Positions 1 through 64,000 of a stretch of 64,000 nucleotides of DNA are shown piece by piece. The position numbers were made by a program, and so were the translations under genes. How positions within the stretch are numbered: the first letter of the stretch is position 1; every line of letters begins with the position of its first letter. This DNA is from Flavobacteriales bacterium (lineage in GTDB: Bacteria > Bacteroidota > Bacteroidia > JANQJC01): NCBI GenBank assembly GCA_028281825.1, contig JANQJC010000099.1, forward strand, positions 1-64,000, read 5' to 3'. The notes under the pieces are model-generated. The model ran no database searches. It worked only from the letters and a program-made list of their open reading frames with translations, and was not told the DNA's origin.

Positions 1-24
1 CGAGGCTTTTTTGATTCCAATGAT

Positions 25-32
25 TAGTTTTG
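25..32 (+). promoter_or_regulatory. Bacteroidota -7 element before polX-like gene
   Basis: TAGTTTTG matches the Bacteroidota sigma-A -7 consensus TAnnTTTG and lies 18 bases before the ATG at 51. No well-spaced -33 TTG is visible. Bases 1-20 look like the T-rich tail of an upstream terminator that lies outside the window. Confidence 0.5.
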
Positions 33-50
33 CCTTAAACCAAAATTACC

Positions 51-1724
51 ATGACTAATAAAGAAATTGGAAAAGCCTTAGGCCTTACGGGTAAACTGAT
101 GGAACTGCACGATGGCAATCCTTTTAAAATTAAGTCATACCAAAATGCGGCTTTTAGAATAGAACGCTATCCAGAGCAATTGGAAAAAATTGACGAAGCT
201 GAACTGGAGAAAATACAAGGAGTAGGTAAAAGTTTACACTCAAGAATTACAGAGTTGATTGAGAAAGGTACCACAGAGGAGCTAAACAGTTTAATGGCGG
301 ATACACCAGTCGGTGTAATAGAAATGTTGAGCATAAAGGGGATTGGTGCTAAGAAAATCCGAATGATTTGGAAGGAGATGGGTATTGAGAGTGTAGGAGA
401 ATTACTATACGCCTGCAATGAAAACCGTTTGGTTGAAATGAAAGGGTTTGGGCAAAAAACTCAAGACCAAATCATTAAAAACATACAGTATATACAGAGT
501 AATGCCGGTAAATACCATTATGCAAAAGTAGAGCCATTGGCATTGGAGATGCTGCAAGTGGTAAAGGGGATTACAAGTGTAGAGCAGGCTAAGCTCACAG
601 GCCAAATGCGGAGAAAAGCGCAGGTAATTGATAGTATAGAGATATTGGCGGCTGGCAGTATTGACTTGGAAGCGGCGGTATCAACAATTGGTGAAAAAGC
701 CCAGTTGGATATTACTAATGTGCAAGTGGAAAGCAATTCAGTTACTTTCAAAGTGAATAATGCGATTACTTGTAAGTTGATTACTTGTGAAACTTCAGCA
801 TTTGCCTACAATCTATTTCAGACCACTGGCAATGAAGCTCATCTTGAGTTGATTGGTGAAGTAACTGCGGCGGACACTGAAGAGACTATATATAAAACTA
901 CAGGTTGGCCCTATATCATTCCTGAATTGAGGGAAGGGCGATTTGAAGAGAAATTTAAAGAGGTAGACCCTGTTAATTATATTACCTGGGAAGGTATTAA
1001 AGGCACCCTACACAACCACAGTACTTATAGTGATGGTGCCAATACAGTAGAGGAAATGGCTAAGCAGTGTATTGATTTGGGCTTGCAATATTTAGGTATG
1101 AATGACCATAGTCAGTATGCCTTTTATGCCAATGGCTTGCCTCCTGAAAGAGTGATAGAGCAACACAAGGAAATTGATGCGTTGAATGAAAAGCTAACAC
1201 CCTTTAAAATTTTTAAGGGCATAGAGGCTGACATATTACCAGATGGAACATTGGATTACGACGAAATGGTTTGGAAAAGCTTTGACTTTATAGTTGCTTC
1301 AATTCACGCTGTTCTTAAAATGGATGAGGATAAGGCTAATAAACGCATCATCAAGGCGATTGAAAATCCGTATACAACCATATTGGGTCACCCAACAGGA
1401 AGGCTTTTGCTTTCAAGGCCTGGCTACCCTATTGACCATAAACTTATTATCGATGCCTGCGCTGCCAATGATGTAATACTGGAGTTAAATGCCAACCCTT
1501 TCCGTTTGGATGTGGACTGGGAATGGATACCCTATGCTATGGACAAAGGCGTCATGATTTCCATTAATCCCGATGCTCATAAACGTGAGACTTTTGTAGA
1601 TATGCAATATGGTGTTCATGTTGCACGCAAGGGTGGCCTTACTGCGGATATGACTTTCAATGCCTTAAGTTTGAAAGAAATGGAGAAGTATTTTGCGGAT
1701 AGAAGGTTGAAAAAAGGCTTATAA
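51..1724 (+). CDS. PolX-family protein: degenerate polymerase domain plus intact PHP phosphoesterase domain
   Basis: 557 residues, about the usual bacterial PolX length. Helix-hairpin-helix signatures sit near residues 56-60, 96-102 and 131-137, the pol-beta-like region spans about 1-250, and a C-terminal PHP domain about 315-557. The PHP metal motifs are all present: HNH (321-323), NDH (351-353), E392, SIH (417-419), GHPTGR (446-451) and NPDAH (506-510). The palm is not canonical: where active PolX has RRG..GDIDLLV this protein has RRKAQVIDSIEIL (187-199), so DxD reads SxE, and the third Asp position is probably K242. Known: PolX acts in base excision repair, with the PHP domain giving 3'-5' exonuclease or phosphatase activity. 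Inferred: a DNA-binding nuclease or phosphatase without polymerase activity. The GH3-like gene follows after 1 base. Confidence 0.88.
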   Translation: MTNKEIGKALGLTGKLMELHDGNPFKIKSYQNAAFRIERYPEQLEKIDEAELEKIQGVGKSLHSRITELIEKGTTEELNSLMADTPVGVIEMLSIKGIGAKKIRMIWKEMGIESVGELLYACNENRLVEMKGFGQKTQDQIIKNIQYIQSNAGKYHYAKVEPLALEMLQVVKGITSVEQAKLTGQMRRKAQVIDSIEILAAGSIDLEAAVSTIGEKAQLDITNVQVESNSVTFKVNNAITCKLITCETSAFAYNLFQTTGNEAHLELIGEVTAADTEETIYKTTGWPYIIPELREGRFEEKFKEVDPVNYITWEGIKGTLHNHSTYSDGANTVEEMAKQCIDLGLQYLGMNDHSQYAFYANGLPPERVIEQHKEIDALNEKLTPFKIFKGIEADILPDGTLDYDEMVWKSFDFIVASIHAVLKMDEDKANKRIIKAIENPYTTILGHPTGRLLLSRPGYPIDHKLIIDACAANDVILELNANPFRLDVDWEWIPYAMDKGVMISINPDAHKRETFVDMQYGVHVARKGGLTADMTFNALSLKEMEKYFADRRLKKGL

Positions 1725-1725
1725 C

Positions 1726-3237
1726 ATGGCACTGATAAACTCGTTTATATCTTGGTTAATGCAGAAAAGGATGCATCAGATTGAGTTGTTTCTCAAGTAT
1801 CCGCATGATGTGCAAGCGGAATGGCTTTGGAAACTTATCAACTCGGCACAAAACACGGAGTGGGGTAAGAGGTACGACTACAAGAGTATTAACAGCCGCG
1901 AGACATTTAAGCAAAGGATTCCTGTGCAAACCTACGATGACTTAAAGCCATACATTGAGCGTATGATGCGTGGTGAGCAGAATATTTTGTGGAATTCAGA
2001 AATAACATGGTTTAGTAAATCTTCGGGAACAACTGCTGATAAAAGCAAGTTTATACCAGTAAGCCAGGAAGCGCTGGAGGAGTGCCACTACAAGGGTGGT
2101 AAGGATATGCTCTCTTTTTATTGTAATAATTATCCGGATACTGAAATTTTCAATGGCAAAAGCCTGATGATGGGGGGTAGCTTGCGGGTGAATGAATATA
2201 ACGCGGAAGCAAAGCATGGAGATATATCCGCAATTATAATGAGTAACCTGCCCAATTGGGTGGATGTTTTGCGGACACCGACTATGGATGTTGCCCTGAT
2301 GAGTGAATGGGAGAGCAAAATAGAGCGTATGGCAGAAGAAACCATCAAAGAGGACGTCACAACCATCTCTGGGGTACCCTCTTGGACACTTGTATTGTTG
2401 AAGCGTATTTTAGAAAAAACTGGTAAGAAAAGTATACTTGAAGTTTGGCCAAATTTGGAGTTGTTTATGCATGGAGCGGTGAGCTTTGAACCCTATCGGG
2501 AACAGTATAAGCGACTGATACCGTCTGATGACATGCATTATTTGGAGACCTACAACGCTTCTGAAGGCTTTTTTGGGATACAGGACCAGAAAGAGAGCGG
2601 TGAAATGCTTCTTATGTTGGATTATGGGATTTTTTATGAATTCATGCCGTTTGAGGAAATTGGCAAAGATGACCCGAAAACGCTTTCATTAAGTCAAGTT
2701 GAAATAGGCAAAAACTACGCAGTAATTATATCCACCAATGCTGGCCTGTGGCGATACCTGATAGGTGACACAGTAAGTTTCACAAGTACTGACCCATATC
2801 GTATTCGTATTACTGGGCGAACCAAACACTTTATCAATGCTTTTGGTGAGGAGGTGATAATAGACAATGCGGAAAAAGCCCTCCAAGTGGCTTGTCAAAA
2901 AACGGGAGCTATTATTTGTGAGTACACGGCAGGACCTGTTTACTTTTCAGATAATGGAGCAGGTGCGCACGAATGGCTGATAGAGTTTGAAAAAGAACCA
3001 GAGAGCATGGATTATTTTACAGATTTGCTTGATAATGCCCTTAAGTCTTTCAATTCAGACTACGAGGCAAAAAGACACAAAAATATGACACTTCAAATGC
3101 CAAAAATCCACAGTATGCCGACGGGAACCTTCCATGAGTGGTTAAAATCAAAAGGCAAATTGGGTGGACAATTCAAGGTGCCAAGATTAGCCAATGACAG
3201 GAAGTATCTAGATGAAATATTAGCCATGAAACAATAA
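1726..3237 (+). CDS. GH3 auxin-responsive-promoter family acyl-adenylating protein
   Basis: 503 residues, typical of bacterial GH3-family proteins. The ANL-type adenylation signatures are visible: the phosphate-binding SSGTT (99-103), YNASEGFFGIQ near residues 276-286 and TGRTKHFINAFGEE near 362-375, preceded by LIGDT. In plants GH3 enzymes ligate amino acids to jasmonate or auxin through acyl-AMP; the bacterial substrate is unknown, so only acyl-acid-amide synthetase chemistry can be inferred. No signal peptide, so cytoplasmic. The start lies 1 base after the stop of the PolX-like gene, implying one transcript and coupled translation. Family call is secure, function is not. Confidence 0.88.
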   Translation: MALINSFISWLMQKRMHQIELFLKYPHDVQAEWLWKLINSAQNTEWGKRYDYKSINSRETFKQRIPVQTYDDLKPYIERMMRGEQNILWNSEITWFSKSSGTTADKSKFIPVSQEALEECHYKGGKDMLSFYCNNYPDTEIFNGKSLMMGGSLRVNEYNAEAKHGDISAIIMSNLPNWVDVLRTPTMDVALMSEWESKIERMAEETIKEDVTTISGVPSWTLVLLKRILEKTGKKSILEVWPNLELFMHGAVSFEPYREQYKRLIPSDDMHYLETYNASEGFFGIQDQKESGEMLLMLDYGIFYEFMPFEEIGKDDPKTLSLSQVEIGKNYAVIISTNAGLWRYLIGDTVSFTSTDPYRIRITGRTKHFINAFGEEVIIDNAEKALQVACQKTGAIICEYTAGPVYFSDNGAGAHEWLIEFEKEPESMDYFTDLLDNALKSFNSDYEAKRHKNMTLQMPKIHSMPTGTFHEWLKSKGKLGGQFKVPRLANDRKYLDEILAMKQ

Positions 3238-3266
3238 AGTGGCACGATTTTGATTATTTTCAACAT

Positions 3267-4040
3267 ATGAAGTTTGGATTACCTCTTTTAATAGGTTTAT
3301 TGCTTGCCGACTATGTGCTTATCAAGAAAGTGAAAATAGAGGCTGATTTTTTCACTACCGATAAGTTGGGAAACTCCTATGTGGTGAAAGCGCATGAAAT
3401 GTTTAAGTACCAGCCCAATGCCAATTTAGAATATCAGTTTAGCAATCTGAGCTATGGTAATATCACTTTTGTAGATGCTTCCAATCCTTTGAAAATATTG
3501 GTTTTTTACAAAGACTTCTCGCGGATTGTTTTTCTAGATAACACCCTAAGCGAAAACCAATCTCCTATCACGTTGCAGGATATGGGTTTGGAGCAATCCT
3601 CTATTGTTTGCTCTTCTTATGACAACGGTTTGTGGCTATATGACCCAGTCAATTTTGGCCTATACCGCTTTGACCAAGAATTGCAAATGCAACTAGAGAT
3701 TAAAAATGTAAATCAATTGACTCGAGAAATCATACAACCTAATTTTATGGTTGAGGCAGGGGAATGGATTTATCTGAATGACCCTGAGAAGGGAATATTC
3801 GTATTTGATTTATTCGGAACATTTTTCAAACAAGTGCCAATAAAAGGCTTATTTGCTTTTCAGGTTTTTGGCGAAGAGATTTACTATTACCAACACAATC
3901 AACTCAATAGTTATCATATCCGCAAGATGGCGGAGAATAGCTATTCATTGCCTGAGCATGGTTGCAAGGCGGTTCGCTCTGAAAAAGACAGGTTAATGCT
4001 TTTGAAAGACAAAGGGCTTTCCATCTACCAAGTAAAATAG
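3267..4040 (+). CDS. Conserved hypothetical protein with N-terminal membrane/signal segment, probable beta-rich repeats
   Basis: 257 residues. Residues 3-19 (GLPLLIGLLLADYVLI) form a short hydrophobic N-terminus that may be a signal or anchor. The rest is rich in alternating hydrophobic and aromatic positions with recurring phrases such as DNGLWLYDP, GEWIYLNDP and GIFVFDL, which resemble blades of a propeller-like sensor or lipoprotein fold. It lies 29 bases after the GH3 gene on the same strand and is probably cotranscribed. I do not recognise a characterised family, and envelope location is inferred. Confidence 0.75.
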   Translation: MKFGLPLLIGLLLADYVLIKKVKIEADFFTTDKLGNSYVVKAHEMFKYQPNANLEYQFSNLSYGNITFVDASNPLKILVFYKDFSRIVFLDNTLSENQSPITLQDMGLEQSSIVCSSYDNGLWLYDPVNFGLYRFDQELQMQLEIKNVNQLTREIIQPNFMVEAGEWIYLNDPEKGIFVFDLFGTFFKQVPIKGLFAFQVFGEEIYYYQHNQLNSYHIRKMAENSYSLPEHGCKAVRSEKDRLMLLKDKGLSIYQVK

Positions 4041-4071
4041 AAGCTTAGCGGTTTATTATCCTATCATCGCT

Positions 4072-4079
4072 TACCTTTG
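4072..4079 (+). promoter_or_regulatory. -7 element TACCTTTG before the DUF2279 gene
   Basis: Exact match to TAnnTTTG, 17 bases upstream of the GTG start at 4097; predicted transcription start is near 4084. The -33 region has TTT rather than TTG. It suggests the DUF2279 and DUF2027-Smr genes can be transcribed independently of the upstream operon. Confidence 0.55.
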
Positions 4080-4096
4080 TATTCAAACAGAACAAG

Positions 4097-5020
4097 GTGA
4101 GAGGGTTTCTACTGGTATTAATACTTTTTTTTTCATTCATGTGTAGCCATGCGCAGAATGACACTCTTGGCTTTTTTGAACCTGCGCCAAGTTATCACAA
4201 AGGACGATTTATTGGGTTAATGTCCACTGCTGGTGTTTTATATGTGGGCTCTTTGATAGGTTTGAATAGTGCGTGGTATGCGGACTACCCAAAAAGTAGA
4301 TTCCATTTTTTTAATGATAATGACGAATGGCTCTTAATGGATAAAGGGGGACATGTTGTTGCTTCTTATTATATCAGTAAATATGGAATCGATTTGGTAA
4401 AATGGACGGGGATGGAGCGCAAAAAAGCCATTTGGATAGGTGGTAGTTTTGGTGTTATTTTTCAAACTACTATTGAAATATTGGATGGTTTTTCAGCCCA
4501 GTGGGGCGCCTCTCCGGGTGATTTAATAGCTAACACGGTAGGTTCTGCAATAGCTATAGGGCAAGAGCTACTTTGGGATGACCAACGCATAATATTCAGG
4601 TACTCATACCACTATACAGAGGAAACTAAATACAGGCCTAACCTTTTGGGCTCTAATTGGAAAGAACGTTGGCTAAAAGATTATAATGGGCAAACGTATT
4701 GGCTCTCAGCCAATATCCATTCTTTCCTGAGAAACTCGGATTCAAGATTCCCAAGATGGTTAAATGTTGCCGTTGGGTATGGGGCACAGGGCATGCTGGG
4801 CGGCTCGTCAAATCCAACAGAATTGAATGGGCAGCCTTTACCCTATTTTGAGCGATATCACCAGTTTTACTTTGGGTTAGATATAGAGTTAGGCCGTATA
4901 AAAACTAAATCAAAGTTTCTCAAAGCTTTATTTAATTCAGTGGTGTTAATCAAGGTTCCGATGCCAACATTGGAATATAATACCGTAAATGGGTTTAAGT
5001 TTCACCCATTGTATTTTTAG
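4097..5020 (+). CDS. DUF2279 family exported protein
   Basis: 307 residues with a GTG start. The N-terminus RGFLLVLILFFSFMCSHAQ is a clear signal peptide ending in AQ, typical of Bacteroidota exported proteins. Core features of the DUF2279 (YfiM-like) family are visible: a DKGGHVVASYYISKY segment near residues 92-106, the hydrophobic IWIGGSFGVIFQTTIEI segment and GASPGDLIANTVGSAI near residue 140. It probably sits in the periplasm or outer membrane; biochemical role unknown. GTG is chosen because it begins the signal peptide and follows the promoter at 4072. The stop is 3 bases before the next start, so the two genes form an operon. Confidence 0.82.
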   Translation: MRGFLLVLILFFSFMCSHAQNDTLGFFEPAPSYHKGRFIGLMSTAGVLYVGSLIGLNSAWYADYPKSRFHFFNDNDEWLLMDKGGHVVASYYISKYGIDLVKWTGMERKKAIWIGGSFGVIFQTTIEILDGFSAQWGASPGDLIANTVGSAIAIGQELLWDDQRIIFRYSYHYTEETKYRPNLLGSNWKERWLKDYNGQTYWLSANIHSFLRNSDSRFPRWLNVAVGYGAQGMLGGSSNPTELNGQPLPYFERYHQFYFGLDIELGRIKTKSKFLKALFNSVVLIKVPMPTLEYNTVNGFKFHPLYF

Positions 5021-5023
5021 GAT

Positions 5024-6061
5024 ATGCAATTTAAGATAGGTGAAATAGTGAAGCTCCTCAATGAAAAGGGGGGAGGTAAGGTGAAAAGGATACAGGCCGA
5101 CGGCTTGGTGGTGGTAGAAATAGATGGTTTTGATATTCCATATAGCCCCGCGGAACTGGTTAAGCTGGAAAGTTCCCCAGAACCAGAAACAACTATTGCT
5201 AAAGAACCCACCAAGCTGGCTGAAAATGTGGTATCCGGACAAATGCAACCCAAAACCAACAAGCAGATGCCTGAAGGGGTTTATCTGGCTTTTATCCCTG
5301 AGAATGAAAATAAACTTCTAGAATGTCCCATTGAGGTTATGCTGTATAATAAGACCAGTTATAATTTATACTACACCTTATTGCAGAAACAGGTAAATAA
5401 GTTCTTTTGTGCGGCTTTGGGTGAGATAAAATCTCATTCATATCAACAACTGTTGAAGGTTTTAAGGAACGAATTGGAAGGTTTATCGTTACTTCGTTTT
5501 CAAGGTATTAAGTTCAAGAAAGGGGAAACAGAGCCACAAGAACCACTGAATATCACCATAAAGCTTAAACCTGTTAAGTTCTACAAAGAGAATAGTTATC
5601 AATACATACAAGAGTTGGGAACCAAAGCCTTCTTAGTTGATTTATCAGGTAAAGAAATAGAGGTGGAAAAACTACCAAAACAAACTGCAAATACGCAAGG
5701 CATGGTGGGCCGGCAACTCGCAAAGGAATTGACTAACAAAAAAAGGTTGGATTCGCAATTGAGAAAGGCTGTCCCAATTGTTTTAGAAGAAGAAGTGGAT
5801 TTGCATATTGAAGAGATTCTGGATGACCACCGAGGCATGAGCAATGGTGAGATAATACAGGTGCAACTAAAGTACTTTCAAAAAAGGCTAGATGAGGCAA
5901 TTGCGAAGCATCTGGTGAAAATAACTTTTATACATGGGGTTGGTAAAGGAGTGTTGAAAGAAGAAATACTCCGTCTGCTGAAAGGTTACAGTAATATCGA
6001 GTACCGCAATGCACCTTATGAGAAGTACGGCTATGGCGCCACTGAAGTAATTATAAAATAA
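5024..6061 (+). CDS. DUF2027 domain protein with C-terminal Smr domain
   Basis: 345 residues. The N-terminal ~60 residues form a small beta-domain (FKIGEIVKLLNEKGGGKV), the middle is the DUF2027 region, and the last ~85 residues are an Smr domain: VDLHIEEI, then FIHGVGKGVLKEEI and a closing GYGATEVII. Smr domains are found in MutS2-type proteins and bind or nick branched DNA or cleave RNA, so a nucleic-acid role is plausible but unproven here. No signal peptide. It follows the DUF2279 gene by 3 bases and is followed by the RNase P RNA gene. Confidence 0.85.
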   Translation: MQFKIGEIVKLLNEKGGGKVKRIQADGLVVVEIDGFDIPYSPAELVKLESSPEPETTIAKEPTKLAENVVSGQMQPKTNKQMPEGVYLAFIPENENKLLECPIEVMLYNKTSYNLYYTLLQKQVNKFFCAALGEIKSHSYQQLLKVLRNELEGLSLLRFQGIKFKKGETEPQEPLNITIKLKPVKFYKENSYQYIQELGTKAFLVDLSGKEIEVEKLPKQTANTQGMVGRQLAKELTNKKRLDSQLRKAVPIVLEEEVDLHIEEILDDHRGMSNGEIIQVQLKYFQKRLDEAIAKHLVKITFIHGVGKGVLKEEILRLLKGYSNIEYRNAPYEKYGYGATEVIIK

Positions 6062-6131
6062 GTTGTAAGCAGTTGGCGATTAGTCATTAGTGCTCTTAAT
6101 TTGCTCTCATAAATCCTCAAAGCTATTTGCG

Positions 6132-6139
6132 TATCTTTG
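6132..6139 (+). promoter_or_regulatory. -7 element TATCTTTG for RNase P RNA
   Basis: Exact TAnnTTTG match about 22 bases before the predicted 5' end of the RNase P RNA helix P1. The nearest upstream TTG (6101-6103) is 28 bases away, longer than the usual 17-23, so the -33 element is unassigned. Confidence 0.5.
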
Positions 6140-6160
6140 CGTAACAAAAGTTCTTTAAAA

Positions 6161-6491
6161 TACCAACTGTTCTATCGTCTTTAGTTTCGGCTAGGGAAGG
6201 AAAGTCTGGGCAACGCAGGGCGCCATGCTTCCTGAAAAGGAAGGCTTTGAGGTTGTAAAACCTCAAATGACAGACAGTGCCACAGAAAACAGACCGCCTT
6301 GGGCAACCAGGGTAAGGGTGAAAACGCGGGGTAAGAGCCCACGTCTTGTGCAGGTGATTGCATAGGTAGGTAAACCTCATGGGTTGTAAGGCCAAATAAA
6401 CCGGGGACTAAGGGCTGCTCGCTCAATCCCGGAGGGTAGGCTGCATAGATAAATGATAGAACTCGACAGAACCCGGCTTACAGGTTGGTTA
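6161..6491 (+). ncRNA. rnpB: RNase P RNA (bacterial class A)
   Basis: Catalytic RNA of RNase P, which matures tRNA 5' ends. Universally conserved blocks are present in order: GGAAAGTCTGGGCAACGCAG near 6197, the P4 strand ACAGTGCCACAGAAAAC near 6274, and the 3' block ACAGAACCCGGCTTACAGG at 6466-6484. Helix P1 can be drawn between ACCAACTGT (6162-6170) and ACAGGTTGGT (6480-6489) with one bulged G, which sets the approximate ends. Length about 330 nt fits class A. The opposite-strand open frames here are artefacts. A rho-independent terminator follows directly. Confidence 0.95.
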
Positions 6492-6498
6492 TTTTTCA

Positions 6499-6532
6499 AA
6501 GCCCTACTTTTTTAGAGTAGGGCTTGTTTGTT
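6499..6532 (+). terminator. Rho-independent terminator of rnpB
   Basis: Nine-bp perfect stem AAGCCCTAC (6499-6507) with GTAGGGCTT (6517-6525), a 9-base loop and a T-rich tail. Confidence 0.85.
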
Positions 6533-6647
6533 TTATCTACTCGTGTTAACGAAAGATTAAACATTATATGTGCTTAAACCCCAATTCATTTTTTTTGTGA
6601 ATTTTGTTCTACTTAAAGCACTGATACAGTTGGCTTCAAGAAATTCT

Positions 6648-6655
6648 TACTTTTG
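6648..6655 (+). promoter_or_regulatory. -7 element TACTTTTG before the phoD-like gene
   Basis: Exact TAnnTTTG match, 20 bases before the ATG at 6676. A TTG at 6630-6632 lies 15 bases upstream, slightly shorter than the usual spacing. Confidence 0.6.
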
Positions 6656-6675
6656 AGATTATCATAAATTATATC

Positions 6676-8523
6676 ATGAAGAAAATTTACACTTTCATTC
6701 TCGTTTTAGCTACAGTTCAGTTTTCGTTTGCTCAAAACGATGTTCCCCACACAGATGCTTCGACCCGCTCAATGCTTGATTCACTTCTGGCTCCATTCTA
6801 TCATGGTGTAGCTTCAGGCGACCCGCTTCAGGATAGGGTAATTATATGGACCCGTGTAACACCAGACCAATCAGGTAGTGTGGATGTAGATTGGAGAGTG
6901 GCGACAGATACCAACTTTACAAATGTGGTTGCTTCAGGCAGTGAAACTACTGATGGTACTATGGATTACACAGTAAAGGTTGATGTGACAGGGCTTCAGG
7001 CTAATACATGGTATTATTATGAGTTTGAAACTGGTGGAGTAAAATCATTGATGGGAAGAACAAGAACCGCCCCAGCCACAGGTTCAGGCCTTGACCCACT
7101 TAGGTTGGCTATGGTTTCATGTCAAGACTACCAGAACGGGTACTATAATGCTTACAATGATATGGCTCAAAGAAATGATATTGATGTAGTAATTCACTTG
7201 GGTGACTATATTTATGAGGGCGGGGGCAGTAGTTCACTGGGTAGGGACCACGAGCCACCGCATGAAATCATAACGTTGGAGGATTACAGGACACGTTACT
7301 CACAGTATCGTCTTGACCCTGACTTAAGGGCTGCTCATCAGCAATACCCATTTATATGCGTATATGACGACCATGAAAGTTCAAATAACTCTTGGAATGG
7401 TGGAGCAGAGAATCACGACCCCCAAAGCGATGGTAACTGGGCAGATAGAAAAGCTATCGCGTTGCAGGTTAATCAGGAGTGGTTGCCTATCAGGTTACCT
7501 GACCCAAATAATAATGAAAAGATTTTCAGAAAAATATCTTATGGTGATTTACTGAGTCTCTTTATGATTGATACAAGGCTATACGGTAGAGATGAACAAG
7601 GCTCGGGAGTAGACTCAACCCGCAGGATGCTGGGTCAGGAACAGCTGGATTGGCTGGCGGCTCAAATGGACAGCTCAAGTAGCTTATGGAATATAATTGG
7701 CCAACAGGTGATGATGGCTCAACTTTTTGTGTTTGGGCAAACGGTTACTACTGACGCGTGGGATGGATATCCAAGAGAAAGAGATAATCTTTACAATGAG
7801 ATTATTAATCGCGAAATAGAAAACGTGGTGGTGTTAACAGGAGACATCCATACCTCGTGGGCAAATGACTTGCGTTTGGATAGTTATGATGCTAGTGACC
7901 CCAATAACATAACGGGTTCAGTAGGTGTGGAGTTGATTACTCCAAGTATCACGACCCAAGCTTCACCAATTCCAATACCATCTGCGCTTATTCAATCACA
8001 AAATGATCATATACACTGGGTTGAACTTTCTAAGAAAGGGTTTACCATACTAGATGTAAACTCAACAAGGGCTCATGCTGATTGGTATTTTGTGAGCACG
8101 ATTACAAATCAAAGCTATAATACCACAGTAGCAAATTCCTTTTTCGTGAATGAAGGCGAAACATTCTGGAGGCAAGCCAACGATGCTTCAGTGCCAGCGG
8201 TTACGTACCCGCCACTAGCGCCTCAAATAGACAATACTGTTACAGTATCTGAGTTGGATAGGCAAAATACCGTTTTAGTTGGTGTTTATCCAAACCCATT
8301 CGAGAATGAGGTAGTAGCCCAGTTTAACCTTTTTCGCCCAGCCGAAGTAACCGTAGAGGTTTATGACCTGATGGGCAAATCAGTATACTTACAACAATTA
8401 GGCACAGTGAGTGAGGGATTGAGGTATTACCAGCTGGATTTATCAAATCTAGCTTCAGGTACATACACTTTTACCCTGAGGAGCAAAGGGGAGCAAGTTT
8501 CGAGAAAGATTATCAAATTTTAA
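6676..8523 (+). CDS. PhoD-like alkaline phosphatase with T9SS C-terminal sorting domain
   Basis: 615 residues. A signal peptide (KKIYTFILVLATVQFSFAQ) is followed by the PhoD N-terminal beta-domain (FYHGVASGDP, IIWTRVTP) and the metallophosphatase core: MVSCQDYQNGYYNAY, HLGDYIYEGGG, YDDHES, ENHDPQSDG and LTGDIHTSWAND, which carry the expected metal-binding Asp and His residues. The last ~75 residues (from YPNPFENEV to SRKIIKF) are a type A T9SS sorting domain. Inferred: an outer-membrane-translocated, cell-surface or released phosphodiesterase or phosphomonoesterase for phosphate scavenging, exported by the T9SS core encoded at 54-60 kb. Monocistronic, with its own promoter. Confidence 0.92.
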   Translation: MKKIYTFILVLATVQFSFAQNDVPHTDASTRSMLDSLLAPFYHGVASGDPLQDRVIIWTRVTPDQSGSVDVDWRVATDTNFTNVVASGSETTDGTMDYTVKVDVTGLQANTWYYYEFETGGVKSLMGRTRTAPATGSGLDPLRLAMVSCQDYQNGYYNAYNDMAQRNDIDVVIHLGDYIYEGGGSSSLGRDHEPPHEIITLEDYRTRYSQYRLDPDLRAAHQQYPFICVYDDHESSNNSWNGGAENHDPQSDGNWADRKAIALQVNQEWLPIRLPDPNNNEKIFRKISYGDLLSLFMIDTRLYGRDEQGSGVDSTRRMLGQEQLDWLAAQMDSSSSLWNIIGQQVMMAQLFVFGQTVTTDAWDGYPRERDNLYNEIINREIENVVVLTGDIHTSWANDLRLDSYDASDPNNITGSVGVELITPSITTQASPIPIPSALIQSQNDHIHWVELSKKGFTILDVNSTRAHADWYFVSTITNQSYNTTVANSFFVNEGETFWRQANDASVPAVTYPPLAPQIDNTVTVSELDRQNTVLVGVYPNPFENEVVAQFNLFRPAEVTVEVYDLMGKSVYLQQLGTVSEGLRYYQLDLSNLASGTYTFTLRSKGEQVSRKIIKF

Positions 8524-8668
8524 GCTTAACATTCTAAAAAACGGGTTTGGTGGGGCAAAAATGCCTTATTAGTATAATTTTTTACGCAAAATTTGAAATT
8601 TTTAATTTTCATGATTTATATTTACGTATTGAGAGTATACTAACTCAGGTTGTAATCTTTCAAGGTGT

Positions 8669-9220
8669 ATGACTAACCAAATAGATGTGAAGAACGGGTT
8701 TACGTCAGGTGGGGAATTGCTCTTTGAGCACAATGGAGCAGTGTCCAATAAGGACTTGCTACACATACTTCCCACGGTGGAAAACATTTTGGAAGAGCAG
8801 GAAAGCAAGAAAATAACCAAAAGAAAGGTTATCAACATTGCGATAGAGAGCCTTCAAAATATCCAGATACATTCTTTTAATAATAATGGTAACGATGGTG
8901 CTTACCAGCCTTTCTTTACATTGATGCGAGGCGATGAAAGCTTTGAGGTGGTGATAGGTAACTTGGTGCCTAACCAAGAGAAAGTATACCTTGAGGATAA
9001 GATTGTGAAGCTCAATAGCCTTGATCAGGATGAGGTAAAATATTTATACAGCATAATAATGCGTCAAACCTTTGAAAAGTTTAGTGAGAAAGGCGGAGCT
9101 GGATTAGGGCTGATTGATATGAAAAAGAAATCAGGTCAACCTTTGGTTTTTGACTTCCTACCTGTTGATAATGATTTGAGCTATTTTCGCCTGAAGGTTA
9201 CGGTGCCTGATGCTGCTTAA
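8669..9220 (+). CDS. SiaB-like protein kinase (DUF6272 family)
   Basis: 183 residues, cytoplasmic. It has a GHKL-ATPase-like signature: an N-box-like stretch AIESLQNIQIHS (residues ~55-66) and a glycine lid GGAGLGLIDMKK near residues 148-159, as in SiaB-type kinases. In the SiaABCD system SiaB phosphorylates the small protein SiaC, opposed by the SiaA phosphatase, to control c-di-GMP and aggregation. No SiaA-like phosphatase or SiaC-like (DUF1987) partner lies nearby. The gene ends 9 bases before the convergent nhaC gene, so it appears as a single-gene unit. Confidence 0.75.
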   Translation: MTNQIDVKNGFTSGGELLFEHNGAVSNKDLLHILPTVENILEEQESKKITKRKVINIAIESLQNIQIHSFNNNGNDGAYQPFFTLMRGDESFEVVIGNLVPNQEKVYLEDKIVKLNSLDQDEVKYLYSIIMRQTFEKFSEKGGAGLGLIDMKKKSGQPLVFDFLPVDNDLSYFRLKVTVPDAA

Positions 9221-9229
9221 GTTTCTGAG

Positions 9230-10678
9230 TTACTCTTCAGGCTTCTCAATCTTTGCAATTTTAATATTAAAGAACCCGTATATCATGGTTGTGATTGGGC
9301 TAAGTATGTTGAAAAAGCAGAAAGGTGCGAAAGTCATGGTGGCAACTCCTAGCACAGACGCCTGAGTAGCTCCACAGGTATTCCACGGCACGAGTACTGA
9401 AGTAACTGTACCTGAGTCCTCCAATGTTCTGCTCAAATTTTCAGGTTTTAAGCCCCTCTCTTTGTAAGTTTCTGCATACATTCTTCCAGGTACTACAATA
9501 GCCAGGTATTGGTCTGATGCTGTTATGTTAAAAAAGATACAAGTTCCTGTGGTGGAGGCTATCAGAGCTCCCGTAGAGTGCGCCAAAGAAATAACGGCCT
9601 CACTTATCCTCCTTAATAAGCCAGCCCTTTCCATAATACCTCCAAATATCATAGCACATAATATTAGCCATATGGTATTAAACATACCCCACATGCCACC
9701 GGTTGATAGCAGCCTATCTACTGCCTGGTTACCTGTTTCGATAGACACACTGCCAAACATGGCATTTAGCACACCCCTATAAGTGGATTCTAAACCAATT
9801 GTTTCAATTCCTGAAACGCTGTGCACAACTTCGGGTTGAAAGATGATAGCAAAAACACCACCTAATAAAGAGCCAATGAGTAATGCAGGGAAGGCAGGTA
9901 CTTTTTTTATTATCAGTATTATCACGGCTGCAGGCACCAAAAATAGAACAGGGTTGATATTGAAATTTGCGTCTAATAAAGTCAGTACCTCACCCATTTT
10001 TTCTGCTTGCACATCTCCTGTAGCAAATAGCCCCATACCAATGTATAGCAGTAAGGCGATACTAAAGGTAGGCACTGTGGTCAGTGCCATATATTTAATA
10101 TGTGTAATTAAATCTGTACCAGCCATGGCAGGAGCGAGGTTAGTGGTATCAGATAGAGGAGACATTTTATCGCCAAAATAAGCACCTGATATGATGGCAC
10201 CAGCTACCCAACCCTCGTGCAGCCCAAGTGCTTTTCCTATTCCAAGCAATGCAATACCTACCGTTGCAACAGTTGACCATGAACTACCAGTAGCCAAAGA
10301 CACAAAGGCGCATACTATACAGGCTGCGAATAGAAAAATAGTGGGGTTAAGAATTTGCAAGCCATAGTATATCATAGCAGGCACAACTCCACTTATCATC
10401 CATGTTCCAGCCAGGGCTCCAATCATCATTAGTATCAATATTGCAGGCATTGCTGAAGCTATACTTTTTACCACTCCTTTTTCAAGGGTCCTCCATTTCA
10501 TGCCAAGCCTTATGCCTATAATAACTGCAACCATTGCAGATAGTATAAGTGCAATTTGGTTCGGTCCGTAGTTTGTGTCTTCCCCAAAAAGGTATACGTT
10601 TAGGCTGAGTAGGCCTATTAAGAATATTATTGGAATGAAAGCCTGCAGCAGCGTTGCTTTTCTCTCGTTCATGCTCAT
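9230..10678 (-). CDS. nhaC: Na+/H+ antiporter, NhaC family
   Basis: 482 residues with about a dozen hydrophobic segments, typical for NhaC. Recognisable family stretches include SLATGSSWSTVATVGIALLG, GAIISGAYFGDKMSPLSDTTNLAPAMAG and SRTLEDSGTVTSVLVPWNTCG. It exchanges Na+ for H+ across the inner membrane, supporting pH and sodium homeostasis, which fits a marine or saline lifestyle. The neighbours are a convergent SiaB-like gene and a divergent DUF4920 lipoprotein gene; no operon partner. An internal ATG at 10672 is an alternative start. Confidence 0.92.
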   Translation of the reverse strand: MSMNERKATLLQAFIPIIFLIGLLSLNVYLFGEDTNYGPNQIALILSAMVAVIIGIRLGMKWRTLEKGVVKSIASAMPAILILMMIGALAGTWMISGVVPAMIYYGLQILNPTIFLFAACIVCAFVSLATGSSWSTVATVGIALLGIGKALGLHEGWVAGAIISGAYFGDKMSPLSDTTNLAPAMAGTDLITHIKYMALTTVPTFSIALLLYIGMGLFATGDVQAEKMGEVLTLLDANFNINPVLFLVPAAVIILIIKKVPAFPALLIGSLLGGVFAIIFQPEVVHSVSGIETIGLESTYRGVLNAMFGSVSIETGNQAVDRLLSTGGMWGMFNTIWLILCAMIFGGIMERAGLLRRISEAVISLAHSTGALIASTTGTCIFFNITASDQYLAIVVPGRMYAETYKERGLKPENLSRTLEDSGTVTSVLVPWNTCGATQASVLGVATMTFAPFCFFNILSPITTMIYGFFNIKIAKIEKPEE

Positions 10679-10732
10679 TGAAGTGATTAAGCCAGCAAGA
10701 TATAAAATGTTTACAGCTTATTAAGAAAAGGG

Positions 10733-10740
10733 TATTTTTG
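10733..10740 (+). promoter_or_regulatory. -7 element TATTTTTG before the DUF4920 gene
   Basis: Exact TAnnTTTG match 25 bases upstream of the ATG at 10766, in the divergent gap with nhaC. No clear -33 TTG at the expected spacing. Confidence 0.5.
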
Positions 10741-10765
10741 TGGCCTAACTTAAACAAACCAATAA

Positions 10766-11260
10766 ATGAAAAATTACATTTTCCTGTTCCTATTTGCTGG
10801 ATTGGCGGCTTGCACTCAAACTAATACTGGGCAAAAAGAGCTGGACACAAATGAAGAAACTACAGAACAAGCCGAAGGTGTTTTTGGTGATGATTTTGAA
10901 GTGGCTGACGTAGTAGCTGCCAATCAAATAACAAGCCTTGTTGAACACGGTGAGCAAAAAGAGATGATAATTGAAGCCAAAATAAATGAGTGTTGCCAGA
11001 AAAAAGGCTGCTGGATGAATGTTGACTTGGGAAATGAAGAAGAAATGCGAGTTACATTCAAAGATTATGGGTTTTTTGTGCCTATGGATTGCGGCGGCAA
11101 GACAGCCGTAATGAAAGGGGTTGCCTCTTATGATACCATACCTGTAGACCATTTAAGGCATTATGCTGAAGATGCCGGCAAATCGCAAGAAGAAATAGAA
11201 GCGATTACTGAACCAGAGTTGCAATTGGTGTTTGAGGCTACTGGTGTTAAGTTAAACTAG
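10766..11260 (+). CDS. DUF4920 family lipoprotein
   Basis: 164 residues. The signal peptide ends in a lipobox (FAGLAAC, Cys16), so the mature protein is lipid-anchored. The DUF4920 core shows a Cys cluster INECCQKKGCWM (Cys76, 77 and 82) and a second site MDCGGKTA (Cys109). This arrangement suggests metal (possibly copper) or redox chemistry, but no activity is established. An acidic linker (residues ~23-45) separates anchor and domain. It is followed by a decayed mscL remnant with a terminator that may now serve this gene. Confidence 0.85.
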   Translation: MKNYIFLFLFAGLAACTQTNTGQKELDTNEETTEQAEGVFGDDFEVADVVAANQITSLVEHGEQKEMIIEAKINECCQKKGCWMNVDLGNEEEMRVTFKDYGFFVPMDCGGKTAVMKGVASYDTIPVDHLRHYAEDAGKSQEEIEAITEPELQLVFEATGVKLN

Positions 11261-11328
11261 TCTTAATAATCGATAACGCTTGTAGAAAGCTATTATCTTA
11301 GTTGCATACAAACCATAAGCCTATAGTT

Positions 11329-11464
11329 GTGACGCAGAAGTTTAAGGGGTTTGCTGCTATGTGGCAATGCAGTGGATATGGCCGTAGATATCGTTATTGG
11401 TGCCTTTGGAAAAAGTAGACTTACTTTAAGATTAAAGGGTAAAACCTTTACAAACTCAATCTAA
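11329..11464 (+). pseudogene. mscL: Relic of mscL (large-conductance mechanosensitive channel), frameshifted and truncated
   Basis: Reading from GTG 11329 gives TQKFKGFAAM, and after a shift of frame at about 11362 the next frame reads GNAVDMAVDIVIGAFGK. Joined with one lost codon these match the highly conserved MscL N-terminus ([25 protein letters not shown]). A further shift would read VDLL before a stop, matching the next MscL residues. Only ~35-40 of ~140 codons remain, with the loss of two bases, one Ala codon and all of TM2. A strong terminator lies directly after. This explains most of the 328-base gap between the DUF4920 and WD40 genes; the rest (11465-11588) shows only the terminator and AT-rich sequence. 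Confidence 0.75.
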
Positions 11465-11496
11465 AAGCTCCAGTTAATTCTGGGGCTTTTTTGCGT
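11463..11496 (+). terminator. Rho-independent terminator after the mscL relic
   Basis: Eleven-bp stem AAAAGCTCCAG (11463-11473) with CTGGGGCTTTT (11480-11490), one U-G pair, 6-base loop and a run of six T. Confidence 0.85.
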
Positions 11497-11588
11497 TTAA
11501 AAATAGCCAGGTCAAAAATGAAATCAAAGGAAAGGACTATTTCATTAAATTTAGCCCCTCTCATAAATCAGGGTAAGATAAAATTAGC

Positions 11589-13139
11589 GTGTTGTTAAAC
11601 AAGTTTTCCATTTTTATACTGCTGCTCGGTATGTGTTTTCCTGCGGTGCTTTTTGCGCAAGAGGACAAAGAAGATGAAGTGGAGATGGAGGAAATTCGTG
11701 GATTTCAAGGGCATAAAGACCCTGTGGAGTTTGTTACCTTTAGCAAAGATGGTAAATATTTTGTCAGTGGGGGGAGCAAGGGCTCGGTTATACTTTGGAA
11801 TACTGAGAGTGGCCAAGTGGTGAGACGCTACAACGGGCATCCTTCAAAGGTCAATCATATTTCATTCAGCAATGATGGCAAAATGCTGGCAGCTGCATTT
11901 GGGTATGGTACTGTGATAGTTTGGGATTTAACAACTGGAAAGAAATTTCGGGAGACGCCGTACTTGATGAATGACAAAACATCAAGTACGGCAATCAACT
12001 TTGTAGTTTTCAGCCCTGATGACCAATCTGTGATATTTGGCGGGGAAACTGCTTATTTGTGCACCACACCAATAGATTCTAATAATTACCCAACTATTGT
12101 CCATGACTTTACTGATAAGAGCATAGAGTATGGGGCAGTGGCACCAGATGGCAAGCACCTCATATTTAGCGTAGGTTCTGACTTGATTCATATGAATATG
12201 GAATCAGGTGCTATCACCAAGAAGAAAACATATCCCGATAAAAAACTTACTTCATTTAGTTTCAGCAAGGATGGCAATAAAATGGCTGCTTGGTTTCAGG
12301 GCGGGGAAATTCAAATTTTAGACGTGAACTCGGGTTCTGTATTGAAGACCTACCAGGGCACAAGCGGTAATCCCTGGGCTCGTAGCCATATATACTTTTC
12401 AGCTGGGGATAGCCTCTTAATAAGCGGCACGGATAGGTATAGTTTTAATATATGGTATGTTGATTCGGGAGAGAAGAAGTATGAGAACGAAGAGCACAAT
12501 GGCCCCGTCAGGGCTATAGCCTTCCACCCTGATGGCAAGCGAATTCTTTCTGGGGGCACAGACAAATCCATCAAGCTTTGGAAGTTTAAAGGCGAGGAGG
12601 AAGAAGAGGAAGAAGAAAAGGAGGAGACACAAGAAGTAGCTTCAGAGTTTCAACCTGAGAAGCAAGAGAAAGAGGAAGTGGCTGAAGAGCGTGGGCCAAT
12701 TAGGCAGCAATGGCGCGCTATTGATGATAGACCTCAAAGGTCGGCAGAACCAAAGAACCCCAACGCTTTCAAGTTGCCATACGCCATTAATGGAAGACCC
12801 GTGAGTAAATATGTGCCACCAGAGGAATTGGAGTTTAAAAACACCAGGATTGAAATTAGAGTTTGGGATGATAAAATTTTGGATGGCGATATTATCTCAT
12901 TATACCTTAACGATAGTTTGATTTTATCAAAATATGAGATTACCAAGGATTTAAAGAAAATCAATCTCACTTTACCAAGTGGTTCAATCGCCTACCTAAC
13001 TCTATATGCTCACAATTTAGGTACAATACCTCCTAATACTGCCAATGTATCTATCTCCGATGGTATTACTGAGAGGAAGATTGAGCTTAAATCTGATCTC
13101 TATAAGTCAGCCTCTGTTGAACTTAAAGTTAAATACTAG
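11589..13139 (+). CDS. Exported WD40-repeat protein with acidic linker and C-terminal beta-domain
   Basis: 516 residues from a GTG start that opens a clear signal peptide (LLNKFSIFILLLGMCFPAVLFAQ). Residues ~35-325 contain WD40 repeats, e.g. GFQGHKDPVEFVTFSKDGKY, NGHPSKVNHISFSNDGK and HNGPVRAIAFHPDGK, ending in SIKLWKF. A strongly acidic Glu/Lys run follows (about residues 336-350), then a conserved beta-domain beginning FKNTRIEIRVWDDKILDGD. Probably a periplasmic or surface scaffold; no enzyme motif seen. The SDR gene starts inside its stop codon (TAGTG), so the two are translationally coupled. Confidence 0.85.
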   Translation: MLLNKFSIFILLLGMCFPAVLFAQEDKEDEVEMEEIRGFQGHKDPVEFVTFSKDGKYFVSGGSKGSVILWNTESGQVVRRYNGHPSKVNHISFSNDGKMLAAAFGYGTVIVWDLTTGKKFRETPYLMNDKTSSTAINFVVFSPDDQSVIFGGETAYLCTTPIDSNNYPTIVHDFTDKSIEYGAVAPDGKHLIFSVGSDLIHMNMESGAITKKKTYPDKKLTSFSFSKDGNKMAAWFQGGEIQILDVNSGSVLKTYQGTSGNPWARSHIYFSAGDSLLISGTDRYSFNIWYVDSGEKKYENEEHNGPVRAIAFHPDGKRILSGGTDKSIKLWKFKGEEEEEEEEKEETQEVASEFQPEKQEKEEVAEERGPIRQQWRAIDDRPQRSAEPKNPNAFKLPYAINGRPVSKYVPPEELEFKNTRIEIRVWDDKILDGDIISLYLNDSLILSKYEITKDLKKINLTLPSGSIAYLTLYAHNLGTIPPNTANVSISDGITERKIELKSDLYKSASVELKVKY

Positions 13140-13870
13140 TGAGCAGGTTAGCTGGTAAAATAGCTCTTATCACAGGCGGGAGTTCTGGTATTGGTAAAGC
13201 GACTGCTGCCAAGTTTGCCAGTGAAGGCGCACAGGTTATCATAGCTGATATTAATGAAGAACGAGGCATTGTAACTGCGCAAGAATTGGGTAGTAATGTC
13301 GAATTCATAGGAACTAATGTGGCTAAAGCAGTTTCTGTCGTTGCATTGTTTAAGCACATCAAGGAGAAATACAAGAGGTTGGACGTGTTAGTCAATAATG
13401 CTGGTATCGTGAGAGATAACACATTGAAAAAGCTTACTGAAGCAGATTTTGATAAGGTAATAGCTGTGAACCTAAAAGGTGTTTTTCTATGCACCAAGCA
13501 AGCGGAAGAATTGATGCGTGAAAATGGGGGTGTTATACTTAATGCATCTTCCGTTGTGGCACATTACGGCAATTTTGGGCAAACCAATTATGTGGCAGCT
13601 AAATCAGGTGTTATTGGTATGACTAAGGTATGGGCCCGTGAGTTAGGTAAGAATAAAATCAGGGTAAACGCTGTGGCACCAGGGTTTATTCAAACAGATA
13701 TGATAGCTGGCGTGCCTGATAAGATATTGGATATCATGGCGGAAAAAGTTCCGTTGAATAGATTAGGCAAGCCAGAGGATATTGCCAATATGTACTGTTT
13801 CTTGGCCAGCGATGAAGCTACTTATATTACCGGAGCAATTTTTAATGTAGATGGCGGCATGACCATCTAA
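13139..13870 (+). CDS. fabG: SDR-family oxidoreductase, FabG-like (3-oxoacyl-ACP reductase)
   Basis: 243 residues, the standard classical SDR length. Cofactor motif TGGSSGIGK (residues ~12-20), NNAG near 86-89, catalytic Ser in NASSVV and YVAAK near 150-154, and a C-terminal GAIFNVDGGMTI, all as in FabG. It reduces a 3-keto group with NAD(P)H, most likely on acyl-ACP, but bacteria hold many FabG paralogues and this copy is not in a fab operon, so the substrate is uncertain. The start GTG overlaps the stop of the WD40 gene by one base (TAGTG). Confidence 0.85.
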   Translation: MSRLAGKIALITGGSSGIGKATAAKFASEGAQVIIADINEERGIVTAQELGSNVEFIGTNVAKAVSVVALFKHIKEKYKRLDVLVNNAGIVRDNTLKKLTEADFDKVIAVNLKGVFLCTKQAEELMRENGGVILNASSVVAHYGNFGQTNYVAAKSGVIGMTKVWARELGKNKIRVNAVAPGFIQTDMIAGVPDKILDIMAEKVPLNRLGKPEDIANMYCFLASDEATYITGAIFNVDGGMTI

Positions 13871-13977
13871 AGGGTCCACATCAGTTTTTTGTTTTCATAG
13901 CGTTTATTATTGATGTCCATCAACTTTGTAACGAATATCCATCCTTGCATTATTAAAGTAAAAGTCCAGCCACTTTA

Positions 13978-14547
13978 ATGGATTTGAGCCATAGTAAATA
14001 TCATCAAACCCAGGAAGCTATCAGCCTTGAGGAGGAGCAGCTTAGGCTTGCCTTGCGCAAACCTGAAGCCTTTGCACCTATCTACGAGAAGTACTTTTTG
14101 CAGATATATAGGTTCGTGTTGCAGCGGGTTGGCGATGAAGATACGGCTGGTGATGTGACTTCCCAAGTATTTGCCAAAGCGCTTTTTAAATTAAGGGATT
14201 ACAAGTTTAAAGGGTTACCTTTCAGTGCATGGTTGTATAGGGTGGCGCAGAATGAAATCGGAATGTTCTTCAGACAGCAAAATAGGCAAAGAGTAGTGAA
14301 TGTTACCACAGAGAGCTTGGGTGATATGATGGATGAGATAGAAGAGGACCAGCATGAAGAGCGTCTACAAATGGTTCTTACAACTATTAAAAAGCTAAAC
14401 ATGGAGGAAGTGGAGTTGATACAGATGCGCTTCTTTGAGAAAATGTCCTTCAAAGAAATAGGTGATATTTTAGACATTACTGAAACAAATGCCAGGGTAA
14501 AAACACATAGGGTAATTGAGAAAATACGAAAGCTTATGAAGCAATAA
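13978..14547 (+). CDS. RNA polymerase ECF-type sigma-70 factor
   Basis: 189 residues. The sigma-2 region is seen in YEKYFLQIYRFVLQRVGDE...SQVFAKAL (residues ~35-70) with the -10 reading segment FSAWLYRVAQNE near 80-91, and sigma-4 in LIQMRFFEKMSFKEIGDIL followed by NARVKTHRVIEKIRKLM. No sigma-3 region, hence ECF. It is followed after 11 bases by a gene for a single-pass membrane protein, the position where an anti-sigma factor is usually encoded. The regulon cannot be read from this window. Confidence 0.92.
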   Translation: MDLSHSKYHQTQEAISLEEEQLRLALRKPEAFAPIYEKYFLQIYRFVLQRVGDEDTAGDVTSQVFAKALFKLRDYKFKGLPFSAWLYRVAQNEIGMFFRQQNRQRVVNVTTESLGDMMDEIEEDQHEERLQMVLTTIKKLNMEEVELIQMRFFEKMSFKEIGDILDITETNARVKTHRVIEKIRKLMKQ

Positions 14548-14558
14548 TACTATTTGTA

Positions 14559-15341
14559 ATGAGTGATTTTAATATAAATATTGATTCGCCAAAGGTTAGC
14601 GACGAGCAGGCACTGAAGCATAAAAACTTTAGTAAGGTGTTGGCTTCATACAAGGCTATGAAGCTACCCTTTTATAAAACACTGCGCTTTTGGTTATGGA
14701 CAGCAGGTAGCTTTACCGCCCTATTGCTGCTTTTGCTATTCATTTTTAATCCATTTGAGAAAAAAGAAGAGCCTTACATTCACCAAGAAGTGATAATTAC
14801 TGAGCCAATTGATGTGCCAGTAGTGGAAGTTAACCAGCCAGAAAAAGAGATTGAACCTTCAGTGATGATTACTGAAGATACCGTAGAAGTTGTATTGGAT
14901 GAAAAGATGGAAAAGAAACATGAGATGGTAAGAGACACGATTGTTAAAACACAAGTGGTGGAAAGCCAGCAGCAGGTTGCTGAGAAAATTGGAAAAGTGA
15001 TAGAGCTTACACCAGTTGTATTAGTGTGCGGCAAGAAAAGCGGTGAGAAAGTACATAAAATGCAACTGGGAACGGTAGGAAAGCTCACAGGTCATATTCC
15101 CGAGTTGAATGAAAAGATGACTGTGCTTTCATTTGACATGGAGTATAAGGTGAGAGGCGAGAACAAAAAACTTTCTTCTGACTCCTATAAATTTACCAAA
15201 GAGATGCTTTATGCTACTGATGATATGAAAGAAGGAGATGTTGTAAGGTTCAGGAATGTGAAATGCCAAACCAAAGGTGGGATGATTTTCACCATTGATG
15301 AGATGAGCATTTTGATAGAAGATGGTATGACCCAGTGGTAG
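14559..15341 (+). CDS. Single-pass membrane protein with GldM-C-terminus-like outer domain, partner of ECF sigma factor
   Basis: 260 residues. A ~40-residue cytoplasmic N-terminus, one TM helix (LRFWLWTAGSFTALLLLLLF, about 42-61), a Glu/Val-rich spacer to ~145, then a compact beta-domain (~148-257). That domain runs PVVLVCGKKSG...TGHIPELNEKMTVLSFDMEYK...SSDSYKFTKEM...GDVVRF.NVK...TIDEMSILIE, which parallels the last ~100 residues of GldM at 58.7-59.0 kb. No HxxxCxxC zinc anti-sigma motif is present. Inferred: a membrane-spanning regulator of the upstream sigma factor sensing the envelope. It could equally be an unrelated envelope protein. Confidence 0.7.
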   Translation: MSDFNINIDSPKVSDEQALKHKNFSKVLASYKAMKLPFYKTLRFWLWTAGSFTALLLLLLFIFNPFEKKEEPYIHQEVIITEPIDVPVVEVNQPEKEIEPSVMITEDTVEVVLDEKMEKKHEMVRDTIVKTQVVESQQQVAEKIGKVIELTPVVLVCGKKSGEKVHKMQLGTVGKLTGHIPELNEKMTVLSFDMEYKVRGENKKLSSDSYKFTKEMLYATDDMKEGDVVRFRNVKCQTKGGMIFTIDEMSILIEDGMTQW

Positions 15342-15343
15342 TT

Positions 15344-16339
15344 TCAGCTTCTCTTTTTCAAAACAAATTCCACGGTGCCGCCTTTCTTGAATAATGATTC
15401 AATTGCATCAAGTAGTATGAATAGAGGCCCCGTTGATAGAAAGAAAAACTTCTGCAAAAAGAGGTTGAATTTGCTGTAATCATCAGCATAATGATGGTTG
15501 CCTTTCAGCACTTCATAAAGTATCTCGCGCTTTTTTTGTAGAGCATTCAAAATGCTTTGCTGAGTGCCGTAAGGGTTATATTCCAAGTTAAAATGTTTTT
15601 CCTGTATTACATCGTAACCAAATTCATTCATTAGATCTATAAAGTCTTTTGGCGTAAAGAAAAACAAGTGCCTTGGTGCATCCATGTGGAACCATTTACC
15701 CTTAAACAGGCGACTTTGCCAGCTATCAATATTTGGGAATGACATTACAAGAAAACCTTCAGGTTTTAGAATGGAGGTGATTATATCGAGCGTCTCCTTA
15801 GGCTTATCTAAGTGCTCAAATACATGAAATAATGTGATGGCATCAAAAGTATTGGGTTCATAATCATCGGCTTCTAAAGCACCAATTTTCAGATTAATAC
15901 CTTCAACCTTGGCAGCACGCTCGGCAGAACCTCCAGGTAATTCTATACCGTGCATTTCAGCTTTGCTGTGTTGATTTACCAAGCTCAGAAACGTACCATT
16001 TCCACAACCAATGTCCAGTACTTTACCTGTGTCATCCAGATGGTCAGTAATTAGTTTAGCCCTTCGCTCCCTGAACTTATCCAATAAGTTTTCTATCCAC
16101 GACTCTTTAAATTTGTCCTCTCCCTTTCCGTAGTATTCTTTCTGGTATGCCTCACCAAGTTGTTCTGGAGTCGGCCTTGGTGCAAGAAAATATGCATTAC
16201 ATCTATCGCATTGATTGATGGTGTATAATTTTCCAGTGATATCATCGGTTGAATAAAGCACTACACCAGCTTTTTCACCACAGTATCCGCATGAGTGTGT
16301 GGTGTCGAGGGTTCCGGGTATTGGAGTTGATGTTGTCAC
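15344..16339 (-). CDS. Class I SAM-dependent methyltransferase with N-terminal Cys-rich motif
   Basis: 331 residues from GTG 16339. An N-terminal zinc-finger-like pair (HSCGYCG ... QCDRCNAYFL) is followed by a Rossmann methyltransferase domain: VLDIGCGNGTFLSL (SAM motif I), ALEADDYEPNTFDAITLFHV, and HVFEHLDKP. It resembles ubiquinone/mycinamicin-type and glycan-associated methyltransferases; the substrate is unknown. The reading frame stays open upstream to 16507 but would then overlap the divergent gene and its promoter, so the downstream GTG just before the finger motif is chosen. Convergent with the GldM-like gene (2-base gap). Confidence 0.8.
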   Translation of the reverse strand: MTTSTPIPGTLDTTHSCGYCGEKAGVVLYSTDDITGKLYTINQCDRCNAYFLAPRPTPEQLGEAYQKEYYGKGEDKFKESWIENLLDKFRERRAKLITDHLDDTGKVLDIGCGNGTFLSLVNQHSKAEMHGIELPGGSAERAAKVEGINLKIGALEADDYEPNTFDAITLFHVFEHLDKPKETLDIITSILKPEGFLVMSFPNIDSWQSRLFKGKWFHMDAPRHLFFFTPKDFIDLMNEFGYDVIQEKHFNLEYNPYGTQQSILNALQKKREILYEVLKGNHHYADDYSKFNLFLQKFFFLSTGPLFILLDAIESLFKKGGTVEFVLKKRS

Positions 16340-16415
16340 AATGAGAGCGCAAAATAGTAAAACCATTGAGGTAAGTTTATAAAATTGCAAGGTGGTTTTA
16401 CTCAAAATATTCACA

Positions 16416-16443
16416 TTGATGCGTTGGCTTATTTGTACTTTTG
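16416..16443 (+). promoter_or_regulatory. Promoter of the large secreted protein gene, near-leaderless
   Basis: TTG at 16416-16418, a 17-base spacer, then TACTTTTG at 16436-16443: a full Bacteroidota promoter. The ATG follows only 5 bases after the -7 element, so the transcript should start at or next to the start codon. Confidence 0.7.
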
Positions 16444-16448
16444 TCGGC

Positions 16449-18611
16449 ATGAGAATTTTAGTCCTATTACTTCTGTTTTCCATAAGCGCTGTAGCGCAGG
16501 AAAACATTTCTATTATAACTTCACAGGAAAACCAAGATAATCCAATTAGTGGGGCGGCTATAAGGGATGTTCAGAAATTGTTGGAACAAGCTTGCCAATG
16601 TGAGGTGGATATCAACAAGGCTGGAAGTAAGCAGCAAATAATTCTACCCGATATTGACGCTGAAAAAGCTAAGGAGCCAACCGAATTTGAAGAGAACACC
16701 ACCAGCCCATATTTGCATTACCCCAAGCATTGGTATACTTGGTCAATAGGGGGGATTGCTGATACGTTGACCCTAAAACTAGAAACACCAACCTACGTTG
16801 GATTGAGCAATGCCTTATACGGTTTATTGCAAGAGAGACTGGGCTTTAAGTTTTATCACCCCAAGGAAACTTTTATACCTAGGTGGGATAAATTACCAGT
16901 GGAAAGAAATACGGTATGGCAAGCTCAACCAAGGTTTGATAAAGCCGGTTTTCACCTACACACACAGCACCCCTTAGAATTAACAGAACCTTTATTGGAT
17001 CATGAGTTTCCCCAAGGGATTGAATTGGTGAAAGAATACATTGACTGGTTGGCAAGAAACGGACAGAACTATTTTGAGTTCAATCTTCTGGAAAGTATTG
17101 ATTTGAAGGAATGGCCTGAATTTTCTAAGCAAATGGTGGATTACTGCCATGAAAGAGGAGTGATAGCAGGAGTGGATGTTTCGCTGCACATGTTGCAACA
17201 AAAAGCCTTTCAGCTGTATAGGAACTGGCCTGCATCATGGCGAAGCAAGCAGACCCAAATCACTAAACGCACTGCCATGCTTTTTGCAGCCGATTGGGAT
17301 GTGTTGAATGTAGAATTTTCAAGTACTGAGTTTACCAGCGGTAATGTGAAAAAGAAAAAGCGTTTGCAATTGCATTTAGGTAAATTACTGAGCGAGGAAC
17401 ATGGTGCTAAATTGATGGGTCGCAAGCATGTTGTAAAAGAGACAGAAGAGTTGGGCGGCAAGAAAAAGAAGAAGAAGAAAAAAGACTATGAAATGAGTGA
17501 GGAAGAGGCAGCCCTGGATAAGAAAAGAGGAGTGCTAATCCACACGGTGATGTTTTATACGATATCTGAGGAAAAGGCTCCTGTGTATCAGAATGAAAAC
17601 CTAAGGCACATGCTTGATGAAATGATGAAAGAGAAGGATGTGCGTGAAACTTGGTATTATCCTGAATCAGCCTATTGGGTGACGTTTGATAGCTCAATAC
17701 CATTATTTCTATTACCTTATTTAAGTGGTAGATTGGATGATATACTATTGATGGACTCTTTGCAAATACCTGGTCATATCACGTTTTCTTCAGGATGGGA
17801 GTGGGGATATTGGTTGTTTGATTGGAGTATCGCACGATGGAGTTGGAAACATAGCATTAATAGGGAGGAGCAAGAGGTATATCCTACTATGTTTATTGAG
17901 GATATGTTTGATAATGAGCAGGTGACTGAGTTTTTCAAAAAAAATGTAGCACTTCAGGATGAATATCTGAAAGATAAAGAATTGATGCGTTACATGACTG
18001 CTATGACGGTAACTGATGAATTGCCTGAGAAGTTTGCATTAGAATTTCACCCTAGGCCAAAGCATCATTACGAATGGATGGCTAAAAAAGCTCCAATAGA
18101 TAGCGTAAGGGCTATTAGGGAGAGGATATTGCCAGTATTGGATGAATTTATCGTAAAGACCAAGCGAGAGTTGGATGGTTTTAAAGCTGGAAATTATTAC
18201 ACTACACTTCCTGATGAGAAAAGAAGACTGTTGGATGAAATGGTGGCGGGAACTGAGGTGCTTCTCTATAGGGCACTGCATAGAAAACATACCCTTTCTT
18301 ACCTTTTAAACAAGAGAGAGAGTAAGTTGCTAAAAGACGGTAAAGACCACAGCGAACTATTAACAGAAGCTGCAACAATCAGGAATACAGCCTTGCAAAT
18401 AGTGAGAGAGCAAGAAGCAAGATACCGTTACGACGTGGAGAGAATGACTACCAAGTTCAAGGATCACACTTCATATAGATTTGGGTACCTATATCCGGTA
18501 CATGACCTGCACTTTTGGAAGCGCGAAGAAGAGCAGTATCGTAGAAACAAGTTTAGCCCCTTCTTTATGAGCATTTGGAATGTTTACAGGATTATTGGGA
18601 TAATCAACTAG
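16449..18611 (+). CDS. Large secreted protein, glycoside-hydrolase-like fold suspected, with Lys-rich insertion
   Basis: 720 residues. Signal peptide RILVLLLLFSISAVAQ. The N-terminal third carries a segment GLSNALYGLLQERLGFKFYHP that resembles the small alpha/beta domain preceding TIM barrels in GH67/GH20-type glycosidases, followed by a barrel-like stretch (EYIDWLARNGQNYFEFN, HERGVIAGVDVSLHML). A very basic insertion with eight consecutive Lys lies near residues 338-346, then an acidic patch. Later regions are Trp/Tyr-rich (SSGWEWGYWLFDWS) and end in a helical tail. Glycan-related function is an inference only. The start at 16449 follows its promoter; upstream in-frame codons precede the promoter. 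Confidence 0.75.
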   Translation: MRILVLLLLFSISAVAQENISIITSQENQDNPISGAAIRDVQKLLEQACQCEVDINKAGSKQQIILPDIDAEKAKEPTEFEENTTSPYLHYPKHWYTWSIGGIADTLTLKLETPTYVGLSNALYGLLQERLGFKFYHPKETFIPRWDKLPVERNTVWQAQPRFDKAGFHLHTQHPLELTEPLLDHEFPQGIELVKEYIDWLARNGQNYFEFNLLESIDLKEWPEFSKQMVDYCHERGVIAGVDVSLHMLQQKAFQLYRNWPASWRSKQTQITKRTAMLFAADWDVLNVEFSSTEFTSGNVKKKKRLQLHLGKLLSEEHGAKLMGRKHVVKETEELGGKKKKKKKKDYEMSEEEAALDKKRGVLIHTVMFYTISEEKAPVYQNENLRHMLDEMMKEKDVRETWYYPESAYWVTFDSSIPLFLLPYLSGRLDDILLMDSLQIPGHITFSSGWEWGYWLFDWSIARWSWKHSINREEQEVYPTMFIEDMFDNEQVTEFFKKNVALQDEYLKDKELMRYMTAMTVTDELPEKFALEFHPRPKHHYEWMAKKAPIDSVRAIRERILPVLDEFIVKTKRELDGFKAGNYYTTLPDEKRRLLDEMVAGTEVLLYRALHRKHTLSYLLNKRESKLLKDGKDHSELLTEAATIRNTALQIVREQEARYRYDVERMTTKFKDHTSYRFGYLYPVHDLHFWKREEEQYRRNKFSPFFMSIWNVYRIIGIIN

Positions 18612-19874
18612 TTACCTGAGGATATAGAGTCTGTGGGCATCTAGTTTGATATAAATGAAAAGTAGTAGGGTAAAGCCCCATAACGAAGACCCTCCATAAC
18701 TAAAGAAGGGCAAAGGAATGCCAATCACAGGGGCCAAGCCTATCGTCATACCGATATTGATGGCAAAGTGGAAAAATAGTATGGCAAACACGCCATAGCC
18801 ATATATTCTACTAAATGGAGAGCGTTGCCGTTCGGCTACAAAAATGATGCGTATCATCAAGGCGAGGAAAAGAAGAATAACCATAGTTGTGCCCAGAAAG
18901 CCCCATTCTTCGCCTACTGTGCAAAAGATAAAGTCAGTGCTCTGTTCGGGTACAAAGTCGTATTTGGTTTGCGTTCCATTTAAAAAACCTTTACCAGATA
19001 GCCCACCAGAACCTATTGCAATTTTTGACTGGGCAACATTATAGCCAACCCCATGTGGGTCATCAGCTTTGCCCAGCAAAACATAAATTCTATTGCGTTG
19101 GTGGGGTTCCAACACTTCTTCAACTACATAATTTACGCTGTATGACATTCCGCTAAAAAGAGCAAAGGCAGCTACAATTAATATGATGTCATTTCGCTTT
19201 CGGTTACTAAAGAAATAGGCAACCAGGCCAGCTACAGCCAATACTATAAGCATGGTTTGAACATTGAAAAGCAGGGTAGTGATGAATACAATAACGGCTA
19301 TGAGCCCCAGAACCAAAAAGTTGCCTGGAAGGCCTTCCCTATACAAAACAAGCAGAAAGGAGCCGTAGACCAACGCCGAACCCGTATCGTTTTGCAATAA
19401 TATTAATAAGGCAGGTAGGCCAATTATGACAGCAGCAGTAAGTTTGGTTCGTAGCGTTTCCATATTAGAAGTGAGGCTGCTCAAGTACTTTGATAGGGCC
19501 AAACAAGTTGCAAACTTGGCAAACTCAGCTGGTTGAACCCTGAAGCTCCCCACTTCAAACCATGATTTAGAGCCAGCTACCTCTCTCCCGAAAAGCAACA
19601 CCAGTATCAAAGTGAGTATTATGGTTCCATATATGGGGTAAGCAAAGGCTGGATAAAACTTACCATCTATCATCAACATAACGATTGCCATTGCAGCAGC
19701 GAAGCCTATCCACATCAACTGTTTGCCATAGCGTTGTGTTAGGTCAAGAATGCTTTGGTGTTCTTCATTATAAACAGCAGCATAGATATTTATCCAGCCC
19801 ATAAATACCAATAGAAAGTAAAGGCCTACCATCAGCCAGTCAATCCCTTCGAATATGTGCCTTTGCTGCCTCAT
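18612..19874 (-). CDS. rodA: Rod-shape-determining protein RodA (SEDS glycosyltransferase)
   Basis: 420 residues, multi-pass. Family stretches: GSKSWFEVGSFRVQPAEFAK, LLILLQNDTGSALVY, FVPEQSTDFIFCTVGEEWGF and GIPLPFFSYGGSSLWG. RodA polymerises lateral-wall peptidoglycan glycan strands in the elongasome together with PBP2. The ATG overlaps the stop of the PBP2 gene by 4 bases, and it is the last gene of the purH-mre-rod operon. It ends directly next to the convergent secreted-protein gene. Confidence 0.96.
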   Translation of the reverse strand: MRQQRHIFEGIDWLMVGLYFLLVFMGWINIYAAVYNEEHQSILDLTQRYGKQLMWIGFAAAMAIVMLMIDGKFYPAFAYPIYGTIILTLILVLLFGREVAGSKSWFEVGSFRVQPAEFAKFATCLALSKYLSSLTSNMETLRTKLTAAVIIGLPALLILLQNDTGSALVYGSFLLVLYREGLPGNFLVLGLIAVIVFITTLLFNVQTMLIVLAVAGLVAYFFSNRKRNDIILIVAAFALFSGMSYSVNYVVEEVLEPHQRNRIYVLLGKADDPHGVGYNVAQSKIAIGSGGLSGKGFLNGTQTKYDFVPEQSTDFIFCTVGEEWGFLGTTMVILLFLALMIRIIFVAERQRSPFSRIYGYGVFAILFFHFAINIGMTIGLAPVIGIPLPFFSYGGSSLWGFTLLLFIYIKLDAHRLYILR

Positions 19875-21703
19875 TTCTTTGATTTTTCACCCGATATTAA
19901 ATTGGCTTCTAAAATGCGTTTTTCAAATTCTAGTCTTGATTTCGCTATTGTATCGTTAAGATATTTTTCAATGACAAGACTTGCAATGGGTGCGCCAAAT
20001 TTGTTGCCACCCCCACCGTTTTCAACAAATACTGCTACTGCTATTTGAGGATTTTCTTTTGGGGCAAAGGCTATAAAAATGGAGTGGTCTTCACCATGTG
20101 GGTTTTGTGCAGTACCTGTTTTACCACACATAATAATGCCGGGTATTTTTGAGCGTGCCCCAGTTCCTGCAAGGACTACTTTTTCGGCACCATCTTTTAC
20201 TACTTTGAAATACTCTTTTTCAATCGGAATATCATGTCTCTTGCCATGCATAATTCCTGGCTCACTTTTTATTTGTCTTAACAGGTGCGGGGTGATGTAA
20301 TAACCTTCATTGGCGATAGCTGCCGTCATATTGGCTAATTGCAATGGGGTGGCTCCTAATTCCCCTTGTCCGATGGCTAATGAAACCACAGTTAGGGACT
20401 TCCACCTACCTTCACCGTAATACTTGTCATAAAACCCTACTGATGGTACATTTCCACTAAGTTCGTTAGGCAGATCGATGCCTAGTTTATTGCCTAAGCC
20501 AAATTCCACTACCAAGTCTCTCCAATCCTGAAAGTTCTCAGATACGGTTTGTCCTTTCTTATCTAAGATGTTTCTAAAAACATTGGCGTAGTATGCATTA
20601 CATGAGTGTTGAATAGAGCCTCTTAAGTCTTGAGGCGATGGATGAGAGTGGCAGCCCATTCTAAAACTACCTGCGCGATAACCCATTTGGCAACCATAGC
20701 GGGTAGTTGGTGTTACCACTCCAAATTGTTGCGAAATCAATGCATTAACGAGTTTAAATGTGGACCCGGGTGGGTTTTGTGACGACATTAAAGCCCTGTT
20801 GAATAATGGCTTTAGGGTGTCATTGTTCAGGATGGAGTAGTTTTTTGAGCGCGCCCTACCCACCAATAAATTAGGGTCATAGGTGGGGCTGTTAACCAAT
20901 GCCAGTATTTCCCCTGTTTCAGGCTCAATGGCCACTATACTTCCTATCTTGTTTTTCATCAAGGCTTCTCCATACTCCTGAAGCTGAGCATCCAGGGTAA
21001 GTATGAGATCCTTACCTGCAACTGCAGCTGAGTCATATTTGCCCGATTGGAAACTTCCCTTTACCCGATTATGCACATCTACCATTACCACTTGTACTCC
21101 TTTCTTTCCCCTCAAATCTTCTTCGTAGTACTTTTCTAATCCACTGGCGCCAATATAGTCTCCTTGTGTATAGTAGGGGTCTTTATCAATAGCAACCTGG
21201 TTTACTTCCCCAATGTATCCCAGTATATGCCCGCCGATATTATCTGGGTATTTCCTCAGTGTACGGGTTTGCACGAAAAAGCCTGGAAATAGGTACATTT
21301 TTTCTTGCAGGGGGGCGTAGTTGGCATCGGATAACTGTTTCTCAAACACTGAAGGCTTAAACCTTGAGTATTTGCTGATTTTCTGCATCCGGCTAATAAA
21401 ATCCTCTTTGGTGATGTCCAATATTTGGCAAAGCTTGTTGGTGTCCATTTTCTCGGTTATCTGGCGAGGCACCACCATAAGGTCATAGTAAGCCTTGTTT
21501 GAAACCAGTAACTCACCATTGCGGTCGAAGATGAGCCCACGGGCAGGGTATTTGGTAATGTGCCTTAGAACATTGCTTTCAGCAGATAGCTTATAACTGT
21601 CATCCATTACCTGGATAAAGAACAAACGGATAATAAAAATGAGTCCTAGTAGGACTAGTGCCCCAATTATTATATATCGTCGTTCTGCATACTTGCTACC
21701 CAT
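19871..21703 (-). CDS. mrdA: Penicillin-binding protein 2 (peptidoglycan transpeptidase)
   Basis: 610 residues. A single N-terminal TM helix (YIIIGALVLLGLIFIIRLFF), a dimerisation region starting KYPARGLIFDRNG, then the transpeptidase domain with catalytic SxxK in PGSTFKLV (near residue 312), SCNAYY (SxN, near 365) and CGKTGTAQN (KTG, near 527). It cross-links peptidoglycan during elongation, paired with RodA. It starts at the base where the mreD stop codon ends (overlap of 1 base), and the rodA start overlaps its own stop by 4 bases. Confidence 0.96.
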   Translation of the reverse strand: MGSKYAERRYIIIGALVLLGLIFIIRLFFIQVMDDSYKLSAESNVLRHITKYPARGLIFDRNGELLVSNKAYYDLMVVPRQITEKMDTNKLCQILDITKEDFISRMQKISKYSRFKPSVFEKQLSDANYAPLQEKMYLFPGFFVQTRTLRKYPDNIGGHILGYIGEVNQVAIDKDPYYTQGDYIGASGLEKYYEEDLRGKKGVQVVMVDVHNRVKGSFQSGKYDSAAVAGKDLILTLDAQLQEYGEALMKNKIGSIVAIEPETGEILALVNSPTYDPNLLVGRARSKNYSILNNDTLKPLFNRALMSSQNPPGSTFKLVNALISQQFGVVTPTTRYGCQMGYRAGSFRMGCHSHPSPQDLRGSIQHSCNAYYANVFRNILDKKGQTVSENFQDWRDLVVEFGLGNKLGIDLPNELSGNVPSVGFYDKYYGEGRWKSLTVVSLAIGQGELGATPLQLANMTAAIANEGYYITPHLLRQIKSEPGIMHGKRHDIPIEKEYFKVVKDGAEKVVLAGTGARSKIPGIIMCGKTGTAQNPHGEDHSIFIAFAPKENPQIAVAVFVENGGGGNKFGAPIASLVIEKYLNDTIAKSRLEFEKRILEANLISGEKSKK

Positions 21704-22218
21704 TAGCGTGGCTTTTTAGCCGGAAAAAGAAATTGCGTAATCAATATCAATACGAGTGTAAATAGTGAACTGACTATCACACGGAAAAAAGTTCTGAAAA
21801 ATTCACTAAAACGGAAGACTTCTATGTAGAAAAGTAGCAGGTGGTGGAGAAATACCAGTATTGAAGCATAGGTTATAAACCAGGTGAAGCCCATATGAGC
21901 TATGGATGGTTTGGTGCCAAACTCATAGCCATCCCTGGGGCTAATGAGACTGAGCATAAAGGGTCTAAGGAAGGCCATGAAAACGGTAGCTGCAGCATGC
22001 ATCCCTTGGGTATTGGCAAACATATCAATGGTCAGTCCCACTACCAGTGCAATGAATAAAAGCAACCAGTCTGGTATTTCAAAAGGCAATAACAGGATAA
22101 ATAACACATATAAATATGGATTGATGAAACCGCCCAATTGGATGTTGTTCAATACAAAGATTTGTATCAATACAAGCACCGTGAAACGAAATATATGTCT
22201 CAATATATTATTCAGCAT
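21703..22218 (-). CDS. mreD: Rod shape-determining protein MreD
   Basis: 171 residues, five or six hydrophobic segments, no catalytic motif. Sequence conservation of MreD is weak, but size, topology and position between mreC and mrdA make the call firm. It is an inner-membrane component of the elongasome. The start overlaps the end of mreC by 11 bases and the end abuts mrdA. Confidence 0.92.
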   Translation of the reverse strand: MLNNILRHIFRFTVLVLIQIFVLNNIQLGGFINPYLYVLFILLLPFEIPDWLLLFIALVVGLTIDMFANTQGMHAAATVFMAFLRPFMLSLISPRDGYEFGTKPSIAHMGFTWFITYASILVFLHHLLLFYIEVFRFSEFFRTFFRVIVSSLFTLVLILITQFLFPAKKPR

Positions 22219-23047
22219 CTTCTTGCTTTGCTAATTGCTCCAACTCCAATTGTTCCTTTTTCAAAAGATTGTTTACTATATAAACATGGTCTAGCTTTTG
22301 AAAGTCTGTTGATAGTTTTACTTTGATATCATAAAAGTTGGTGCTGGTATTCAACTCGGGTTCTTCAATAGTCCCTAACGTAATTCCCTGAGGAAAAACC
22401 ATCGAAAAGGAGGTAGTTACAACGGTATCGCCCTTGTTTAGCTCCACATGGCCGGGAATATCCTTGAGCAGGCCATAAGTAGAAGAACGTCCTGGCCATT
22501 CCATTATCCCTGAATAGTTGCTTTTGTAAAGTTTGGCACTTACACTGGACAATTTATGGAGAAACGATTGCACCACTGAAAAGTGTTGGGAAACATCGGT
22601 TACCACACCAACATAACCTTGGGGTGAAATAACCCCCATACCAGGTTCAATACCTTGTTTGCTACCACGGTTAAGTGTGATATAATTGTTTCGTTTGTTT
22701 ACTGAGTTGTTGATTACCTGTGCGGTAATGTAGGTATATTGCTGCACGTAAATACTATCCTTAATTTGAAACACTTCATGGTCGTATTTATAGTAGGATT
22801 GGGGCTCTCTTGCGTGAAAGCGGGCATTTTCTTTGGCCAGTTGTTCATTGGCTTTTTTCAGTGCAAAGTATTCAGTAACGTTGGTATAGGCTTGCACCAT
22901 GTTGCCTGAGATGGCATTGGAAGCATTTACAAAACTGGCTTGTTGGTACCGATTATGCCTGATGATAAGTGTGAAGCAGAAAATTTCGAGCAGGACAAAG
23001 AGGAATATAACATGGTTTTTCCATATGAACAGAAAGATGTTTCTCAT
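22208..23047 (-). CDS. mreC: Rod shape-determining protein MreC
   Basis: 279 residues. One N-terminal TM helix (HVIFLFVLLEIFCFTLIIRH), a coiled-coil stretch (ALKKANEQLAKENARFHARE), then the MreC beta-domains with NYITLNRGSKQGIEPGMGVI, YVGVVTDVS and KGDTVVTTSFSMVFPQGITLG. It links the MreB cytoskeleton to periplasmic PBP2. It lies 37 bases after mreB in the same operon. Confidence 0.96.
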   Translation of the reverse strand: MRNIFLFIWKNHVIFLFVLLEIFCFTLIIRHNRYQQASFVNASNAISGNMVQAYTNVTEYFALKKANEQLAKENARFHAREPQSYYKYDHEVFQIKDSIYVQQYTYITAQVINNSVNKRNNYITLNRGSKQGIEPGMGVISPQGYVGVVTDVSQHFSVVQSFLHKLSSVSAKLYKSNYSGIMEWPGRSSTYGLLKDIPGHVELNKGDTVVTTSFSMVFPQGITLGTIEEPELNTSTNFYDIKVKLSTDFQKLDHVYIVNNLLKKEQLELEQLAKQEDAE

Positions 23048-23084
23048 TATATAAATCCATCCTACAGCCTGCTACCGCTGAAAT

Positions 23085-24110
23085 TTACCTGATAAGGAAT
23101 GGGAACCTATCCGCATTTTTCAATGCGATTCCTGTTCCGCGCGCAACAGCCCTCAATGGGTCTTCAGCAATGTGCACCGGTAGTTTTGTTTTCAATGAAA
23201 TGCGTTTGTCCAATCCACGGAGCATTGAGCCACCGCCGGCAAGGTACAAACCTGTTCTATAAATATCTGCTGAAAGCTCAGGTGGAGTCATTTCCAGCGC
23301 GTTTAAAATAGCCGCCTCAATTTTGGTGATTGACTTATCCAGGGCATGGGCAATTTCTACATAAGAAACGCTAATCTCCTTTGGGATGCCCGTCATTAAG
23401 TCTCTGCCGTGCACTGCAAAATCGGGTGGTGGGTTCTCTAGTTCTGTCATTGCAGCGCCCACTTCAATTTTGATGCGTTCAGCCGTTCTTTCCCCTATCA
23501 AAATATTGTGCTGGCGACGCATGTAATCTTCAATATCAGCAGTGAAGTCATCACCAGCCACCCGTACAGATTGGTCGCACACGATACCGCCCAGGGCAAT
23601 TACTGCAATCTCGCTGGTACCGCCGCCTATGTCGATAATCATGTTACCCATTGGCTCTTCGACGTCAATGCCAATACCAATAGCTGCTGCCATGGGTTCC
23701 TGTATCAGGTAAACCTCTTTACCTCCTGCATGCTCGGCAGAGTCACGCACCGCGCGTTTCTCTACTTCAGTTATACCTGAGGGAATGCAGATTACCATTT
23801 TTAATGATGGGTTAAACATACCGCTCTTGCCCTTGTTCACCATCTTGATAAATTCCTTTATCATGGCTTCAGCAGCCTGAAAGTCGGCAATCACGCCATC
23901 TCTCAGTGGGCGAATGGTTTTTATGTTCTCATGGGTTTTTCCATGCATTTGCATGGCTTTTTTTCCAACGGCAATTACTTTCTCTGTGCGCCTATCAATA
24001 GCCACGATAGATGGTTCATCAACAACTACTTTATCATTGTTGATGACAAGGGTGTTGGCGGTGCCTAAGTCAATCGCAATTTCCTGGGTAAAAAAATCAA
24101 AAAATCCCAT
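23085..24110 (-). CDS. mreB: Rod shape-determining protein MreB (bacterial actin)
   Basis: 341 residues. Actin-fold phosphate loops are clear: AIDLGTANTLV near residue 13, the second loop IIDIGGGTSEIAVIALGG near 160, and the adenosine motif LAGGGSMLRGLD near 290. It polymerises along the membrane and positions cell-wall synthesis. The start is 6 bases after the purH stop, so it is cotranscribed with a purine biosynthesis gene. Confidence 0.97.
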   Translation of the reverse strand: MGFFDFFTQEIAIDLGTANTLVINNDKVVVDEPSIVAIDRRTEKVIAVGKKAMQMHGKTHENIKTIRPLRDGVIADFQAAEAMIKEFIKMVNKGKSGMFNPSLKMVICIPSGITEVEKRAVRDSAEHAGGKEVYLIQEPMAAAIGIGIDVEEPMGNMIIDIGGGTSEIAVIALGGIVCDQSVRVAGDDFTADIEDYMRRQHNILIGERTAERIKIEVGAAMTELENPPPDFAVHGRDLMTGIPKEISVSYVEIAHALDKSITKIEAAILNALEMTPPELSADIYRTGLYLAGGGSMLRGLDKRISLKTKLPVHIAEDPLRAVARGTGIALKNADRFPFLIR

Positions 24111-24116
24111 AGGTTA

Positions 24117-25640
24117 TTAGTGTTTAAAATGCCTAGTGCCAGTCATTACCATTGCTATGCCTACATTGTCGCAATAGTCGATAGAGTCTTGGTCTTTCAC
24201 AGAGCCTCCGGGCTGTATTACGGCAGTGATGCCTGCTTGGTTTGCTATCTCAACACAATCAGGAAAGGGGAAGAAAGCATCTGATGCCATCACAGCTCCA
24301 TTAAGGTCAAAGCCAAAGGCCTCTGCTTTAATGATGGCTTGCCTCAATGCATCAACGCGTGAAGTCTGACCAACCCCACTAGCACACAGCTGTCCATTCT
24401 TTGCAAGAACAATAGTATTTGACTTAGTGTGTTTCACAATTTTATTCGCAAAAAGAAGGTCTTTCACTTCATTTTCAGTTGGTGATTTTTTAGTCACCGT
24501 TTTCAAATCTTTTTTAGTTTCCGCTTTAAGGTCTTTGTCTTGCTCTACAACACCGTTGAGCAGCGTTCGGAATTGCGAGGTGGGAAGTTCGCAGGGTTTC
24601 TGAACGAGTATAATACGGTTCTTTTTGCTCTTTAGTATGTCTAGCGCTTCAGAATTATATGCTGGAGCGATAACTACTTCACAAAACAGTTTGTTTATCT
24701 CTTCTGCGGTTTCTTTGTCAATCTCACGATTGGTGATTAAAATACCACCAAAGGCTGAAACTGGGTCGCCAGCAAGAGCATCTTTCCAAGCATCAACTAG
24801 TTTCTCTCTGCTAGCTATGCCGCAGGCATTGTTGTGTTTCAAGATAGCGAAAGTGCATTCCTCAAATTCAGCTATCAAGCTTACTGCTGCATCTACGTCC
24901 AACAGGTTATTGTAAGATAGTTCTTTGCCGTGTAGTTTATCAAATAGCGTATCTAAATCACCATGGAAAATACCTTTTTGGTGTGGATTCTCACCATATC
25001 GAAGCACCTGACTTTTTTGGATGCTCTGCTTAAAGGCTTTGGCTTCACCATTGGCGAAGTAGTTGAATATATGCGTGTCGTAATGAGAAGAAGTATTGAA
25101 GGCATTTACTGCATGGTTTCTGCGGTCTGAAAGGTCAGTAAACCCATTCTTATCATTTAATAAATCCAGTAGCTCTGGGTATTCGTTTCTTGAAGAAACG
25201 ATGAGCACATCCCTAAAATTTTTAGCAGCAGCCCTGATGAGTGAAATACCACCTATGTCAATCTTTTCGATGATATCTGTTTCAGAAGCACCTGAAGCAA
25301 CAGTTTCTTCAAAAGGGTATAAGTCAACAATTACTAGGTCAATTTGCGGTATCTCGTATTCCTCGAGTTGGAGCAAGTCTGATTCCAATTCTCTTCTGCC
25401 TAAGATGCCACCAAAAACCTTTGGGTGAAGTGTTTTAACCCTTCCACCCAAGATAGATGGGTAAGAAGTTAATCCCTCCACGGTTTCAACGGGTACACCC
25501 TGCTCCTCTATGAAGTTTTGTGTTCCTCCGGTAGAATAGATGGTTACTCCCAGCTCGTGAAGTTTTTTCACGATAGGCGCCAGATTGTCTTTATAAAAAA
25601 CAGAAATTAATGCGTTGTTAATCTTTTTTAACTCACTCAT
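24117..25640 (-). CDS. purH: Bifunctional AICAR transformylase / IMP cyclohydrolase
   Basis: 507 residues, standard length. The N-terminal MGS-like IMP cyclohydrolase domain is recognised by IYSTGGTQNFIEEQG, VKTLHPKVFGGIL and IDIGGISLIRAAAKN; the C-terminal formyltransferase domain by LRYGENPHQKG, LKHNNACG and ASDAFFPFPD. It catalyses the last two steps to IMP. A run DKDLKAETKKDLKTVTKK (~400-417) is a lineage-specific charged insert. It is the first gene of the operon with mreB-mreC-mreD-mrdA-rodA; a near-consensus TAAATTTT lies just upstream. Confidence 0.97.
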   Translation of the reverse strand: MSELKKINNALISVFYKDNLAPIVKKLHELGVTIYSTGGTQNFIEEQGVPVETVEGLTSYPSILGGRVKTLHPKVFGGILGRRELESDLLQLEEYEIPQIDLVIVDLYPFEETVASGASETDIIEKIDIGGISLIRAAAKNFRDVLIVSSRNEYPELLDLLNDKNGFTDLSDRRNHAVNAFNTSSHYDTHIFNYFANGEAKAFKQSIQKSQVLRYGENPHQKGIFHGDLDTLFDKLHGKELSYNNLLDVDAAVSLIAEFEECTFAILKHNNACGIASREKLVDAWKDALAGDPVSAFGGILITNREIDKETAEEINKLFCEVVIAPAYNSEALDILKSKKNRIILVQKPCELPTSQFRTLLNGVVEQDKDLKAETKKDLKTVTKKSPTENEVKDLLFANKIVKHTKSNTIVLAKNGQLCASGVGQTSRVDALRQAIIKAEAFGFDLNGAVMASDAFFPFPDCVEIANQAGITAVIQPGGSVKDQDSIDYCDNVGIAMVMTGTRHFKH

Positions 25641-25829
25641 CAGATACCCGAAAATTTAGCCTTTTTTAGTGCGATTATCTTAAAACCCTTGCCTTGATTA
25701 TTAGCTTGATTTTATGAAGTTTCAAAGGTAAAATTTATTCTTGGTTTACGGCACTTTCCAAAAAAAACATAAAAGGTTTCTCCGCTGGGGAAATTTATCT
25801 GATTTTTGCCCAAAGAATAAAGAAAAGCG

Positions 25830-27071
25830 ATGCTTTTTATAAGGCTGTTTAAGGAAAGTATTTTGATGGCGGTGAATGCCTTGGTGGTTAACAAACTGCG
25901 AACCACCTTGTCATTGCTGGGTATTACCATTGGTATTTTGGCCATTATTTCTGTTTTTACAGTGGTTGACTCTATGGAACGCAATGTGAAAAACAGCGTC
26001 CAGTCACTGGGGGATAACGTCATATACATCCAAAAGTGGCCGTGGACTTTTGGCCCTGGTTATCCCTGGTGGAAGTATTTTATGCGTCCTGTGCCAACAG
26101 TAAAAGAGATGGAGGATGTGAGGAAAAGAAGCCAAACGGCCGAGTCCGTGGTTTTTATGGTGTCTAGAAATAGTACTGTTGAGTATCAGAGCAGTAGTTT
26201 GGAAAATGTGTCTGTTGTAGGTGTTTCAGAAGGGTATGACAGGTTAAAAGATTTTGGGCTGGAGCAAGGCAGATATATTACTCCTTTTGAGTTTGCAGGA
26301 GGTAAAAATGTAGCTGTGATAGGTTATACAGTAGCAGCGGGGTTATTTCCCAATGGGCGGGCTATTGGTAAGGAGATAAAGATAAAAGGCCGCAAGGTGA
26401 AGGTGATTGGGGTTTTTACCAAAGAAGGTGATAGCATGTTTGGTAACAGTTCAGATACTCAAGTGGTTCTTCCTGTAGAGTATAGCAGAAACCTGATGGA
26501 TATCAGAAAGGAGCGATTTAACCCTTTTATTATGGTTGAAGCAAGAGAGGGCGTGAGCAATCAACAGTTGATGGATGAGTTGACTGGAATCATGCGTTCT
26601 ATCCGCAGGCTGCCGCCAAGAGCAGATGATAATTTTGCATTGAACGAGATAAGTCTTTTGTCCGCTAATCTTGAGAGTCTGTTTGGTATCATGGATATAG
26701 GCGGGTGGTTCATAGGTATATTCGCGATATTGGTAGGAGGTTTTGGGATAGCCAACATCATGTTTGTATCGGTGAAGGAGAGAACCAATATCATCGGCAT
26801 ACAGAAAGCATTAGGAGCGAAGAACTATTTCATTCTGCTTCAGTTTTTGTTTGAGGCCGTGTTTCTTTGCATCATTGGTGGCTCCGCTGGATTAATCATC
26901 GTATATGTAGGCAGCATTGCAGCCAGCTATCAGTTTGAGATGGATTTGGCCCTTACCATTGCCAATATACTGATGGGCTTGGCTATTTCAGTGGGTATTG
27001 GTTTGATAGCAGGTATTATCCCTGCCTGGATTGCCTCAAGGCTCAACCCAGTTGATGCAATAAGGTCTTAA
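25830..27071 (+). CDS. ABC transporter permease, MacB/FtsX type
   Basis: 413 residues. An N-terminal TM ([20 protein letters not shown]), a large periplasmic MacB-PCD-like domain to ~residue 285, then three C-terminal TM helices ([60 protein letters not shown]) ending [11 protein letters not shown], a hallmark of the family. It would work with a separate ATPase (not in this window) in lipoprotein, peptide or drug export. Its stop overlaps the end of gpmI by 4 bases (convergent). Confidence 0.93.
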
Positions 27072-28588
27072 ACCAGCATTTTACCAGACATTTCTTCTGG
27101 TATGTCAATTCCAAGTATGGTTAAGATGGTAGGTGCGATGTCCGCTAGCCTTCCGTTTTTTATTTGTTGATAATCGCTATCTATCAATACACAAGGTACG
27201 GGGTTAGTGCTATGGGCCGTATTAGGACTGCCATCTTTGTTGATTACAAAGTCAGCATTACCGTGGTCAGCAATTATGATAAATGAATAGCCTTTTGCAA
27301 GTCCTGCTTCAACAACGGCTTGTGCGCATGAGTCAGTAGTTTCAACTGCTTTTACAATTGCTTCATAAACACCCGTATGGCCTACCATATCAGGGTTAGC
27401 GAAATTGAGGCAAATAAAATCAGGGGCTGAAGCATTGATATCATTGATAATGGCATCTCTTACTTCGGGAGCGCTCATTTCTGGTTTTAAGTCGTAGGTG
27501 GCTACTTTGGGTGAAGGTACCAATATCCTGTTCTCATGTTGGAAAGGTTCTTCACGACCACCTGAAAAGAAGAAAGTAACATGGGGATATTTTTCGGTCT
27601 CAGCAATTCTAACTTGTGTTTTGCCTGCCTTTGCCAATACTTCACCAATAGTGTTATGCAGGTTGTCTTTCTCGAAAATAACCTTCACTCCCTGGAATGA
27701 GTCATCATACTTTGACATGGTTACGTAGTGCAAAGCCAGGGTATGCATGCCATGGTCGGGTATGTCTTTTTGAGTGAGAGCCATGGTAATCTCCCTACAT
27801 CTGTCTGTGCGGAAATTGAAACTGATGACTACATCGCCTTCATTGATTGTGGCGACAGGCTTATCGTTTTTAGTAATCACTATCGGCTTGATAAACTCAT
27901 CGGTTACACCATCGGCATAGGAGGCTTTTATTCCTTCAAGGGCACTCTTAAATGGAGTCCCTTTCCCTTCAACCAGTAGGTCATACGCTAATTTGATGCG
28001 TTCCCAGCGTTTGTCCCTATCCATGGCATAATAGCGCCCAACAACTGAGGCGATTGTACCCGCCGAATTTTTCAAATGGCTTTCTAGTTTCTCAATGTAG
28101 CCTGCGCCGCTATGGGGGTCTGTGTCTCGGCCATCCATGAAAGCGTGGATGAAAACATCTTCCACGCCCCTTTCTTTGGCTATATCGCAAAGGGCATGTA
28201 AATGCTCTTGGGAAGAATGTACGCCTCCATCAGACACTAAACCAAAGAGGTGTAATGCCCCTCCCGTGTTCTCTACTTTATTCAAGGCTTCCACTAAAAC
28301 TGGGTTCCTGGCAAGGCTGCCATCTTGGGCTGCACGGTTAATCTTTACCAAATCTTGATAAACCACCCTGCCAGCACCAATATTTAGGTGACCTACTTCT
28401 GAATTGCCCATTTGTCCGTGGGGTAGGCCAACGTCTTCACCACTGGTTTTGAGCCAGCTGTGCGGGTAATTGGCAATCAAGTTATCGTAAAAAGGAGTGT
28501 TGGCATTGGCAATGGCATCACTCTTGGTGCCGTCGCCTTTTCCCCAACCGTCGAGTATTATCAGCGCTAGCTTTTTGTTCTGTGTCAA
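27068..28588 (-). CDS. gpmI: 2,3-bisphosphoglycerate-independent phosphoglycerate mutase
   Basis: 506 residues, standard length, alkaline-phosphatase superfamily. The Mn-binding N-terminus LIILDGWG, nucleophile Ser in [15 protein letters not shown] (near residue 64), [25 protein letters not shown] and [10 protein letters not shown] are all present. It interconverts 3- and 2-phosphoglycerate in glycolysis. The start is TTG (TTG ACA CAG), since the nearby ATG is out of frame and stops immediately. Confidence 0.96.
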
Positions 28589-28609
28589 AGCATTTGATTA
28601 AGTGCGCTG

Positions 28610-28617
28610 CAAAATTA
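28610..28617 (-). promoter_or_regulatory. -7 element TAATTTTG of gpmI
   Basis: Exact TAnnTTTG on the minus strand, 21 bases upstream of the TTG start; predicted transcription start near 28604. Confidence 0.6.
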
Positions 28618-28624
28618 CGAAATT

Positions 28625-28660
28625 GAGGAAACAAAAAGGGAGCCAAAGAGCTCCCTTTTA
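28625..28660 (-). terminator. Rho-independent terminator of the choice-of-anchor-L gene
   Basis: Ten-bp perfect stem, AAAAGGGAGC (28634-28643) with GCTCCCTTTT (28650-28659), 6-base loop; on the minus strand it is followed by TTTTTGTTT. It separates the 28678-30060 gene from gpmI. Confidence 0.85.
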
Positions 28661-28677
28661 AATTTGTTTGTAGTGAA

Positions 28678-30060
28678 TTATCTGACCAATCTCTTGACCT
28701 GAACTTGGTTGCCAACTAATAATTGGGCAACGTATATGCCTTGGGATAGGGCAGACAAATTAATGTTTTGTCTAATAGACCTGGTTGTTCCAAAATCTTG
28801 CTCAGATATAACACGACCTTGCATGTCTACTATACGAAGGCTCACTCTCTCAGCCATGTCAGCATTATATTTCATCATAAAATCACCATTACTGCTGGTA
28901 TTGTATATCTCAAACTCACGGATGGTAGCCTCCGTTGGTTGTGTATTGGTTACGATTGCAAATACTTCCTGTGTATAAGTAGTATCGAAGCAATCATTGG
29001 CACCGGTTAATGTAACCTGGTAGGTGCCTGGTTGAGAGTAAGTATGAATTGGATTAACGTCTGTACTAAAGTTGCCATCACCAAAATCCCATATATAATT
29101 GTCTGACCTTTGAGAAGTATTTTCAAATTCATAAGTCAAACCGCCTTGAGGAATAGTGTTGAACTGAACTATTTGCAACCATGAGTCGCCACAAAAACTA
29201 TGGGATTGGATAAGTACGCCTGAGTCATATAGCCTATCACCAACGTCTGCAATTGCCACTTTAAAGTGGTAGGTTTCACCAGCAACTACTGGATGTTCAA
29301 GATGCATGGGTACTGTGTAAGCATCATATTGAACTGCGACACCGCTATCGTTCTCTACATAATATTGACAATTTTCGCATGGACCTGTTGAAGGGTAGCT
29401 TTGAGTATTACCATTGTTGATGTTATTTATTGCTATGGGAATGCTGCTCCCAGGGATAATAGCTGTGTTAACTCCGCTGTTTGAATATGGTCCTGTGATA
29501 CCTGGGCCGCTAACAAAAAAACCAAATACATCATTGAATTGAGTATTCACATATTCGGGATACTCTTCAGAACCAAAAATGAAATCGGCAACAAATATGG
29601 TATCACCTTGAGGGATGAAATCAAATTCAATCATTGCGATATCATAAGTAGCTCCTGATGATAATGAAGACAAGTCAGTATCACCTCCTAAACCGTTATT
29701 TGTGGTCTCATTCTCTGTATTGTTTGGTCCCACAAAATTATTAGCACGCCCTGTGGTTAGTAAAACGCCATAATCCAGCCCTAATGTACCAGATGAGTCA
29801 ATCACAATGCCTGTAGCTCTTGGTGTTCCGGTGTATGAAATATTTGTTACTTCAACACAACCGCCCACCATTAAGGCCTGGATGAGGGCTTGTATTTCGG
29901 CTTGGCTGCTTAGTTCGGTAACATGCACATTACTCGTTCTAAATATGTGATTGTTTGATTCAACACCCACCCTGTTTGAGTTTTCTAGGTCAGTAACTAC
30001 GTTTTGTGCAAAGGCTAGGGTTGAAACCAGCGCTAGTAGAAGGGTAAAAATTCTTTTCAT
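28678..30060 (-). CDS. Secreted choice-of-anchor-L / PKD protein with T9SS C-terminal sorting domain
   Basis: 460 residues from ATG 30060, which starts a signal peptide (KRIFTLLLALVSTLAFAQ); upstream in-frame codons are less likely. Residues ~55-285 form a choice-of-anchor L domain (GIVIDSSGTLGLDYGVLLTTG, FVFGSEEYPE-like FIFGSEEYPEYV, NDVFGFFVSGPGI). A PKD domain follows (YIWDFGDGNFSTDVNPIHTY). The last ~75 residues (SLRIVDMQGRVISEQ ... YVAQLLVGNQVQVKRLVR) are a T9SS type A sorting domain. Likely a surface adhesin or glycan-binding protein exported by the T9SS. Single gene with its own terminator. Confidence 0.9.
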   Translation of the reverse strand: MKRIFTLLLALVSTLAFAQNVVTDLENSNRVGVESNNHIFRTSNVHVTELSSQAEIQALIQALMVGGCVEVTNISYTGTPRATGIVIDSSGTLGLDYGVLLTTGRANNFVGPNNTENETTNNGLGGDTDLSSLSSGATYDIAMIEFDFIPQGDTIFVADFIFGSEEYPEYVNTQFNDVFGFFVSGPGITGPYSNSGVNTAIIPGSSIPIAINNINNGNTQSYPSTGPCENCQYYVENDSGVAVQYDAYTVPMHLEHPVVAGETYHFKVAIADVGDRLYDSGVLIQSHSFCGDSWLQIVQFNTIPQGGLTYEFENTSQRSDNYIWDFGDGNFSTDVNPIHTYSQPGTYQVTLTGANDCFDTTYTQEVFAIVTNTQPTEATIREFEIYNTSSNGDFMMKYNADMAERVSLRIVDMQGRVISEQDFGTTRSIRQNINLSALSQGIYVAQLLVGNQVQVKRLVR

Positions 30061-30157
30061 TGTAATCATTGTTTTAACTATTACCCGAATACGCAAAATT
30101 TGGTACTAGGGTTCCATAATTATTGAGTTAAAATAAACTTTAATTATCGAATAATAC

Positions 30158-30172
30158 CTGACAGCTTGTCAG
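30158..30172. promoter_or_regulatory. Inverted repeat over the miaB promoter
   Basis: CTGACA-gct-TGTCAG, perfect 6-bp arms; it overlaps the -33 TTG (30166-30168) of the miaB promoter, so a repressor bound here would block RNA polymerase. The same hexamers form a palindrome upstream of groES. Confidence 0.4.
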
Positions 30173-30199
30173 TTATTCTCAATTAATTGAGTACTTTTG
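30166..30199 (+). promoter_or_regulatory. Promoter of miaB operon
   Basis: TTG at 30166-30168, 23-base spacer, TACTTTTG at 30192-30199; ATG of miaB is 29 bases further on, preceded by AAGAGG which resembles a ribosome binding site. Confidence 0.65.
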
Positions 30200-30227
30200 T
30201 AATCCTTTTTAAAAAAGAGGCGAAGCA

Positions 30228-31664
30228 ATGGAACTGACAAATGAATCAAAAGTAATTGACGAGGCAAGGCAGGGGGAGGCAACTGTAGTCACTGGTGAGA
30301 ATAGTTCTGGCCGCAAGCTGTACATTGAGAGCTACGGCTGCCAGATGAATTTTTCTGATAGTGAGATAGTAGCTTCAGTGCTTACCGATAATGGTTTTAG
30401 CACCACCAAGCAGATGGAAGAAGCTGATGTGATTTTTATCAATACTTGTGCTATTAGGGATAATGCGGAACAGCGTATTCGTGGTAGGTTGAAGGAGTTT
30501 CGTGCGGCTAAGGGAAAGAATAAAGACTTGATTGTAGGGGTGCTAGGTTGTATGGCTGAAAGGTTGAAAACCAAGCTGCTCGAAGAAGAAAAGATAGTTG
30601 ATATTGTAGTAGGCCCTGATGCCTATCGCGACTTGCCCAACCTAGTTGCTGAAGCTGAAACAGGGCAAAAGGCAGTGAATGTTCAGTTGAGTAAAGAAGA
30701 GACCTATGCTGACATCAATCCTGTAAGGTTGAATAGTAATGGAATCACTGCTTTTATTTCTATAACCCGTGGTTGCGATAATATGTGTTCTTTCTGCGTA
30801 GTGCCTTTTACCCGCGGTAGGGAGCGCAGCCGCAAGCCAGAGTCTATTGTCGCCGAGGCTCAGGAATTATTCGACAATGGATACCGAGAGGTGACCCTAC
30901 TGGGGCAAAATGTTGACTCGTATCTATGGACGGGTGGTGGACTGAAAAAAGAGAACCCAAGCAAAGAGGAATTAGAGAACGCTACAAATTTTGCACAGTT
31001 ATTGGAGAAGGTAGCATTGGTTAGTCCTGACTTGAGAGTGAGGTTTTCTACTTCTCACCCGAAGGATATGACTGACGATGTACTTTACACCATGGCTAAA
31101 TATGAGAACATTTGCAACTATATTCACCTGCCAGTGCAGTCGGGTAATAGCCGCGTGCTGGAGATGATGAACAGGGGCTATAGTCGTGAATGGTATATGG
31201 ATAGGATAGAGGCAATCAGGAGAATTATCCCTGGATGTGGTATTTCGACTGACATAATTACTGGCTTTTGTTCAGAGACTAATGAAGAGCATAAAGACAC
31301 TATCAGTTTAATGGAATGGGTGGGGTATGATTTTGCCTACATGTTCAAGTATTCTGAAAGGCCAAAGACACTAGCTCAAAGGAAGTACGAGGATGATATA
31401 CCTGAAGAAGTGAAGGGTGAAAGGTTGAAAGAGGTAATTGACTTGCAAATGAAACTTTCTGATGTGAGCAATAAGAAGGATGTTGGGCATACATTTAAAG
31501 TGTTGGTAGAAGGTACATCCAAGAGATCGGACGAGCATGTGTTTGGCAGGAATAGTCAAAATAAGGTGATAGTTTTTCCAAAGGAGAACTATAAGCCAGG
31601 GGATTATGTTAATGTTTTAGTGCAGGATTGTACGCCAGCCACCTTATTAGGTAAGGCTGTTTAG
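30228..31664 (+). CDS. miaB: tRNA-2-methylthio-N6-dimethylallyladenosine synthase MiaB
   Basis: 478 residues. The UPF0004 domain carries three Cys ([26 protein letters not shown]), the radical-SAM domain carries [23 protein letters not shown] as CxxxCxxC, and a TRAM domain closes the protein ([11 protein letters not shown]...[10 protein letters not shown]). It methylthiolates i6A37 in tRNAs reading UNN codons, including tRNA-Phe. The N-terminal ~28 residues are an extension before the first domain. Leads a plus-strand run with the sigma-54 activator 18 bases downstream. Confidence 0.97.
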
Positions 31665-31682
31665 GATTTTAAACGAAAAAGA

Positions 31683-32915
31683 ATGTCAGCTACAATTGAC
31701 GGAATAAAACAGCGGTTTGGCATTATTGGCCATTCACAATTATTGAATAGGGCTATCGATACCGCCATGCAGGTTGCCCCAACTGATATCACGGTTTTAG
31801 TGACTGGGGAGAGTGGTACGGGTAAGGAGTCGTTCCCAAAGATTATCCACTCCATGAGCAGCCGCAAGCATGCGCCATATTTCGCTATTAACTGTGGCGC
31901 TATACCTGAAGGGACTATCGACTCTGAGTTGTTTGGCCATGAGAAAGGGTCATTTACTGGCGCGCATGAGGCTAGAAAGGGTTATTTTGAGGTAGCAGAT
32001 AAGGGAACCATATTTTTAGATGAAGTGGCTGAATTGCCGCTTTCAACTCAAGTTAGGTTATTAAGGGTACTAGAGACAGGCGAGTTTATTCGTGTGGGTT
32101 CATCAAAGCCATTAAAGACTGATGTGAGGATAGTAGCTGCAACTAATGTTAATATCCCAGAAGCGATTGAGAAAGGCAAGTTTAGGGAAGATTTATATTA
32201 TCGTTTGAATACAGTGCCTGTTACCGTGCCAGCGTTGAGAGATAGGAAAGAAGATATACATCTGTTATTCAGGAAGTTTGCTGCTGATTTTGCGGAGAAA
32301 TACAGGATGCCTTCGGTAAGGTTGACAGATGATGCTGTTAACGTGTTAGAGAACTATCGCTGGCCAGGCAATATCAGGCAACTCAAGAACGTTACTGAGC
32401 AGATATCAATTATCGAGAGCCAAAGGGAGATTGATGCTGATACCTTGAGAAGGTATATACCAGATGATGGGCAAAAACAACTGCCAGTGGTGTTTGAGGG
32501 GGGTAAGGAGTCTGCTGAGTTTTCAGAAAGGGAATTGTTGTACAAGGTTCTTTTTGATATGAAAAAGGACATCAATGATATGAAGAAATTGGTGTTGGAT
32601 TTGATTTCGAGTGAGGAGAGTAACCTGCAAGTGAGTGAGAATAATGCCCAGTTGATTAAAAAGTTGTACCAGGAAGTAGAGCCTTTGAGTGGTTCATCAC
32701 ATGAAATACATATACAGAGAAAGAGTGAACATCATGATTTTCAAGAGCCAGAGGAAGTAATAGAAGAAACCCTTTCACTGCAAGACACCGAGAAGGAAAT
32801 GATAAGAAAGGCTTTAGAGAAGCATAATGGGCGTAGAAAACAAGCGGCTGAAGAATTGGGCATCTCAGAAAGAACGCTTTACAGGAAGATAAATGAGTAT
32901 GACATCAAGAAGTAG
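31683..32915 (+). CDS. Sigma-54-dependent transcriptional activator (AAA+ and Fis-type HTH, no receiver domain)
   Basis: 410 residues. The AAA+ domain begins almost at the N-terminus: Walker A GESGTGKE (42-49), the sigma-54 contact loop GSFTGA (89-94), Walker B GTIFLDEVAELP near 108-119, and arginine-finger region RDRKEDIHLLF. A ~100-residue linker precedes a Fis-type HTH (NGRRKQAAEELGISERTLYRKI, ~385-406). No phospho-receiver or sensor domain is present, so control must come from expression level or another protein. Downstream genes encode LptE, a TPR protein and SecG, suggesting an envelope regulon, though no sigma-54 promoter is evident nearby. Confidence 0.93.
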   Translation: MSATIDGIKQRFGIIGHSQLLNRAIDTAMQVAPTDITVLVTGESGTGKESFPKIIHSMSSRKHAPYFAINCGAIPEGTIDSELFGHEKGSFTGAHEARKGYFEVADKGTIFLDEVAELPLSTQVRLLRVLETGEFIRVGSSKPLKTDVRIVAATNVNIPEAIEKGKFREDLYYRLNTVPVTVPALRDRKEDIHLLFRKFAADFAEKYRMPSVRLTDDAVNVLENYRWPGNIRQLKNVTEQISIIESQREIDADTLRRYIPDDGQKQLPVVFEGGKESAEFSERELLYKVLFDMKKDINDMKKLVLDLISSEESNLQVSENNAQLIKKLYQEVEPLSGSSHEIHIQRKSEHHDFQEPEEVIEETLSLQDTEKEMIRKALEKHNGRRKQAAEELGISERTLYRKINEYDIKK

Positions 32916-32916
32916 T

Positions 32917-32945
32917 CCCTGAAAGGGTTCGCAGTCCTTTTAGGG
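32917..32945. repeat. Palindromic element, copy 1 (imperfect hairpin)
   Basis: CCCTGAAAGG (32917-32926) pairs with CCTTTTAGGG (32936-32945), ten pairs including one G-U, 9-base loop. The left arm is identical to that of the copy at 33149-33181. It starts directly after the stop codon of the sigma-54 activator and could also work as a weak terminator (followed by TTATATTTT). Confidence 0.6.
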
Positions 32946-32963
32946 TTATATTTTAATAGTTAA

Positions 32964-33110
32964 ATGCCCAAAATTAATATACCCTCACTTCCAGATAAAC
33001 CTAGTTTGAATAGCCGTAATGAAGCCAGGGAGTTATTTGATGATACGGAAAACTTTATCTTTAGCCACCAGCAATTTGCGAGCGGACTCATAGAAGAACT
33101 TGAGTTGTAA
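32964..33110 (+). CDS. Small hypothetical protein (48 residues)
   Basis: ATG at 32964 and stop at 33108-33110 give a 48-residue acidic peptide: begins PKINIPSLPDKPSLN, continues EARELFDD and ends GLIEELEL. No signal peptide, TM segment or Cys. It lies 48 bases after the sigma-54 activator and ends 3 bases before the lptE start, with coding-like composition, so it fits the operon. Related palindromes sit on both sides. I do not recognise a family; it could be a small regulator or a chance ORF. Confidence 0.5.
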   Translation: MPKINIPSLPDKPSLNSRNEARELFDDTENFIFSHQQFASGLIEELEL

Positions 33111-33113
33111 AGA

Positions 33114-33680
33114 ATGTTTTTGAGAGGAGATACTATAACAACTAATGCAACCCTGAAAGGGCTTTCCGCCCTTTCAGGGTTAAGATTTCTTCTACTATTT
33201 GTCACTTTAGTACTAAACTCTTGTGTTATTGGTAATTCGGGTTATAGTTTCACTGGTGCCGATATAGGTAATGCCGAAACTATTTCAATTCAAATGTTTC
33301 CTAATTATGCTGCTTTGGCGGGCCCCACTTTGAGTCAAAACTTTACAGAAGCATTACGGGATAAATTTATCTCTCAGACCAACCTGAACTTGATTGAAAA
33401 AAATGGAGACCTGAGGATTGAGGGGCAAATAACTGGGTATGATGTTCGTCCGATGGCAATACAGGGCAATGAAACAGCCGCATTGAACAGGTTAACAATT
33501 GCCATAAGCGTGCAATACGTCAACACACTTGAAGAAACCAAAAGTTTTGAAACATCCTTTTCCCGTTTTGCTGAGTTTGAGAGTACAGTGAGCTTATCCA
33601 CTGTTCAGGAACAGTTGGAGACAGAAATCATTGAGCAACTGGTACAGGACATTTTCAACAAGTCAGTAATTAATTGGTAA
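33114..33680 (+). CDS. lptE: LptE-family LPS-assembly lipoprotein
   Basis: 188 residues. A signal peptide (LRFLLLFVTLVLNSC) ends at lipobox Cys37; the mature part starts VIGNSGYSFTGADIG and shows the LptE pattern: SIQMFPNYAALAGPTLSQNFTEALRDKF, LRIEGQITGYDV and a C-terminal EQLVQDIFNKSV. It acts with LptD in inserting LPS into the outer membrane. Residues 13-23 (ATLKGLSALSG region) are encoded by a palindromic repeat, giving an unusually long n-region; the true start could be downstream. Its stop overlaps the next ATG (TAATG). Confidence 0.85.
   Translation: MFLRGDTITTNATLKGLSALSGLRFLLLFVTLVLNSCVIGNSGYSFTGADIGNAETISIQMFPNYAALAGPTLSQNFTEALRDKFISQTNLNLIEKNGDLRIEGQITGYDVRPMAIQGNETAALNRLTIAISVQYVNTLEETKSFETSFSRFAEFESTVSLSTVQEQLETEIIEQLVQDIFNKSVINW
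33149..33181. repeat. Palindromic element, copy 2 (perfect hairpin inside lptE 5' end)
   Basis: AACCCTGAAAGGG (33149-33161) pairs perfectly with CCCTTTCAGGGTT (33169-33181) over 13 bp with a 7-base loop. Shares the CCCTGAAAGG arm with the copy at 32917. It lies within the reading frame that encodes the n-region of the LptE signal peptide. Confidence 0.7.
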
Positions 33681-34429
33681 TGAATAAGGACCAATTTTCG
33701 GTATATCTTAAAGACCCTCAAAAGCTAGATAGCAAGAGTTTACCGGACCTTCAAGAATTGGTGAAGGAGTTTCCGTATTTTCAGGCGGCACATATGTTGC
33801 TGGCCAAAAATTACCATAATGAGAATAGCTTTCGCTACGATGCTCAATTGAAACTCGCGGCAATATATGCCAATGATAGGGTAGCATTGTATAGGCTCAT
33901 TAACAATATAAAGGATGATGCCTTGATACCTGAGGGTTTGATAGGTGAGCCTATTTTAGAATCACTTATAGTTGATGAAATAGAGAAAAGGGAACCAATA
34001 AAAACTTCCCAACCACAGAAGAAAAAGGAAGAAAGGAAACCAGCAAAGAGGGTTGAAGCCAAGAAAGTAGAACCTGCGCCAAAGCCTGAAAAGCAAGAGG
34101 AGAAGAAAGAGGAATTTGCCGTGGGTGAGAAGCACAGCTTTAGTGAATGGTTGAAATACACTAAAGCACAATCGCTATCAAAAGCCAAGGAAGAAAAGGC
34201 AAAACCAACCGAAGAGAGGAAAAAGAAGTTCTACTCAGCGAGCAAAATGGCCAGGCAAAGCGTGCAAGAAGACGATAACCTGGTAACAGAAACTTTAGCG
34301 AAGATTTATGCCTTGCAGGGGAATACCGAAAAAGCCATAAAAGCCTATGAAAAGTTGAGCTTGAAATATCCCGAAAAAAGCAGTTACTTTGCAGCCCGAA
34401 TAAAAAAGCTAGAAGAATCTAAAGACTAA
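33680..34429 (+). CDS. TPR-containing hypothetical protein with charged linker
   Basis: 249 residues from ATG 33680, which overlaps the lptE stop (TAATG); the frame is open to a TTG at 33674 but ATG is preferred. The N-terminal ~95 residues are helical (LQELVKEFPYFQAAHMLLAKNYH), the middle (~100-160) is a Lys/Glu/Pro-rich low-complexity linker, and the C-terminus has a TPR (TLAKIYALQGNTEKAIKAYEKLSLKYP). No signal peptide. Conserved beside lptE and secG by position here, function unknown; it ends 4 bases before secG. Confidence 0.85.
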   Translation: MNKDQFSVYLKDPQKLDSKSLPDLQELVKEFPYFQAAHMLLAKNYHNENSFRYDAQLKLAAIYANDRVALYRLINNIKDDALIPEGLIGEPILESLIVDEIEKREPIKTSQPQKKKEERKPAKRVEAKKVEPAPKPEKQEEKKEEFAVGEKHSFSEWLKYTKAQSLSKAKEEKAKPTEERKKKFYSASKMARQSVQEDDNLVTETLAKIYALQGNTEKAIKAYEKLSLKYPEKSSYFAARIKKLEESKD

Positions 34430-34433
34430 CGAT

Positions 34434-34793
34434 ATGTATTATTTGATTTCAATTTTAATCATCATCACCTGCATACTTTTAACGCTGATTGTGGTGATAC
34501 AAAACTCAAAAGGTGGTGGCTTAGCTGCTGACTTCTCCTCTTCAGGCCAGGCGATGGGAGTAAGAAAGACCAATGATATCCTTGAGAAAGGTACTTGGTT
34601 GCTAGCTGGTGTCCTTTTGTTCTTGAGCCTTGCTTCAAATATTTTTATTGACCGTGGAGAAGTTGTTGAGCAAGCAGATACTGAACTGAATGAGCAACTA
34701 GAGAATGGGGTAGGTAATGCTGTTCCGGTTGATAATTTTGGAGGCGGGGAGCAACTGCCTGCTGGCGGTGGTGAAGGAGAGCAAAACCCTTAG
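34434..34793 (+). CDS. secG: Preprotein translocase subunit SecG
   Basis: 119 residues. Two TM helices (YYLISILIIITCILLTLIVVI and GTWLLAGVLLFLSLASNIFI) around the conserved cytoplasmic loop QNSKGGGLAADFSSSGQAMG; the C-terminal ~45 residues are an acidic then Gly-rich tail typical of Bacteroidota SecG. It is an accessory subunit of SecYEG. Four bases separate it from the TPR gene. The groES gene follows after a 188-base gap holding a palindrome. Confidence 0.95.
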   Translation: MYYLISILIIITCILLTLIVVIQNSKGGGLAADFSSSGQAMGVRKTNDILEKGTWLLAGVLLFLSLASNIFIDRGEVVEQADTELNEQLENGVGNAVPVDNFGGGEQLPAGGGEGEQNP

Positions 34794-34817
34794 TAAGAAT
34801 TAAAGAAAATGTCAGGC

Positions 34818-34834
34818 TGTCAGTAGTACTGACA
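34818..34834. promoter_or_regulatory. Palindrome upstream of groES, possible operator
   Basis: TGTCAGTA-g-TACTGACA, perfect 8-bp arms around one base, preceded by another TGTCAG at 34810-34815. It has no T-run, so it is not a simple terminator. No CIRCE element (TTAGCACTC-N9-GAGTGCTAA) is present. Possible binding site for a stress regulator. Confidence 0.45.
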
Positions 34835-34981
34835 TTTGTATCATCCCCAAACCTTAAAAACTGCAATTTTGTCCCGGTTTTTTTAATAGAAGCCGTTTAA
34901 CTGCAACTGGCATAAAATCTGCAAAAAGACCAATGCAAAATAACCTTTAAAATAATTGTCAAACCCTTAATTATTAGAAAA

Positions 34982-35260
34982 ATGTCAGAATTGAAGATCA
35001 AACCTTTGGCAGACAGGATACTTATAGAAGCTAATCCCGCCGAAGAGAAAACAGCTTCAGGTATTATTATTCCTGATACTGCAAAAGAAAAGCCGCAAAG
35101 AGGTAAAGTGGTTGCAGTAGGTACAGGTAAGAAAGACGAACCATTAACTGTAAAAGTTGGTGACGAAGTACTTTATGGAAAATATGCTGGAACTGAGCTT
35201 ACAGTTGATGGCAAAGAATACCTTATCATGCGTGAAGCAGATGTTTTCGCGATTGTTTAA
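34982..35260 (+). CDS. groES: Co-chaperonin GroES
   Basis: 92 residues, standard. Begins [21 protein letters not shown], contains the mobile-loop motif [17 protein letters not shown] and ends [13 protein letters not shown]. It caps GroEL in ATP-dependent protein folding in the cytoplasm. It is 39 bases before groEL in the usual order. A near-consensus -7 CAATTTTG lies at 34864-34871. Confidence 0.97.
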
Positions 35261-35281
35261 TCTAAGTTTTAACCTTTATAA

Positions 35282-36946
<1,665 letters not shown>

Positions 36947-36968
36947 TATTAATTCTTAATCAATCATG

Positions 36969-37006
36969 TAAAAGCCCCGCTGGAAACAGCGGGGCTTTTA
37001 TTTTTA
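36969..37006 (+). terminator. Rho-independent terminator of groESL
   Basis: Thirteen-bp perfect stem TAAAAGCCCCGCT (36969-36981) with AGCGGGGCTTTTA (36988-37000), 6-base loop, then TTTTT. Confidence 0.9.
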
Positions 37007-37122
37007 CCTTGTCTTAATTATTTAATGTAATGCAAGTTAGGCTATTTGTTACGACATTCACAATTTCTTCATACTTGGCAGGAACCAGAGCACGAGCAGA
37101 ATTTTATCTTTAGGGCGCATAA

Positions 37123-38232
37123 ATGGGGAATAGGAAAAAAATATTGGTTTGTCCGCTGGATTGGGGTTTAGGACATGCAACCAGGTGTGTGCCTATTATT
37201 AATGAGATACTGGTGCAAGGGGCTGAAGTGGTTATTGCAGCTGACGGAAGGCCCTTAGAGTTATTAAGGCAAGAATTTCCACAGTTGGATTCAATCACCT
37301 TTCATGGATATGCGATAGAATACCCAAGTGGAGATGGGATGATACTGAAAATGGCACTTTCTATTCCTAAGATTTTAAGCAGGATAAATAAAGAAGGAAA
37401 GGAGCTACAAGCCATTGTGCAACAGCATAAAATAGATGCGGTGATATCTGATAACCGATATGGTTTATGGAAGGTGAATGTGCCCAACGTGCTTATCATC
37501 CATCAGTTGATGGTGAAATCGCCTTTTGCGGAGAGCTTGTTAAATAAGATTACACGCAGTTATGTAAGTAAATTTACCCAGTGTTGGGTGCCTGATTATG
37601 CGGGGGAGAATAACTTGTCGGGAGACCTATCACATAAGTTTGAATTTCCTGATAATGTGAAGTTTGTAGGTGCCTTATCGCGTTTTGAGTCTCCGGTTAA
37701 GGAAACGGAAAAGAAATATGACCTGTTGGCCCTTATTTCAGGGCCTGAGCCACAGCGAACCATGTTTGAGCAAGTGGTATTGGAGCAGTTAAAAGATATG
37801 GAGGGTAAGTTTATCATTGTATCAGGTAGGCCCGGGGAGGCCTCTCTAAGCCTTCCCAAAGGGGGGACTTCCATTGAATATCATGCCCATCTGGGAGCTA
37901 AAGAATTGAGGGAGAAAATACTGGAAGCCAAAGTGGTACTTAGTCGCCCGGGCTACTCAACTATTATGGATTTAGCAGCTTTGGGCAGTAAAGCCATATT
38001 TGTGCCAACCCCAGGGCAAACGGAGCAAGAATACTTGGCTCATCTTTATACTAATAGGGGATTGCATTACTCTATGCCTCAGAAGCAATTGAATATTGAA
38101 CATGCCCTAAAGCAAAACCAAAGGTTTAGTGGCTTTGATGCCTATTCAAGTGGTGAAGAATTGAAGAAAGTGGTGGGGGAATTTTTGGCACTGACTTCGA
38201 CTAAGGAGCTATCAGATGAAGCAGTAACCTAA
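37123..38232 (+). CDS. MurG-like (GT28 fold) glycosyltransferase
   Basis: 369 residues. The GT-B fold is suggested by an N-terminal DWGLGHATRCVPIINEIL, which parallels the glycine-rich loop of MurG-type enzymes, and a C-terminal domain with SGPEPQRTMFE, KVVLSRPGYSTIMDLAALGSKAIFVPTPGQTEQEYLA, the nucleotide-sugar binding pattern of GT28. No TM. It likely transfers a sugar to an envelope lipid or glycolipid; donor and acceptor unknown. It is not MurG itself as it lies outside a cell-wall cluster. Its stop overlaps the end of the convergent kinase gene by 4 bases. Confidence 0.85.
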   Translation: MGNRKKILVCPLDWGLGHATRCVPIINEILVQGAEVVIAADGRPLELLRQEFPQLDSITFHGYAIEYPSGDGMILKMALSIPKILSRINKEGKELQAIVQQHKIDAVISDNRYGLWKVNVPNVLIIHQLMVKSPFAESLLNKITRSYVSKFTQCWVPDYAGENNLSGDLSHKFEFPDNVKFVGALSRFESPVKETEKKYDLLALISGPEPQRTMFEQVVLEQLKDMEGKFIIVSGRPGEASLSLPKGGTSIEYHAHLGAKELREKILEAKVVLSRPGYSTIMDLAALGSKAIFVPTPGQTEQEYLAHLYTNRGLHYSMPQKQLNIEHALKQNQRFSGFDAYSSGEELKKVVGEFLALTSTKELSDEAVT

Positions 38233-39308
38233 TCCTTATTCTCTTTCACACTTTTCTCTAAAGTAAATGAGAAGGTGGTACCTACGTCGACTGTACTACG
38301 CACGTTGATGGTTTGTTCGTGACCCTCAATAATGTGTTTGACGATGGCCAGGCCAAGGCCTGTTCCTCCCTGGTCACGGGCGCGGCTTTTATCCACCCGA
38401 TAGAAACGCTCAAACAAGCGTGGTAAGTGCTCTTCAGCTATACCTGGGCCATTGTCTGCCACTTCGATTAGTATGTTGTCTTCCATATCGAAAAAGCGAA
38501 CTTCTATCTTGCTGTTCTCTTTGCCGTATTTAATAGCATTATCAATCAGGTTGATGAATACTTGCTTGATTTTATCCTTATCAGCTTTAACATAAATAGG
38601 CCGTTCATACTTTTTGCCAAACACAATTTTGATATCGTTTTTCTTGGCTTTTATTTCCATCATTTCCATGATTTCTTTGGCCAGGTCTACAATATTCACA
38701 CGCTTGATATCCAGCTTAAGTGTGCCAGCCTCAAGACGCGTAATGGTATCCAGGTCTTCCACTATAGATATTAAGCGTTCAACACTTTTGTCGGTGCGCA
38801 AAAGGTATTTGTGGTTGATGTCGGGGTCTTCTAAGCCGCCATCAAGCAGGGTGTGCAAATAGCCCTGAATATTAAAAATGGGTGTTTTTAATTCATGAGA
38901 TATATTACCAATAAACTCGCGGCGATATTGCTCTTGAGCTTTGTAACGGTCCAATTCTTCTTTCCGGTCTTTTGCCCATGACTCTACATCTTTTTGTACC
39001 CGGTCAAGGATGTTTTCGTTGTCTTTAAATTCACTTCTTCGCTTAGAGCCCTTTTGCGCCTGGATAGTCTTGTATACTACTATTATTTTCTCGTAAATGA
39101 AGTTGTTGATAACATATATCACCACAAAGAATGAAATGAAAAAGCAAAATATTGCAAGTAGTAATATTTGCATCAAGCGCATTTGATGGTAAAAAGCCAA
39201 ATCACCTGCTACAACTACTAGTGTAATTATTACGGTAAGTAGGCCTGCTGTATAAAGCGAGAGTGCTCTGGGTGAAGCGTTTTTCATTACTACTGCATTA
39301 AACTTCAA
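38229..39308 (-). CDS. Two-component sensor histidine kinase (PhoR-like)
   Basis: 359 residues. Two N-terminal TM helices (about 18-37 and 47-68), a short linker and HisKA domain with phospho-acceptor His138 in IGNISHELKTPIFN, then HATPase_c boxes: N-box FINLIDNAIKYG, G1 VADNGPGIAEEHL, F-box RLFERFYRVDKSRAR and G2 GTGLGLAIVKHII. There is hardly any periplasmic loop, so the signal may be within the membrane or come from another protein. The start overlaps the response-regulator gene by 11 bases, giving a coupled pair. Confidence 0.95.
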   Translation of the reverse strand: MKFNAVVMKNASPRALSLYTAGLLTVIITLVVVAGDLAFYHQMRLMQILLLAIFCFFISFFVVIYVINNFIYEKIIVVYKTIQAQKGSKRRSEFKDNENILDRVQKDVESWAKDRKEELDRYKAQEQYRREFIGNISHELKTPIFNIQGYLHTLLDGGLEDPDINHKYLLRTDKSVERLISIVEDLDTITRLEAGTLKLDIKRVNIVDLAKEIMEMMEIKAKKNDIKIVFGKKYERPIYVKADKDKIKQVFINLIDNAIKYGKENSKIEVRFFDMEDNILIEVADNGPGIAEEHLPRLFERFYRVDKSRARDQGGTGLGLAIVKHIIEGHEQTINVRSTVDVGTTFSFTLEKSVKENKD

Positions 39309-39975
39309 ATTTGTAGCCGACTCCCTTTAAGGTCTTGATGCGCTTTTTACCGATTTTTTCACGTAATCTTCTGATGTGAACATCAATGGTTCTATCACCA
39401 ACAACTACATCGTTACCCCATACCTGGCTTAGTATCTCTTCACGGGTAAATACTTTGCCAGGCCGAGAAGTGAGGTAGGAAAGCAATTCGAATTCTTTTT
39501 TGGGTAATGATATGGCCTTACCATCTTTGGTTACAGAGTAGGAATTTTGGTCTATTACAAGGCCATCAATCTGAGCGACAGACCTTTTATCTCCCTGTGC
39601 TGAGCGCTTAAGGAGTGCTTTTATCCTACTTAATAGAACACGTGGTTTAATTGGTTTAGTAATGTAGTCATCGGCACCAGACTCAAAACCTGCAATTTGA
39701 GAGTAGTCTTCACTACGGGCTGTCAGAAAAGCAATAATAGTATCTCCGAGTCCTGGGATTTCCCTAATCTCGCGGCAGGTTTCTATGCCATCAGAGCCAG
39801 GCATCATCACATCGAGTAATATAAGGTCTGGTTTTTCTTTTTTAGCTATATCAACGGCTTCTTCGCCAGAGCTAGCAGTGAGCACTGCATAGTTTTCTTT
39901 CTTCAGGTTGTATTCCATAAACTCCAGGATGTCTTGCTCATCGTCAACCAGAAGTATTTTGTGTTTTTTAGCCAT
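39298..39975 (-). CDS. OmpR/PhoB-family response regulator
   Basis: 225 residues. Receiver domain with acidic pair VDDEQD, phospho-acceptor Asp55 in LILLDVMMPGSDG, Thr in FLTARSED and Lys in YITKPIKP, followed by a winged-helix DNA-binding domain (LPKKEFELLSYLTSRPGKVFTREEIL ... DRTIDVHIRRLREKIG). Pairs with the overlapping histidine kinase. The start is 4 bases after the CorC gene stop, so it belongs to the long coaX-to-kinase transcription unit. Confidence 0.95.
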   Translation of the reverse strand: MAKKHKILLVDDEQDILEFMEYNLKKENYAVLTASSGEEAVDIAKKEKPDLILLDVMMPGSDGIETCREIREIPGLGDTIIAFLTARSEDYSQIAGFESGADDYITKPIKPRVLLSRIKALLKRSAQGDKRSVAQIDGLVIDQNSYSVTKDGKAISLPKKEFELLSYLTSRPGKVFTREEILSQVWGNDVVVGDRTIDVHIRRLREKIGKKRIKTLKGVGYKFEV

Positions 39976-39979
39976 CTGT

Positions 39980-41245
39980 TTATTCTTCGTCAGTAATGCT
40001 CAAAACTACCTTTTCTATAACAGAATCAGTAACATCACTGGCAGTAAATAGAAATCTGCCTATTCTAATTTCCTCATTTTTTTCAGGTATGCTCTCGTGT
40101 TCTTCAATAATCAAGCCCCCTAAAGTTTCAAAATTCTCAGACACTGGTAGCCCTAAGTTGTATTTATCGTTAAGGTAGTCAATCTCCAGGCGGGCAGAGA
40201 AAATATATTCAGTATCACTGATTTTCTTTTCAATCAATTCTTCCACATCATGTTCATCATGTATCTCGCCAAATATTTCCTCTACTACATCTTCAATGGT
40301 CACAATACCCGATGTGCCACCAAACTCATCCACAACTACAGCAATGCTTCTATGCTTTTGCAGGAATAACTTCAGTAAGTTATGGGCTAACATACTTTCA
40401 GGGATGTTATCAATGGGGCGCATGACTGATTTGACGCTTTTTGGTTTTTTGAACATTTCAAAGGAATGCACATAACCGATGATGTCATCAATCGTTTCTC
40501 TATAAATCAGGATTTTTGAGAGACCGGTGTCTATGAACATTTCTTTCAACCCATCCACAGTGATAGAGGCTTCTGCTGCTATTATCTCTGTGCGCGGGAC
40601 CATGCACTCACGTATCTTTATTTCAGAAAAAGCCAGTGCGTTTTTGAAGATTTTAATCTCGTTGTCTACATACTCCTGAGGGTTATGATTTGCCGTGGCT
40701 TCTTGTATGTAATTGTCTAAATCTACTTTGCCAAAATCGGGTTTCTCTTTGGTGATTTCAATTTTGGCTACCTTACTGATTAAGAATTCAGAAATTTTTG
40801 AGATAACTACTGAAACAGGGTATAGTAAGGTATAAACTATGTACACAGGCAAGGCAAATATCACCAACATTTTGTTGGGGTTGATGCGGAATAAGGTTTT
40901 CGGCAAAAACTCAGCGGTGAGTAATATGAGCAAGGTTGATACCAGCGTTTGCAGTAGTAATATAGCCAAACTATTGGTGACGTGAAGGTACTGTGAAATG
41001 AGTGGCTCTAGCACCAAGGCCATCATAATACCATAGACCACCAAGGCAATATTATTACCCACCAAAAGGGTGCTGATAAAATGCCCGGGGTTGGCAGTAA
41101 ACTTGGTCAATAGCCGGGATGGGAAACGGTCTTTTTTGCTCTCCAACTCAATTAAGAATTTGTTGGAAGACACAAATGCTATCTCCATGCCAGAGAAAAA
41201 GGCAGAGAAAATGAGACAAATAAGTATGATGAGTCCTGTTGACAT
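39980..41245 (-). CDS. CorC/HlyC-type hemolysin-family protein (DUF21, CBS pair, CorC domain)
   Basis: 421 residues. The N-terminal DUF21 membrane domain has about four TM helices (residues 1-150), two CBS motifs lie around 205-325 (MVPRTEIIAAEAS, DEFGGTSGIVTIEDVVEEIFGEIHDEHD), and a C-terminal transporter-associated CorC domain closes it (LEIDYLNDKYNLGLP). The family is linked to Mg/Co or other divalent cation transport. Similar proteins are called GldE in gliding Bacteroidota, but the gldE neighbourhood (ssb, gldD) is absent here. In the coaX-to-kinase transcription unit. Confidence 0.9.
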   Translation of the reverse strand: MSTGLIILICLIFSAFFSGMEIAFVSSNKFLIELESKKDRFPSRLLTKFTANPGHFISTLLVGNNIALVVYGIMMALVLEPLISQYLHVTNSLAILLLQTLVSTLLILLTAEFLPKTLFRINPNKMLVIFALPVYIVYTLLYPVSVVISKISEFLISKVAKIEITKEKPDFGKVDLDNYIQEATANHNPQEYVDNEIKIFKNALAFSEIKIRECMVPRTEIIAAEASITVDGLKEMFIDTGLSKILIYRETIDDIIGYVHSFEMFKKPKSVKSVMRPIDNIPESMLAHNLLKLFLQKHRSIAVVVDEFGGTSGIVTIEDVVEEIFGEIHDEHDVEELIEKKISDTEYIFSARLEIDYLNDKYNLGLPVSENFETLGGLIIEEHESIPEKNEEIRIGRFLFTASDVTDSVIEKVVLSITDEE

Positions 41246-41258
41246 TTAGTGTTTGAGG

Positions 41259-41462
41259 TTATTTCCCTTTAAGGTCATTATCATCATGTTTGATGCGTTG
41301 CCTTCTGCGGATGGTATACATCACTGCTGCAACGAAAGTAAAAATAAAGAAATACCATGAATTCTCCAGCCCTAGCACTTTGGACTGGTATACGGCTATT
41401 ATCAAAGCGAGTATGGCAATTACCAACCATGCCAACTCAAGGATTCGGAACATATTCTTCAT
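41259..41462 (-). CDS. Small two-TM hypothetical membrane protein
   Basis: 67 residues. Two hydrophobic segments (ILELAWLVIAILALIIAVYQ and SWYFFIFTFVAAVMYTI), then a basic tail IRRRQRIKH. The start lies within the 3' end of lptC (26-base overlap) and the end is 13 bases before the CorC gene, so it is translated in the same operon. Function unknown; a small envelope accessory is plausible. Confidence 0.8.
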   Translation of the reverse strand: MKNMFRILELAWLVIAILALIIAVYQSKVLGLENSWYFFIFTFVAAVMYTIRRRQRIKHDDNDLKGK

Positions 41463-42042
41463 CTTTTATCTTAATTATGCCACTAATGTTAGTGATTTTA
41501 TATTTACTAAAGTCCTGATTGGCTTCTAAGCCATATCCGTGAATGATTTCATCTTCGGTTGTAATCTTTACAAATTCACTGGTGGGTATGTGGATTGTTT
41601 CTTTGCCTTCTTCCCAAATGAGTAGTTCGGTATTGAGCTTATCGCCCTTCTCATTAATTACGACTACATCATTACGGGCTTCCATCACCTTTTCATTTTC
41701 ATAGCTGATGGCATAGTTGGCGGTAAGCTCAGATGATATTGAGCCATCACCATTGTAAAATTCAATGTGAATGCCTTCTTTCATTTCAATGTAAGGCCTT
41801 TCACCTACATAATGCTCCATGAGTGGGCCGTTGAGCTTGGCCTGCACCAAGCCCGAATCGCTGTAAATTATCTCAATATCATGGGCTGTTTCAATCGGAA
41901 ATTCTTCTTTTTGGGTCACTAGCTTTACCTTATCCAAATCATTCTCGCAGGCTGCAAATAGCAGTATAGTAAATACCAAAAAAGGCGAATAGTATCGCCT
42001 CTTTTGAAAAATATGTTTGGATAAAAAGTTTTTGGGTATCAA
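41437..42042 (-). CDS. lptC: LPS export periplasmic protein LptC
   Basis: 201 residues from TTG 42042, which overlaps the stop of the TPR gene as TTGA. An upstream TTG (42075) would add 11 residues; no ATG is available. The N-terminal hydrophobic stretch YYSPFLVFTILLFAAC ends in a lipobox-like Cys, so this LptC may be a lipoprotein, followed by the LptC beta-jellyroll: IEIIYSDSGLVQAKLNGPL, GIHIEFYNGDGSISSELTANYAI, NDVVVINEKGDKLNTELLIWEE. It bridges LptB2FG and LptA in LPS transport. Other lpt genes except lptE are outside the window. Confidence 0.88.
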   Translation of the reverse strand: MIPKNFLSKHIFQKRRYYSPFLVFTILLFAACENDLDKVKLVTQKEEFPIETAHDIEIIYSDSGLVQAKLNGPLMEHYVGERPYIEMKEGIHIEFYNGDGSISSELTANYAISYENEKVMEARNDVVVINEKGDKLNTELLIWEEGKETIHIPTSEFVKITTEDEIIHGYGLEANQDFSKYKITNISGIIKIKDEEYVPNP

Positions 42043-43349
42043 AACCTGACTTTTGTAGTTTCGCCTATCCAACAACCCACTGATACGCTTTCCCCTTCTT
42101 TTACGTTATGGAAAAAGCACTCCTGTTTTGGTGGGTATTGAGCCCTACACTTACCAATTTTTGAGTTGGCGTCTTCAGCAACTGAGGGGTCAACTGATTT
42201 GGCTTGGATATACTTGTCTTCAGCGGCCCAGATACCATACTTCTTGCTACAGGGATTGTCTCCGCATGAGCCAGAAGTATAGAAATAAAGGTCGCCAATC
42301 AATAGATAGGGCTTACCCCATCCAGAGCGAGTAGCAATCGCTTTTTGCGCATAAGTACGGGCATCGGCATAAGCTTTTTTCTTGGCGTAATATACCTGTG
42401 CCAATTCGTAGTACAATTGAGCCTTTTCTTCATCATTGGTTTGAAGTTTAATGGCTTCATTGTAATACTTGATACATTCGTCAATGTTTTCAGCTTTAAG
42501 CTCCTTGCGGGCAATAGCAGCGGCAGCTTCAGCAGATGGCTCAAGAGCGTATAGCTTTTTCGCTACATCGCCGTACATTGGCTCGTCCTGGCAGCTTTTG
42601 ATTTCCATCAGGCGAAGGGTTTTTTTCATCAACTCACCATCGCTTGGGTTCTCTTTAATTCTCTTGCCGAAGATTTTTACAATAACCTCACAAGTGGCGA
42701 ACGGAATGAAGGTATTCTCAATGTTGGTTTTAGCAGCCTCGTAGTACTTCTTGTACTTTTCCTCTACTGTATTTAATCTATGGTCTATAATTGGAGTCAG
42801 TACATCATAGGCATCAAAAATCTCAGTAGTATCCAGTGAGCCGTTCTTTACTTTATCGCGCACTGAAAAGAAATAGTAGTTGATAGGATTGGCAGTTGCA
42901 TCATTACCATCTAGCTCAATAGACTTTTTCAAGGCTTCATGGGCGATATCCAACTTGTCGTTTTTGTAAGCGTCCACACCTTTGTCACCATAAATACCGC
43001 CATCTTCGCCAAAGTTGGCAATCCAGGTATCGTAGTTCCACATCAGTGAGTCAATCAAAGCGGCTTTAGCGGCATCATCTTTAGCGTTTTTTATCCTGTG
43101 CTCAAGAATGTTTGCACCGTGCTTGTATAAGAACTTGGTGAGCTTAGGGCATATCTCCACTGTTTTTTTCCAATAAGGATACGCATCATCATAGTCCTTT
43201 TGCTCATAATACTCTTTATATAGTGAGTAATTCTTTTTACATTCTTCAGGATCAGAGCCATAATCAAAACCCTGAGCATCTGCTTTAAGGGCGGCTGATA
43301 AACCTAAAAGGAAGAAACCCACAAAAACAAATAATACATTCTTCTTCAT
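42039..43349 (-). CDS. Exported tetratricopeptide-repeat protein
   Basis: 436 residues. Signal peptide KKNVLFVFVGFFLLGLSAALKADAQ; helical TPR-like repeats throughout, e.g. NYSLYKEYYEQKDYDDAYPYWKK, LDIAHEALKKSIELDGNDATANP and NEEKAQLYYELAQVYYAKKKAYADARTYAQKAIATR. Eleven or so Cys, several in the C-terminal part (GSCGDNPCSKKYG), suggest periplasmic disulfides. It lies between an outer-membrane protein gene (13 bases upstream) and lptC (4-base overlap). Role unknown, probably envelope assembly scaffold. Confidence 0.87.
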   Translation of the reverse strand: MKKNVLFVFVGFFLLGLSAALKADAQGFDYGSDPEECKKNYSLYKEYYEQKDYDDAYPYWKKTVEICPKLTKFLYKHGANILEHRIKNAKDDAAKAALIDSLMWNYDTWIANFGEDGGIYGDKGVDAYKNDKLDIAHEALKKSIELDGNDATANPINYYFFSVRDKVKNGSLDTTEIFDAYDVLTPIIDHRLNTVEEKYKKYYEAAKTNIENTFIPFATCEVIVKIFGKRIKENPSDGELMKKTLRLMEIKSCQDEPMYGDVAKKLYALEPSAEAAAAIARKELKAENIDECIKYYNEAIKLQTNDEEKAQLYYELAQVYYAKKKAYADARTYAQKAIATRSGWGKPYLLIGDLYFYTSGSCGDNPCSKKYGIWAAEDKYIQAKSVDPSVAEDANSKIGKCRAQYPPKQECFFHNVKEGESVSVGCWIGETTKVRF

Positions 43350-43362
43350 AACTTTTAATTTG

Positions 43363-44694
43363 TCAATCGTACTTACGTTGGTTAAACCATTTATCGTTAA
43401 GCGTAAATCCTATACGGATGTTGGCGTAACTTTCTTTAATTAAATTATTCTCTGTTGTGCCTCTTTGGCCTAGCTCGACCGCAATATTAATAATTGATTG
43501 CGTAAGTCTTGTGCCGACCTGCACACGAGGCAGCGGTAACCCAAGACCAAAAGTTATGCCATAATCATTAAGCTGGGTGCCGCGAAGCTGTAAATAAGTG
43601 CTTGAATAGTAGCCACCAATGCGGTAGGCCACACGTTTAAGATATCCTTTGCGGGAGATTAAGTTTTTGTTAGGTGTAAACTCAAAACCAGCGGCACCTT
43701 TCCAACTATTGGCGAGGTTGTCAGTTACACCAAAGGCCTGATAGTCAGCCCAATCTTGTGTTTTATAGTCAGCGCCAAAGAGCCATTTATCGCCATTCCT
43801 GATAGAGATGCCACCACCCCATGACATCGGTATAGTTACATCACCATCGACATTCTTGTTGTAAAAGGCAGTGTCTTGTATAAACTCCGTGCCATTATCA
43901 TTTTGGAAGTAGCGCTCAGCCAAGCTGGTGTAAGACCCCTTAATGCCATTGGCAGGTGAGAACACCAAGCCCAAACCAATGAAGTATTTCTTTTTGATTT
44001 GGAATTGATATTGCAGACCAAAATCAAGGTTAATATCACCCAAGTTGGTGGTATTGGTGTAGCGCAAGCTCAATGCGTTGGTGGTATCAGGTTCTACCCT
44101 GCGCACATTGTGCAAGGCTCCGAATAGATAAGAAGCATTGAAGCCAATGGATAACATGCCCGCCGAATCGGTTTCAAAGAGAGTTTTGGCGGCGCCAAGA
44201 AAGAATTGGTTAAGTCCGCCGCTACCTTCATATTGGTAGTTGAATGTGCCTACATCAGTATATTTTACTGTGTCGGCTAATTGATAGCCGACACTGCTGT
44301 AGTGTCTTAAGCCTAGGCTAAGGCCAGCGTTTATCTTTTTCATCGGGAAAGCCAAAGCAAAGTAGCTGAAATTGGTATTTCTCTTTTTTACCGAAGTGGC
44401 ACTGTTTTCCTGAGTGATAAAGTTGGTTTTTACGCCAGCCTCAAAAGCCGTAAATTCAATAGCGCTGTATGAGGCGGGATTTGAGAAGTTGATATAGCTG
44501 GGTGATGAAGTGTCACCAATGGCAAGGCCTATGCCGCCCATTGCGGCGTTTCTGCCAAACTCGTTTACCTGCAAGTCACCGAGGCCGTATCGAGAGTAGG
44601 GGGAATTGGTTCCTGAGGTTTGAGCCTGCACGCTGATAGCCCAAAACACAAGCAAAAAGAATGCCGCCAGGATGGCCCTGTATCTACCGTGCAT
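43363..44694 (-). CDS. Outer-membrane beta-barrel protein, conserved in Bacteroidota
   Basis: 443 residues. Signal peptide (YRAILAAFFLLVFWAISVQAQ) followed by SPYSRYGLGDLQVNEFGRNAAMGGIGLAIGD and FSNPASYSAIEFTAFEAGV, a pattern shared with FadL/PorV-like barrels, then alternating amphipathic strands to the C-terminus (IRIGFTLNDKWF). A transport or surface role is plausible. The start overlaps the end of coaX by 11 bases. Confidence 0.85.
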   Translation of the reverse strand: MHGRYRAILAAFFLLVFWAISVQAQTSGTNSPYSRYGLGDLQVNEFGRNAAMGGIGLAIGDTSSPSYINFSNPASYSAIEFTAFEAGVKTNFITQENSATSVKKRNTNFSYFALAFPMKKINAGLSLGLRHYSSVGYQLADTVKYTDVGTFNYQYEGSGGLNQFFLGAAKTLFETDSAGMLSIGFNASYLFGALHNVRRVEPDTTNALSLRYTNTTNLGDINLDFGLQYQFQIKKKYFIGLGLVFSPANGIKGSYTSLAERYFQNDNGTEFIQDTAFYNKNVDGDVTIPMSWGGGISIRNGDKWLFGADYKTQDWADYQAFGVTDNLANSWKGAAGFEFTPNKNLISRKGYLKRVAYRIGGYYSSTYLQLRGTQLNDYGITFGLGLPLPRVQVGTRLTQSIINIAVELGQRGTTENNLIKESYANIRIGFTLNDKWFNQRKYD

Positions 44695-45412
44695 TATAGT
44701 TTAGAATTTCGTTTAGTCCTTTCAGGGTTAAAAAAGGGTCTGCAAAGATGAGATTTTTTAGCTCTTTTTCAAAAAAAGGCAAGTCCCCACCTGTGATAAC
44801 GGTTTTTAAGTTGGGATAATCTTGTTTAACTGAGGTAATCATTCCCTTCACTTCTTGTGTCAATCCATGCTGCACGCCCAGCATTATCGCCTCATTTGTG
44901 TTTTTACCCAATACCCTGCTGCTTTCACCACGCGATACTAACGGCAGTTGGTCAGTAAAATTGTTTAGTGCGCGAAAACGCATAGTGAGGCCGGGAGAAA
45001 TGTTGCCGCCGAGGTATTCACCTGATGCAGTTATCAAGTCATAAGTGATGCAGGAACCGGCATCTATAACCAATACATCTTGGTTGGGGAAGTGTTTCCA
45101 TACGCCAACTACATCTGCTATGCGGTCATTGCCCAAAGTTTGCGGTGTTTCACAAAGCACCTTGATGGGCAGTTTGGTCTCATAGTTGAGCCTGATGAAG
45201 TGGTCAAAATTGGTGCGGCAAAATTTGTTTACTTGTTCATCCTGCCTTACTACCGAAGAGATAATCAGGCTATTGATATCGGGATAATTTTCTTTGAGTT
45301 TTTCAAGCTCACCCACTACCAATCGCTCGCGCTGGTGATGTTCCAAAAGTTCATCACCATTGAAAACGGCTATTTTGGTAGAAGTGTTGCCTGTATCGAT
45401 AACGAGGTTCAT
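44684..45412 (-). CDS. coaX: Type III pantothenate kinase
   Basis: 242 residues from ATG 45412. The ASKHA fold motifs of CoaX are present: IDTGNTSTKIAVF (phosphate 1), ETPQTLGNDRIADVVG, the catalytic/phosphate-2 LVIDAGSCITYDLI, GGNISPGLTMRFRAL and VITGGDLPFF. It phosphorylates pantothenate, the first step of CoA synthesis. The frame opens at TTG 45421, but that triplet lies inside the -7 element, so ATG 45412 is chosen; the mRNA should be near-leaderless. First gene of a minus-strand run extending to the histidine kinase. Confidence 0.94.
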   Translation of the reverse strand: MNLVIDTGNTSTKIAVFNGDELLEHHQRERLVVGELEKLKENYPDINSLIISSVVRQDEQVNKFCRTNFDHFIRLNYETKLPIKVLCETPQTLGNDRIADVVGVWKHFPNQDVLVIDAGSCITYDLITASGEYLGGNISPGLTMRFRALNNFTDQLPLVSRGESSRVLGKNTNEAIMLGVQHGLTQEVKGMITSVKQDYPNLKTVITGGDLPFFEKELKNLIFADPFLTLKGLNEILNYNAR

Positions 45413-45418
45413 GGGGTG

Positions 45419-45426
45419 CAAAAGTA
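45419..45426 (-). promoter_or_regulatory. -7 element TACTTTTG of coaX, near-leaderless
   Basis: Exact TAnnTTTG on the minus strand; only six bases (CACCCC less the G already in the motif) separate it from the ATG at 45412, so transcription should begin at or beside the start codon. Confidence 0.6.
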
Positions 45427-45469
45427 GTAAACCGCAGGTTGTAAAGTAGTTTTAGGGGAAGATTTTATT

Positions 45470-45498
45470 TTGGGAAAATCAAAATATTTTTACCTTTG
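45470..45498 (+). promoter_or_regulatory. Promoter of tRNA-Phe
   Basis: TTG at 45470-45472, 18-base spacer and TACCTTTG at 45491-45498: a full-consensus Bacteroidota promoter. The leader contains a small hairpin (ACCCCT/AGGGGT, about 45500-45517) before the tRNA. Confidence 0.75.
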
Positions 45499-45545
45499 CA
45501 CCCCTCTTTTCAGGGGTAGTGAAAGGAGCGAGTTCATAAAATGTT

Positions 45546-45621
45546 GGTGCCATAGCTCAGTTGGTAGAGCAAAGGACTGAAAATCCTTGTGCCGCTGGTT
45601 CGATTCCAGCTGGCACCACCA
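45546..45621 (+). tRNA. tRNA-Phe (GAA)
   Basis: Cloverleaf with acceptor GGTGCCA pairing TGGCACC, D-arm AGCTCAGTTGGTAGAGC, anticodon stem AGGA/TCCT with loop CTGAAAA giving anticodon GAA at 45579-45581, and T-arm GCTGGTTCGATTCCAGC. Discriminator A45618 is followed by an encoded CCA. A terminator hairpin follows. Confidence 0.97.
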
Positions 45622-45633
45622 AGAACCAGTAAG

Positions 45634-45666
45634 GCGGTTGCGAAATTTTCGCAACCGCTTTTTTTG
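45634..45666 (+). terminator. Rho-independent terminator of tRNA-Phe
   Basis: Ten-bp stem GCGGTTGCGA (45634-45643) with TCGCAACCGC (45649-45658), 5-base loop and a T-run. Confidence 0.9.
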
Positions 45667-45734
45667 TTGGGTACAACAAATTGAACTTTTCCTGCTTTGC
45701 GTGCAGTTTTAGTTAAAGAAGTGCTAACAGTCAA

Positions 45735-46064
45735 TCAAAGTGCGGATTTAAGGTTCCTTATCAACTTTTGATGGGTCGCTGGGCTAACTGTACCTAGTTT
45801 TCCTTCTATAAGGTTTAGCGAAAAAGTTCCTAAGAAGCCAAGCCGTATGAGTGATGGAAACGGGAGTCCCATTCTGTCAAAATCTGGATGAGTCTTATCA
45901 ATTAAAATATCAAACCCTTTGACTTCCCGTTCTAAATTTGAACTAACTCCACACACTAAGAAATCATCAAATGGAGGCAATCTCTTTAGAATTACTCCTG
46001 GGCGGAATTTGTGCTTTTGATCTTTCTGAGGAAAGGCAATTCTGATTACATCACCTTCTTTCAT
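45735..46064 (-). CDS. PemK/MazF-like protein (putative toxin-type nuclease fold)
   Basis: 109 residues, the usual size of the family. Opening EGDVIRIAFPQ and HKFRPGVILKRL match the first strands of PemK/MazF; the later PSLIRLGFLGTFSLNLIEGKLGTVSP matches the conserved C-terminal half. MazF-type proteins are sequence-specific endoribonucleases in toxin-antitoxin pairs. Its ATG overlaps the stop of the 271-residue gene upstream (ATGA), so the two are translated together. No small DNA-binding antitoxin is adjacent. Toxicity is inferred from fold only. Confidence 0.7.
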   Translation of the reverse strand: MKEGDVIRIAFPQKDQKHKFRPGVILKRLPPFDDFLVCGVSSNLEREVKGFDILIDKTHPDFDRMGLPFPSLIRLGFLGTFSLNLIEGKLGTVSPATHQKLIRNLKSAL

Positions 46065-46876
46065 GGTTTAAAGTATGGATTTTTTTCTACCAACACTAAG
46101 CTTGAAATATCTGGTTCATTGTCAGAAAACGCTTTTTCGAATGCATTGGATGAAAGTTGCAACCAACTTGAATGTTCTTTTTCCAATAAGCTATTTAACC
46201 CTTTCCTTAACATCCACTCCATGTAGATACAATAGTCACTACTAACGCTGTCTGAAAATGTTAAGAGTTCTTGTATCTTTTTTTGGTTGGGATGCAGATC
46301 ACCCTCCTCGATCATTAAGTATACAAGCATCAGAAATGATATATTTAATGAGTTGATAAATACTTTGAATACCATTTCACTTACACCCCTGGGAAGTAAT
46401 TGTATGAATATTAGGAATTGCTCATAGTTTAATCCAGACTTTTTGGAGAAATACTCATCGTAATTCGTAGAATCAAGCTTATTAACTTCAAGAGTTTCGA
46501 CTAATTTTCTATTCCATACAAAAGCATTGTTTAAGTTGATCGCCAGTTTTTTTAAGATTGGGTTGATTAAGTCTTCTTTTTTCTTAGAAGTATTTTTTTT
46601 TGAAGGCTCGAAGAGCTTCATGGTTTCATCAGGTATTTCAGAAATACTGCGGCCTTCTTTCGATAGCCGCTCAAGTCCTAATAGCCTTATAGAGAATAAG
46701 AAAGGGAACAATTTTTCTACTCTACTTTCAAGTGTGTATTTTACTTTGAAGATTCTTTGAATCTGGTCTTCTAGTTTCTCAAGTTCTGATACCAATTCAT
46801 GATTAAACTCATGTTTATGTTCCCTTAAAAAAGGGAGAATAAATTCATCGTAACCAGATGTTTGTGGAGTAGTCAC
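46061..46876 (-). CDS. Hypothetical helical protein coupled to the MazF-like gene
   Basis: 271 residues, Lys/Glu/Leu-rich and predicted mostly helical; no signal peptide, and only one moderately hydrophobic stretch (FINSLNISFLMLVYLMIEEG, ~residues 187-206). A basic patch PSKKNTSKKKEDLI lies near 91-104. No known motif recognised. It overlaps the MazF-like gene by 4 bases and is the first gene of the pair. By position it could neutralise or steer the MazF-like protein, but it is much larger than usual antitoxins. Base composition is more AT-rich than neighbouring genes, hinting at acquisition. Confidence 0.7.
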   Translation of the reverse strand: MTTPQTSGYDEFILPFLREHKHEFNHELVSELEKLEDQIQRIFKVKYTLESRVEKLFPFLFSIRLLGLERLSKEGRSISEIPDETMKLFEPSKKNTSKKKEDLINPILKKLAINLNNAFVWNRKLVETLEVNKLDSTNYDEYFSKKSGLNYEQFLIFIQLLPRGVSEMVFKVFINSLNISFLMLVYLMIEEGDLHPNQKKIQELLTFSDSVSSDYCIYMEWMLRKGLNSLLEKEHSSWLQLSSNAFEKAFSDNEPDISSLVLVEKNPYFKP

Positions 46877-47130
46877 AATAACAAATTTAGGGAAACTATA
46901 TGCTCAGAAAAGTAACGTTTTTTTGATAAAAATATTGCCAAACATAAGTAAAAGTTTTAATCCATATCTGGAGTTTTGACGTGTAAAGAGGGTTTGAGAT
47001 GAAGCGTGATTTCATTTATTAATAGCTCTTGTGTAATTGAGAATAGGCATAAAAGAACTATAACTTAGTCTAATGATAGGAAATAACAGAAATATAATTT
47101 GGGAAAAGAGGGATAGTTGGTGGTAGCCTC

Positions 47131-47138
47131 TATATTTG
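47131..47138 (+). promoter_or_regulatory. -7 element TATATTTG
   Basis: Exact TAnnTTTG match 17 bases before the ATG at 47156. It lies downstream of an in-frame TTG at 47117, which excludes that TTG as the start. Confidence 0.55.
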
Positions 47139-47155
47139 GGGCATATATCCCGCTT

Positions 47156-47911
47156 ATGAAGAGATTAGTTTTACTTTTTGTTTGCTATACCACTATAGCC
47201 TATGGGCAGGTTTTACCCAAAATGCACTCCCACAATGATTACCACCAGGATGCGCCTTTTTGGGCAGCCTACAATACCGGAGCGCAGTCAATAGAGATTG
47301 ATGTGATACTGAAGGATAATGAACTTTATGTAGCGCATGATAGGGTGGATATTGAAAAGGACAGGACTATTGAGCGCCTTTACATCCAACCGCTTGAGCA
47401 GTTACAGGCGAAGGGGGAGTATATCCATACCGTGACCTTTTTGGTAGATTTTAAAACGGCAGCCAAGCCAACGATGAAACGCTTGCTGGAGATTACTGCT
47501 AAATACCCGGCCATATTTAATGATAAGCCCAATGGGGTGAGGTTGATTATTTCGGGCAATAGGCCTAAACAAGAGAAATATGCTGAGCATCCTGCTTATA
47601 TATTGTTTGATGGACGCAAGCCTGAAGAGATGGATAAGGCGGGCAGTGAGAAGATAGGCTTGATTAGCCGGAACTTTTCTGATTTCAGCAAGTGGCGCGG
47701 AGAGGGCAAACTACCAGAAAAGGATTCTCTCAAACTAGCCGCTTTTGTAAATGATTGTCACCAACGCAAGGCTGAAGTGCGGTTTTGGAATACCCCTGAT
47801 GTGGTTTCGGTGTATCACAGTTTAATACGGCTAGATGTGGATTACATCAATACAGATAAACCCTCTGAGTTGGCTCGTTTTCTGGAAACATACAAGATTG
47901 AGGAGGAGTAA
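47156..47911 (+). CDS. Secreted PI-PLC/glycerophosphodiester-phosphodiesterase-like protein
   Basis: 251 residues from ATG 47156, giving a signal peptide KRLVLLFVCYTTIAYGQ. The TIM-barrel phosphodiesterase signature is visible: KMHSHNDYHQDAPFWAAY, QSIEIDVILKDNELYVAHD with paired His and Glu/Asp, and a closing VDYINTDKPSELARFL. The family hydrolyses phosphodiester bonds in glycerophospholipid or phosphoinositide-type substrates using a metal and two His. Periplasmic or outer-membrane location inferred. Monocistronic. Confidence 0.85.
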   Translation: MKRLVLLFVCYTTIAYGQVLPKMHSHNDYHQDAPFWAAYNTGAQSIEIDVILKDNELYVAHDRVDIEKDRTIERLYIQPLEQLQAKGEYIHTVTFLVDFKTAAKPTMKRLLEITAKYPAIFNDKPNGVRLIISGNRPKQEKYAEHPAYILFDGRKPEEMDKAGSEKIGLISRNFSDFSKWRGEGKLPEKDSLKLAAFVNDCHQRKAEVRFWNTPDVVSVYHSLIRLDVDYINTDKPSELARFLETYKIEEE

Positions 47912-48142
47912 TTTTATCCGTGCTAGTTTGTTAAGGTTGGCTTGCGCTAGGTAGAAAATGGAAAATCTATTAGATTTATCCCGCTTATGAATACGATAGC
48001 TGCCATCAACTGTGCAGAATAGTATGGAGCTTGTTAATGATATTTTTGCAATAAAGGGCAATATTTCTGGTGTCAGTGGGTAGTTATGCTTGAATAATAA
48101 GAACTAATAATTAGCCTGAAAGCTATCTATTAAAGAACTTAT

Positions 48143-48415
48143 ATGAAGCTGAGAAAGACAGAGAGAATTATCATATATAGTTTTATAGGCCTTATAGTTA
48201 CTTTGGTGTTATACATGAGCGCAAGATTGTGGCTCTTGGGTGAGCCAGACCCTCTACTACTCCCTGGTTGGCATACTATTATATATCCACCTGATGTTAG
48301 TTTCACAATTATTGCCTTGATAGCCCTTGTTCCCTGCTTTCTCAGCTACTTTACATTAAAAGGGTTATCAAAGATTTGGTTGGTTTTGAGGAAGCAAAAG
48401 ATTCTATTGCTTTGA
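48143..48415 (+). CDS. Small hypothetical two-TM membrane protein
   Basis: 90 residues with two hydrophobic helices (IIIYSFIGLIVTLVLYMSA and VSFTIIALIALVPCFLSYFTL) separated by a Pro-rich loop (GEPDPLLLPGW), and basic ends. No family recognised. A TATTTTTG -7 element lies at 48041-48048. Flanking gaps are AT-rich and otherwise empty. Composition looks coding, but this could still be a chance ORF. Confidence 0.5.
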   Translation: MKLRKTERIIIYSFIGLIVTLVLYMSARLWLLGEPDPLLLPGWHTIIYPPDVSFTIIALIALVPCFLSYFTLKGLSKIWLVLRKQKILLL

Positions 48416-48612
48416 CTTGGATTGTAGATGAAGTTACAATATGGTCATTTGACTGAGTCTTTAACGTTTTCGCGTGTTCAATGTTGTTATTAGTGTGTAC
48501 AAAACTATTTATTTGCAAAGTAAACAAAGTTTTGTCGAAACCCTCGAGGGACTCACGGAAAATCTTGAGTGTGAAATAACATCGTGTATTTAGGTTTTTG
48601 GAGGTGTGAATT

Positions 48613-48640
48613 TTGTAAATCGGTAATACTGCTATCTTTG
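48613..48640 (+). promoter_or_regulatory. Promoter of the Cys-rich lipoprotein gene
   Basis: TTG at 48613-48615, 17-base spacer, TATCTTTG at 48633-48640; ATG 48670 is 29 bases downstream. Confidence 0.65.
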
Positions 48641-48669
48641 TGCTACCTAATTACACACTGAAACCTAAA

Positions 48670-49020
48670 ATGAAAAAAATATTGCCCCTTGTAACCCTTG
48701 CTGTGTTTGCTTTTGCTTCGTGCAAGCAGTGCAGTGAATGTACATTGACCAGTGCTATTGTAAAGGACGATTTTGGTAATAAGTATTACCTATGGACTGA
48801 TGGTACTGTGCGTAGCTTACCTGAGGGTCATCCTGCTGACTCCATTGCTACTAAGTTTGGTATAACTTGCAGTAACGACCTGGAAGACTGTATTGATGGG
48901 CAATACAGGGAGTATTGTGGTACTGATGAGAGTAATGTGAAACAGCAGCCTTATTTGGTGTCGGGCCTTACTGATACTGACTCACTCTTTACCGCTGAAT
49001 ATACATACGAGTGTAAGTAA
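48670..49020 (+). CDS. Small Cys-rich lipoprotein, likely partner of the downstream sensor kinase
   Basis: 116 residues from ATG 48670, beginning a lipoprotein signal (KKILPLVTLAVFAFASC). The mature part has eight Cys: the lipidated one and a CKQCSEC cluster at its N-terminus, then ITCSNDLEDC, EYC and a terminal ECK, so it is probably disulfide-bonded in the periplasm or at the surface. The frame is open to 48640, but that overlaps the promoter. Only 8 bases separate it from a histidine kinase gene, suggesting a signalling role. No family recognised. Confidence 0.78.
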   Translation: MKKILPLVTLAVFAFASCKQCSECTLTSAIVKDDFGNKYYLWTDGTVRSLPEGHPADSIATKFGITCSNDLEDCIDGQYREYCGTDESNVKQQPYLVSGLTDTDSLFTAEYTYECK

Positions 49021-49028
49021 ACTGTTCG

Positions 49029-50012
49029 ATGGCTCTGGAAACTAGGAACCCTCGCTCACTGGTATTCTTTTACCTTATTGTTTTTTATGTTTTGGTTCAA
49101 TTTAGTTGGTGGGCTTATATGCTCATTAACCTAAATGAGGAGATATATCAACACAAGCTGGAGGTGGCTGTGCAGGCGTACGGCGGTACGCCCGAGTATG
49201 CTATCCAGAAAGGGGAACTGGATAAGAAAATCAAGCTTCGCCTTTGGATGGTGGTTGGTGAAGGGAGTGTCTTCTTTGTGTTGCTGCTATTCGGTATTTT
49301 AAAAACCCGGCAGAGCTTCAAGAAAGAAGTGTTATTAGCCAACCAGCAGAAAAATTTCTTGTTGTCTATTACTCATGAGTTGAAGTCGCCTATTGCTTCG
49401 GTAAAGCTTTATCTTCAAACCCTTGGTAAGAGAAAGTTAGATGAAGACAAGCAGCGTGAAATACTGACTAAAGCATTGGCCGAAACCGACCGATTGCATA
49501 GCCTGGTGGAGAATTTGCTTTTAGCCACTAAGGTGGATAGGGGCGATTACGAACCGTACTTTGAAGAGATTGATTTTACGAGGCTGGTACAAAGCGCAGT
49601 TGAGAAGTTGAGGGCAGAGTTGGGAACAAAGGCTAAGATAGAAAGCGAACTGGTTGAGGGTGTATTAGTGAATGGTGATAGGTTGGCCTTGCAGTCTATT
49701 CTGCATAACCTGGTGGAGAATGCAGCCAAGTATGGTGGTGAAGGGGTGTTGGTTTCCGTTTCGCTATTAAAGTATGAAAATGAGGTTTTACTTAAAGTGG
49801 CAGATAATGGGCCTGGTATTCAAGATGGTGAAAAGGAGAAGGTTTTTTCTAAGTTTTATAGAGTAGGCAATGAGGAAACCCGAAAAACAAAAGGTACTGG
49901 CTTGGGTTTATACATAGTGAAAAGTTTAGTTGAAAAACACAATGGAGAAATCGTAGTGAAAGATAATGAACCAAAGGGTGCAATGTTTGAAGTGAAGTTA
50001 AGGCTTGGCTAA
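49029..50012 (+). CDS. Sensor histidine kinase without cognate response regulator nearby
   Basis: 327 residues. TM1 (SLVFFYLIVFYVLVQFSWWAYM, ~10-31), a ~40-residue periplasmic loop, TM2 (~72-91), HisKA with His116 in LSITHELKSPIASV, then HATPase_c: LVENAAKYGGEG (N), VADNGPGIQDGEK (G1), KVFSKFYRVGNEETR (F) and GTGLGLYIVKSLV (G2). It lies behind a Cys-rich lipoprotein gene and ahead of topA, with no receiver gene alongside. PorY, the kinase that regulates T9SS genes through PorX in Porphyromonas, is also an orphan, but identity with PorY is not shown here. Confidence 0.93.
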   Translation: MALETRNPRSLVFFYLIVFYVLVQFSWWAYMLINLNEEIYQHKLEVAVQAYGGTPEYAIQKGELDKKIKLRLWMVVGEGSVFFVLLLFGILKTRQSFKKEVLLANQQKNFLLSITHELKSPIASVKLYLQTLGKRKLDEDKQREILTKALAETDRLHSLVENLLLATKVDRGDYEPYFEEIDFTRLVQSAVEKLRAELGTKAKIESELVEGVLVNGDRLALQSILHNLVENAAKYGGEGVLVSVSLLKYENEVLLKVADNGPGIQDGEKEKVFSKFYRVGNEETRKTKGTGLGLYIVKSLVEKHNGEIVVKDNEPKGAMFEVKLRLG

Positions 50013-50153
50013 TGTTAATGCTAGGTTGTCATAGGTTAACTTCTGGGTATTTGCAAGTTTAAATTTGGGAGTTAAAAAAGTATTTCCTTTTATTTGTTGC
50101 CCCAAATCATTTTGGGGACCCGCCCGAAAAAAATGTTTTGGTGTTAAAAGATT

Positions 50154-52475
50154 ATGGCAAAGAACCTTGTAATTGTAGAGTCACCAGCGAAAGCGAAAAC
50201 CATAGAGGGATACTTGGGTAAGGACTATTTGGTGAAGTCTAGTTTGGGGCATATTCGCGACCTGGCGGGTAAAGACCTTTCCGTTGATACTGAGAACAAC
50301 TATGAGCCCAATTATGTGGTTCCGCCAGATAAGAAAGCGGTAGTTACTGAACTTAAGAAACTAGCAAAAGATGCCGAAATGGTGTGGCTGGCAACGGATG
50401 AGGACCGCGAAGGAGAAGCTATATCATGGCACCTATACGAAGCCTTGAAGCTGGAGGAACAAAAGACCAAGAGAATCGTTTTTCACGAGATTACCAAGTC
50501 GGCAATTTTAAATGCGATAGAGAATCCACGAAACATCAACATTGACCTGGTGAATGCGCAGCAAGCCCGCCGAGTATTGGATAGGTTAGTAGGATTTGAA
50601 TTGTCGCCTATACTTTGGAAAAAAGTAAAGCCATCACTATCGGCTGGGAGGGTGCAGTCCGTTGCGGTAAGGTTGATAGTTGAGAGAGAAAAAGAGATTG
50701 GGGAATTTAAAACCCAATCATCATACAGAGTAATAGCTTTTTTCAATCAGGAAATTGATGGCAAAACTTATCAGGTAAAAGCTGAGTTGCCCAAAAGATT
50801 TGCTACAAAAGAAGAAGCAAAGGCTTTTCTTGAGCAGTGCAAATCATCAACTTTTACAGTAAGCAATTTGGAGCAAAAGCCCGCAAAAAAATCGCCAGCC
50901 GCTCCATTTACTACCTCTACCTTGCAGCAGGAAGCCAGCCGTAAATTAGGTTTCTCGGTTGCCAGAACGATGATGGTAGCCCAGAAACTTTATGAATCTG
51001 GTAAAATCACTTATATGAGGACAGACTCTGTAAACCTTTCTGATTTGGCTTTAGGTACTGCCAAGGCTGAGATAGTGAAAAGTTATGGTGAGGAATATTC
51101 CAAGACAAGGCAATACAGTTCTAAAACCAAGAATGCACAGGAGGCCCACGAAGCCATACGTCCTACTTACATTGAAAATCACAGTGTGGATGGCGACAAT
51201 GGTGAGCAAAGGCTTTATGATTTGATTTGGAAAAGAACCATCGCCTCACAGATGGCCGATGCACAATTGGAGAAAACTACGGCTACCATTAGTATAAGTG
51301 GAAGTGATGAAACCCTGGTTGCAAAGGGAGAGGTGATTACCTTTGATGGTTTCTTGAAAGTGTATATGGAATCAGTAGATGACGAGCAGCAGGATGAAAC
51401 TCAAAAAGGAATGCTACCTCCATTAAAGACAGGAATGGAGTTGAACTTGGATAGTCTTTCTGCAACTGAGCGTTTTTCGCAGCATCCACCGAGATATACA
51501 GAGGCCAGTTTGGTTAAGAAAATGGAGGAGTTGGGTATAGGCAGGCCTTCGACCTACGCGCCAACTATCTCTACTGTACAAAAAAGGGGCTACGTTGAAA
51601 AAACGGATAGGGAAGGTAGTGAGAGAGAGTATGCACTGCTAGAACTAAAGGGAGGAGAAATTAAAGATTCCATGCAAACAGAAAATCATGGAGCTGAGAA
51701 AGGTAAATTGTTCCCAACGGATATAGGTATCGTGGTGAATGATTTTTTGATTGAGCATTTCCCTAATATTATGGACTATCACTTTACTGCAGAGGTAGAG
51801 GAGAAATTTGATGAGATAGCCAATGGAATGGTAGAATGGGTGAGTATGATTGATGGTTTTTACAAGCCCTTTCACGAAACTGTAGATAAAACAGCCGAAA
51901 CATCATCTAAAGCAACTGGTCAGCGCTTATTAGGTACAGACCCCGAGAGTGGTCGTAACGTGTATGTTAAGATTGGACGCTACGGCCCCATGGTGCAAAT
52001 AGGTGACGCTGAAGAAGAAGAAAAGCCCAAGTTTGCATCTTTGCTTAAAGACCAAAGGTTGGATAGCGTGACACTTGAAGATGCAATGGAACTGTTTAAG
52101 TTGCCGAGAACTGTGGGTGAATACGAGGGTAAAGAGGTAGTTGCCGCAATCGGGCGCTATGGCCCCTATGTGAGATTTGATTCTAAATTCTATTCCTTGG
52201 ATAAGGAAGATGACCCGGTAACCGTTTCGCTTGACAGGGCCATCGAGATAATCAAGGCCAAGCAAAGTGCTGAGGCAAATAGGGTGATTAAAGAGTTTGC
52301 TGAGAATGAAGATATTAAAGTGTTGCGCGGTAGGTATGGTCCTTACATATCAGCTGGCAAAAAGAATGTGAGAATACCAAAAGATAAAGACCCTGAGTCA
52401 CTCACATTGCAAGAATGTTTAGATTTGGCAGAGAAAGCGCCAGAGAAAAAATCAAGGCGAGGATTTAAGAAATAG
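50154..52475 (+). CDS. topA: DNA topoisomerase I
   Basis: 773 residues. TOPRIM domain opens NLVIVESPAKAKTIEGYLG and continues ATDEDREGEAISWH; the active-site Tyr is in YESGKITYMRTDS (Tyr287 region), with SAGRVQSVAVRLIVERE and GIGRPSTYAPTI also present. Instead of zinc fingers the C-terminus carries repeats of the GRYGPxV type (IGRYGPMVQIGD, IGRYGPYVRF, RGRYGPYISAG) and a basic tail. It relaxes negative supercoils. The ureohydrolase-like gene follows after 9 bases. Confidence 0.97.
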   Translation: MAKNLVIVESPAKAKTIEGYLGKDYLVKSSLGHIRDLAGKDLSVDTENNYEPNYVVPPDKKAVVTELKKLAKDAEMVWLATDEDREGEAISWHLYEALKLEEQKTKRIVFHEITKSAILNAIENPRNINIDLVNAQQARRVLDRLVGFELSPILWKKVKPSLSAGRVQSVAVRLIVEREKEIGEFKTQSSYRVIAFFNQEIDGKTYQVKAELPKRFATKEEAKAFLEQCKSSTFTVSNLEQKPAKKSPAAPFTTSTLQQEASRKLGFSVARTMMVAQKLYESGKITYMRTDSVNLSDLALGTAKAEIVKSYGEEYSKTRQYSSKTKNAQEAHEAIRPTYIENHSVDGDNGEQRLYDLIWKRTIASQMADAQLEKTTATISISGSDETLVAKGEVITFDGFLKVYMESVDDEQQDETQKGMLPPLKTGMELNLDSLSATERFSQHPPRYTEASLVKKMEELGIGRPSTYAPTISTVQKRGYVEKTDREGSEREYALLELKGGEIKDSMQTENHGAEKGKLFPTDIGIVVNDFLIEHFPNIMDYHFTAEVEEKFDEIANGMVEWVSMIDGFYKPFHETVDKTAETSSKATGQRLLGTDPESGRNVYVKIGRYGPMVQIGDAEEEEKPKFASLLKDQRLDSVTLEDAMELFKLPRTVGEYEGKEVVAAIGRYGPYVRFDSKFYSLDKEDDPVTVSLDRAIEIIKAKQSAEANRVIKEFAENEDIKVLRGRYGPYISAGKKNVRIPKDKDPESLTLQECLDLAEKAPEKKSRRGFKK

Positions 52476-52484
52476 ATACAACTA

Positions 52485-53660
52485 ATGGAGCTATCCATTT
52501 TTCTAGAGCCACCCAGCCCCACCATTATGGAAATGGCGGCTACATTGCCTGATAATACCTTAGGCCGAAAAATCAAGTTTATAGAAAGAGGTAGTGAAGA
52601 AGCCGAGTTGAATCAGATAGATATCGCCATTATCGGTGTTAAGGAAGAGCGCGGTGCTATAAACAATAAAGGCTGTAGCGAAGGGCCTGATAAAATCCGT
52701 AAAAAACTCTATCCTCTTTTTGCTGGTGGTTATGCGCCTAAGATAGCCGACTTTGGTAATGTAGGCGCAGGCAACTCTATTAATGACACCTACTTTGCAG
52801 TGAACACTGTAATGACAGAATTACTCAAGAAAAAGGTAGTTATCATAGTATTGGGTGGTAGCCAGGATATTACCTATGCAACTTACAGGGCATATGAGGG
52901 CTTGGAGCGCACCGTTAATATAGTTTCTGTTGACCCAATGATTGATATTGGGGCTATTAATGAAGACGTTACCTCAAAAAATTATTTGGGAAATATCATT
53001 CTGCATCAACCCAATTACCTATTCAATTATTCTAACCTGGGTTACCAGACCTACTTTACTGACCAGAATAATATTGAGTTAATGGAAAAACTCTTTTTCG
53101 ATACTTATAGGTTGGGGCAAGTTAAGTCGGATATGGAAGAGGTGGAGCCGGTAGTGCGCAATGCTGATATTCTCACCTTTGATGTGGGGGCCATCAGATA
53201 TTCGGATGCGCCGGGTAACAGAAATTCATCCCCAAATGGGTTTAATGGTGAAGAGGCGTGCAAAATTGCACGATACGCGGGGCTAAGCGACAAGCTAAGC
53301 TGTGTTGGTTTTTATGAGTTAAATCCTTTGTCGGATAAGGATGAGCAAACGGCATTTTTGGTAGCGGAAATGGTGTGGTATTTCATTGAAGGGTATTATG
53401 GCAGAAAGAAGGATTACCCTGTGGGAACCAAGAATGGATATACTAAATATCATGTGAGCTTGGAGGATGGTAAATATGATTTGGTGTTTTACAAAAGCGA
53501 CAAAAGCGGTCGCTGGTGGATGGAAGTGCCTTACCCTCCAAGTAAAAAATCAAAGTACGAAAGGCATCATATGGTGCCTTGCTCTTATGCAGACTATCAA
53601 ACAGCTTGCGATAATGAAATGCCAGACCGTTGGTGGCAGGCTTTTCAAAAGCTGAGCTAA
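52485..53660 (+). CDS. Ureohydrolase (arginase/formimidoylglutamase)-fold protein with degenerate metal site
   Basis: 391 residues. The overall arginase-fold layout is kept: NKGCSEGPDKIRKKLYPL (substrate-loop analogue), VVIIVLGGSQDITYATY, VNIVSVDPMIDIG, ADILTFDVGAIRYSDAPG and CKIARYAGLS...GFYELNP. But Mn ligands are altered: the GGDHS position is GGSQD (124-128, His lost), DAHxD is DPMID (150-154, His lost) and DxD is DVG (233-235, second Asp lost). A ~70-residue C-terminal extension ends in a Trp-rich tail. It is often annotated formimidoylglutamase, but catalysis seems unlikely. Positioned between topA and the porP-gldKLMN cluster. Confidence 0.82.
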   Translation: MELSIFLEPPSPTIMEMAATLPDNTLGRKIKFIERGSEEAELNQIDIAIIGVKEERGAINNKGCSEGPDKIRKKLYPLFAGGYAPKIADFGNVGAGNSINDTYFAVNTVMTELLKKKVVIIVLGGSQDITYATYRAYEGLERTVNIVSVDPMIDIGAINEDVTSKNYLGNIILHQPNYLFNYSNLGYQTYFTDQNNIELMEKLFFDTYRLGQVKSDMEEVEPVVRNADILTFDVGAIRYSDAPGNRNSSPNGFNGEEACKIARYAGLSDKLSCVGFYELNPLSDKDEQTAFLVAEMVWYFIEGYYGRKKDYPVGTKNGYTKYHVSLEDGKYDLVFYKSDKSGRWWMEVPYPPSKKSKYERHHMVPCSYADYQTACDNEMPDRWWQAFQKLS

Positions 53661-53818
53661 TCAAGTTCATTCATTACACATTAAAGTTTGATGAAAATTT
53701 AGCAGCGTGAATTTTAGCAAGTGAATCATTTTACAGTATTGCACTACAATTACATATATAGCCAAGTTTTAAAGGGACAAGAGAGAAAAGTGCCGACATA
53801 AGAAATGAGAGGTAAAAG

Positions 53819-53849
53819 TGTTGGTCGTGGTTATTTTGTTGTTGGTCGT
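53819..53849. repeat. Tandem direct repeat before the porP promoter
   Basis: TGTTGGTCGT at 53819-53828 and again at 53840-53849, start-to-start 21 bases (two helical turns), ending 13 bases before the -33 TTG. The remainder of the 393-base gap (53661-54053) is AT-rich and holds the promoter and a ~160-base leader, with no ORF of note. Confidence 0.55.
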
Positions 53850-53862
53850 AGAAAAAATAAGA

Positions 53863-53890
53863 TTGGTGTGAGAATAATTTTATACATTTG
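53863..53890 (+). promoter_or_regulatory. Promoter of the porP-gld region
   Basis: TTG at 53863-53865, 17-base spacer and TACATTTG at 53883-53890, full match to the Bacteroidota consensus. It implies a ~160-base leader before porP. Confidence 0.7.
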
Positions 53891-54053
53891 GTAGTGAAAT
53901 TAGCATGGGAGTAAAGCCAGGCTTTAAAAAAGTTCTTATCAACACATATTTGTTAAAAAATTTGCCTGAGAACTTTTTTTTTGCTTATTTTAGCCCCTTG
54001 TTGAATTAAAATTCTAGAAAAACCAATTTCAGCAAAATTTTATTAGAAAGACT

Positions 54054-54965
54054 ATGAAAAGGATTTTTACAACAGTTGTACTGTCATTAATTGTTTACGC
54101 AGCTAGCGCACAACAGGATCCTCAGTGGAGCCAGAACATGTTTAATAAGTTGGCTGTTAACCCAGGATACGCTGGTAGCAACAATGGTATTTGTGGTGTA
54201 TTGCTTGGCAGGCATCAGTGGATGGGCTTTGATGGTAAGCCTGAAACTTATCTATTAAGTGTGGAAGGAACCGTTGACGCTATTAAAGGTGGTGTAGGCC
54301 TTACCGTTATGCAAGATAAACTGGGTGTTCAAAGTAATTTGGCAGCTAAATTGGCTTATGCTTACAGAATGGATCTTGGTTCAGGTAAATTGGGTATTGG
54401 TATTGATGTGGGTATCACCAGCCAATCCATCGATGGTTCTGAGCTTACTCCAGTTGAAGCTAACGATCCTAATATTCCAATAGCTAAAGAAAGTGCTATT
54501 GCTCCAGATCTTGGTTTTGGTGTATACTATAATACTGATAAACTTTATTTTGGTATCGCGGGTACTCACCTTATCGGTGGTAAGCTAGACCTTTCTGGTG
54601 TTGAGTACAACATCGCTCGTCACTACTATGCTTTAGCAGGTTATGACTACGAGATTAACCCTAACTTTACTTTGAGGCCTTCTGTTTTCATCAAAACTGA
54701 TGCAGCTTCTACTCAGTTAGATGTTAACGTAAACTTATTGTATAAGAAAACTGTTTGGGGCGGAGTGTCTTACAGGTTAGATGACGCGGTTGTAGCTATG
54801 GCTGGTGTTCAGTTTGGTGAGTTTAGAGTGGGATACGCTTATGACATCAACACTTCAGCGCTTAACAACTACAACAGTGGTACTCATGAAATCATGTTAG
54901 GATACTGCTTCAAGCTTGATAAACCAACCAATAATCAGCGATATAAGAACGTAAGGTATCTGTAA
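54054..54965 (+). CDS. porP: PorP/SprF family type IX secretion outer-membrane protein
   Basis: 303 residues. Signal peptide (KRIFTTVVLSLIVYAASAQ) then the family opening QDPQWSQNMFNKLAVNPGYAGSNNGI, with repeating amphipathic strands to the C-terminus (GTHEIMLGYCFKLD). PorP/SprF proteins sit in the outer membrane and, with PorE or adhesins, act in T9SS export and surface anchoring. It is upstream of gldKLMN, separated by 173 bases, and supports their call. Which of PorP or SprF it corresponds to cannot be decided. Confidence 0.9.
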   Translation: MKRIFTTVVLSLIVYAASAQQDPQWSQNMFNKLAVNPGYAGSNNGICGVLLGRHQWMGFDGKPETYLLSVEGTVDAIKGGVGLTVMQDKLGVQSNLAAKLAYAYRMDLGSGKLGIGIDVGITSQSIDGSELTPVEANDPNIPIAKESAIAPDLGFGVYYNTDKLYFGIAGTHLIGGKLDLSGVEYNIARHYYALAGYDYEINPNFTLRPSVFIKTDAASTQLDVNVNLLYKKTVWGGVSYRLDDAVVAMAGVQFGEFRVGYAYDINTSALNNYNSGTHEIMLGYCFKLDKPTNNQRYKNVRYL

Positions 54966-55138
54966 TTGCAACAGTGCCTTTTGTAACCTTTTAATACTTG
55001 TTCCGTTTTAGACCAACGTTTTTGAAAGAGATTATAAACAGGCTAAGTAATTTTAAAAGGCACAATAATATAGGATTGGGCACGTTTAATGCTAACCAAG
55101 ACTATAGAAAAGATTATTGTTCACCAAACGGTTTGACC

Positions 55139-56398
55139 ATGAAAAGGATTCTGTTTTTTATTACTATTGCTGCGCTCGCCAGCGGCTGTAGGTATGACAA
55201 CGGGCAGCTTATGGGTGTCCAGGGTAGGGAAGATTGGTATCAGGAAGATCCTTACGGTATGCTTAATATACCAATGGGTAGTTTCCAAATGGGCGCCAGC
55301 GACCAAGATGTGCCATATGCGATGACAAATCCATCAAGGACTGTGTCTGTACAGTCTTTCTACATGGATGAAACTGAAATCACCAACAACGAGTACCGTC
55401 AGTTTGTTTTCTGGGTTCGCGATTCATTGGCTCACTGGTTAATCGGTGAAGACCACATTCTGGAAGAAGGTGAATACGGTGAAAGGATTGACTGGGATGC
55501 CAGGATTTACTGGGATGATGAAGAGTACATGGAAATACTCGAGGAATTGTACTATCCTGAGCATGAGCGCTTCTACAAAAGAAGGGAAATTGATACTCGT
55601 AAACTTAACTTTGAGTATTACTGGATAGACTACAGGGAGGCTGCACGTAAAGAAAACCGTGAGCAAGGGATGAAAGACCGCTCTGTATTTATCAAGAAAG
55701 ACATTATTAATGTATATCCTGATACACTGGCTTGGGTGCATGATTTCACCTACTCGTTCAATGAGCCAATGACTCAAAACTACTTCTGGCATCCAGCTTA
55801 TGATGAATACCCTGTAGTGGGTGTTACCTGGAAGCAAGCTCGTGCCTTTAGTATCTGGAGAACACAACTACTATGCTTATTCAAGTCTGACTACGGTGAG
55901 ACTTTTGTAAACGACTTTAGGTTACCAACAGAAACTGAGTGGGAATATGCAGCTCGTGGTGGCCTTGATTTATCACCATATCCATGGGGCGGTCCATACA
56001 TCCGTAACAGCCGTGGTTGTTTCCTTGGAAACTTTAAGCCAATGCGTGGTAGCTACGTTGATGATGGTGGCTTCCATACGGTAAAGGCTACTTCATACGC
56101 TCCAAACGATTACGGTTTGTATTGTATGGCTGGTAACGCTGCTGAGTGGACAAGCAATGCTTTTGATGAGTCTGCTTACAATTTTACACATGATTTAAAC
56201 ACTGACTATGTGTATGATGCCAAAGATTCTGACCCGCCTGCCTTGAAGCGTAAAGTTATCAGGGGTGGTTCATGGAAGGATATAGGCTACTATATGCAAA
56301 CAGGAACACGAACTTATGAATACCAGGACACTGCTAAGTGCTACATCGGTTTCCGTAATGTGATGACATTCCTTGGTAGAGATAAGAGCGACTTCTAA
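55139..56398 (+). CDS. gldK: Gliding motility / T9SS lipoprotein GldK
   Basis: 419 residues from ATG 55139, which begins a lipoprotein signal peptide ending in LASGC; the frame stays open to 54998 but those codons encode no signal. The body is an FGE-sulfatase-like domain: IPMGSFQMGASDQD, SVQSFYMDETEITNNEYRQF, PVVGVTWKQARAF, RLPTETEWEYAARGG, CMAGNAAEWTSNAF and VIRGGSWKD. GldK forms with GldN a ring on the periplasmic face of the outer membrane. It leads the gldKLMN operon. Confidence 0.95.
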   Translation: MKRILFFITIAALASGCRYDNGQLMGVQGREDWYQEDPYGMLNIPMGSFQMGASDQDVPYAMTNPSRTVSVQSFYMDETEITNNEYRQFVFWVRDSLAHWLIGEDHILEEGEYGERIDWDARIYWDDEEYMEILEELYYPEHERFYKRREIDTRKLNFEYYWIDYREAARKENREQGMKDRSVFIKKDIINVYPDTLAWVHDFTYSFNEPMTQNYFWHPAYDEYPVVGVTWKQARAFSIWRTQLLCLFKSDYGETFVNDFRLPTETEWEYAARGGLDLSPYPWGGPYIRNSRGCFLGNFKPMRGSYVDDGGFHTVKATSYAPNDYGLYCMAGNAAEWTSNAFDESAYNFTHDLNTDYVYDAKDSDPPALKRKVIRGGSWKDIGYYMQTGTRTYEYQDTAKCYIGFRNVMTFLGRDKSDF

Positions 56399-56462
56399 AT
56401 ATTTTTAATTCACTGAGTATTAACTAAATCTAATCAAACCTAGAAAAAACAACTGAAAGATT

Positions 56463-57260
56463 ATGAAAGGGAAAAAGTGGAAATCATTTATGGCCAAGTT
56501 GTATGGCTGGGGGGCATCAATCGTAATTATCGGCGCTCTATTTAAAATCCAGCACTGGCCATTTGCGGGGATATTATTGACAGTGGGGTTGACAACAGAG
56601 GCAATTATCTTCTTCTTTTCAGCATTTGAACCACCACACGAAGAACCAGATTGGAGCTTGGTATACCCTGAGCTAGCTGGTATGCACGGAGAAGAAAAAC
56701 CTAAAAAAGACAAAAAAGACGACGGAAGTACACCAACTCAACAATTGGATAAAATGCTTGAAGAAGCTAAGATTGGTCCTGAACTGTTAGAGAGCTTGGG
56801 TACTGGCCTAAGGTCATTAAGTGATAGCGCTACTAAATTAAATGACATTTCTGATGCTTCAGTAGCAACTAACGAGTATGTTGATAAAGTAAAAGGTGCT
56901 TCTAGCAACGTCAGTCAACTATCTGATGCTTATGCCAGGGCAGCTGAATCACTGGGTAACTTGAACGTAAGTTCTGAAGATGGTGAAACATACGGCGAGC
57001 AATTGAAGCAAATTTCACAAAGGCTTTCTCAGCTAAACTCTACTTACCAATTACAAGCGCAAGGTTCAGAAGAGTTTACTGCAGCTCAAAACAAACTGTA
57101 TTCAGGTATCACTGAATTGATGGAGAACTTGAACTCATCACTTGAGGATACTAAGAAGTACAAGGAAGAAGTTGCACAATTGGCAGAGAACTTAAATGCC
57201 TTGAATACTGTGTATGGAAACATGCTTTCAGCTATGAGCGGAAAAGGTGGCGCCGTTTAA
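56463..57260 (+). CDS. gldL: Gliding motility / T9SS motor protein GldL
   Basis: 265 residues. Two N-terminal TM helices (about 12-28 and 33-53) with the conserved Lys-Glu-containing segment around FKIQHWPFAGILL and VGLTTEAIIFF, then a long helical cytoplasmic domain (DKMLEEAKIGPELLESLGTGL onward) with coiled-coil character. GldL and GldM form the proton-driven inner-membrane motor of the T9SS; the Glu in TM2 (Glu46 region) is the likely proton site. Sixty-four bases after gldK, 98 bases before gldM. Confidence 0.95.
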   Translation: MKGKKWKSFMAKLYGWGASIVIIGALFKIQHWPFAGILLTVGLTTEAIIFFFSAFEPPHEEPDWSLVYPELAGMHGEEKPKKDKKDDGSTPTQQLDKMLEEAKIGPELLESLGTGLRSLSDSATKLNDISDASVATNEYVDKVKGASSNVSQLSDAYARAAESLGNLNVSSEDGETYGEQLKQISQRLSQLNSTYQLQAQGSEEFTAAQNKLYSGITELMENLNSSLEDTKKYKEEVAQLAENLNALNTVYGNMLSAMSGKGGAV

Positions 57261-57358
57261 TTCATTGCGAAATCGCAATAATAATTAATGTGTTACTTTT
57301 TTTCGTTTCTACATTATATAACTAATAACTTAACCTATTAAAGATTAAATAGAAAAAA

Positions 57359-59041
57359 ATGGCTGGAGGAAAGGAAACCCCGAGACAGAAGATGATCGGG
57401 ATGATGTACTTGGTTTTAACGGCTCTCCTCGCCCTTAACGTTTCTAAGGATATCCTGGATGCGTTTGTTAGGGTTAATAAGGGGCTTGAAGCTACCAATG
57501 CCAGTTTTACAGGGCAAAATGAAAAACTGTATGCTGAGTTTGAGGTACAAAAAGCGTTAAACACGGAAAAAGTCGGGCCGTATTACGATGCGGCAGCCGA
57601 GGCTAAGAGGCTTACACAAGATTTGTATGATTATATACACTCTGTGAAAAAGCAAATTGTGGAGGAAGTAGACCAATTACAAGGACAAGACGCGGAAATT
57701 GAGAAAAGGCTTGATAACGTGTCTCTAATTGAAAAGAAGGATGATTACGATATACCTACTCACATTATGCTTGGAGATGGTTCTACAAATATTGACAAGT
57801 TTAGGGCAGCTGAGCTAAAAGGTAAATTGATTGATTTTAGAACTAGTATGTTAGGTCTTCTTGACCGCCCTGGTTTAAGCGTCGCCAATAAACAAGCAGT
57901 TCTTGAATCTTTAGATGATTTGGGTATCCATACTGATGACCCAAAACCTGAGGAATTGAGCGAGGATGAGCAAAAAGACCCTAATGCTAAGAAGTGGGAA
58001 ACAAGAAATTTTTACCATAACGTAGCAATAGCGTCAATTACCATTCTTACTAATATGCAGAATGACATCCGTAATGCTGAATCAAGGATTGTGAATACAT
58101 TGCTTGGTCAAATTAGTGCTCAAGACTATAAATTTGACACACTTGCAGCAAAAGTAATTGCTCCAACAAGTTATGTCTTATTGGGTGAAGAGTATACTGC
58201 TGACATTTTTGTGGCGGCTTTTAGTACTACCCAAGACCCTGAGGTAAAACTTGGTGCTGTAGACACAACGGGAGGTAAGGTAGAATTGCAAGGAGAGGGA
58301 GATACTACTGGTGTTATAGTAGAGAAAGGAGTTGGTACATATACTAAAAGAGCTTCGTCGGAAGGATTGAAGACTTACAGCGGTGTTATTGAAGTAAAAA
58401 ATCCTAGCGGTACCATTAGTAAATATCCGTTCTTTAGTGAATATATGGTGGCTAAACCAACCGCGGTTGTATCACCAGATAAAATGAACGTATTCTACAT
58501 TGGTGTTGACAATCCAGTTTCAGTTTCTGCACCTGGTGTAGCTATGGAAGACTTGAGTGTTTCTATCAGCACAGGTTCTATTACTGCTACTAGCAAATCA
58601 CAAGGTAAGTACGTTGTGAAAGTGAGTGGTGGTGGTGAGGCTGTAGTAAGTGTATCCACAAAAACGCCAGAGGGTGGCAGTAAATCTCTTGGAAAGTCTG
58701 ATTTCCGTATAAAGAGGGTGCCTGACCCAGTTGCTTATATCGCAGGGCAAAAAGATGGTCTGATTAATTCAGGAAAACTTATTGCTGCCGGAGCCGTAAT
58801 ACCTAAGATGGAAAACTTTGACTTTGACCTAACCTTTAGAGTAACTGCGTTCGAATTGTCAATGAACGTAGGGGGTGACTTCGTTACCATGCAAACAACT
58901 GGTAATAGGTTGTCGCCTGAAATGGCAAACCGTATCCAGAGTGCCAAAAGGAATACCAAGGTGTATATCGAAGAGATAAAAGCCGTTGGTCCTGACGGTG
59001 TGCCACGTAAGCTAGCCCCAATCAACTTGAAGCTAAACTAA
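57359..59041 (+). CDS. gldM: Gliding motility / T9SS motor protein GldM
   Basis: 560 residues. Typical opening GGKETPRQKMIGMMYLVLTALLALNVSKDIL, in which the TM helix lies at about 12-30, then helical periplasmic domain 1 and three beta-rich domains. The last ~100 residues (PVAYIAGQKDG, IPKMENFDFDLTFRVTAFELS, IEEIKAVGPDG, LAPINLKL) form the domain that contacts the GldK/GldN ring. A similar domain occurs in the protein encoded at 14559. Its gene is 12 bases before gldN. Confidence 0.97.
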   Translation: MAGGKETPRQKMIGMMYLVLTALLALNVSKDILDAFVRVNKGLEATNASFTGQNEKLYAEFEVQKALNTEKVGPYYDAAAEAKRLTQDLYDYIHSVKKQIVEEVDQLQGQDAEIEKRLDNVSLIEKKDDYDIPTHIMLGDGSTNIDKFRAAELKGKLIDFRTSMLGLLDRPGLSVANKQAVLESLDDLGIHTDDPKPEELSEDEQKDPNAKKWETRNFYHNVAIASITILTNMQNDIRNAESRIVNTLLGQISAQDYKFDTLAAKVIAPTSYVLLGEEYTADIFVAAFSTTQDPEVKLGAVDTTGGKVELQGEGDTTGVIVEKGVGTYTKRASSEGLKTYSGVIEVKNPSGTISKYPFFSEYMVAKPTAVVSPDKMNVFYIGVDNPVSVSAPGVAMEDLSVSISTGSITATSKSQGKYVVKVSGGGEAVVSVSTKTPEGGSKSLGKSDFRIKRVPDPVAYIAGQKDGLINSGKLIAAGAVIPKMENFDFDLTFRVTAFELSMNVGGDFVTMQTTGNRLSPEMANRIQSAKRNTKVYIEEIKAVGPDGVPRKLAPINLKLN

Positions 59042-59053
59042 AAACTTTGAGAT

Positions 59054-59899
59054 ATGAAAAGGTTTCTGAAAGCACTACTTATTATTTTAATCATCGGCTT
59101 TGCTGCTGGTGAGGAAGCAATTGGTCAAAACGTATTAGACGGTGTTTATGTAAAAGAACACTATCCAACACGCAGAGTAGTTCCCTATGCGCATCTTCGC
59201 GAAGCAGATGTGATGTGGAGCAAAAGGATATGGAGAAAGCTTGACCTTCGTGAGAAGATCAATCACCCGCTTTACTTTCCGGTTGAAAGGATAAAAGATA
59301 GAAGAAGCCTGGCTCAGGTTATTATTGAAGCTGTGAGAGAAGGTAGTCTTACTGCCTATGACGGTTTTGATGATGAGTTTACCATGACGCTTACAAAAGC
59401 TGAGATTGAGAATAAACTGGTTAAGGTGGATACATTTTACGTTGAAAATCCAGAGCCTCCATACAACCTTGAGATGAAAGTATCAAGAAATGAGCTGAGG
59501 CCTGACATCATTAAGGAGTTTAGGATCAAGGAAGACTGGTTCTTTGATAAGCAAAGGTCAGTAATGGATGTGCGTATTATTGGTATACAGCCAGTTAAGG
59601 AGAATATTGACCCTACTACAGGTGAAGTAAGGGGTACTGAGCCTATGTTTTGGATTTATTTCCCTGAGGCAAGAAATATTTTTGCCAGTGCGGAGGTTTT
59701 TAACCGCACTAATGATGCAGAGCGCAGGACAATGGAAGATATTTTCTGGAAGAGAATGTTTGGTAGTTATGTCTACAAAGAGAATAACGTTTATGACAGA
59801 CGTATAAATGAATATAAAACGGGAATAGACGCCCTCTTAGAGGCTGAAAAGATAAAAGAGGAGATATTTACCATTGAACACGATTTATGGGAGTATTAA
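59054..59899 (+). CDS. gldN: Gliding motility / T9SS protein GldN
   Basis: 281 residues. Signal peptide (RFLKALLIILIIGFAAGEEAIGQ) then the GldN/PorN signature YVKEHYPTRRVVPYAHLREADVMWSKRIWRKLDLREKINHPLYFP; the C-terminal half ends ENNVYDRRINEYKTGIDALLEAEKIKE. It partners with GldK in the periplasmic ring of the T9SS. It ends the gldKLMN operon, followed by a terminator. Confidence 0.96.
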   Translation: MKRFLKALLIILIIGFAAGEEAIGQNVLDGVYVKEHYPTRRVVPYAHLREADVMWSKRIWRKLDLREKINHPLYFPVERIKDRRSLAQVIIEAVREGSLTAYDGFDDEFTMTLTKAEIENKLVKVDTFYVENPEPPYNLEMKVSRNELRPDIIKEFRIKEDWFFDKQRSVMDVRIIGIQPVKENIDPTTGEVRGTEPMFWIYFPEARNIFASAEVFNRTNDAERRTMEDIFWKRMFGSYVYKENNVYDRRINEYKTGIDALLEAEKIKEEIFTIEHDLWEY

Positions 59900-59930
59900 G
59901 CCTTATTTGGGCTAAAAAATAATCAAGCAA

Positions 59931-59965
59931 AAGGGTTCACTTAACGAAAAGTGAGCCCTTTTTGT
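59931..59965 (+). terminator. Rho-independent terminator of the gldKLMN operon
   Basis: Twelve-bp stem AAGGGTTCACTT (59931-59942) with AAGTGAGCCCTT (59949-59960), one G-U pair, 6-base loop, then TTTG. Confidence 0.85.
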
Positions 59966-60069
59966 ATTTTTAATGACTTTGTGGGGAAATTTTAACCTCA
60001 TTTTAATTGTGTATATATAAAAAAAGTCTTAAATTTCGTGTCTGAAATTGCCTCTAAAAGTATTTGGAT

Positions 60070-61884
60070 ATGAAAAAAGTATTACTCCTTTCTACAATTG
60101 CTGCTTCAGCATGCGTAGCGCCTTTGGGCACGTCTGCTCAATTAAATAATGAAGGTACCCTTACACTTCAGTCAGGGGCAACGGTTTATATCGAAGGTAA
60201 CCTTGAGAACGAAGGTGGAGCTACTATAGATAGTGATGGAACTATTTATTTGAAAGGTGCGTGGACTAATGCAGGAACTCAGGATGTAGATGGTACCGTT
60301 GTGTTTGAGGGTACTAATGCCCAAACAATTACAGGTTCAACTAGTTTTTACAATGCCCAGATTGATAATTCAGGTGGTGGTGTAAACGTGGGTGGCAGTA
60401 TGAACTACTTAAGGGGTGTAATGGATTTAATTACCGGTAACTTTAACACTAACAACAACTTTACACTATCGTCATCAGCCTCTGGTACAGGTCAAATTTC
60501 AGGTATAGGTAGCGGCTCAATGACTAATATACTAATAGCTGAGAGGTATATACCTGCTACATACACTGGTATCATTCCTGATTATTCTTCAGGTTATCAC
60601 TATTTATCATCACCAGTTACTAATGCTGACTTCTCTGATTACTCGGATGATGTTGTGCCATTTATACTTTATGACTGGCCAGGTGGTGGTACTGGTGGTT
60701 CATACGGTACATTCTATGAGTATCATGAGCCAACTACCACAGCAAATGCGGGTCCTGCTCCTGAGTACTTTGGTAAGTGGGATGCTCCTTCTTCTATCCA
60801 AATTGGTAGGGGTTATTCAGCTCACATTCGTCAATTGAATCCATACGTGATGGAAGTTGACGGTAACTATAATCATGCCGCAAGTCCTTCTATTAGTTTA
60901 ACTTACACATCTGGTGTCCCCAATGTAGGATGGAACCTGGTAGGTAATCCATATCCATCTGGTTTGGATTGGGATGCGCCAAGTGGCTGGACTAAGGTTA
61001 ACCTTAATAATGCAATATACTCTTGGAAGCCATCTACGCTTAATTATGCTAGCTATGTGAATGGAATTGGAGCTAATGGAGGTTCAAGATATATAGCGCC
61101 ACAGCAAGGCTTTATGGTACGTGCAAATGCAGGAGGCCCTTCTCTAGGGTTTTCTAATGCAGCTAGAACGGTTGCTCCGGCCACTTTCTTCAAAAATAAT
61201 GAGGACATAAGTTTAATCCGTCTTGAATTAAGCACTGAAGCTGGTGACAGAGTTAATGAAACAGTAATCAGGGTTGAGGCGGAAGCAACTGAAGAGTACG
61301 ATGATAATTTTGATGCTTACAAGTTGATGAGTTCAAATGAGTATCAACCTGATATCTATTCAATCACCAAAGGTGCTGATTATTCAATAAACGCGCTTCC
61401 ATTATTAGATGAAGGGGTTGTTGTGCCACTAGGAGTTAAGATTGGCCTTGACGGAACATACAGGTTTACAGCTACTGCTGTAGCCAACCTGCCTGCGAAT
61501 ACATCAGTTGTATTTGTTGATAAAGATGCTGCATATGAGCAAGATTTGAGAGTTAACCCGGTTTTTATTACTGCACTTGAGCCTGGTCATTATAAAGACA
61601 GGTTTTTCCTTAACCTGAATGTAAGCGTTGAAGAAGACTTGGCTGGTTCAAATGATTTCTACGTGTATAGCGAAGACGGTAACGTTGTAGTGCAATGGCA
61701 GTCACCACTTGATAATAATGGTGAAGTGGCCATATTTGATGCTATTGGTAAAGAGTTAACAAGACACTTGGTTTTCCAGGGCATGAATAGAATAAGCATG
61801 CCATTAAACAGCGCAACAGGTTATTATTACGTGAGAGTAATTAATAACGACAATATTAATACTAAGCCAGTTTTCGTTAGGTAA
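60070..61884 (+). CDS. Secreted surface protein, probable T9SS substrate
   Basis: 604 residues from ATG 60070 (the frame extends to a TTG two codons earlier). Signal peptide KKVLLLSTIAASACVAPLGTSAQ. The N-terminal ~110 residues have short beta-helix-like turns rich in Gly/Asn (LNNEGTLTLQSGATVYIEGN, DGTIYLKGAWTNAGTQ). The middle is a Tyr/Trp/Gly-rich beta region (WNLVGNPYPSGLDWD). The last ~75 residues (FYVYSEDGNVVVQWQSP ... GYYYVRVINNDNINTKPVFVR) read as a C-terminal sorting-type domain. A near-consensus promoter (TTG 60007, TAAATTTC 60030) precedes it. Probably a surface adhesin or glycan-related protein. Confidence 0.83.
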   Translation: MKKVLLLSTIAASACVAPLGTSAQLNNEGTLTLQSGATVYIEGNLENEGGATIDSDGTIYLKGAWTNAGTQDVDGTVVFEGTNAQTITGSTSFYNAQIDNSGGGVNVGGSMNYLRGVMDLITGNFNTNNNFTLSSSASGTGQISGIGSGSMTNILIAERYIPATYTGIIPDYSSGYHYLSSPVTNADFSDYSDDVVPFILYDWPGGGTGGSYGTFYEYHEPTTTANAGPAPEYFGKWDAPSSIQIGRGYSAHIRQLNPYVMEVDGNYNHAASPSISLTYTSGVPNVGWNLVGNPYPSGLDWDAPSGWTKVNLNNAIYSWKPSTLNYASYVNGIGANGGSRYIAPQQGFMVRANAGGPSLGFSNAARTVAPATFFKNNEDISLIRLELSTEAGDRVNETVIRVEAEATEEYDDNFDAYKLMSSNEYQPDIYSITKGADYSINALPLLDEGVVVPLGVKIGLDGTYRFTATAVANLPANTSVVFVDKDAAYEQDLRVNPVFITALEPGHYKDRFFLNLNVSVEEDLAGSNDFYVYSEDGNVVVQWQSPLDNNGEVAIFDAIGKELTRHLVFQGMNRISMPLNSATGYYYVRVINNDNINTKPVFVR

Positions 61885-61908
61885 AATAACCGAAATAAGA
61901 CTTTAATT

Positions 61909-61943
61909 AAGGCGAGCAAAATAAAATAGCTCGCCTTTTTTGT
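61909..61943 (+). terminator. Rho-independent terminator
   Basis: Nine-bp perfect stem AAGGCGAGC (61909-61917) with GCTCGCCTT (61929-61937), 11-base loop, T-run. Serves the 60070 gene. Confidence 0.9.
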
Positions 61944-62723
61944 TTCCTTTCCCTTAGTTTTTTTCTTCATGCATACATATTTGCAACAAGTAAGCTTAGT
62001 GTGGGTAATGCCTAATTGCACGCTCAAACGGATGACTTAGAGCAATCCCACAGAGTTTATAGGGTATTTAAGCCTTTTGTGCTTCTCAGTTTACGTTCTC
62101 TTGAGGTTGCTGGGTAAGAGCTAAGCATTTACCCTCAATAAGCTGACTCCGTCTCAGCTTGATGGTCCTTTTTCTATAGGTGTCAATAAGGTATTATTCT
62201 ATTTCGTTTGTTTAGTGTTAGTTTATTTATAAATGCTACCAAATAATCGAATAAACATTCATTTTTTCATCAAAAATAGTAAAGTGACGAACTTTTAATA
62301 ACAAAGAATATTTTATTGAGTTTAATCTCAATAATATTCTAATTTTGGGTATTAAATATTCTCTTTAATTAAATAGATCATTTTTTGGATTAAGTAATCA
62401 AATTCAGTTGGTCATGTCACTATTATTATTGAAATAATGTAACCTTATAATATCAAATAACCTTTACTTTAATAAAAACACAATACATATATAAATTAAC
62501 AATGATATATAATAATTAATAAAAATGCATTTCGCTAAAAATATAATCTATTGATTATCAGTGCGGAATATCAAATACTCCAAATATAGAAACTTAAAAA
62601 AATAAGAAAAATGGTACCATTAAAATATAGTCTCAAACTATTTTTGAAATAGAAGAAACGGACAATGGTTCATTTTTTAAGAGCGGGTTAATTTTATTTT
62701 TCTTATAACATAATGTATAAATT
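61944..62723. other. 780-base gene-poor spacer, AT-rich in the second half
   Basis: No credible ORF on either strand. 62040-62170 is less AT-rich and has small foldable motifs, e.g. GGGTAA/TTACCC near 62111-62134 and AAGCTGA/TCAGCTT near 62140-62160, which could be a structured leader or remnant. From about 62220 to 62720 the sequence is very AT-rich with runs of A/T. A near-consensus -7 (TAATTTTA, 62689-62696) precedes the next gene at 62724. Confidence 0.5.
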
Positions 62724-64000
62724 ATGAAAACATTAAATACTTTTAGATTAATGTTTTTAGCAATCGTTGGAGGTTGCTTAATGACTACTTCGGTATCAGC
62801 TCAGAATGTTGGTGTAGGTAGTTCTACTCCAAGTGAGAAGTTGGATGTTAACGGCGCAATCAGGGTGGGCAATACAGCAGGTAATAATGCTGGTAGCATC
62901 AGATACGTTTCTGGAACTCAGAAATTTCAAATTAATGTAGGTGGTTCCTGGTACGATATCGCAACTGGAAACTTGGCTTACATCAATAACTTCAATTACG
63001 ATGCCATGACAAACAGGTTAAGTATCACTGAGGGTTCTACTGTTCACACAGTTGATTTGAGTGATTTGCAAGACAATACTGATAACCAAGTGTTGACATT
63101 GAGTGCAAACGTCCTATCAATTGAAGATGGTAATAGTGTAAACCTAGCGGGATATCTGGATAATACGGATAACCAAACGATAAGCTATAATGCAACTACT
63201 AATGTGATTACACTTCAAAATGGTGGAACAGTGGACCTAAGTGATTTGCAGGACAATACAGATGACCAAAACATTTCTCTAAGTGGTAATAACCTATCAA
63301 TAGAGAATGGAAACAGTGTGAGTTTAGCTGCTTATTTAGATAACACCGACAATCAAACGTTAGGATACAATGCTGGTACCAACACTTTAACTCTTTCAAA
63401 TGGTGGCTCGGTTGACCTAAGTGATTTGGAAGACAATACAGACGACCAAACGCTATCAATCAGCGCTAATAGGCTATACATAGAGAGTGGTAATAACGTA
63501 GACCTGAATCCTTATTTGGACAACACCGATAACCAAACGTTGAGCTACAATGCAGGAACCAATGTGATAACCCTGACCAATGGCGGCTCTATTAACTTGA
63601 GTGACCTTCAGGATAACACAGATGACCAGACCCTACAGGAAGTTTATGATGTGAACGGAAATAGTGTGCAACTAAATCCTACTATTGGTGATATCAGGTT
63701 TTACAAAACAGGAACTGAAATATTAACCTTAAGTCAAGGAACCGGTGCATTAGGTATCGGCACATCGTCTCCTACAGCTAAGCTTCAGGTCGAAGAGACC
63801 TACACAGGTACGCTTGCTGAGATGGGTAGGTTTGTGCACAACCGTTCTGATATAACTGATGCTGATGAGGGCGGTTATATCTCTATGAAGGTAGTAGATA
63901 GCAATAATGGTGGGGCAAACTTTGACCACGCCAGGATTTCATGGAGAAACAATGGCACTGGTGCTGATGAAAATGAAGGTGAACTTGGATTTTGGACGGC
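62724..64000 (+). CDS. Repeat-containing surface fibre-like protein, partial (runs off the window)
   Basis: ATG 62724 opens a frame with no stop to base 64000 (425 codons seen). Signal peptide KTLNTFRLMFLAIVGGCLMTTSVSAQ, then a short lead (NVGVGSSTPSEKLDVNGAIRVGN), typical of Bacteroidota and phage tail-fibre-like proteins. Residues 117-296 are three 60-residue units, each of two half-units starting DNTDNQ or DNTDDQ (29 and 31 residues). After them a second GIGTSSPTAKLQVEE motif precedes a new domain. Such proteins are usually trimeric beta-fibres and often end in an S74-type chaperone domain, which would lie beyond the window. Likely exported and surface-exposed. Confidence 0.85.
   Translation, partial: MKTLNTFRLMFLAIVGGCLMTTSVSAQNVGVGSSTPSEKLDVNGAIRVGNTAGNNAGSIRYVSGTQKFQINVGGSWYDIATGNLAYINNFNYDAMTNRLSITEGSTVHTVDLSDLQDNTDNQVLTLSANVLSIEDGNSVNLAGYLDNTDNQTISYNATTNVITLQNGGTVDLSDLQDNTDDQNISLSGNNLSIENGNSVSLAAYLDNTDNQTLGYNAGTNTLTLSNGGSVDLSDLEDNTDDQTLSISANRLYIESGNNVDLNPYLDNTDNQTLSYNAGTNVITLTNGGSINLSDLQDNTDDQTLQEVYDVNGNSVQLNPTIGDIRFYKTGTEILTLSQGTGALGIGTSSPTAKLQVEETYTGTLAEMGRFVHNRSDITDADEGGYISMKVVDSNNGGANFDHARISWRNNGTGADENEGELGFWT
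63072..63611 (+). repeat. Three tandem 180-bp coding repeats
   Basis: The codons for DNTDNQ recur with exact 180-base spacing from 63072, with a DNTD half-repeat inside each unit; the unit following at 63612 is only partial. Diverged at nucleotide level but in-frame, so this is protein-coding repetition rather than a CRISPR or satellite. Confidence 0.8.

Follow-up and report, generated by a model that had tools for sequence, protein, structure and literature searches.

We know of no account of how production of the motor rod and production of the ring of the T9SS are matched in Bacteroidota. The question is raised by the locus analysed here, in which an ECF sigma factor gene is followed by a gene for a membrane protein whose outer domain resembles part of the rod protein GldM. 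The initial annotation had proposed that this pair may sense the T9SS ring, or a similar envelope partner, directly and adjust sigma activity. Here, the whole stretch of 64 kb (the window) was analysed together with 395 genomes of the class. The work was computational throughout, most of the relatives are uncultured assemblies, and numbers prefixed with L denote loci fetched from genomes.

The ECF sigma factor and its membrane partner

The two genes and the parts of the second are located as follows.

13978..14547, + strand: ECF sigma factor P0001, 189 aa (Pfam Sigma70_r2 and Sigma70_r4)
14559..15341, + strand: membrane partner of the sigma factor, P0002, 260 aa, probable anti-sigma factor or sensor (homologous module directly behind a sigma gene in 113/120)
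14559..14690, + strand: conserved N-terminal segment in the cytosol, aa 1-44, probably the part that contacts the sigma factor (N-segment profile A1)
14688..14756, + strand: single transmembrane helix, about aa 44-66 (hydropathy maximum of 2.04 at residues 44-63; charge asymmetry)
14757..15002, + strand: charged periplasmic linker, aa 67-148 (sequence; outside all domain matches)
15003..15323, + strand: GldM/PorM D4-like periplasmic domain, aa 149-255 (profile, fold and shuffle tests)

P0001 matches sigma-70 regions 2 and 4 of Pfam (E 2e-10 and 4e-10) and the ECF superfamily model TIGR02937 at 1e-25, which upholds the earlier assignment of an ECF sigma factor to 13978-14547. It possesses regions 2 and 4 only, with regions 1 and 3 absent, and its length of about 190 aa is that of an ECF (group IV) factor. 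The best model match is the BldN-family model TIGR02952, yet the score is below the cut-off. In the sigma tree, P0001 falls within a clade of module-associated sigma factors, which is separated from two other ECFs with support of 100/100.

The gene for P0002 begins 11 nt past the end of the P0001 gene. Its sole hydrophobic segment covers about residues 44-66. Lysine and arginine outnumber aspartate and glutamate by 8 to 4 across the 44 residues before the helix, and the ratio is 2 to 7 just after it, indicating that the N-in/C-out orientation is right; the single-helix topology given in the initial annotation therefore stands on hydropathy and charge counts. The Hx3Cx2C motif of zinc anti-sigma factors is absent from P0002, in which the first cysteine occurs no earlier than residue 157, in agreement with what had been noted before, and the protein was rejected as a standard zinc anti-sigma factor. 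Among the curated Pfam and NCBIfam models, no known anti-sigma family matched P0002 or its relatives.

Downstream of the pair, the divergent open reading frames 15344-16507 (minus strand) and 16392-18611 (plus strand) overlap at their 5' ends as listed, which makes an error in one or both of the listed starts probable. No Pfam model matches the product of the latter frame, a protein of 739 aa.

Homology of the outer domain to GldM D4

Residues 149-255 of P0002 are homologous to domain D4 of GldM/PorM. The Pfam model GldM_4th scores 14.5 bits on P0002 against a cut-off of 24.6, so that standard annotation would miss the domain. In the organism's own genome PF12080 has three matches: besides P0002, these are the window's gldM (57359-59041) and another gldM gene, carried on contig 112. 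The similarity is weak when P0002 is compared with the window's own GldM by single-sequence BLAST (E 0.027), and the Smith-Waterman score of the D4-like domain against the D4 of that protein exceeds those of all 2000 shuffles. When the D4-like domains of sigma operons were aligned with true GldM D4 domains by hhalign, the alignment ran end to end (99.5%, E 7.8e-23), and hmmsearch of the D4-like profile against the PDB found PorM chains at 9e-5. The AlphaFold model of the D4-like domain, for which the input alignment held no true GldM, has a pLDDT of 93; the full-length alignment of P0002 was set aside and not folded, half of its D4 rows being misplaced. Seven PDB structures were matched by Foldseek at E<=1e-3, all of them PorM/GldM, with TM-scores of 0.73-0.79 by query length. 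The GldM-like periplasmic domain, previously seen by pattern, is thus real homology by alignment, shuffles, profile search and fold, and the structural comparison with the GldM C-terminal domain that had been suggested returned PorM/GldM alone. Chance resemblance was considered and rejected. Identity of the D4-like domains to true D4 amounts to only about 15-20%, however, and the surface that binds the ring may thus not be conserved.

P0002 shares with GldM/PorM a single helix, the N-in orientation and a periplasmic D4. It differs from them in having no D1-D3, in its unrelated cytosolic segment, and in being paired with a sigma factor. The full-length GldM model TIGR03517 did not match P0002, and the possibility of a truncated GldM was considered and rejected.

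A conserved module in Bacteroidota

The search of the 395 class genomes splits P0002 in two. Its N-terminal 74 or so residues recur in larger proteins, while its C-terminal part recurs as a separate gene slightly downstream. The N-segment profile has matches in 136 of the 395 genomes at E<=1e-3. Sigma factors of the same clade lie directly upstream on the same strand in 113 of the 120 distinct module cases having enough upstream sequence, with a median gap of 9 nt, and in this way the regulator pairing proposed at the outset is supported: the N-segment travels with the sigma clade. The N-terminal 70 or so residues are apparently an undescribed conserved module of Bacteroidota; free N-segment proteins of 66-83 aa belong to no Pfam family.

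Three layouts can be distinguished. In layout (a), found in the window and in L059 and L121, the sigma gene is followed by a fusion of N-segment, helix, linker and D4. In layout (b), the N-segment and helix are joined to a large periplasmic domain of about 450 aa, often with a gene for a secreted GldM D3-D4-like protein behind it (Pfam GldM_3rd 7e-4, GldM_4th 2e-4; TIGR03517 1.4e-10). In layout (c), the sigma gene is followed by a free N-segment/helix peptide of 66-98 aa, several times beside gldM (L044, L062, L106-L108, L214, L218, L221) and PorP-like genes. In most relatives, the outer domain is the unrelated large domain and not D4; that domain has no Pfam match, and its model is of moderate quality (pLDDT 78), with no PDB fold match at E<=1e-3. 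L059 and L121 form a second family with the two-gene D4-fusion layout of the window, and the sigma tree requires two origins, one for the D4 fusion of the window and one for that of L059/L121. Behind the L121 pair lies a PorG-like gene, whose best NCBIfam match is T9SS_PorG (1.3e-17, below the cut-off). The N-segment occurring alone, fused to the large domain or fused to D4, with D3-D4-like secreted proteins in the same operons, constitutes a domain-fusion link from the sigma contact to the GldM-like outer part.

SprA was found in 385 of the 395 genomes, so co-occurrence of the module with the T9SS is uninformative within the class; many T9SS-bearing genomes are without the module, which is thus an accessory regulator. 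In a second sample, of 198 genomes of high quality, the only one with the module at 1e-6 was the organism's own. No match was obtained in a first search of genome contigs with P0002, in a plasmid collection, or in viral contigs searched with a relative's sigma factor.

Several loci carry further genes of these types. Tandem small secreted D4-like proteins of about 125-250 aa, in several copies per locus, stand behind sigma/module genes in L054, L064, L150, L164 and L179. Proteins of 587-870 aa with the large periplasmic domain are encoded beside a sigma/short-module pair in L044, L047, L049, L109, L110, L112 and L219, that of L044 also containing leucine-rich repeats, and in L321 and L331 genes of large-periplasmic-domain proteins are preceded by the promoter element described below. 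The own genome (G000) has, on contig 78:20408-20605 (L105, about 7409-8175), a second member of the sigma clade and, with it, an unfused N-segment/helix peptide of about 66 aa; beside this pair are a suf-like cluster and the gene for a large protein that is apparently exported.

Promoter elements of the sigma clade in relatives

An element composed of TGTATCTTTTT, a spacer, and CGTTATA or GCATTAT is common to the regions upstream of sigma genes in this clade. TGTATCT is present in 46 of 106 such regions, against about 2 in shuffles, and a strong site occurs in 66 of 113, against 4 shuffled, so that a promoter element of the sigma operon itself is predicted. The form TGTAACGAA-N12/13-(C/A)(A/G)TTAT lies upstream of the sigma genes in L037, L041, L051, L158 and L166.

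In the genomes of 16 relatives, the pattern TGTATCTTTN{13,14}RTTA has 172 sites, compared with 14 for the reversed pattern, and 96 sites were inspected for the genes downstream. gldM follows nine of them, each in a different genome. A formimidoylglutamase-like gene and then porP come after three sites, with gldK in addition in two cases; one site precedes porP-porP-gldK. Further inspected sites precede genes for GldJ (TIGR03524 above the cut-off, L322) and for GldK/GldJ-like, GldL-like, PorE/OmpA-like, sigma, and large-periplasmic-domain proteins. The sites before gldM, porP-gldK and gldJ place T9SS/gliding machinery in the regulon of the relatives.

As a control, gldM upstream regions were scored in genomes with and without the module, one per genome; the genomes were picked from a list and not at random, and gldM genes whose starts were not found were left out of both sets. 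Scores above the 95% shuffle level were obtained in 9 of 24 module-bearing genomes versus 0 of 27 without the module (Fisher p 0.0004), and above the 99% level in 5 of 24 versus 0 of 27 (Fisher p 0.018), p-values that ignore phylogeny because the families differ between the two sets. Most GldM genes in module-bearing genomes have no strong site.

Promoter elements and T9SS genes in the window

A two-block model trained on sigma upstream regions only, that of the window's sigma gene included, was used to scan both strands of the window. Four sites score at least 17.5, against 0.2 in shuffled windows. Three of these sites and the T9SS genes concerned are listed below.

13926..13955, + strand: predicted promoter of the sigma operon itself (TTGTAAC...GCATTATTA), score 17.5, located 22 nt upstream of the sigma ATG
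54981..55011, + strand: promoter element of the clade type between porP and gldK, score 18.3, located 127 nt upstream of the gldK ATG
57290..57319, + strand: promoter element of the clade type between gldL and gldM, score 20.7, the window's best, located 39 nt upstream of the gldM ATG
55139..56398, + strand: gldK, ATG start (the listed open reading frame has an upstream TTG at 54998)
57359..59041, + strand: gldM, rod of the T9SS motor, with a D4 similar to the outer domain of P0002 (TIGR03517 329 bits against a cut-off of 180; GldM_4th 84 bits)
59054..59899, + strand: gldN, a subunit of the ring, to which the D4-like domain is presumed to bind (position behind gldM)

The score of 17.5 at the sigma gene is not independent, as this gene was in the training set; its element is the variant TGTAACGAA-N12-CATTAT (13927-13953). 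The element at 54981 lies above the 99.9% level of shuffled upstream regions and is the third best position in the window. The -35 variants at the gldM and gldK elements (TGTTACTTTT, TGTAACCTTT) differ from that of the sigma gene. In the own genome, the strict form of the sigma gene's promoter occurs once, at that promoter itself, and the relaxed form 22 times against 15 in the control, barely above it. The sigma factor on contig 78 has no site of the two-block-model type within the scanned region.

The link of the sigma/partner pair to the T9SS is well supported. The initial annotation had drawn it from the outer domain, and it is stronger than could then be known owing to the clade elements before gldK and gldM in the window; in relatives, such elements precede gldM, the porP-gldK operon and gldJ.

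Other observations were made during the scan. A model match of 20.0 on the minus strand at 9542 lies inside an antiporter gene (9230-10678) and is presumably due to chance. The gene directly upstream of porP-gldKLMN (52485-53660) is formimidoylglutamase/arginase-like, and a gene of this kind holds the same position in L314, L327 and L341, there with a sigma-type promoter. The second, full-length gldM on contig 112 (L056:10269-11879; TIGR03517 331 bits) has a weaker clade-type element upstream, scoring 15.1.

Proposed mechanism and alternatives

D4 homology of the outer domain, conserved pairing with the sigma clade, and promoter elements at sigma, gldK and gldM are shown by computation. A regulator ending in a relative of D4, with sigma elements before gldK and gldM, suggests feedback on the stoichiometry of motor and ring. 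We lean towards the reading that a membrane regulator, probably an anti-sigma factor, gauges the T9SS ring by means of a GldM-D4 mimic and tunes gldK/gldM expression. The first 44 or so residues of the partner would hold the sigma factor at the inner membrane or modulate it there, with one helix crossing the membrane and the charged linker of about 80 residues spanning part of the periplasm. The end of the partner would act as a copy of GldM D4, the domain with which the motor rod docks on the GldN/GldK ring. In two-hybrid assays, PorM D4 by itself binds PorN (PMC5790014), and crosslinking of PorM D4 to PorN was achieved in E. coli cells that produced both proteins together (PMC12421860). The mimic would probably sample the docking surface of the ring, which may be empty, occupied by real GldM, or missing together with the ring, and its binding would change the partner and thereby alter sigma release. 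Free sigma factor would transcribe the operon that encodes it and, most likely, two parts of the T9SS operon located 40 kb away, gldK-gldL and gldM-gldN, the outcome being feedback control of the motor-to-ring stoichiometry. In this scheme, we infer the anti-sigma sign, the contact of the D4-like domain with GldN, direct sensing of the ring and the feedback logic. Tentatively, a more specific form may be proposed, in which a decoy of the rod's docking tip competes with GldM for GldN/GldK sites and reports ring occupancy to the ECF sigma factor that sets gldK/gldM.

It is rather doubtful, though worth weighing, that the window's pair regulates its own operon or a few other genes, the gldK and gldM elements belonging to the genome's second module sigma and the T9SS link being one of kinship only. 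The single occurrence of the strict own-type motif, the differing -35 variants and the sigma/short-module pair on contig 78 are consistent with this, as is the finding that, in relatives, gldM lies beside the short-module sigma gene and has the element type of that sigma (GCATTA) upstream. However, one model derived from sigma upstream regions fits all three listed sites of the window, and it finds none at the contig-78 sigma in the scanned region.

The target of the outer domain must also be considered. The partner could be a true sigma regulator whose D4-like domain, a borrowed generic beta-sandwich, binds something other than the ring, be it a different protein of the envelope or one of the secreted D3-D4-like relatives. 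The D4-like domains are highly diverged, many occur in secreted proteins of sigma operons and so could pair mutually, and the outer domain of most relatives is unrelated, with no PDB match. We regard this as unlikely, given the abundance of T9SS parts in regulons and neighbourhoods and a fold search that gave PorM/GldM only and no generic sandwiches. That the partner is an activator, a scaffold or a structural T9SS part and not an anti-sigma factor appears improbable: the lacking zinc motif and the lacking match to known anti-sigma families point that way, but position, topology, the short helix-rich cytosolic segment and the 113/120 pairing are traits of single-pass anti-sigma factors.

Comparison with known systems

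As in the ECF/single-pass anti-sigma pairs SigE-RseA and SigW-RsiW, a sigma gene is followed by one for a one-helix N-in/C-out protein, with an element at its own promoter and a small regulon. Unlike in those pairs, the partner in the window has no zinc motif, a cytosolic segment of a new family and a GldM D4-like outer domain. RsbN is a one-helix anti-sigma factor without the zinc motif. The BldN-RsbN pair of Streptomyces is accordingly similar in partner type, and P0001 best fits the BldN-family model, although below its cut-off; the phylum is different, and the likeness is one of sigma model and partner type.

SigP of Porphyromonas gingivalis is an ECF sigma factor that drives T9SS genes (PMC4800418, PMC8265659). 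The parallel with PorXY-SigP drawn in the initial annotation holds in this respect, but as an analogy only, since the published SigP motif (C/T-AAA..., PMC4800418) is unlike the TGTANC...NRTTAT of the clade. Moreover, SigP is under a two-component system, and no anti-sigma factor is mentioned in PMC4800418 or PMC8265659. In Flavobacterium psychrophilum, the SM6 sigma-ECF promoters lie at T9SS genes (GldN, PorU, PorG-like), and one ECF/anti-sigma pair has such a promoter as well (PMC9723704); the likeness is by description, and in that paper no sigma factor is assigned to them and no GldM-like partner is described. A full-text search for GldM together with an ECF sigma factor and an anti-sigma factor found no paper among open-licence papers. 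What is new here among ECF sigma/membrane regulator systems is hence the cytosolic segment family and the GldM-D4 sensor.

If the proposed reading is true, a sensor made from the very domain with which the rod docks would explain in a simple way how rod and ring are matched, in spirit like the checkpoints of flagellar assembly. The promoter elements would furthermore provide a code for reading T9SS regulons in many uncultured lineages, and the module would constitute a defined family of sigma partners, unnamed by standard annotation.
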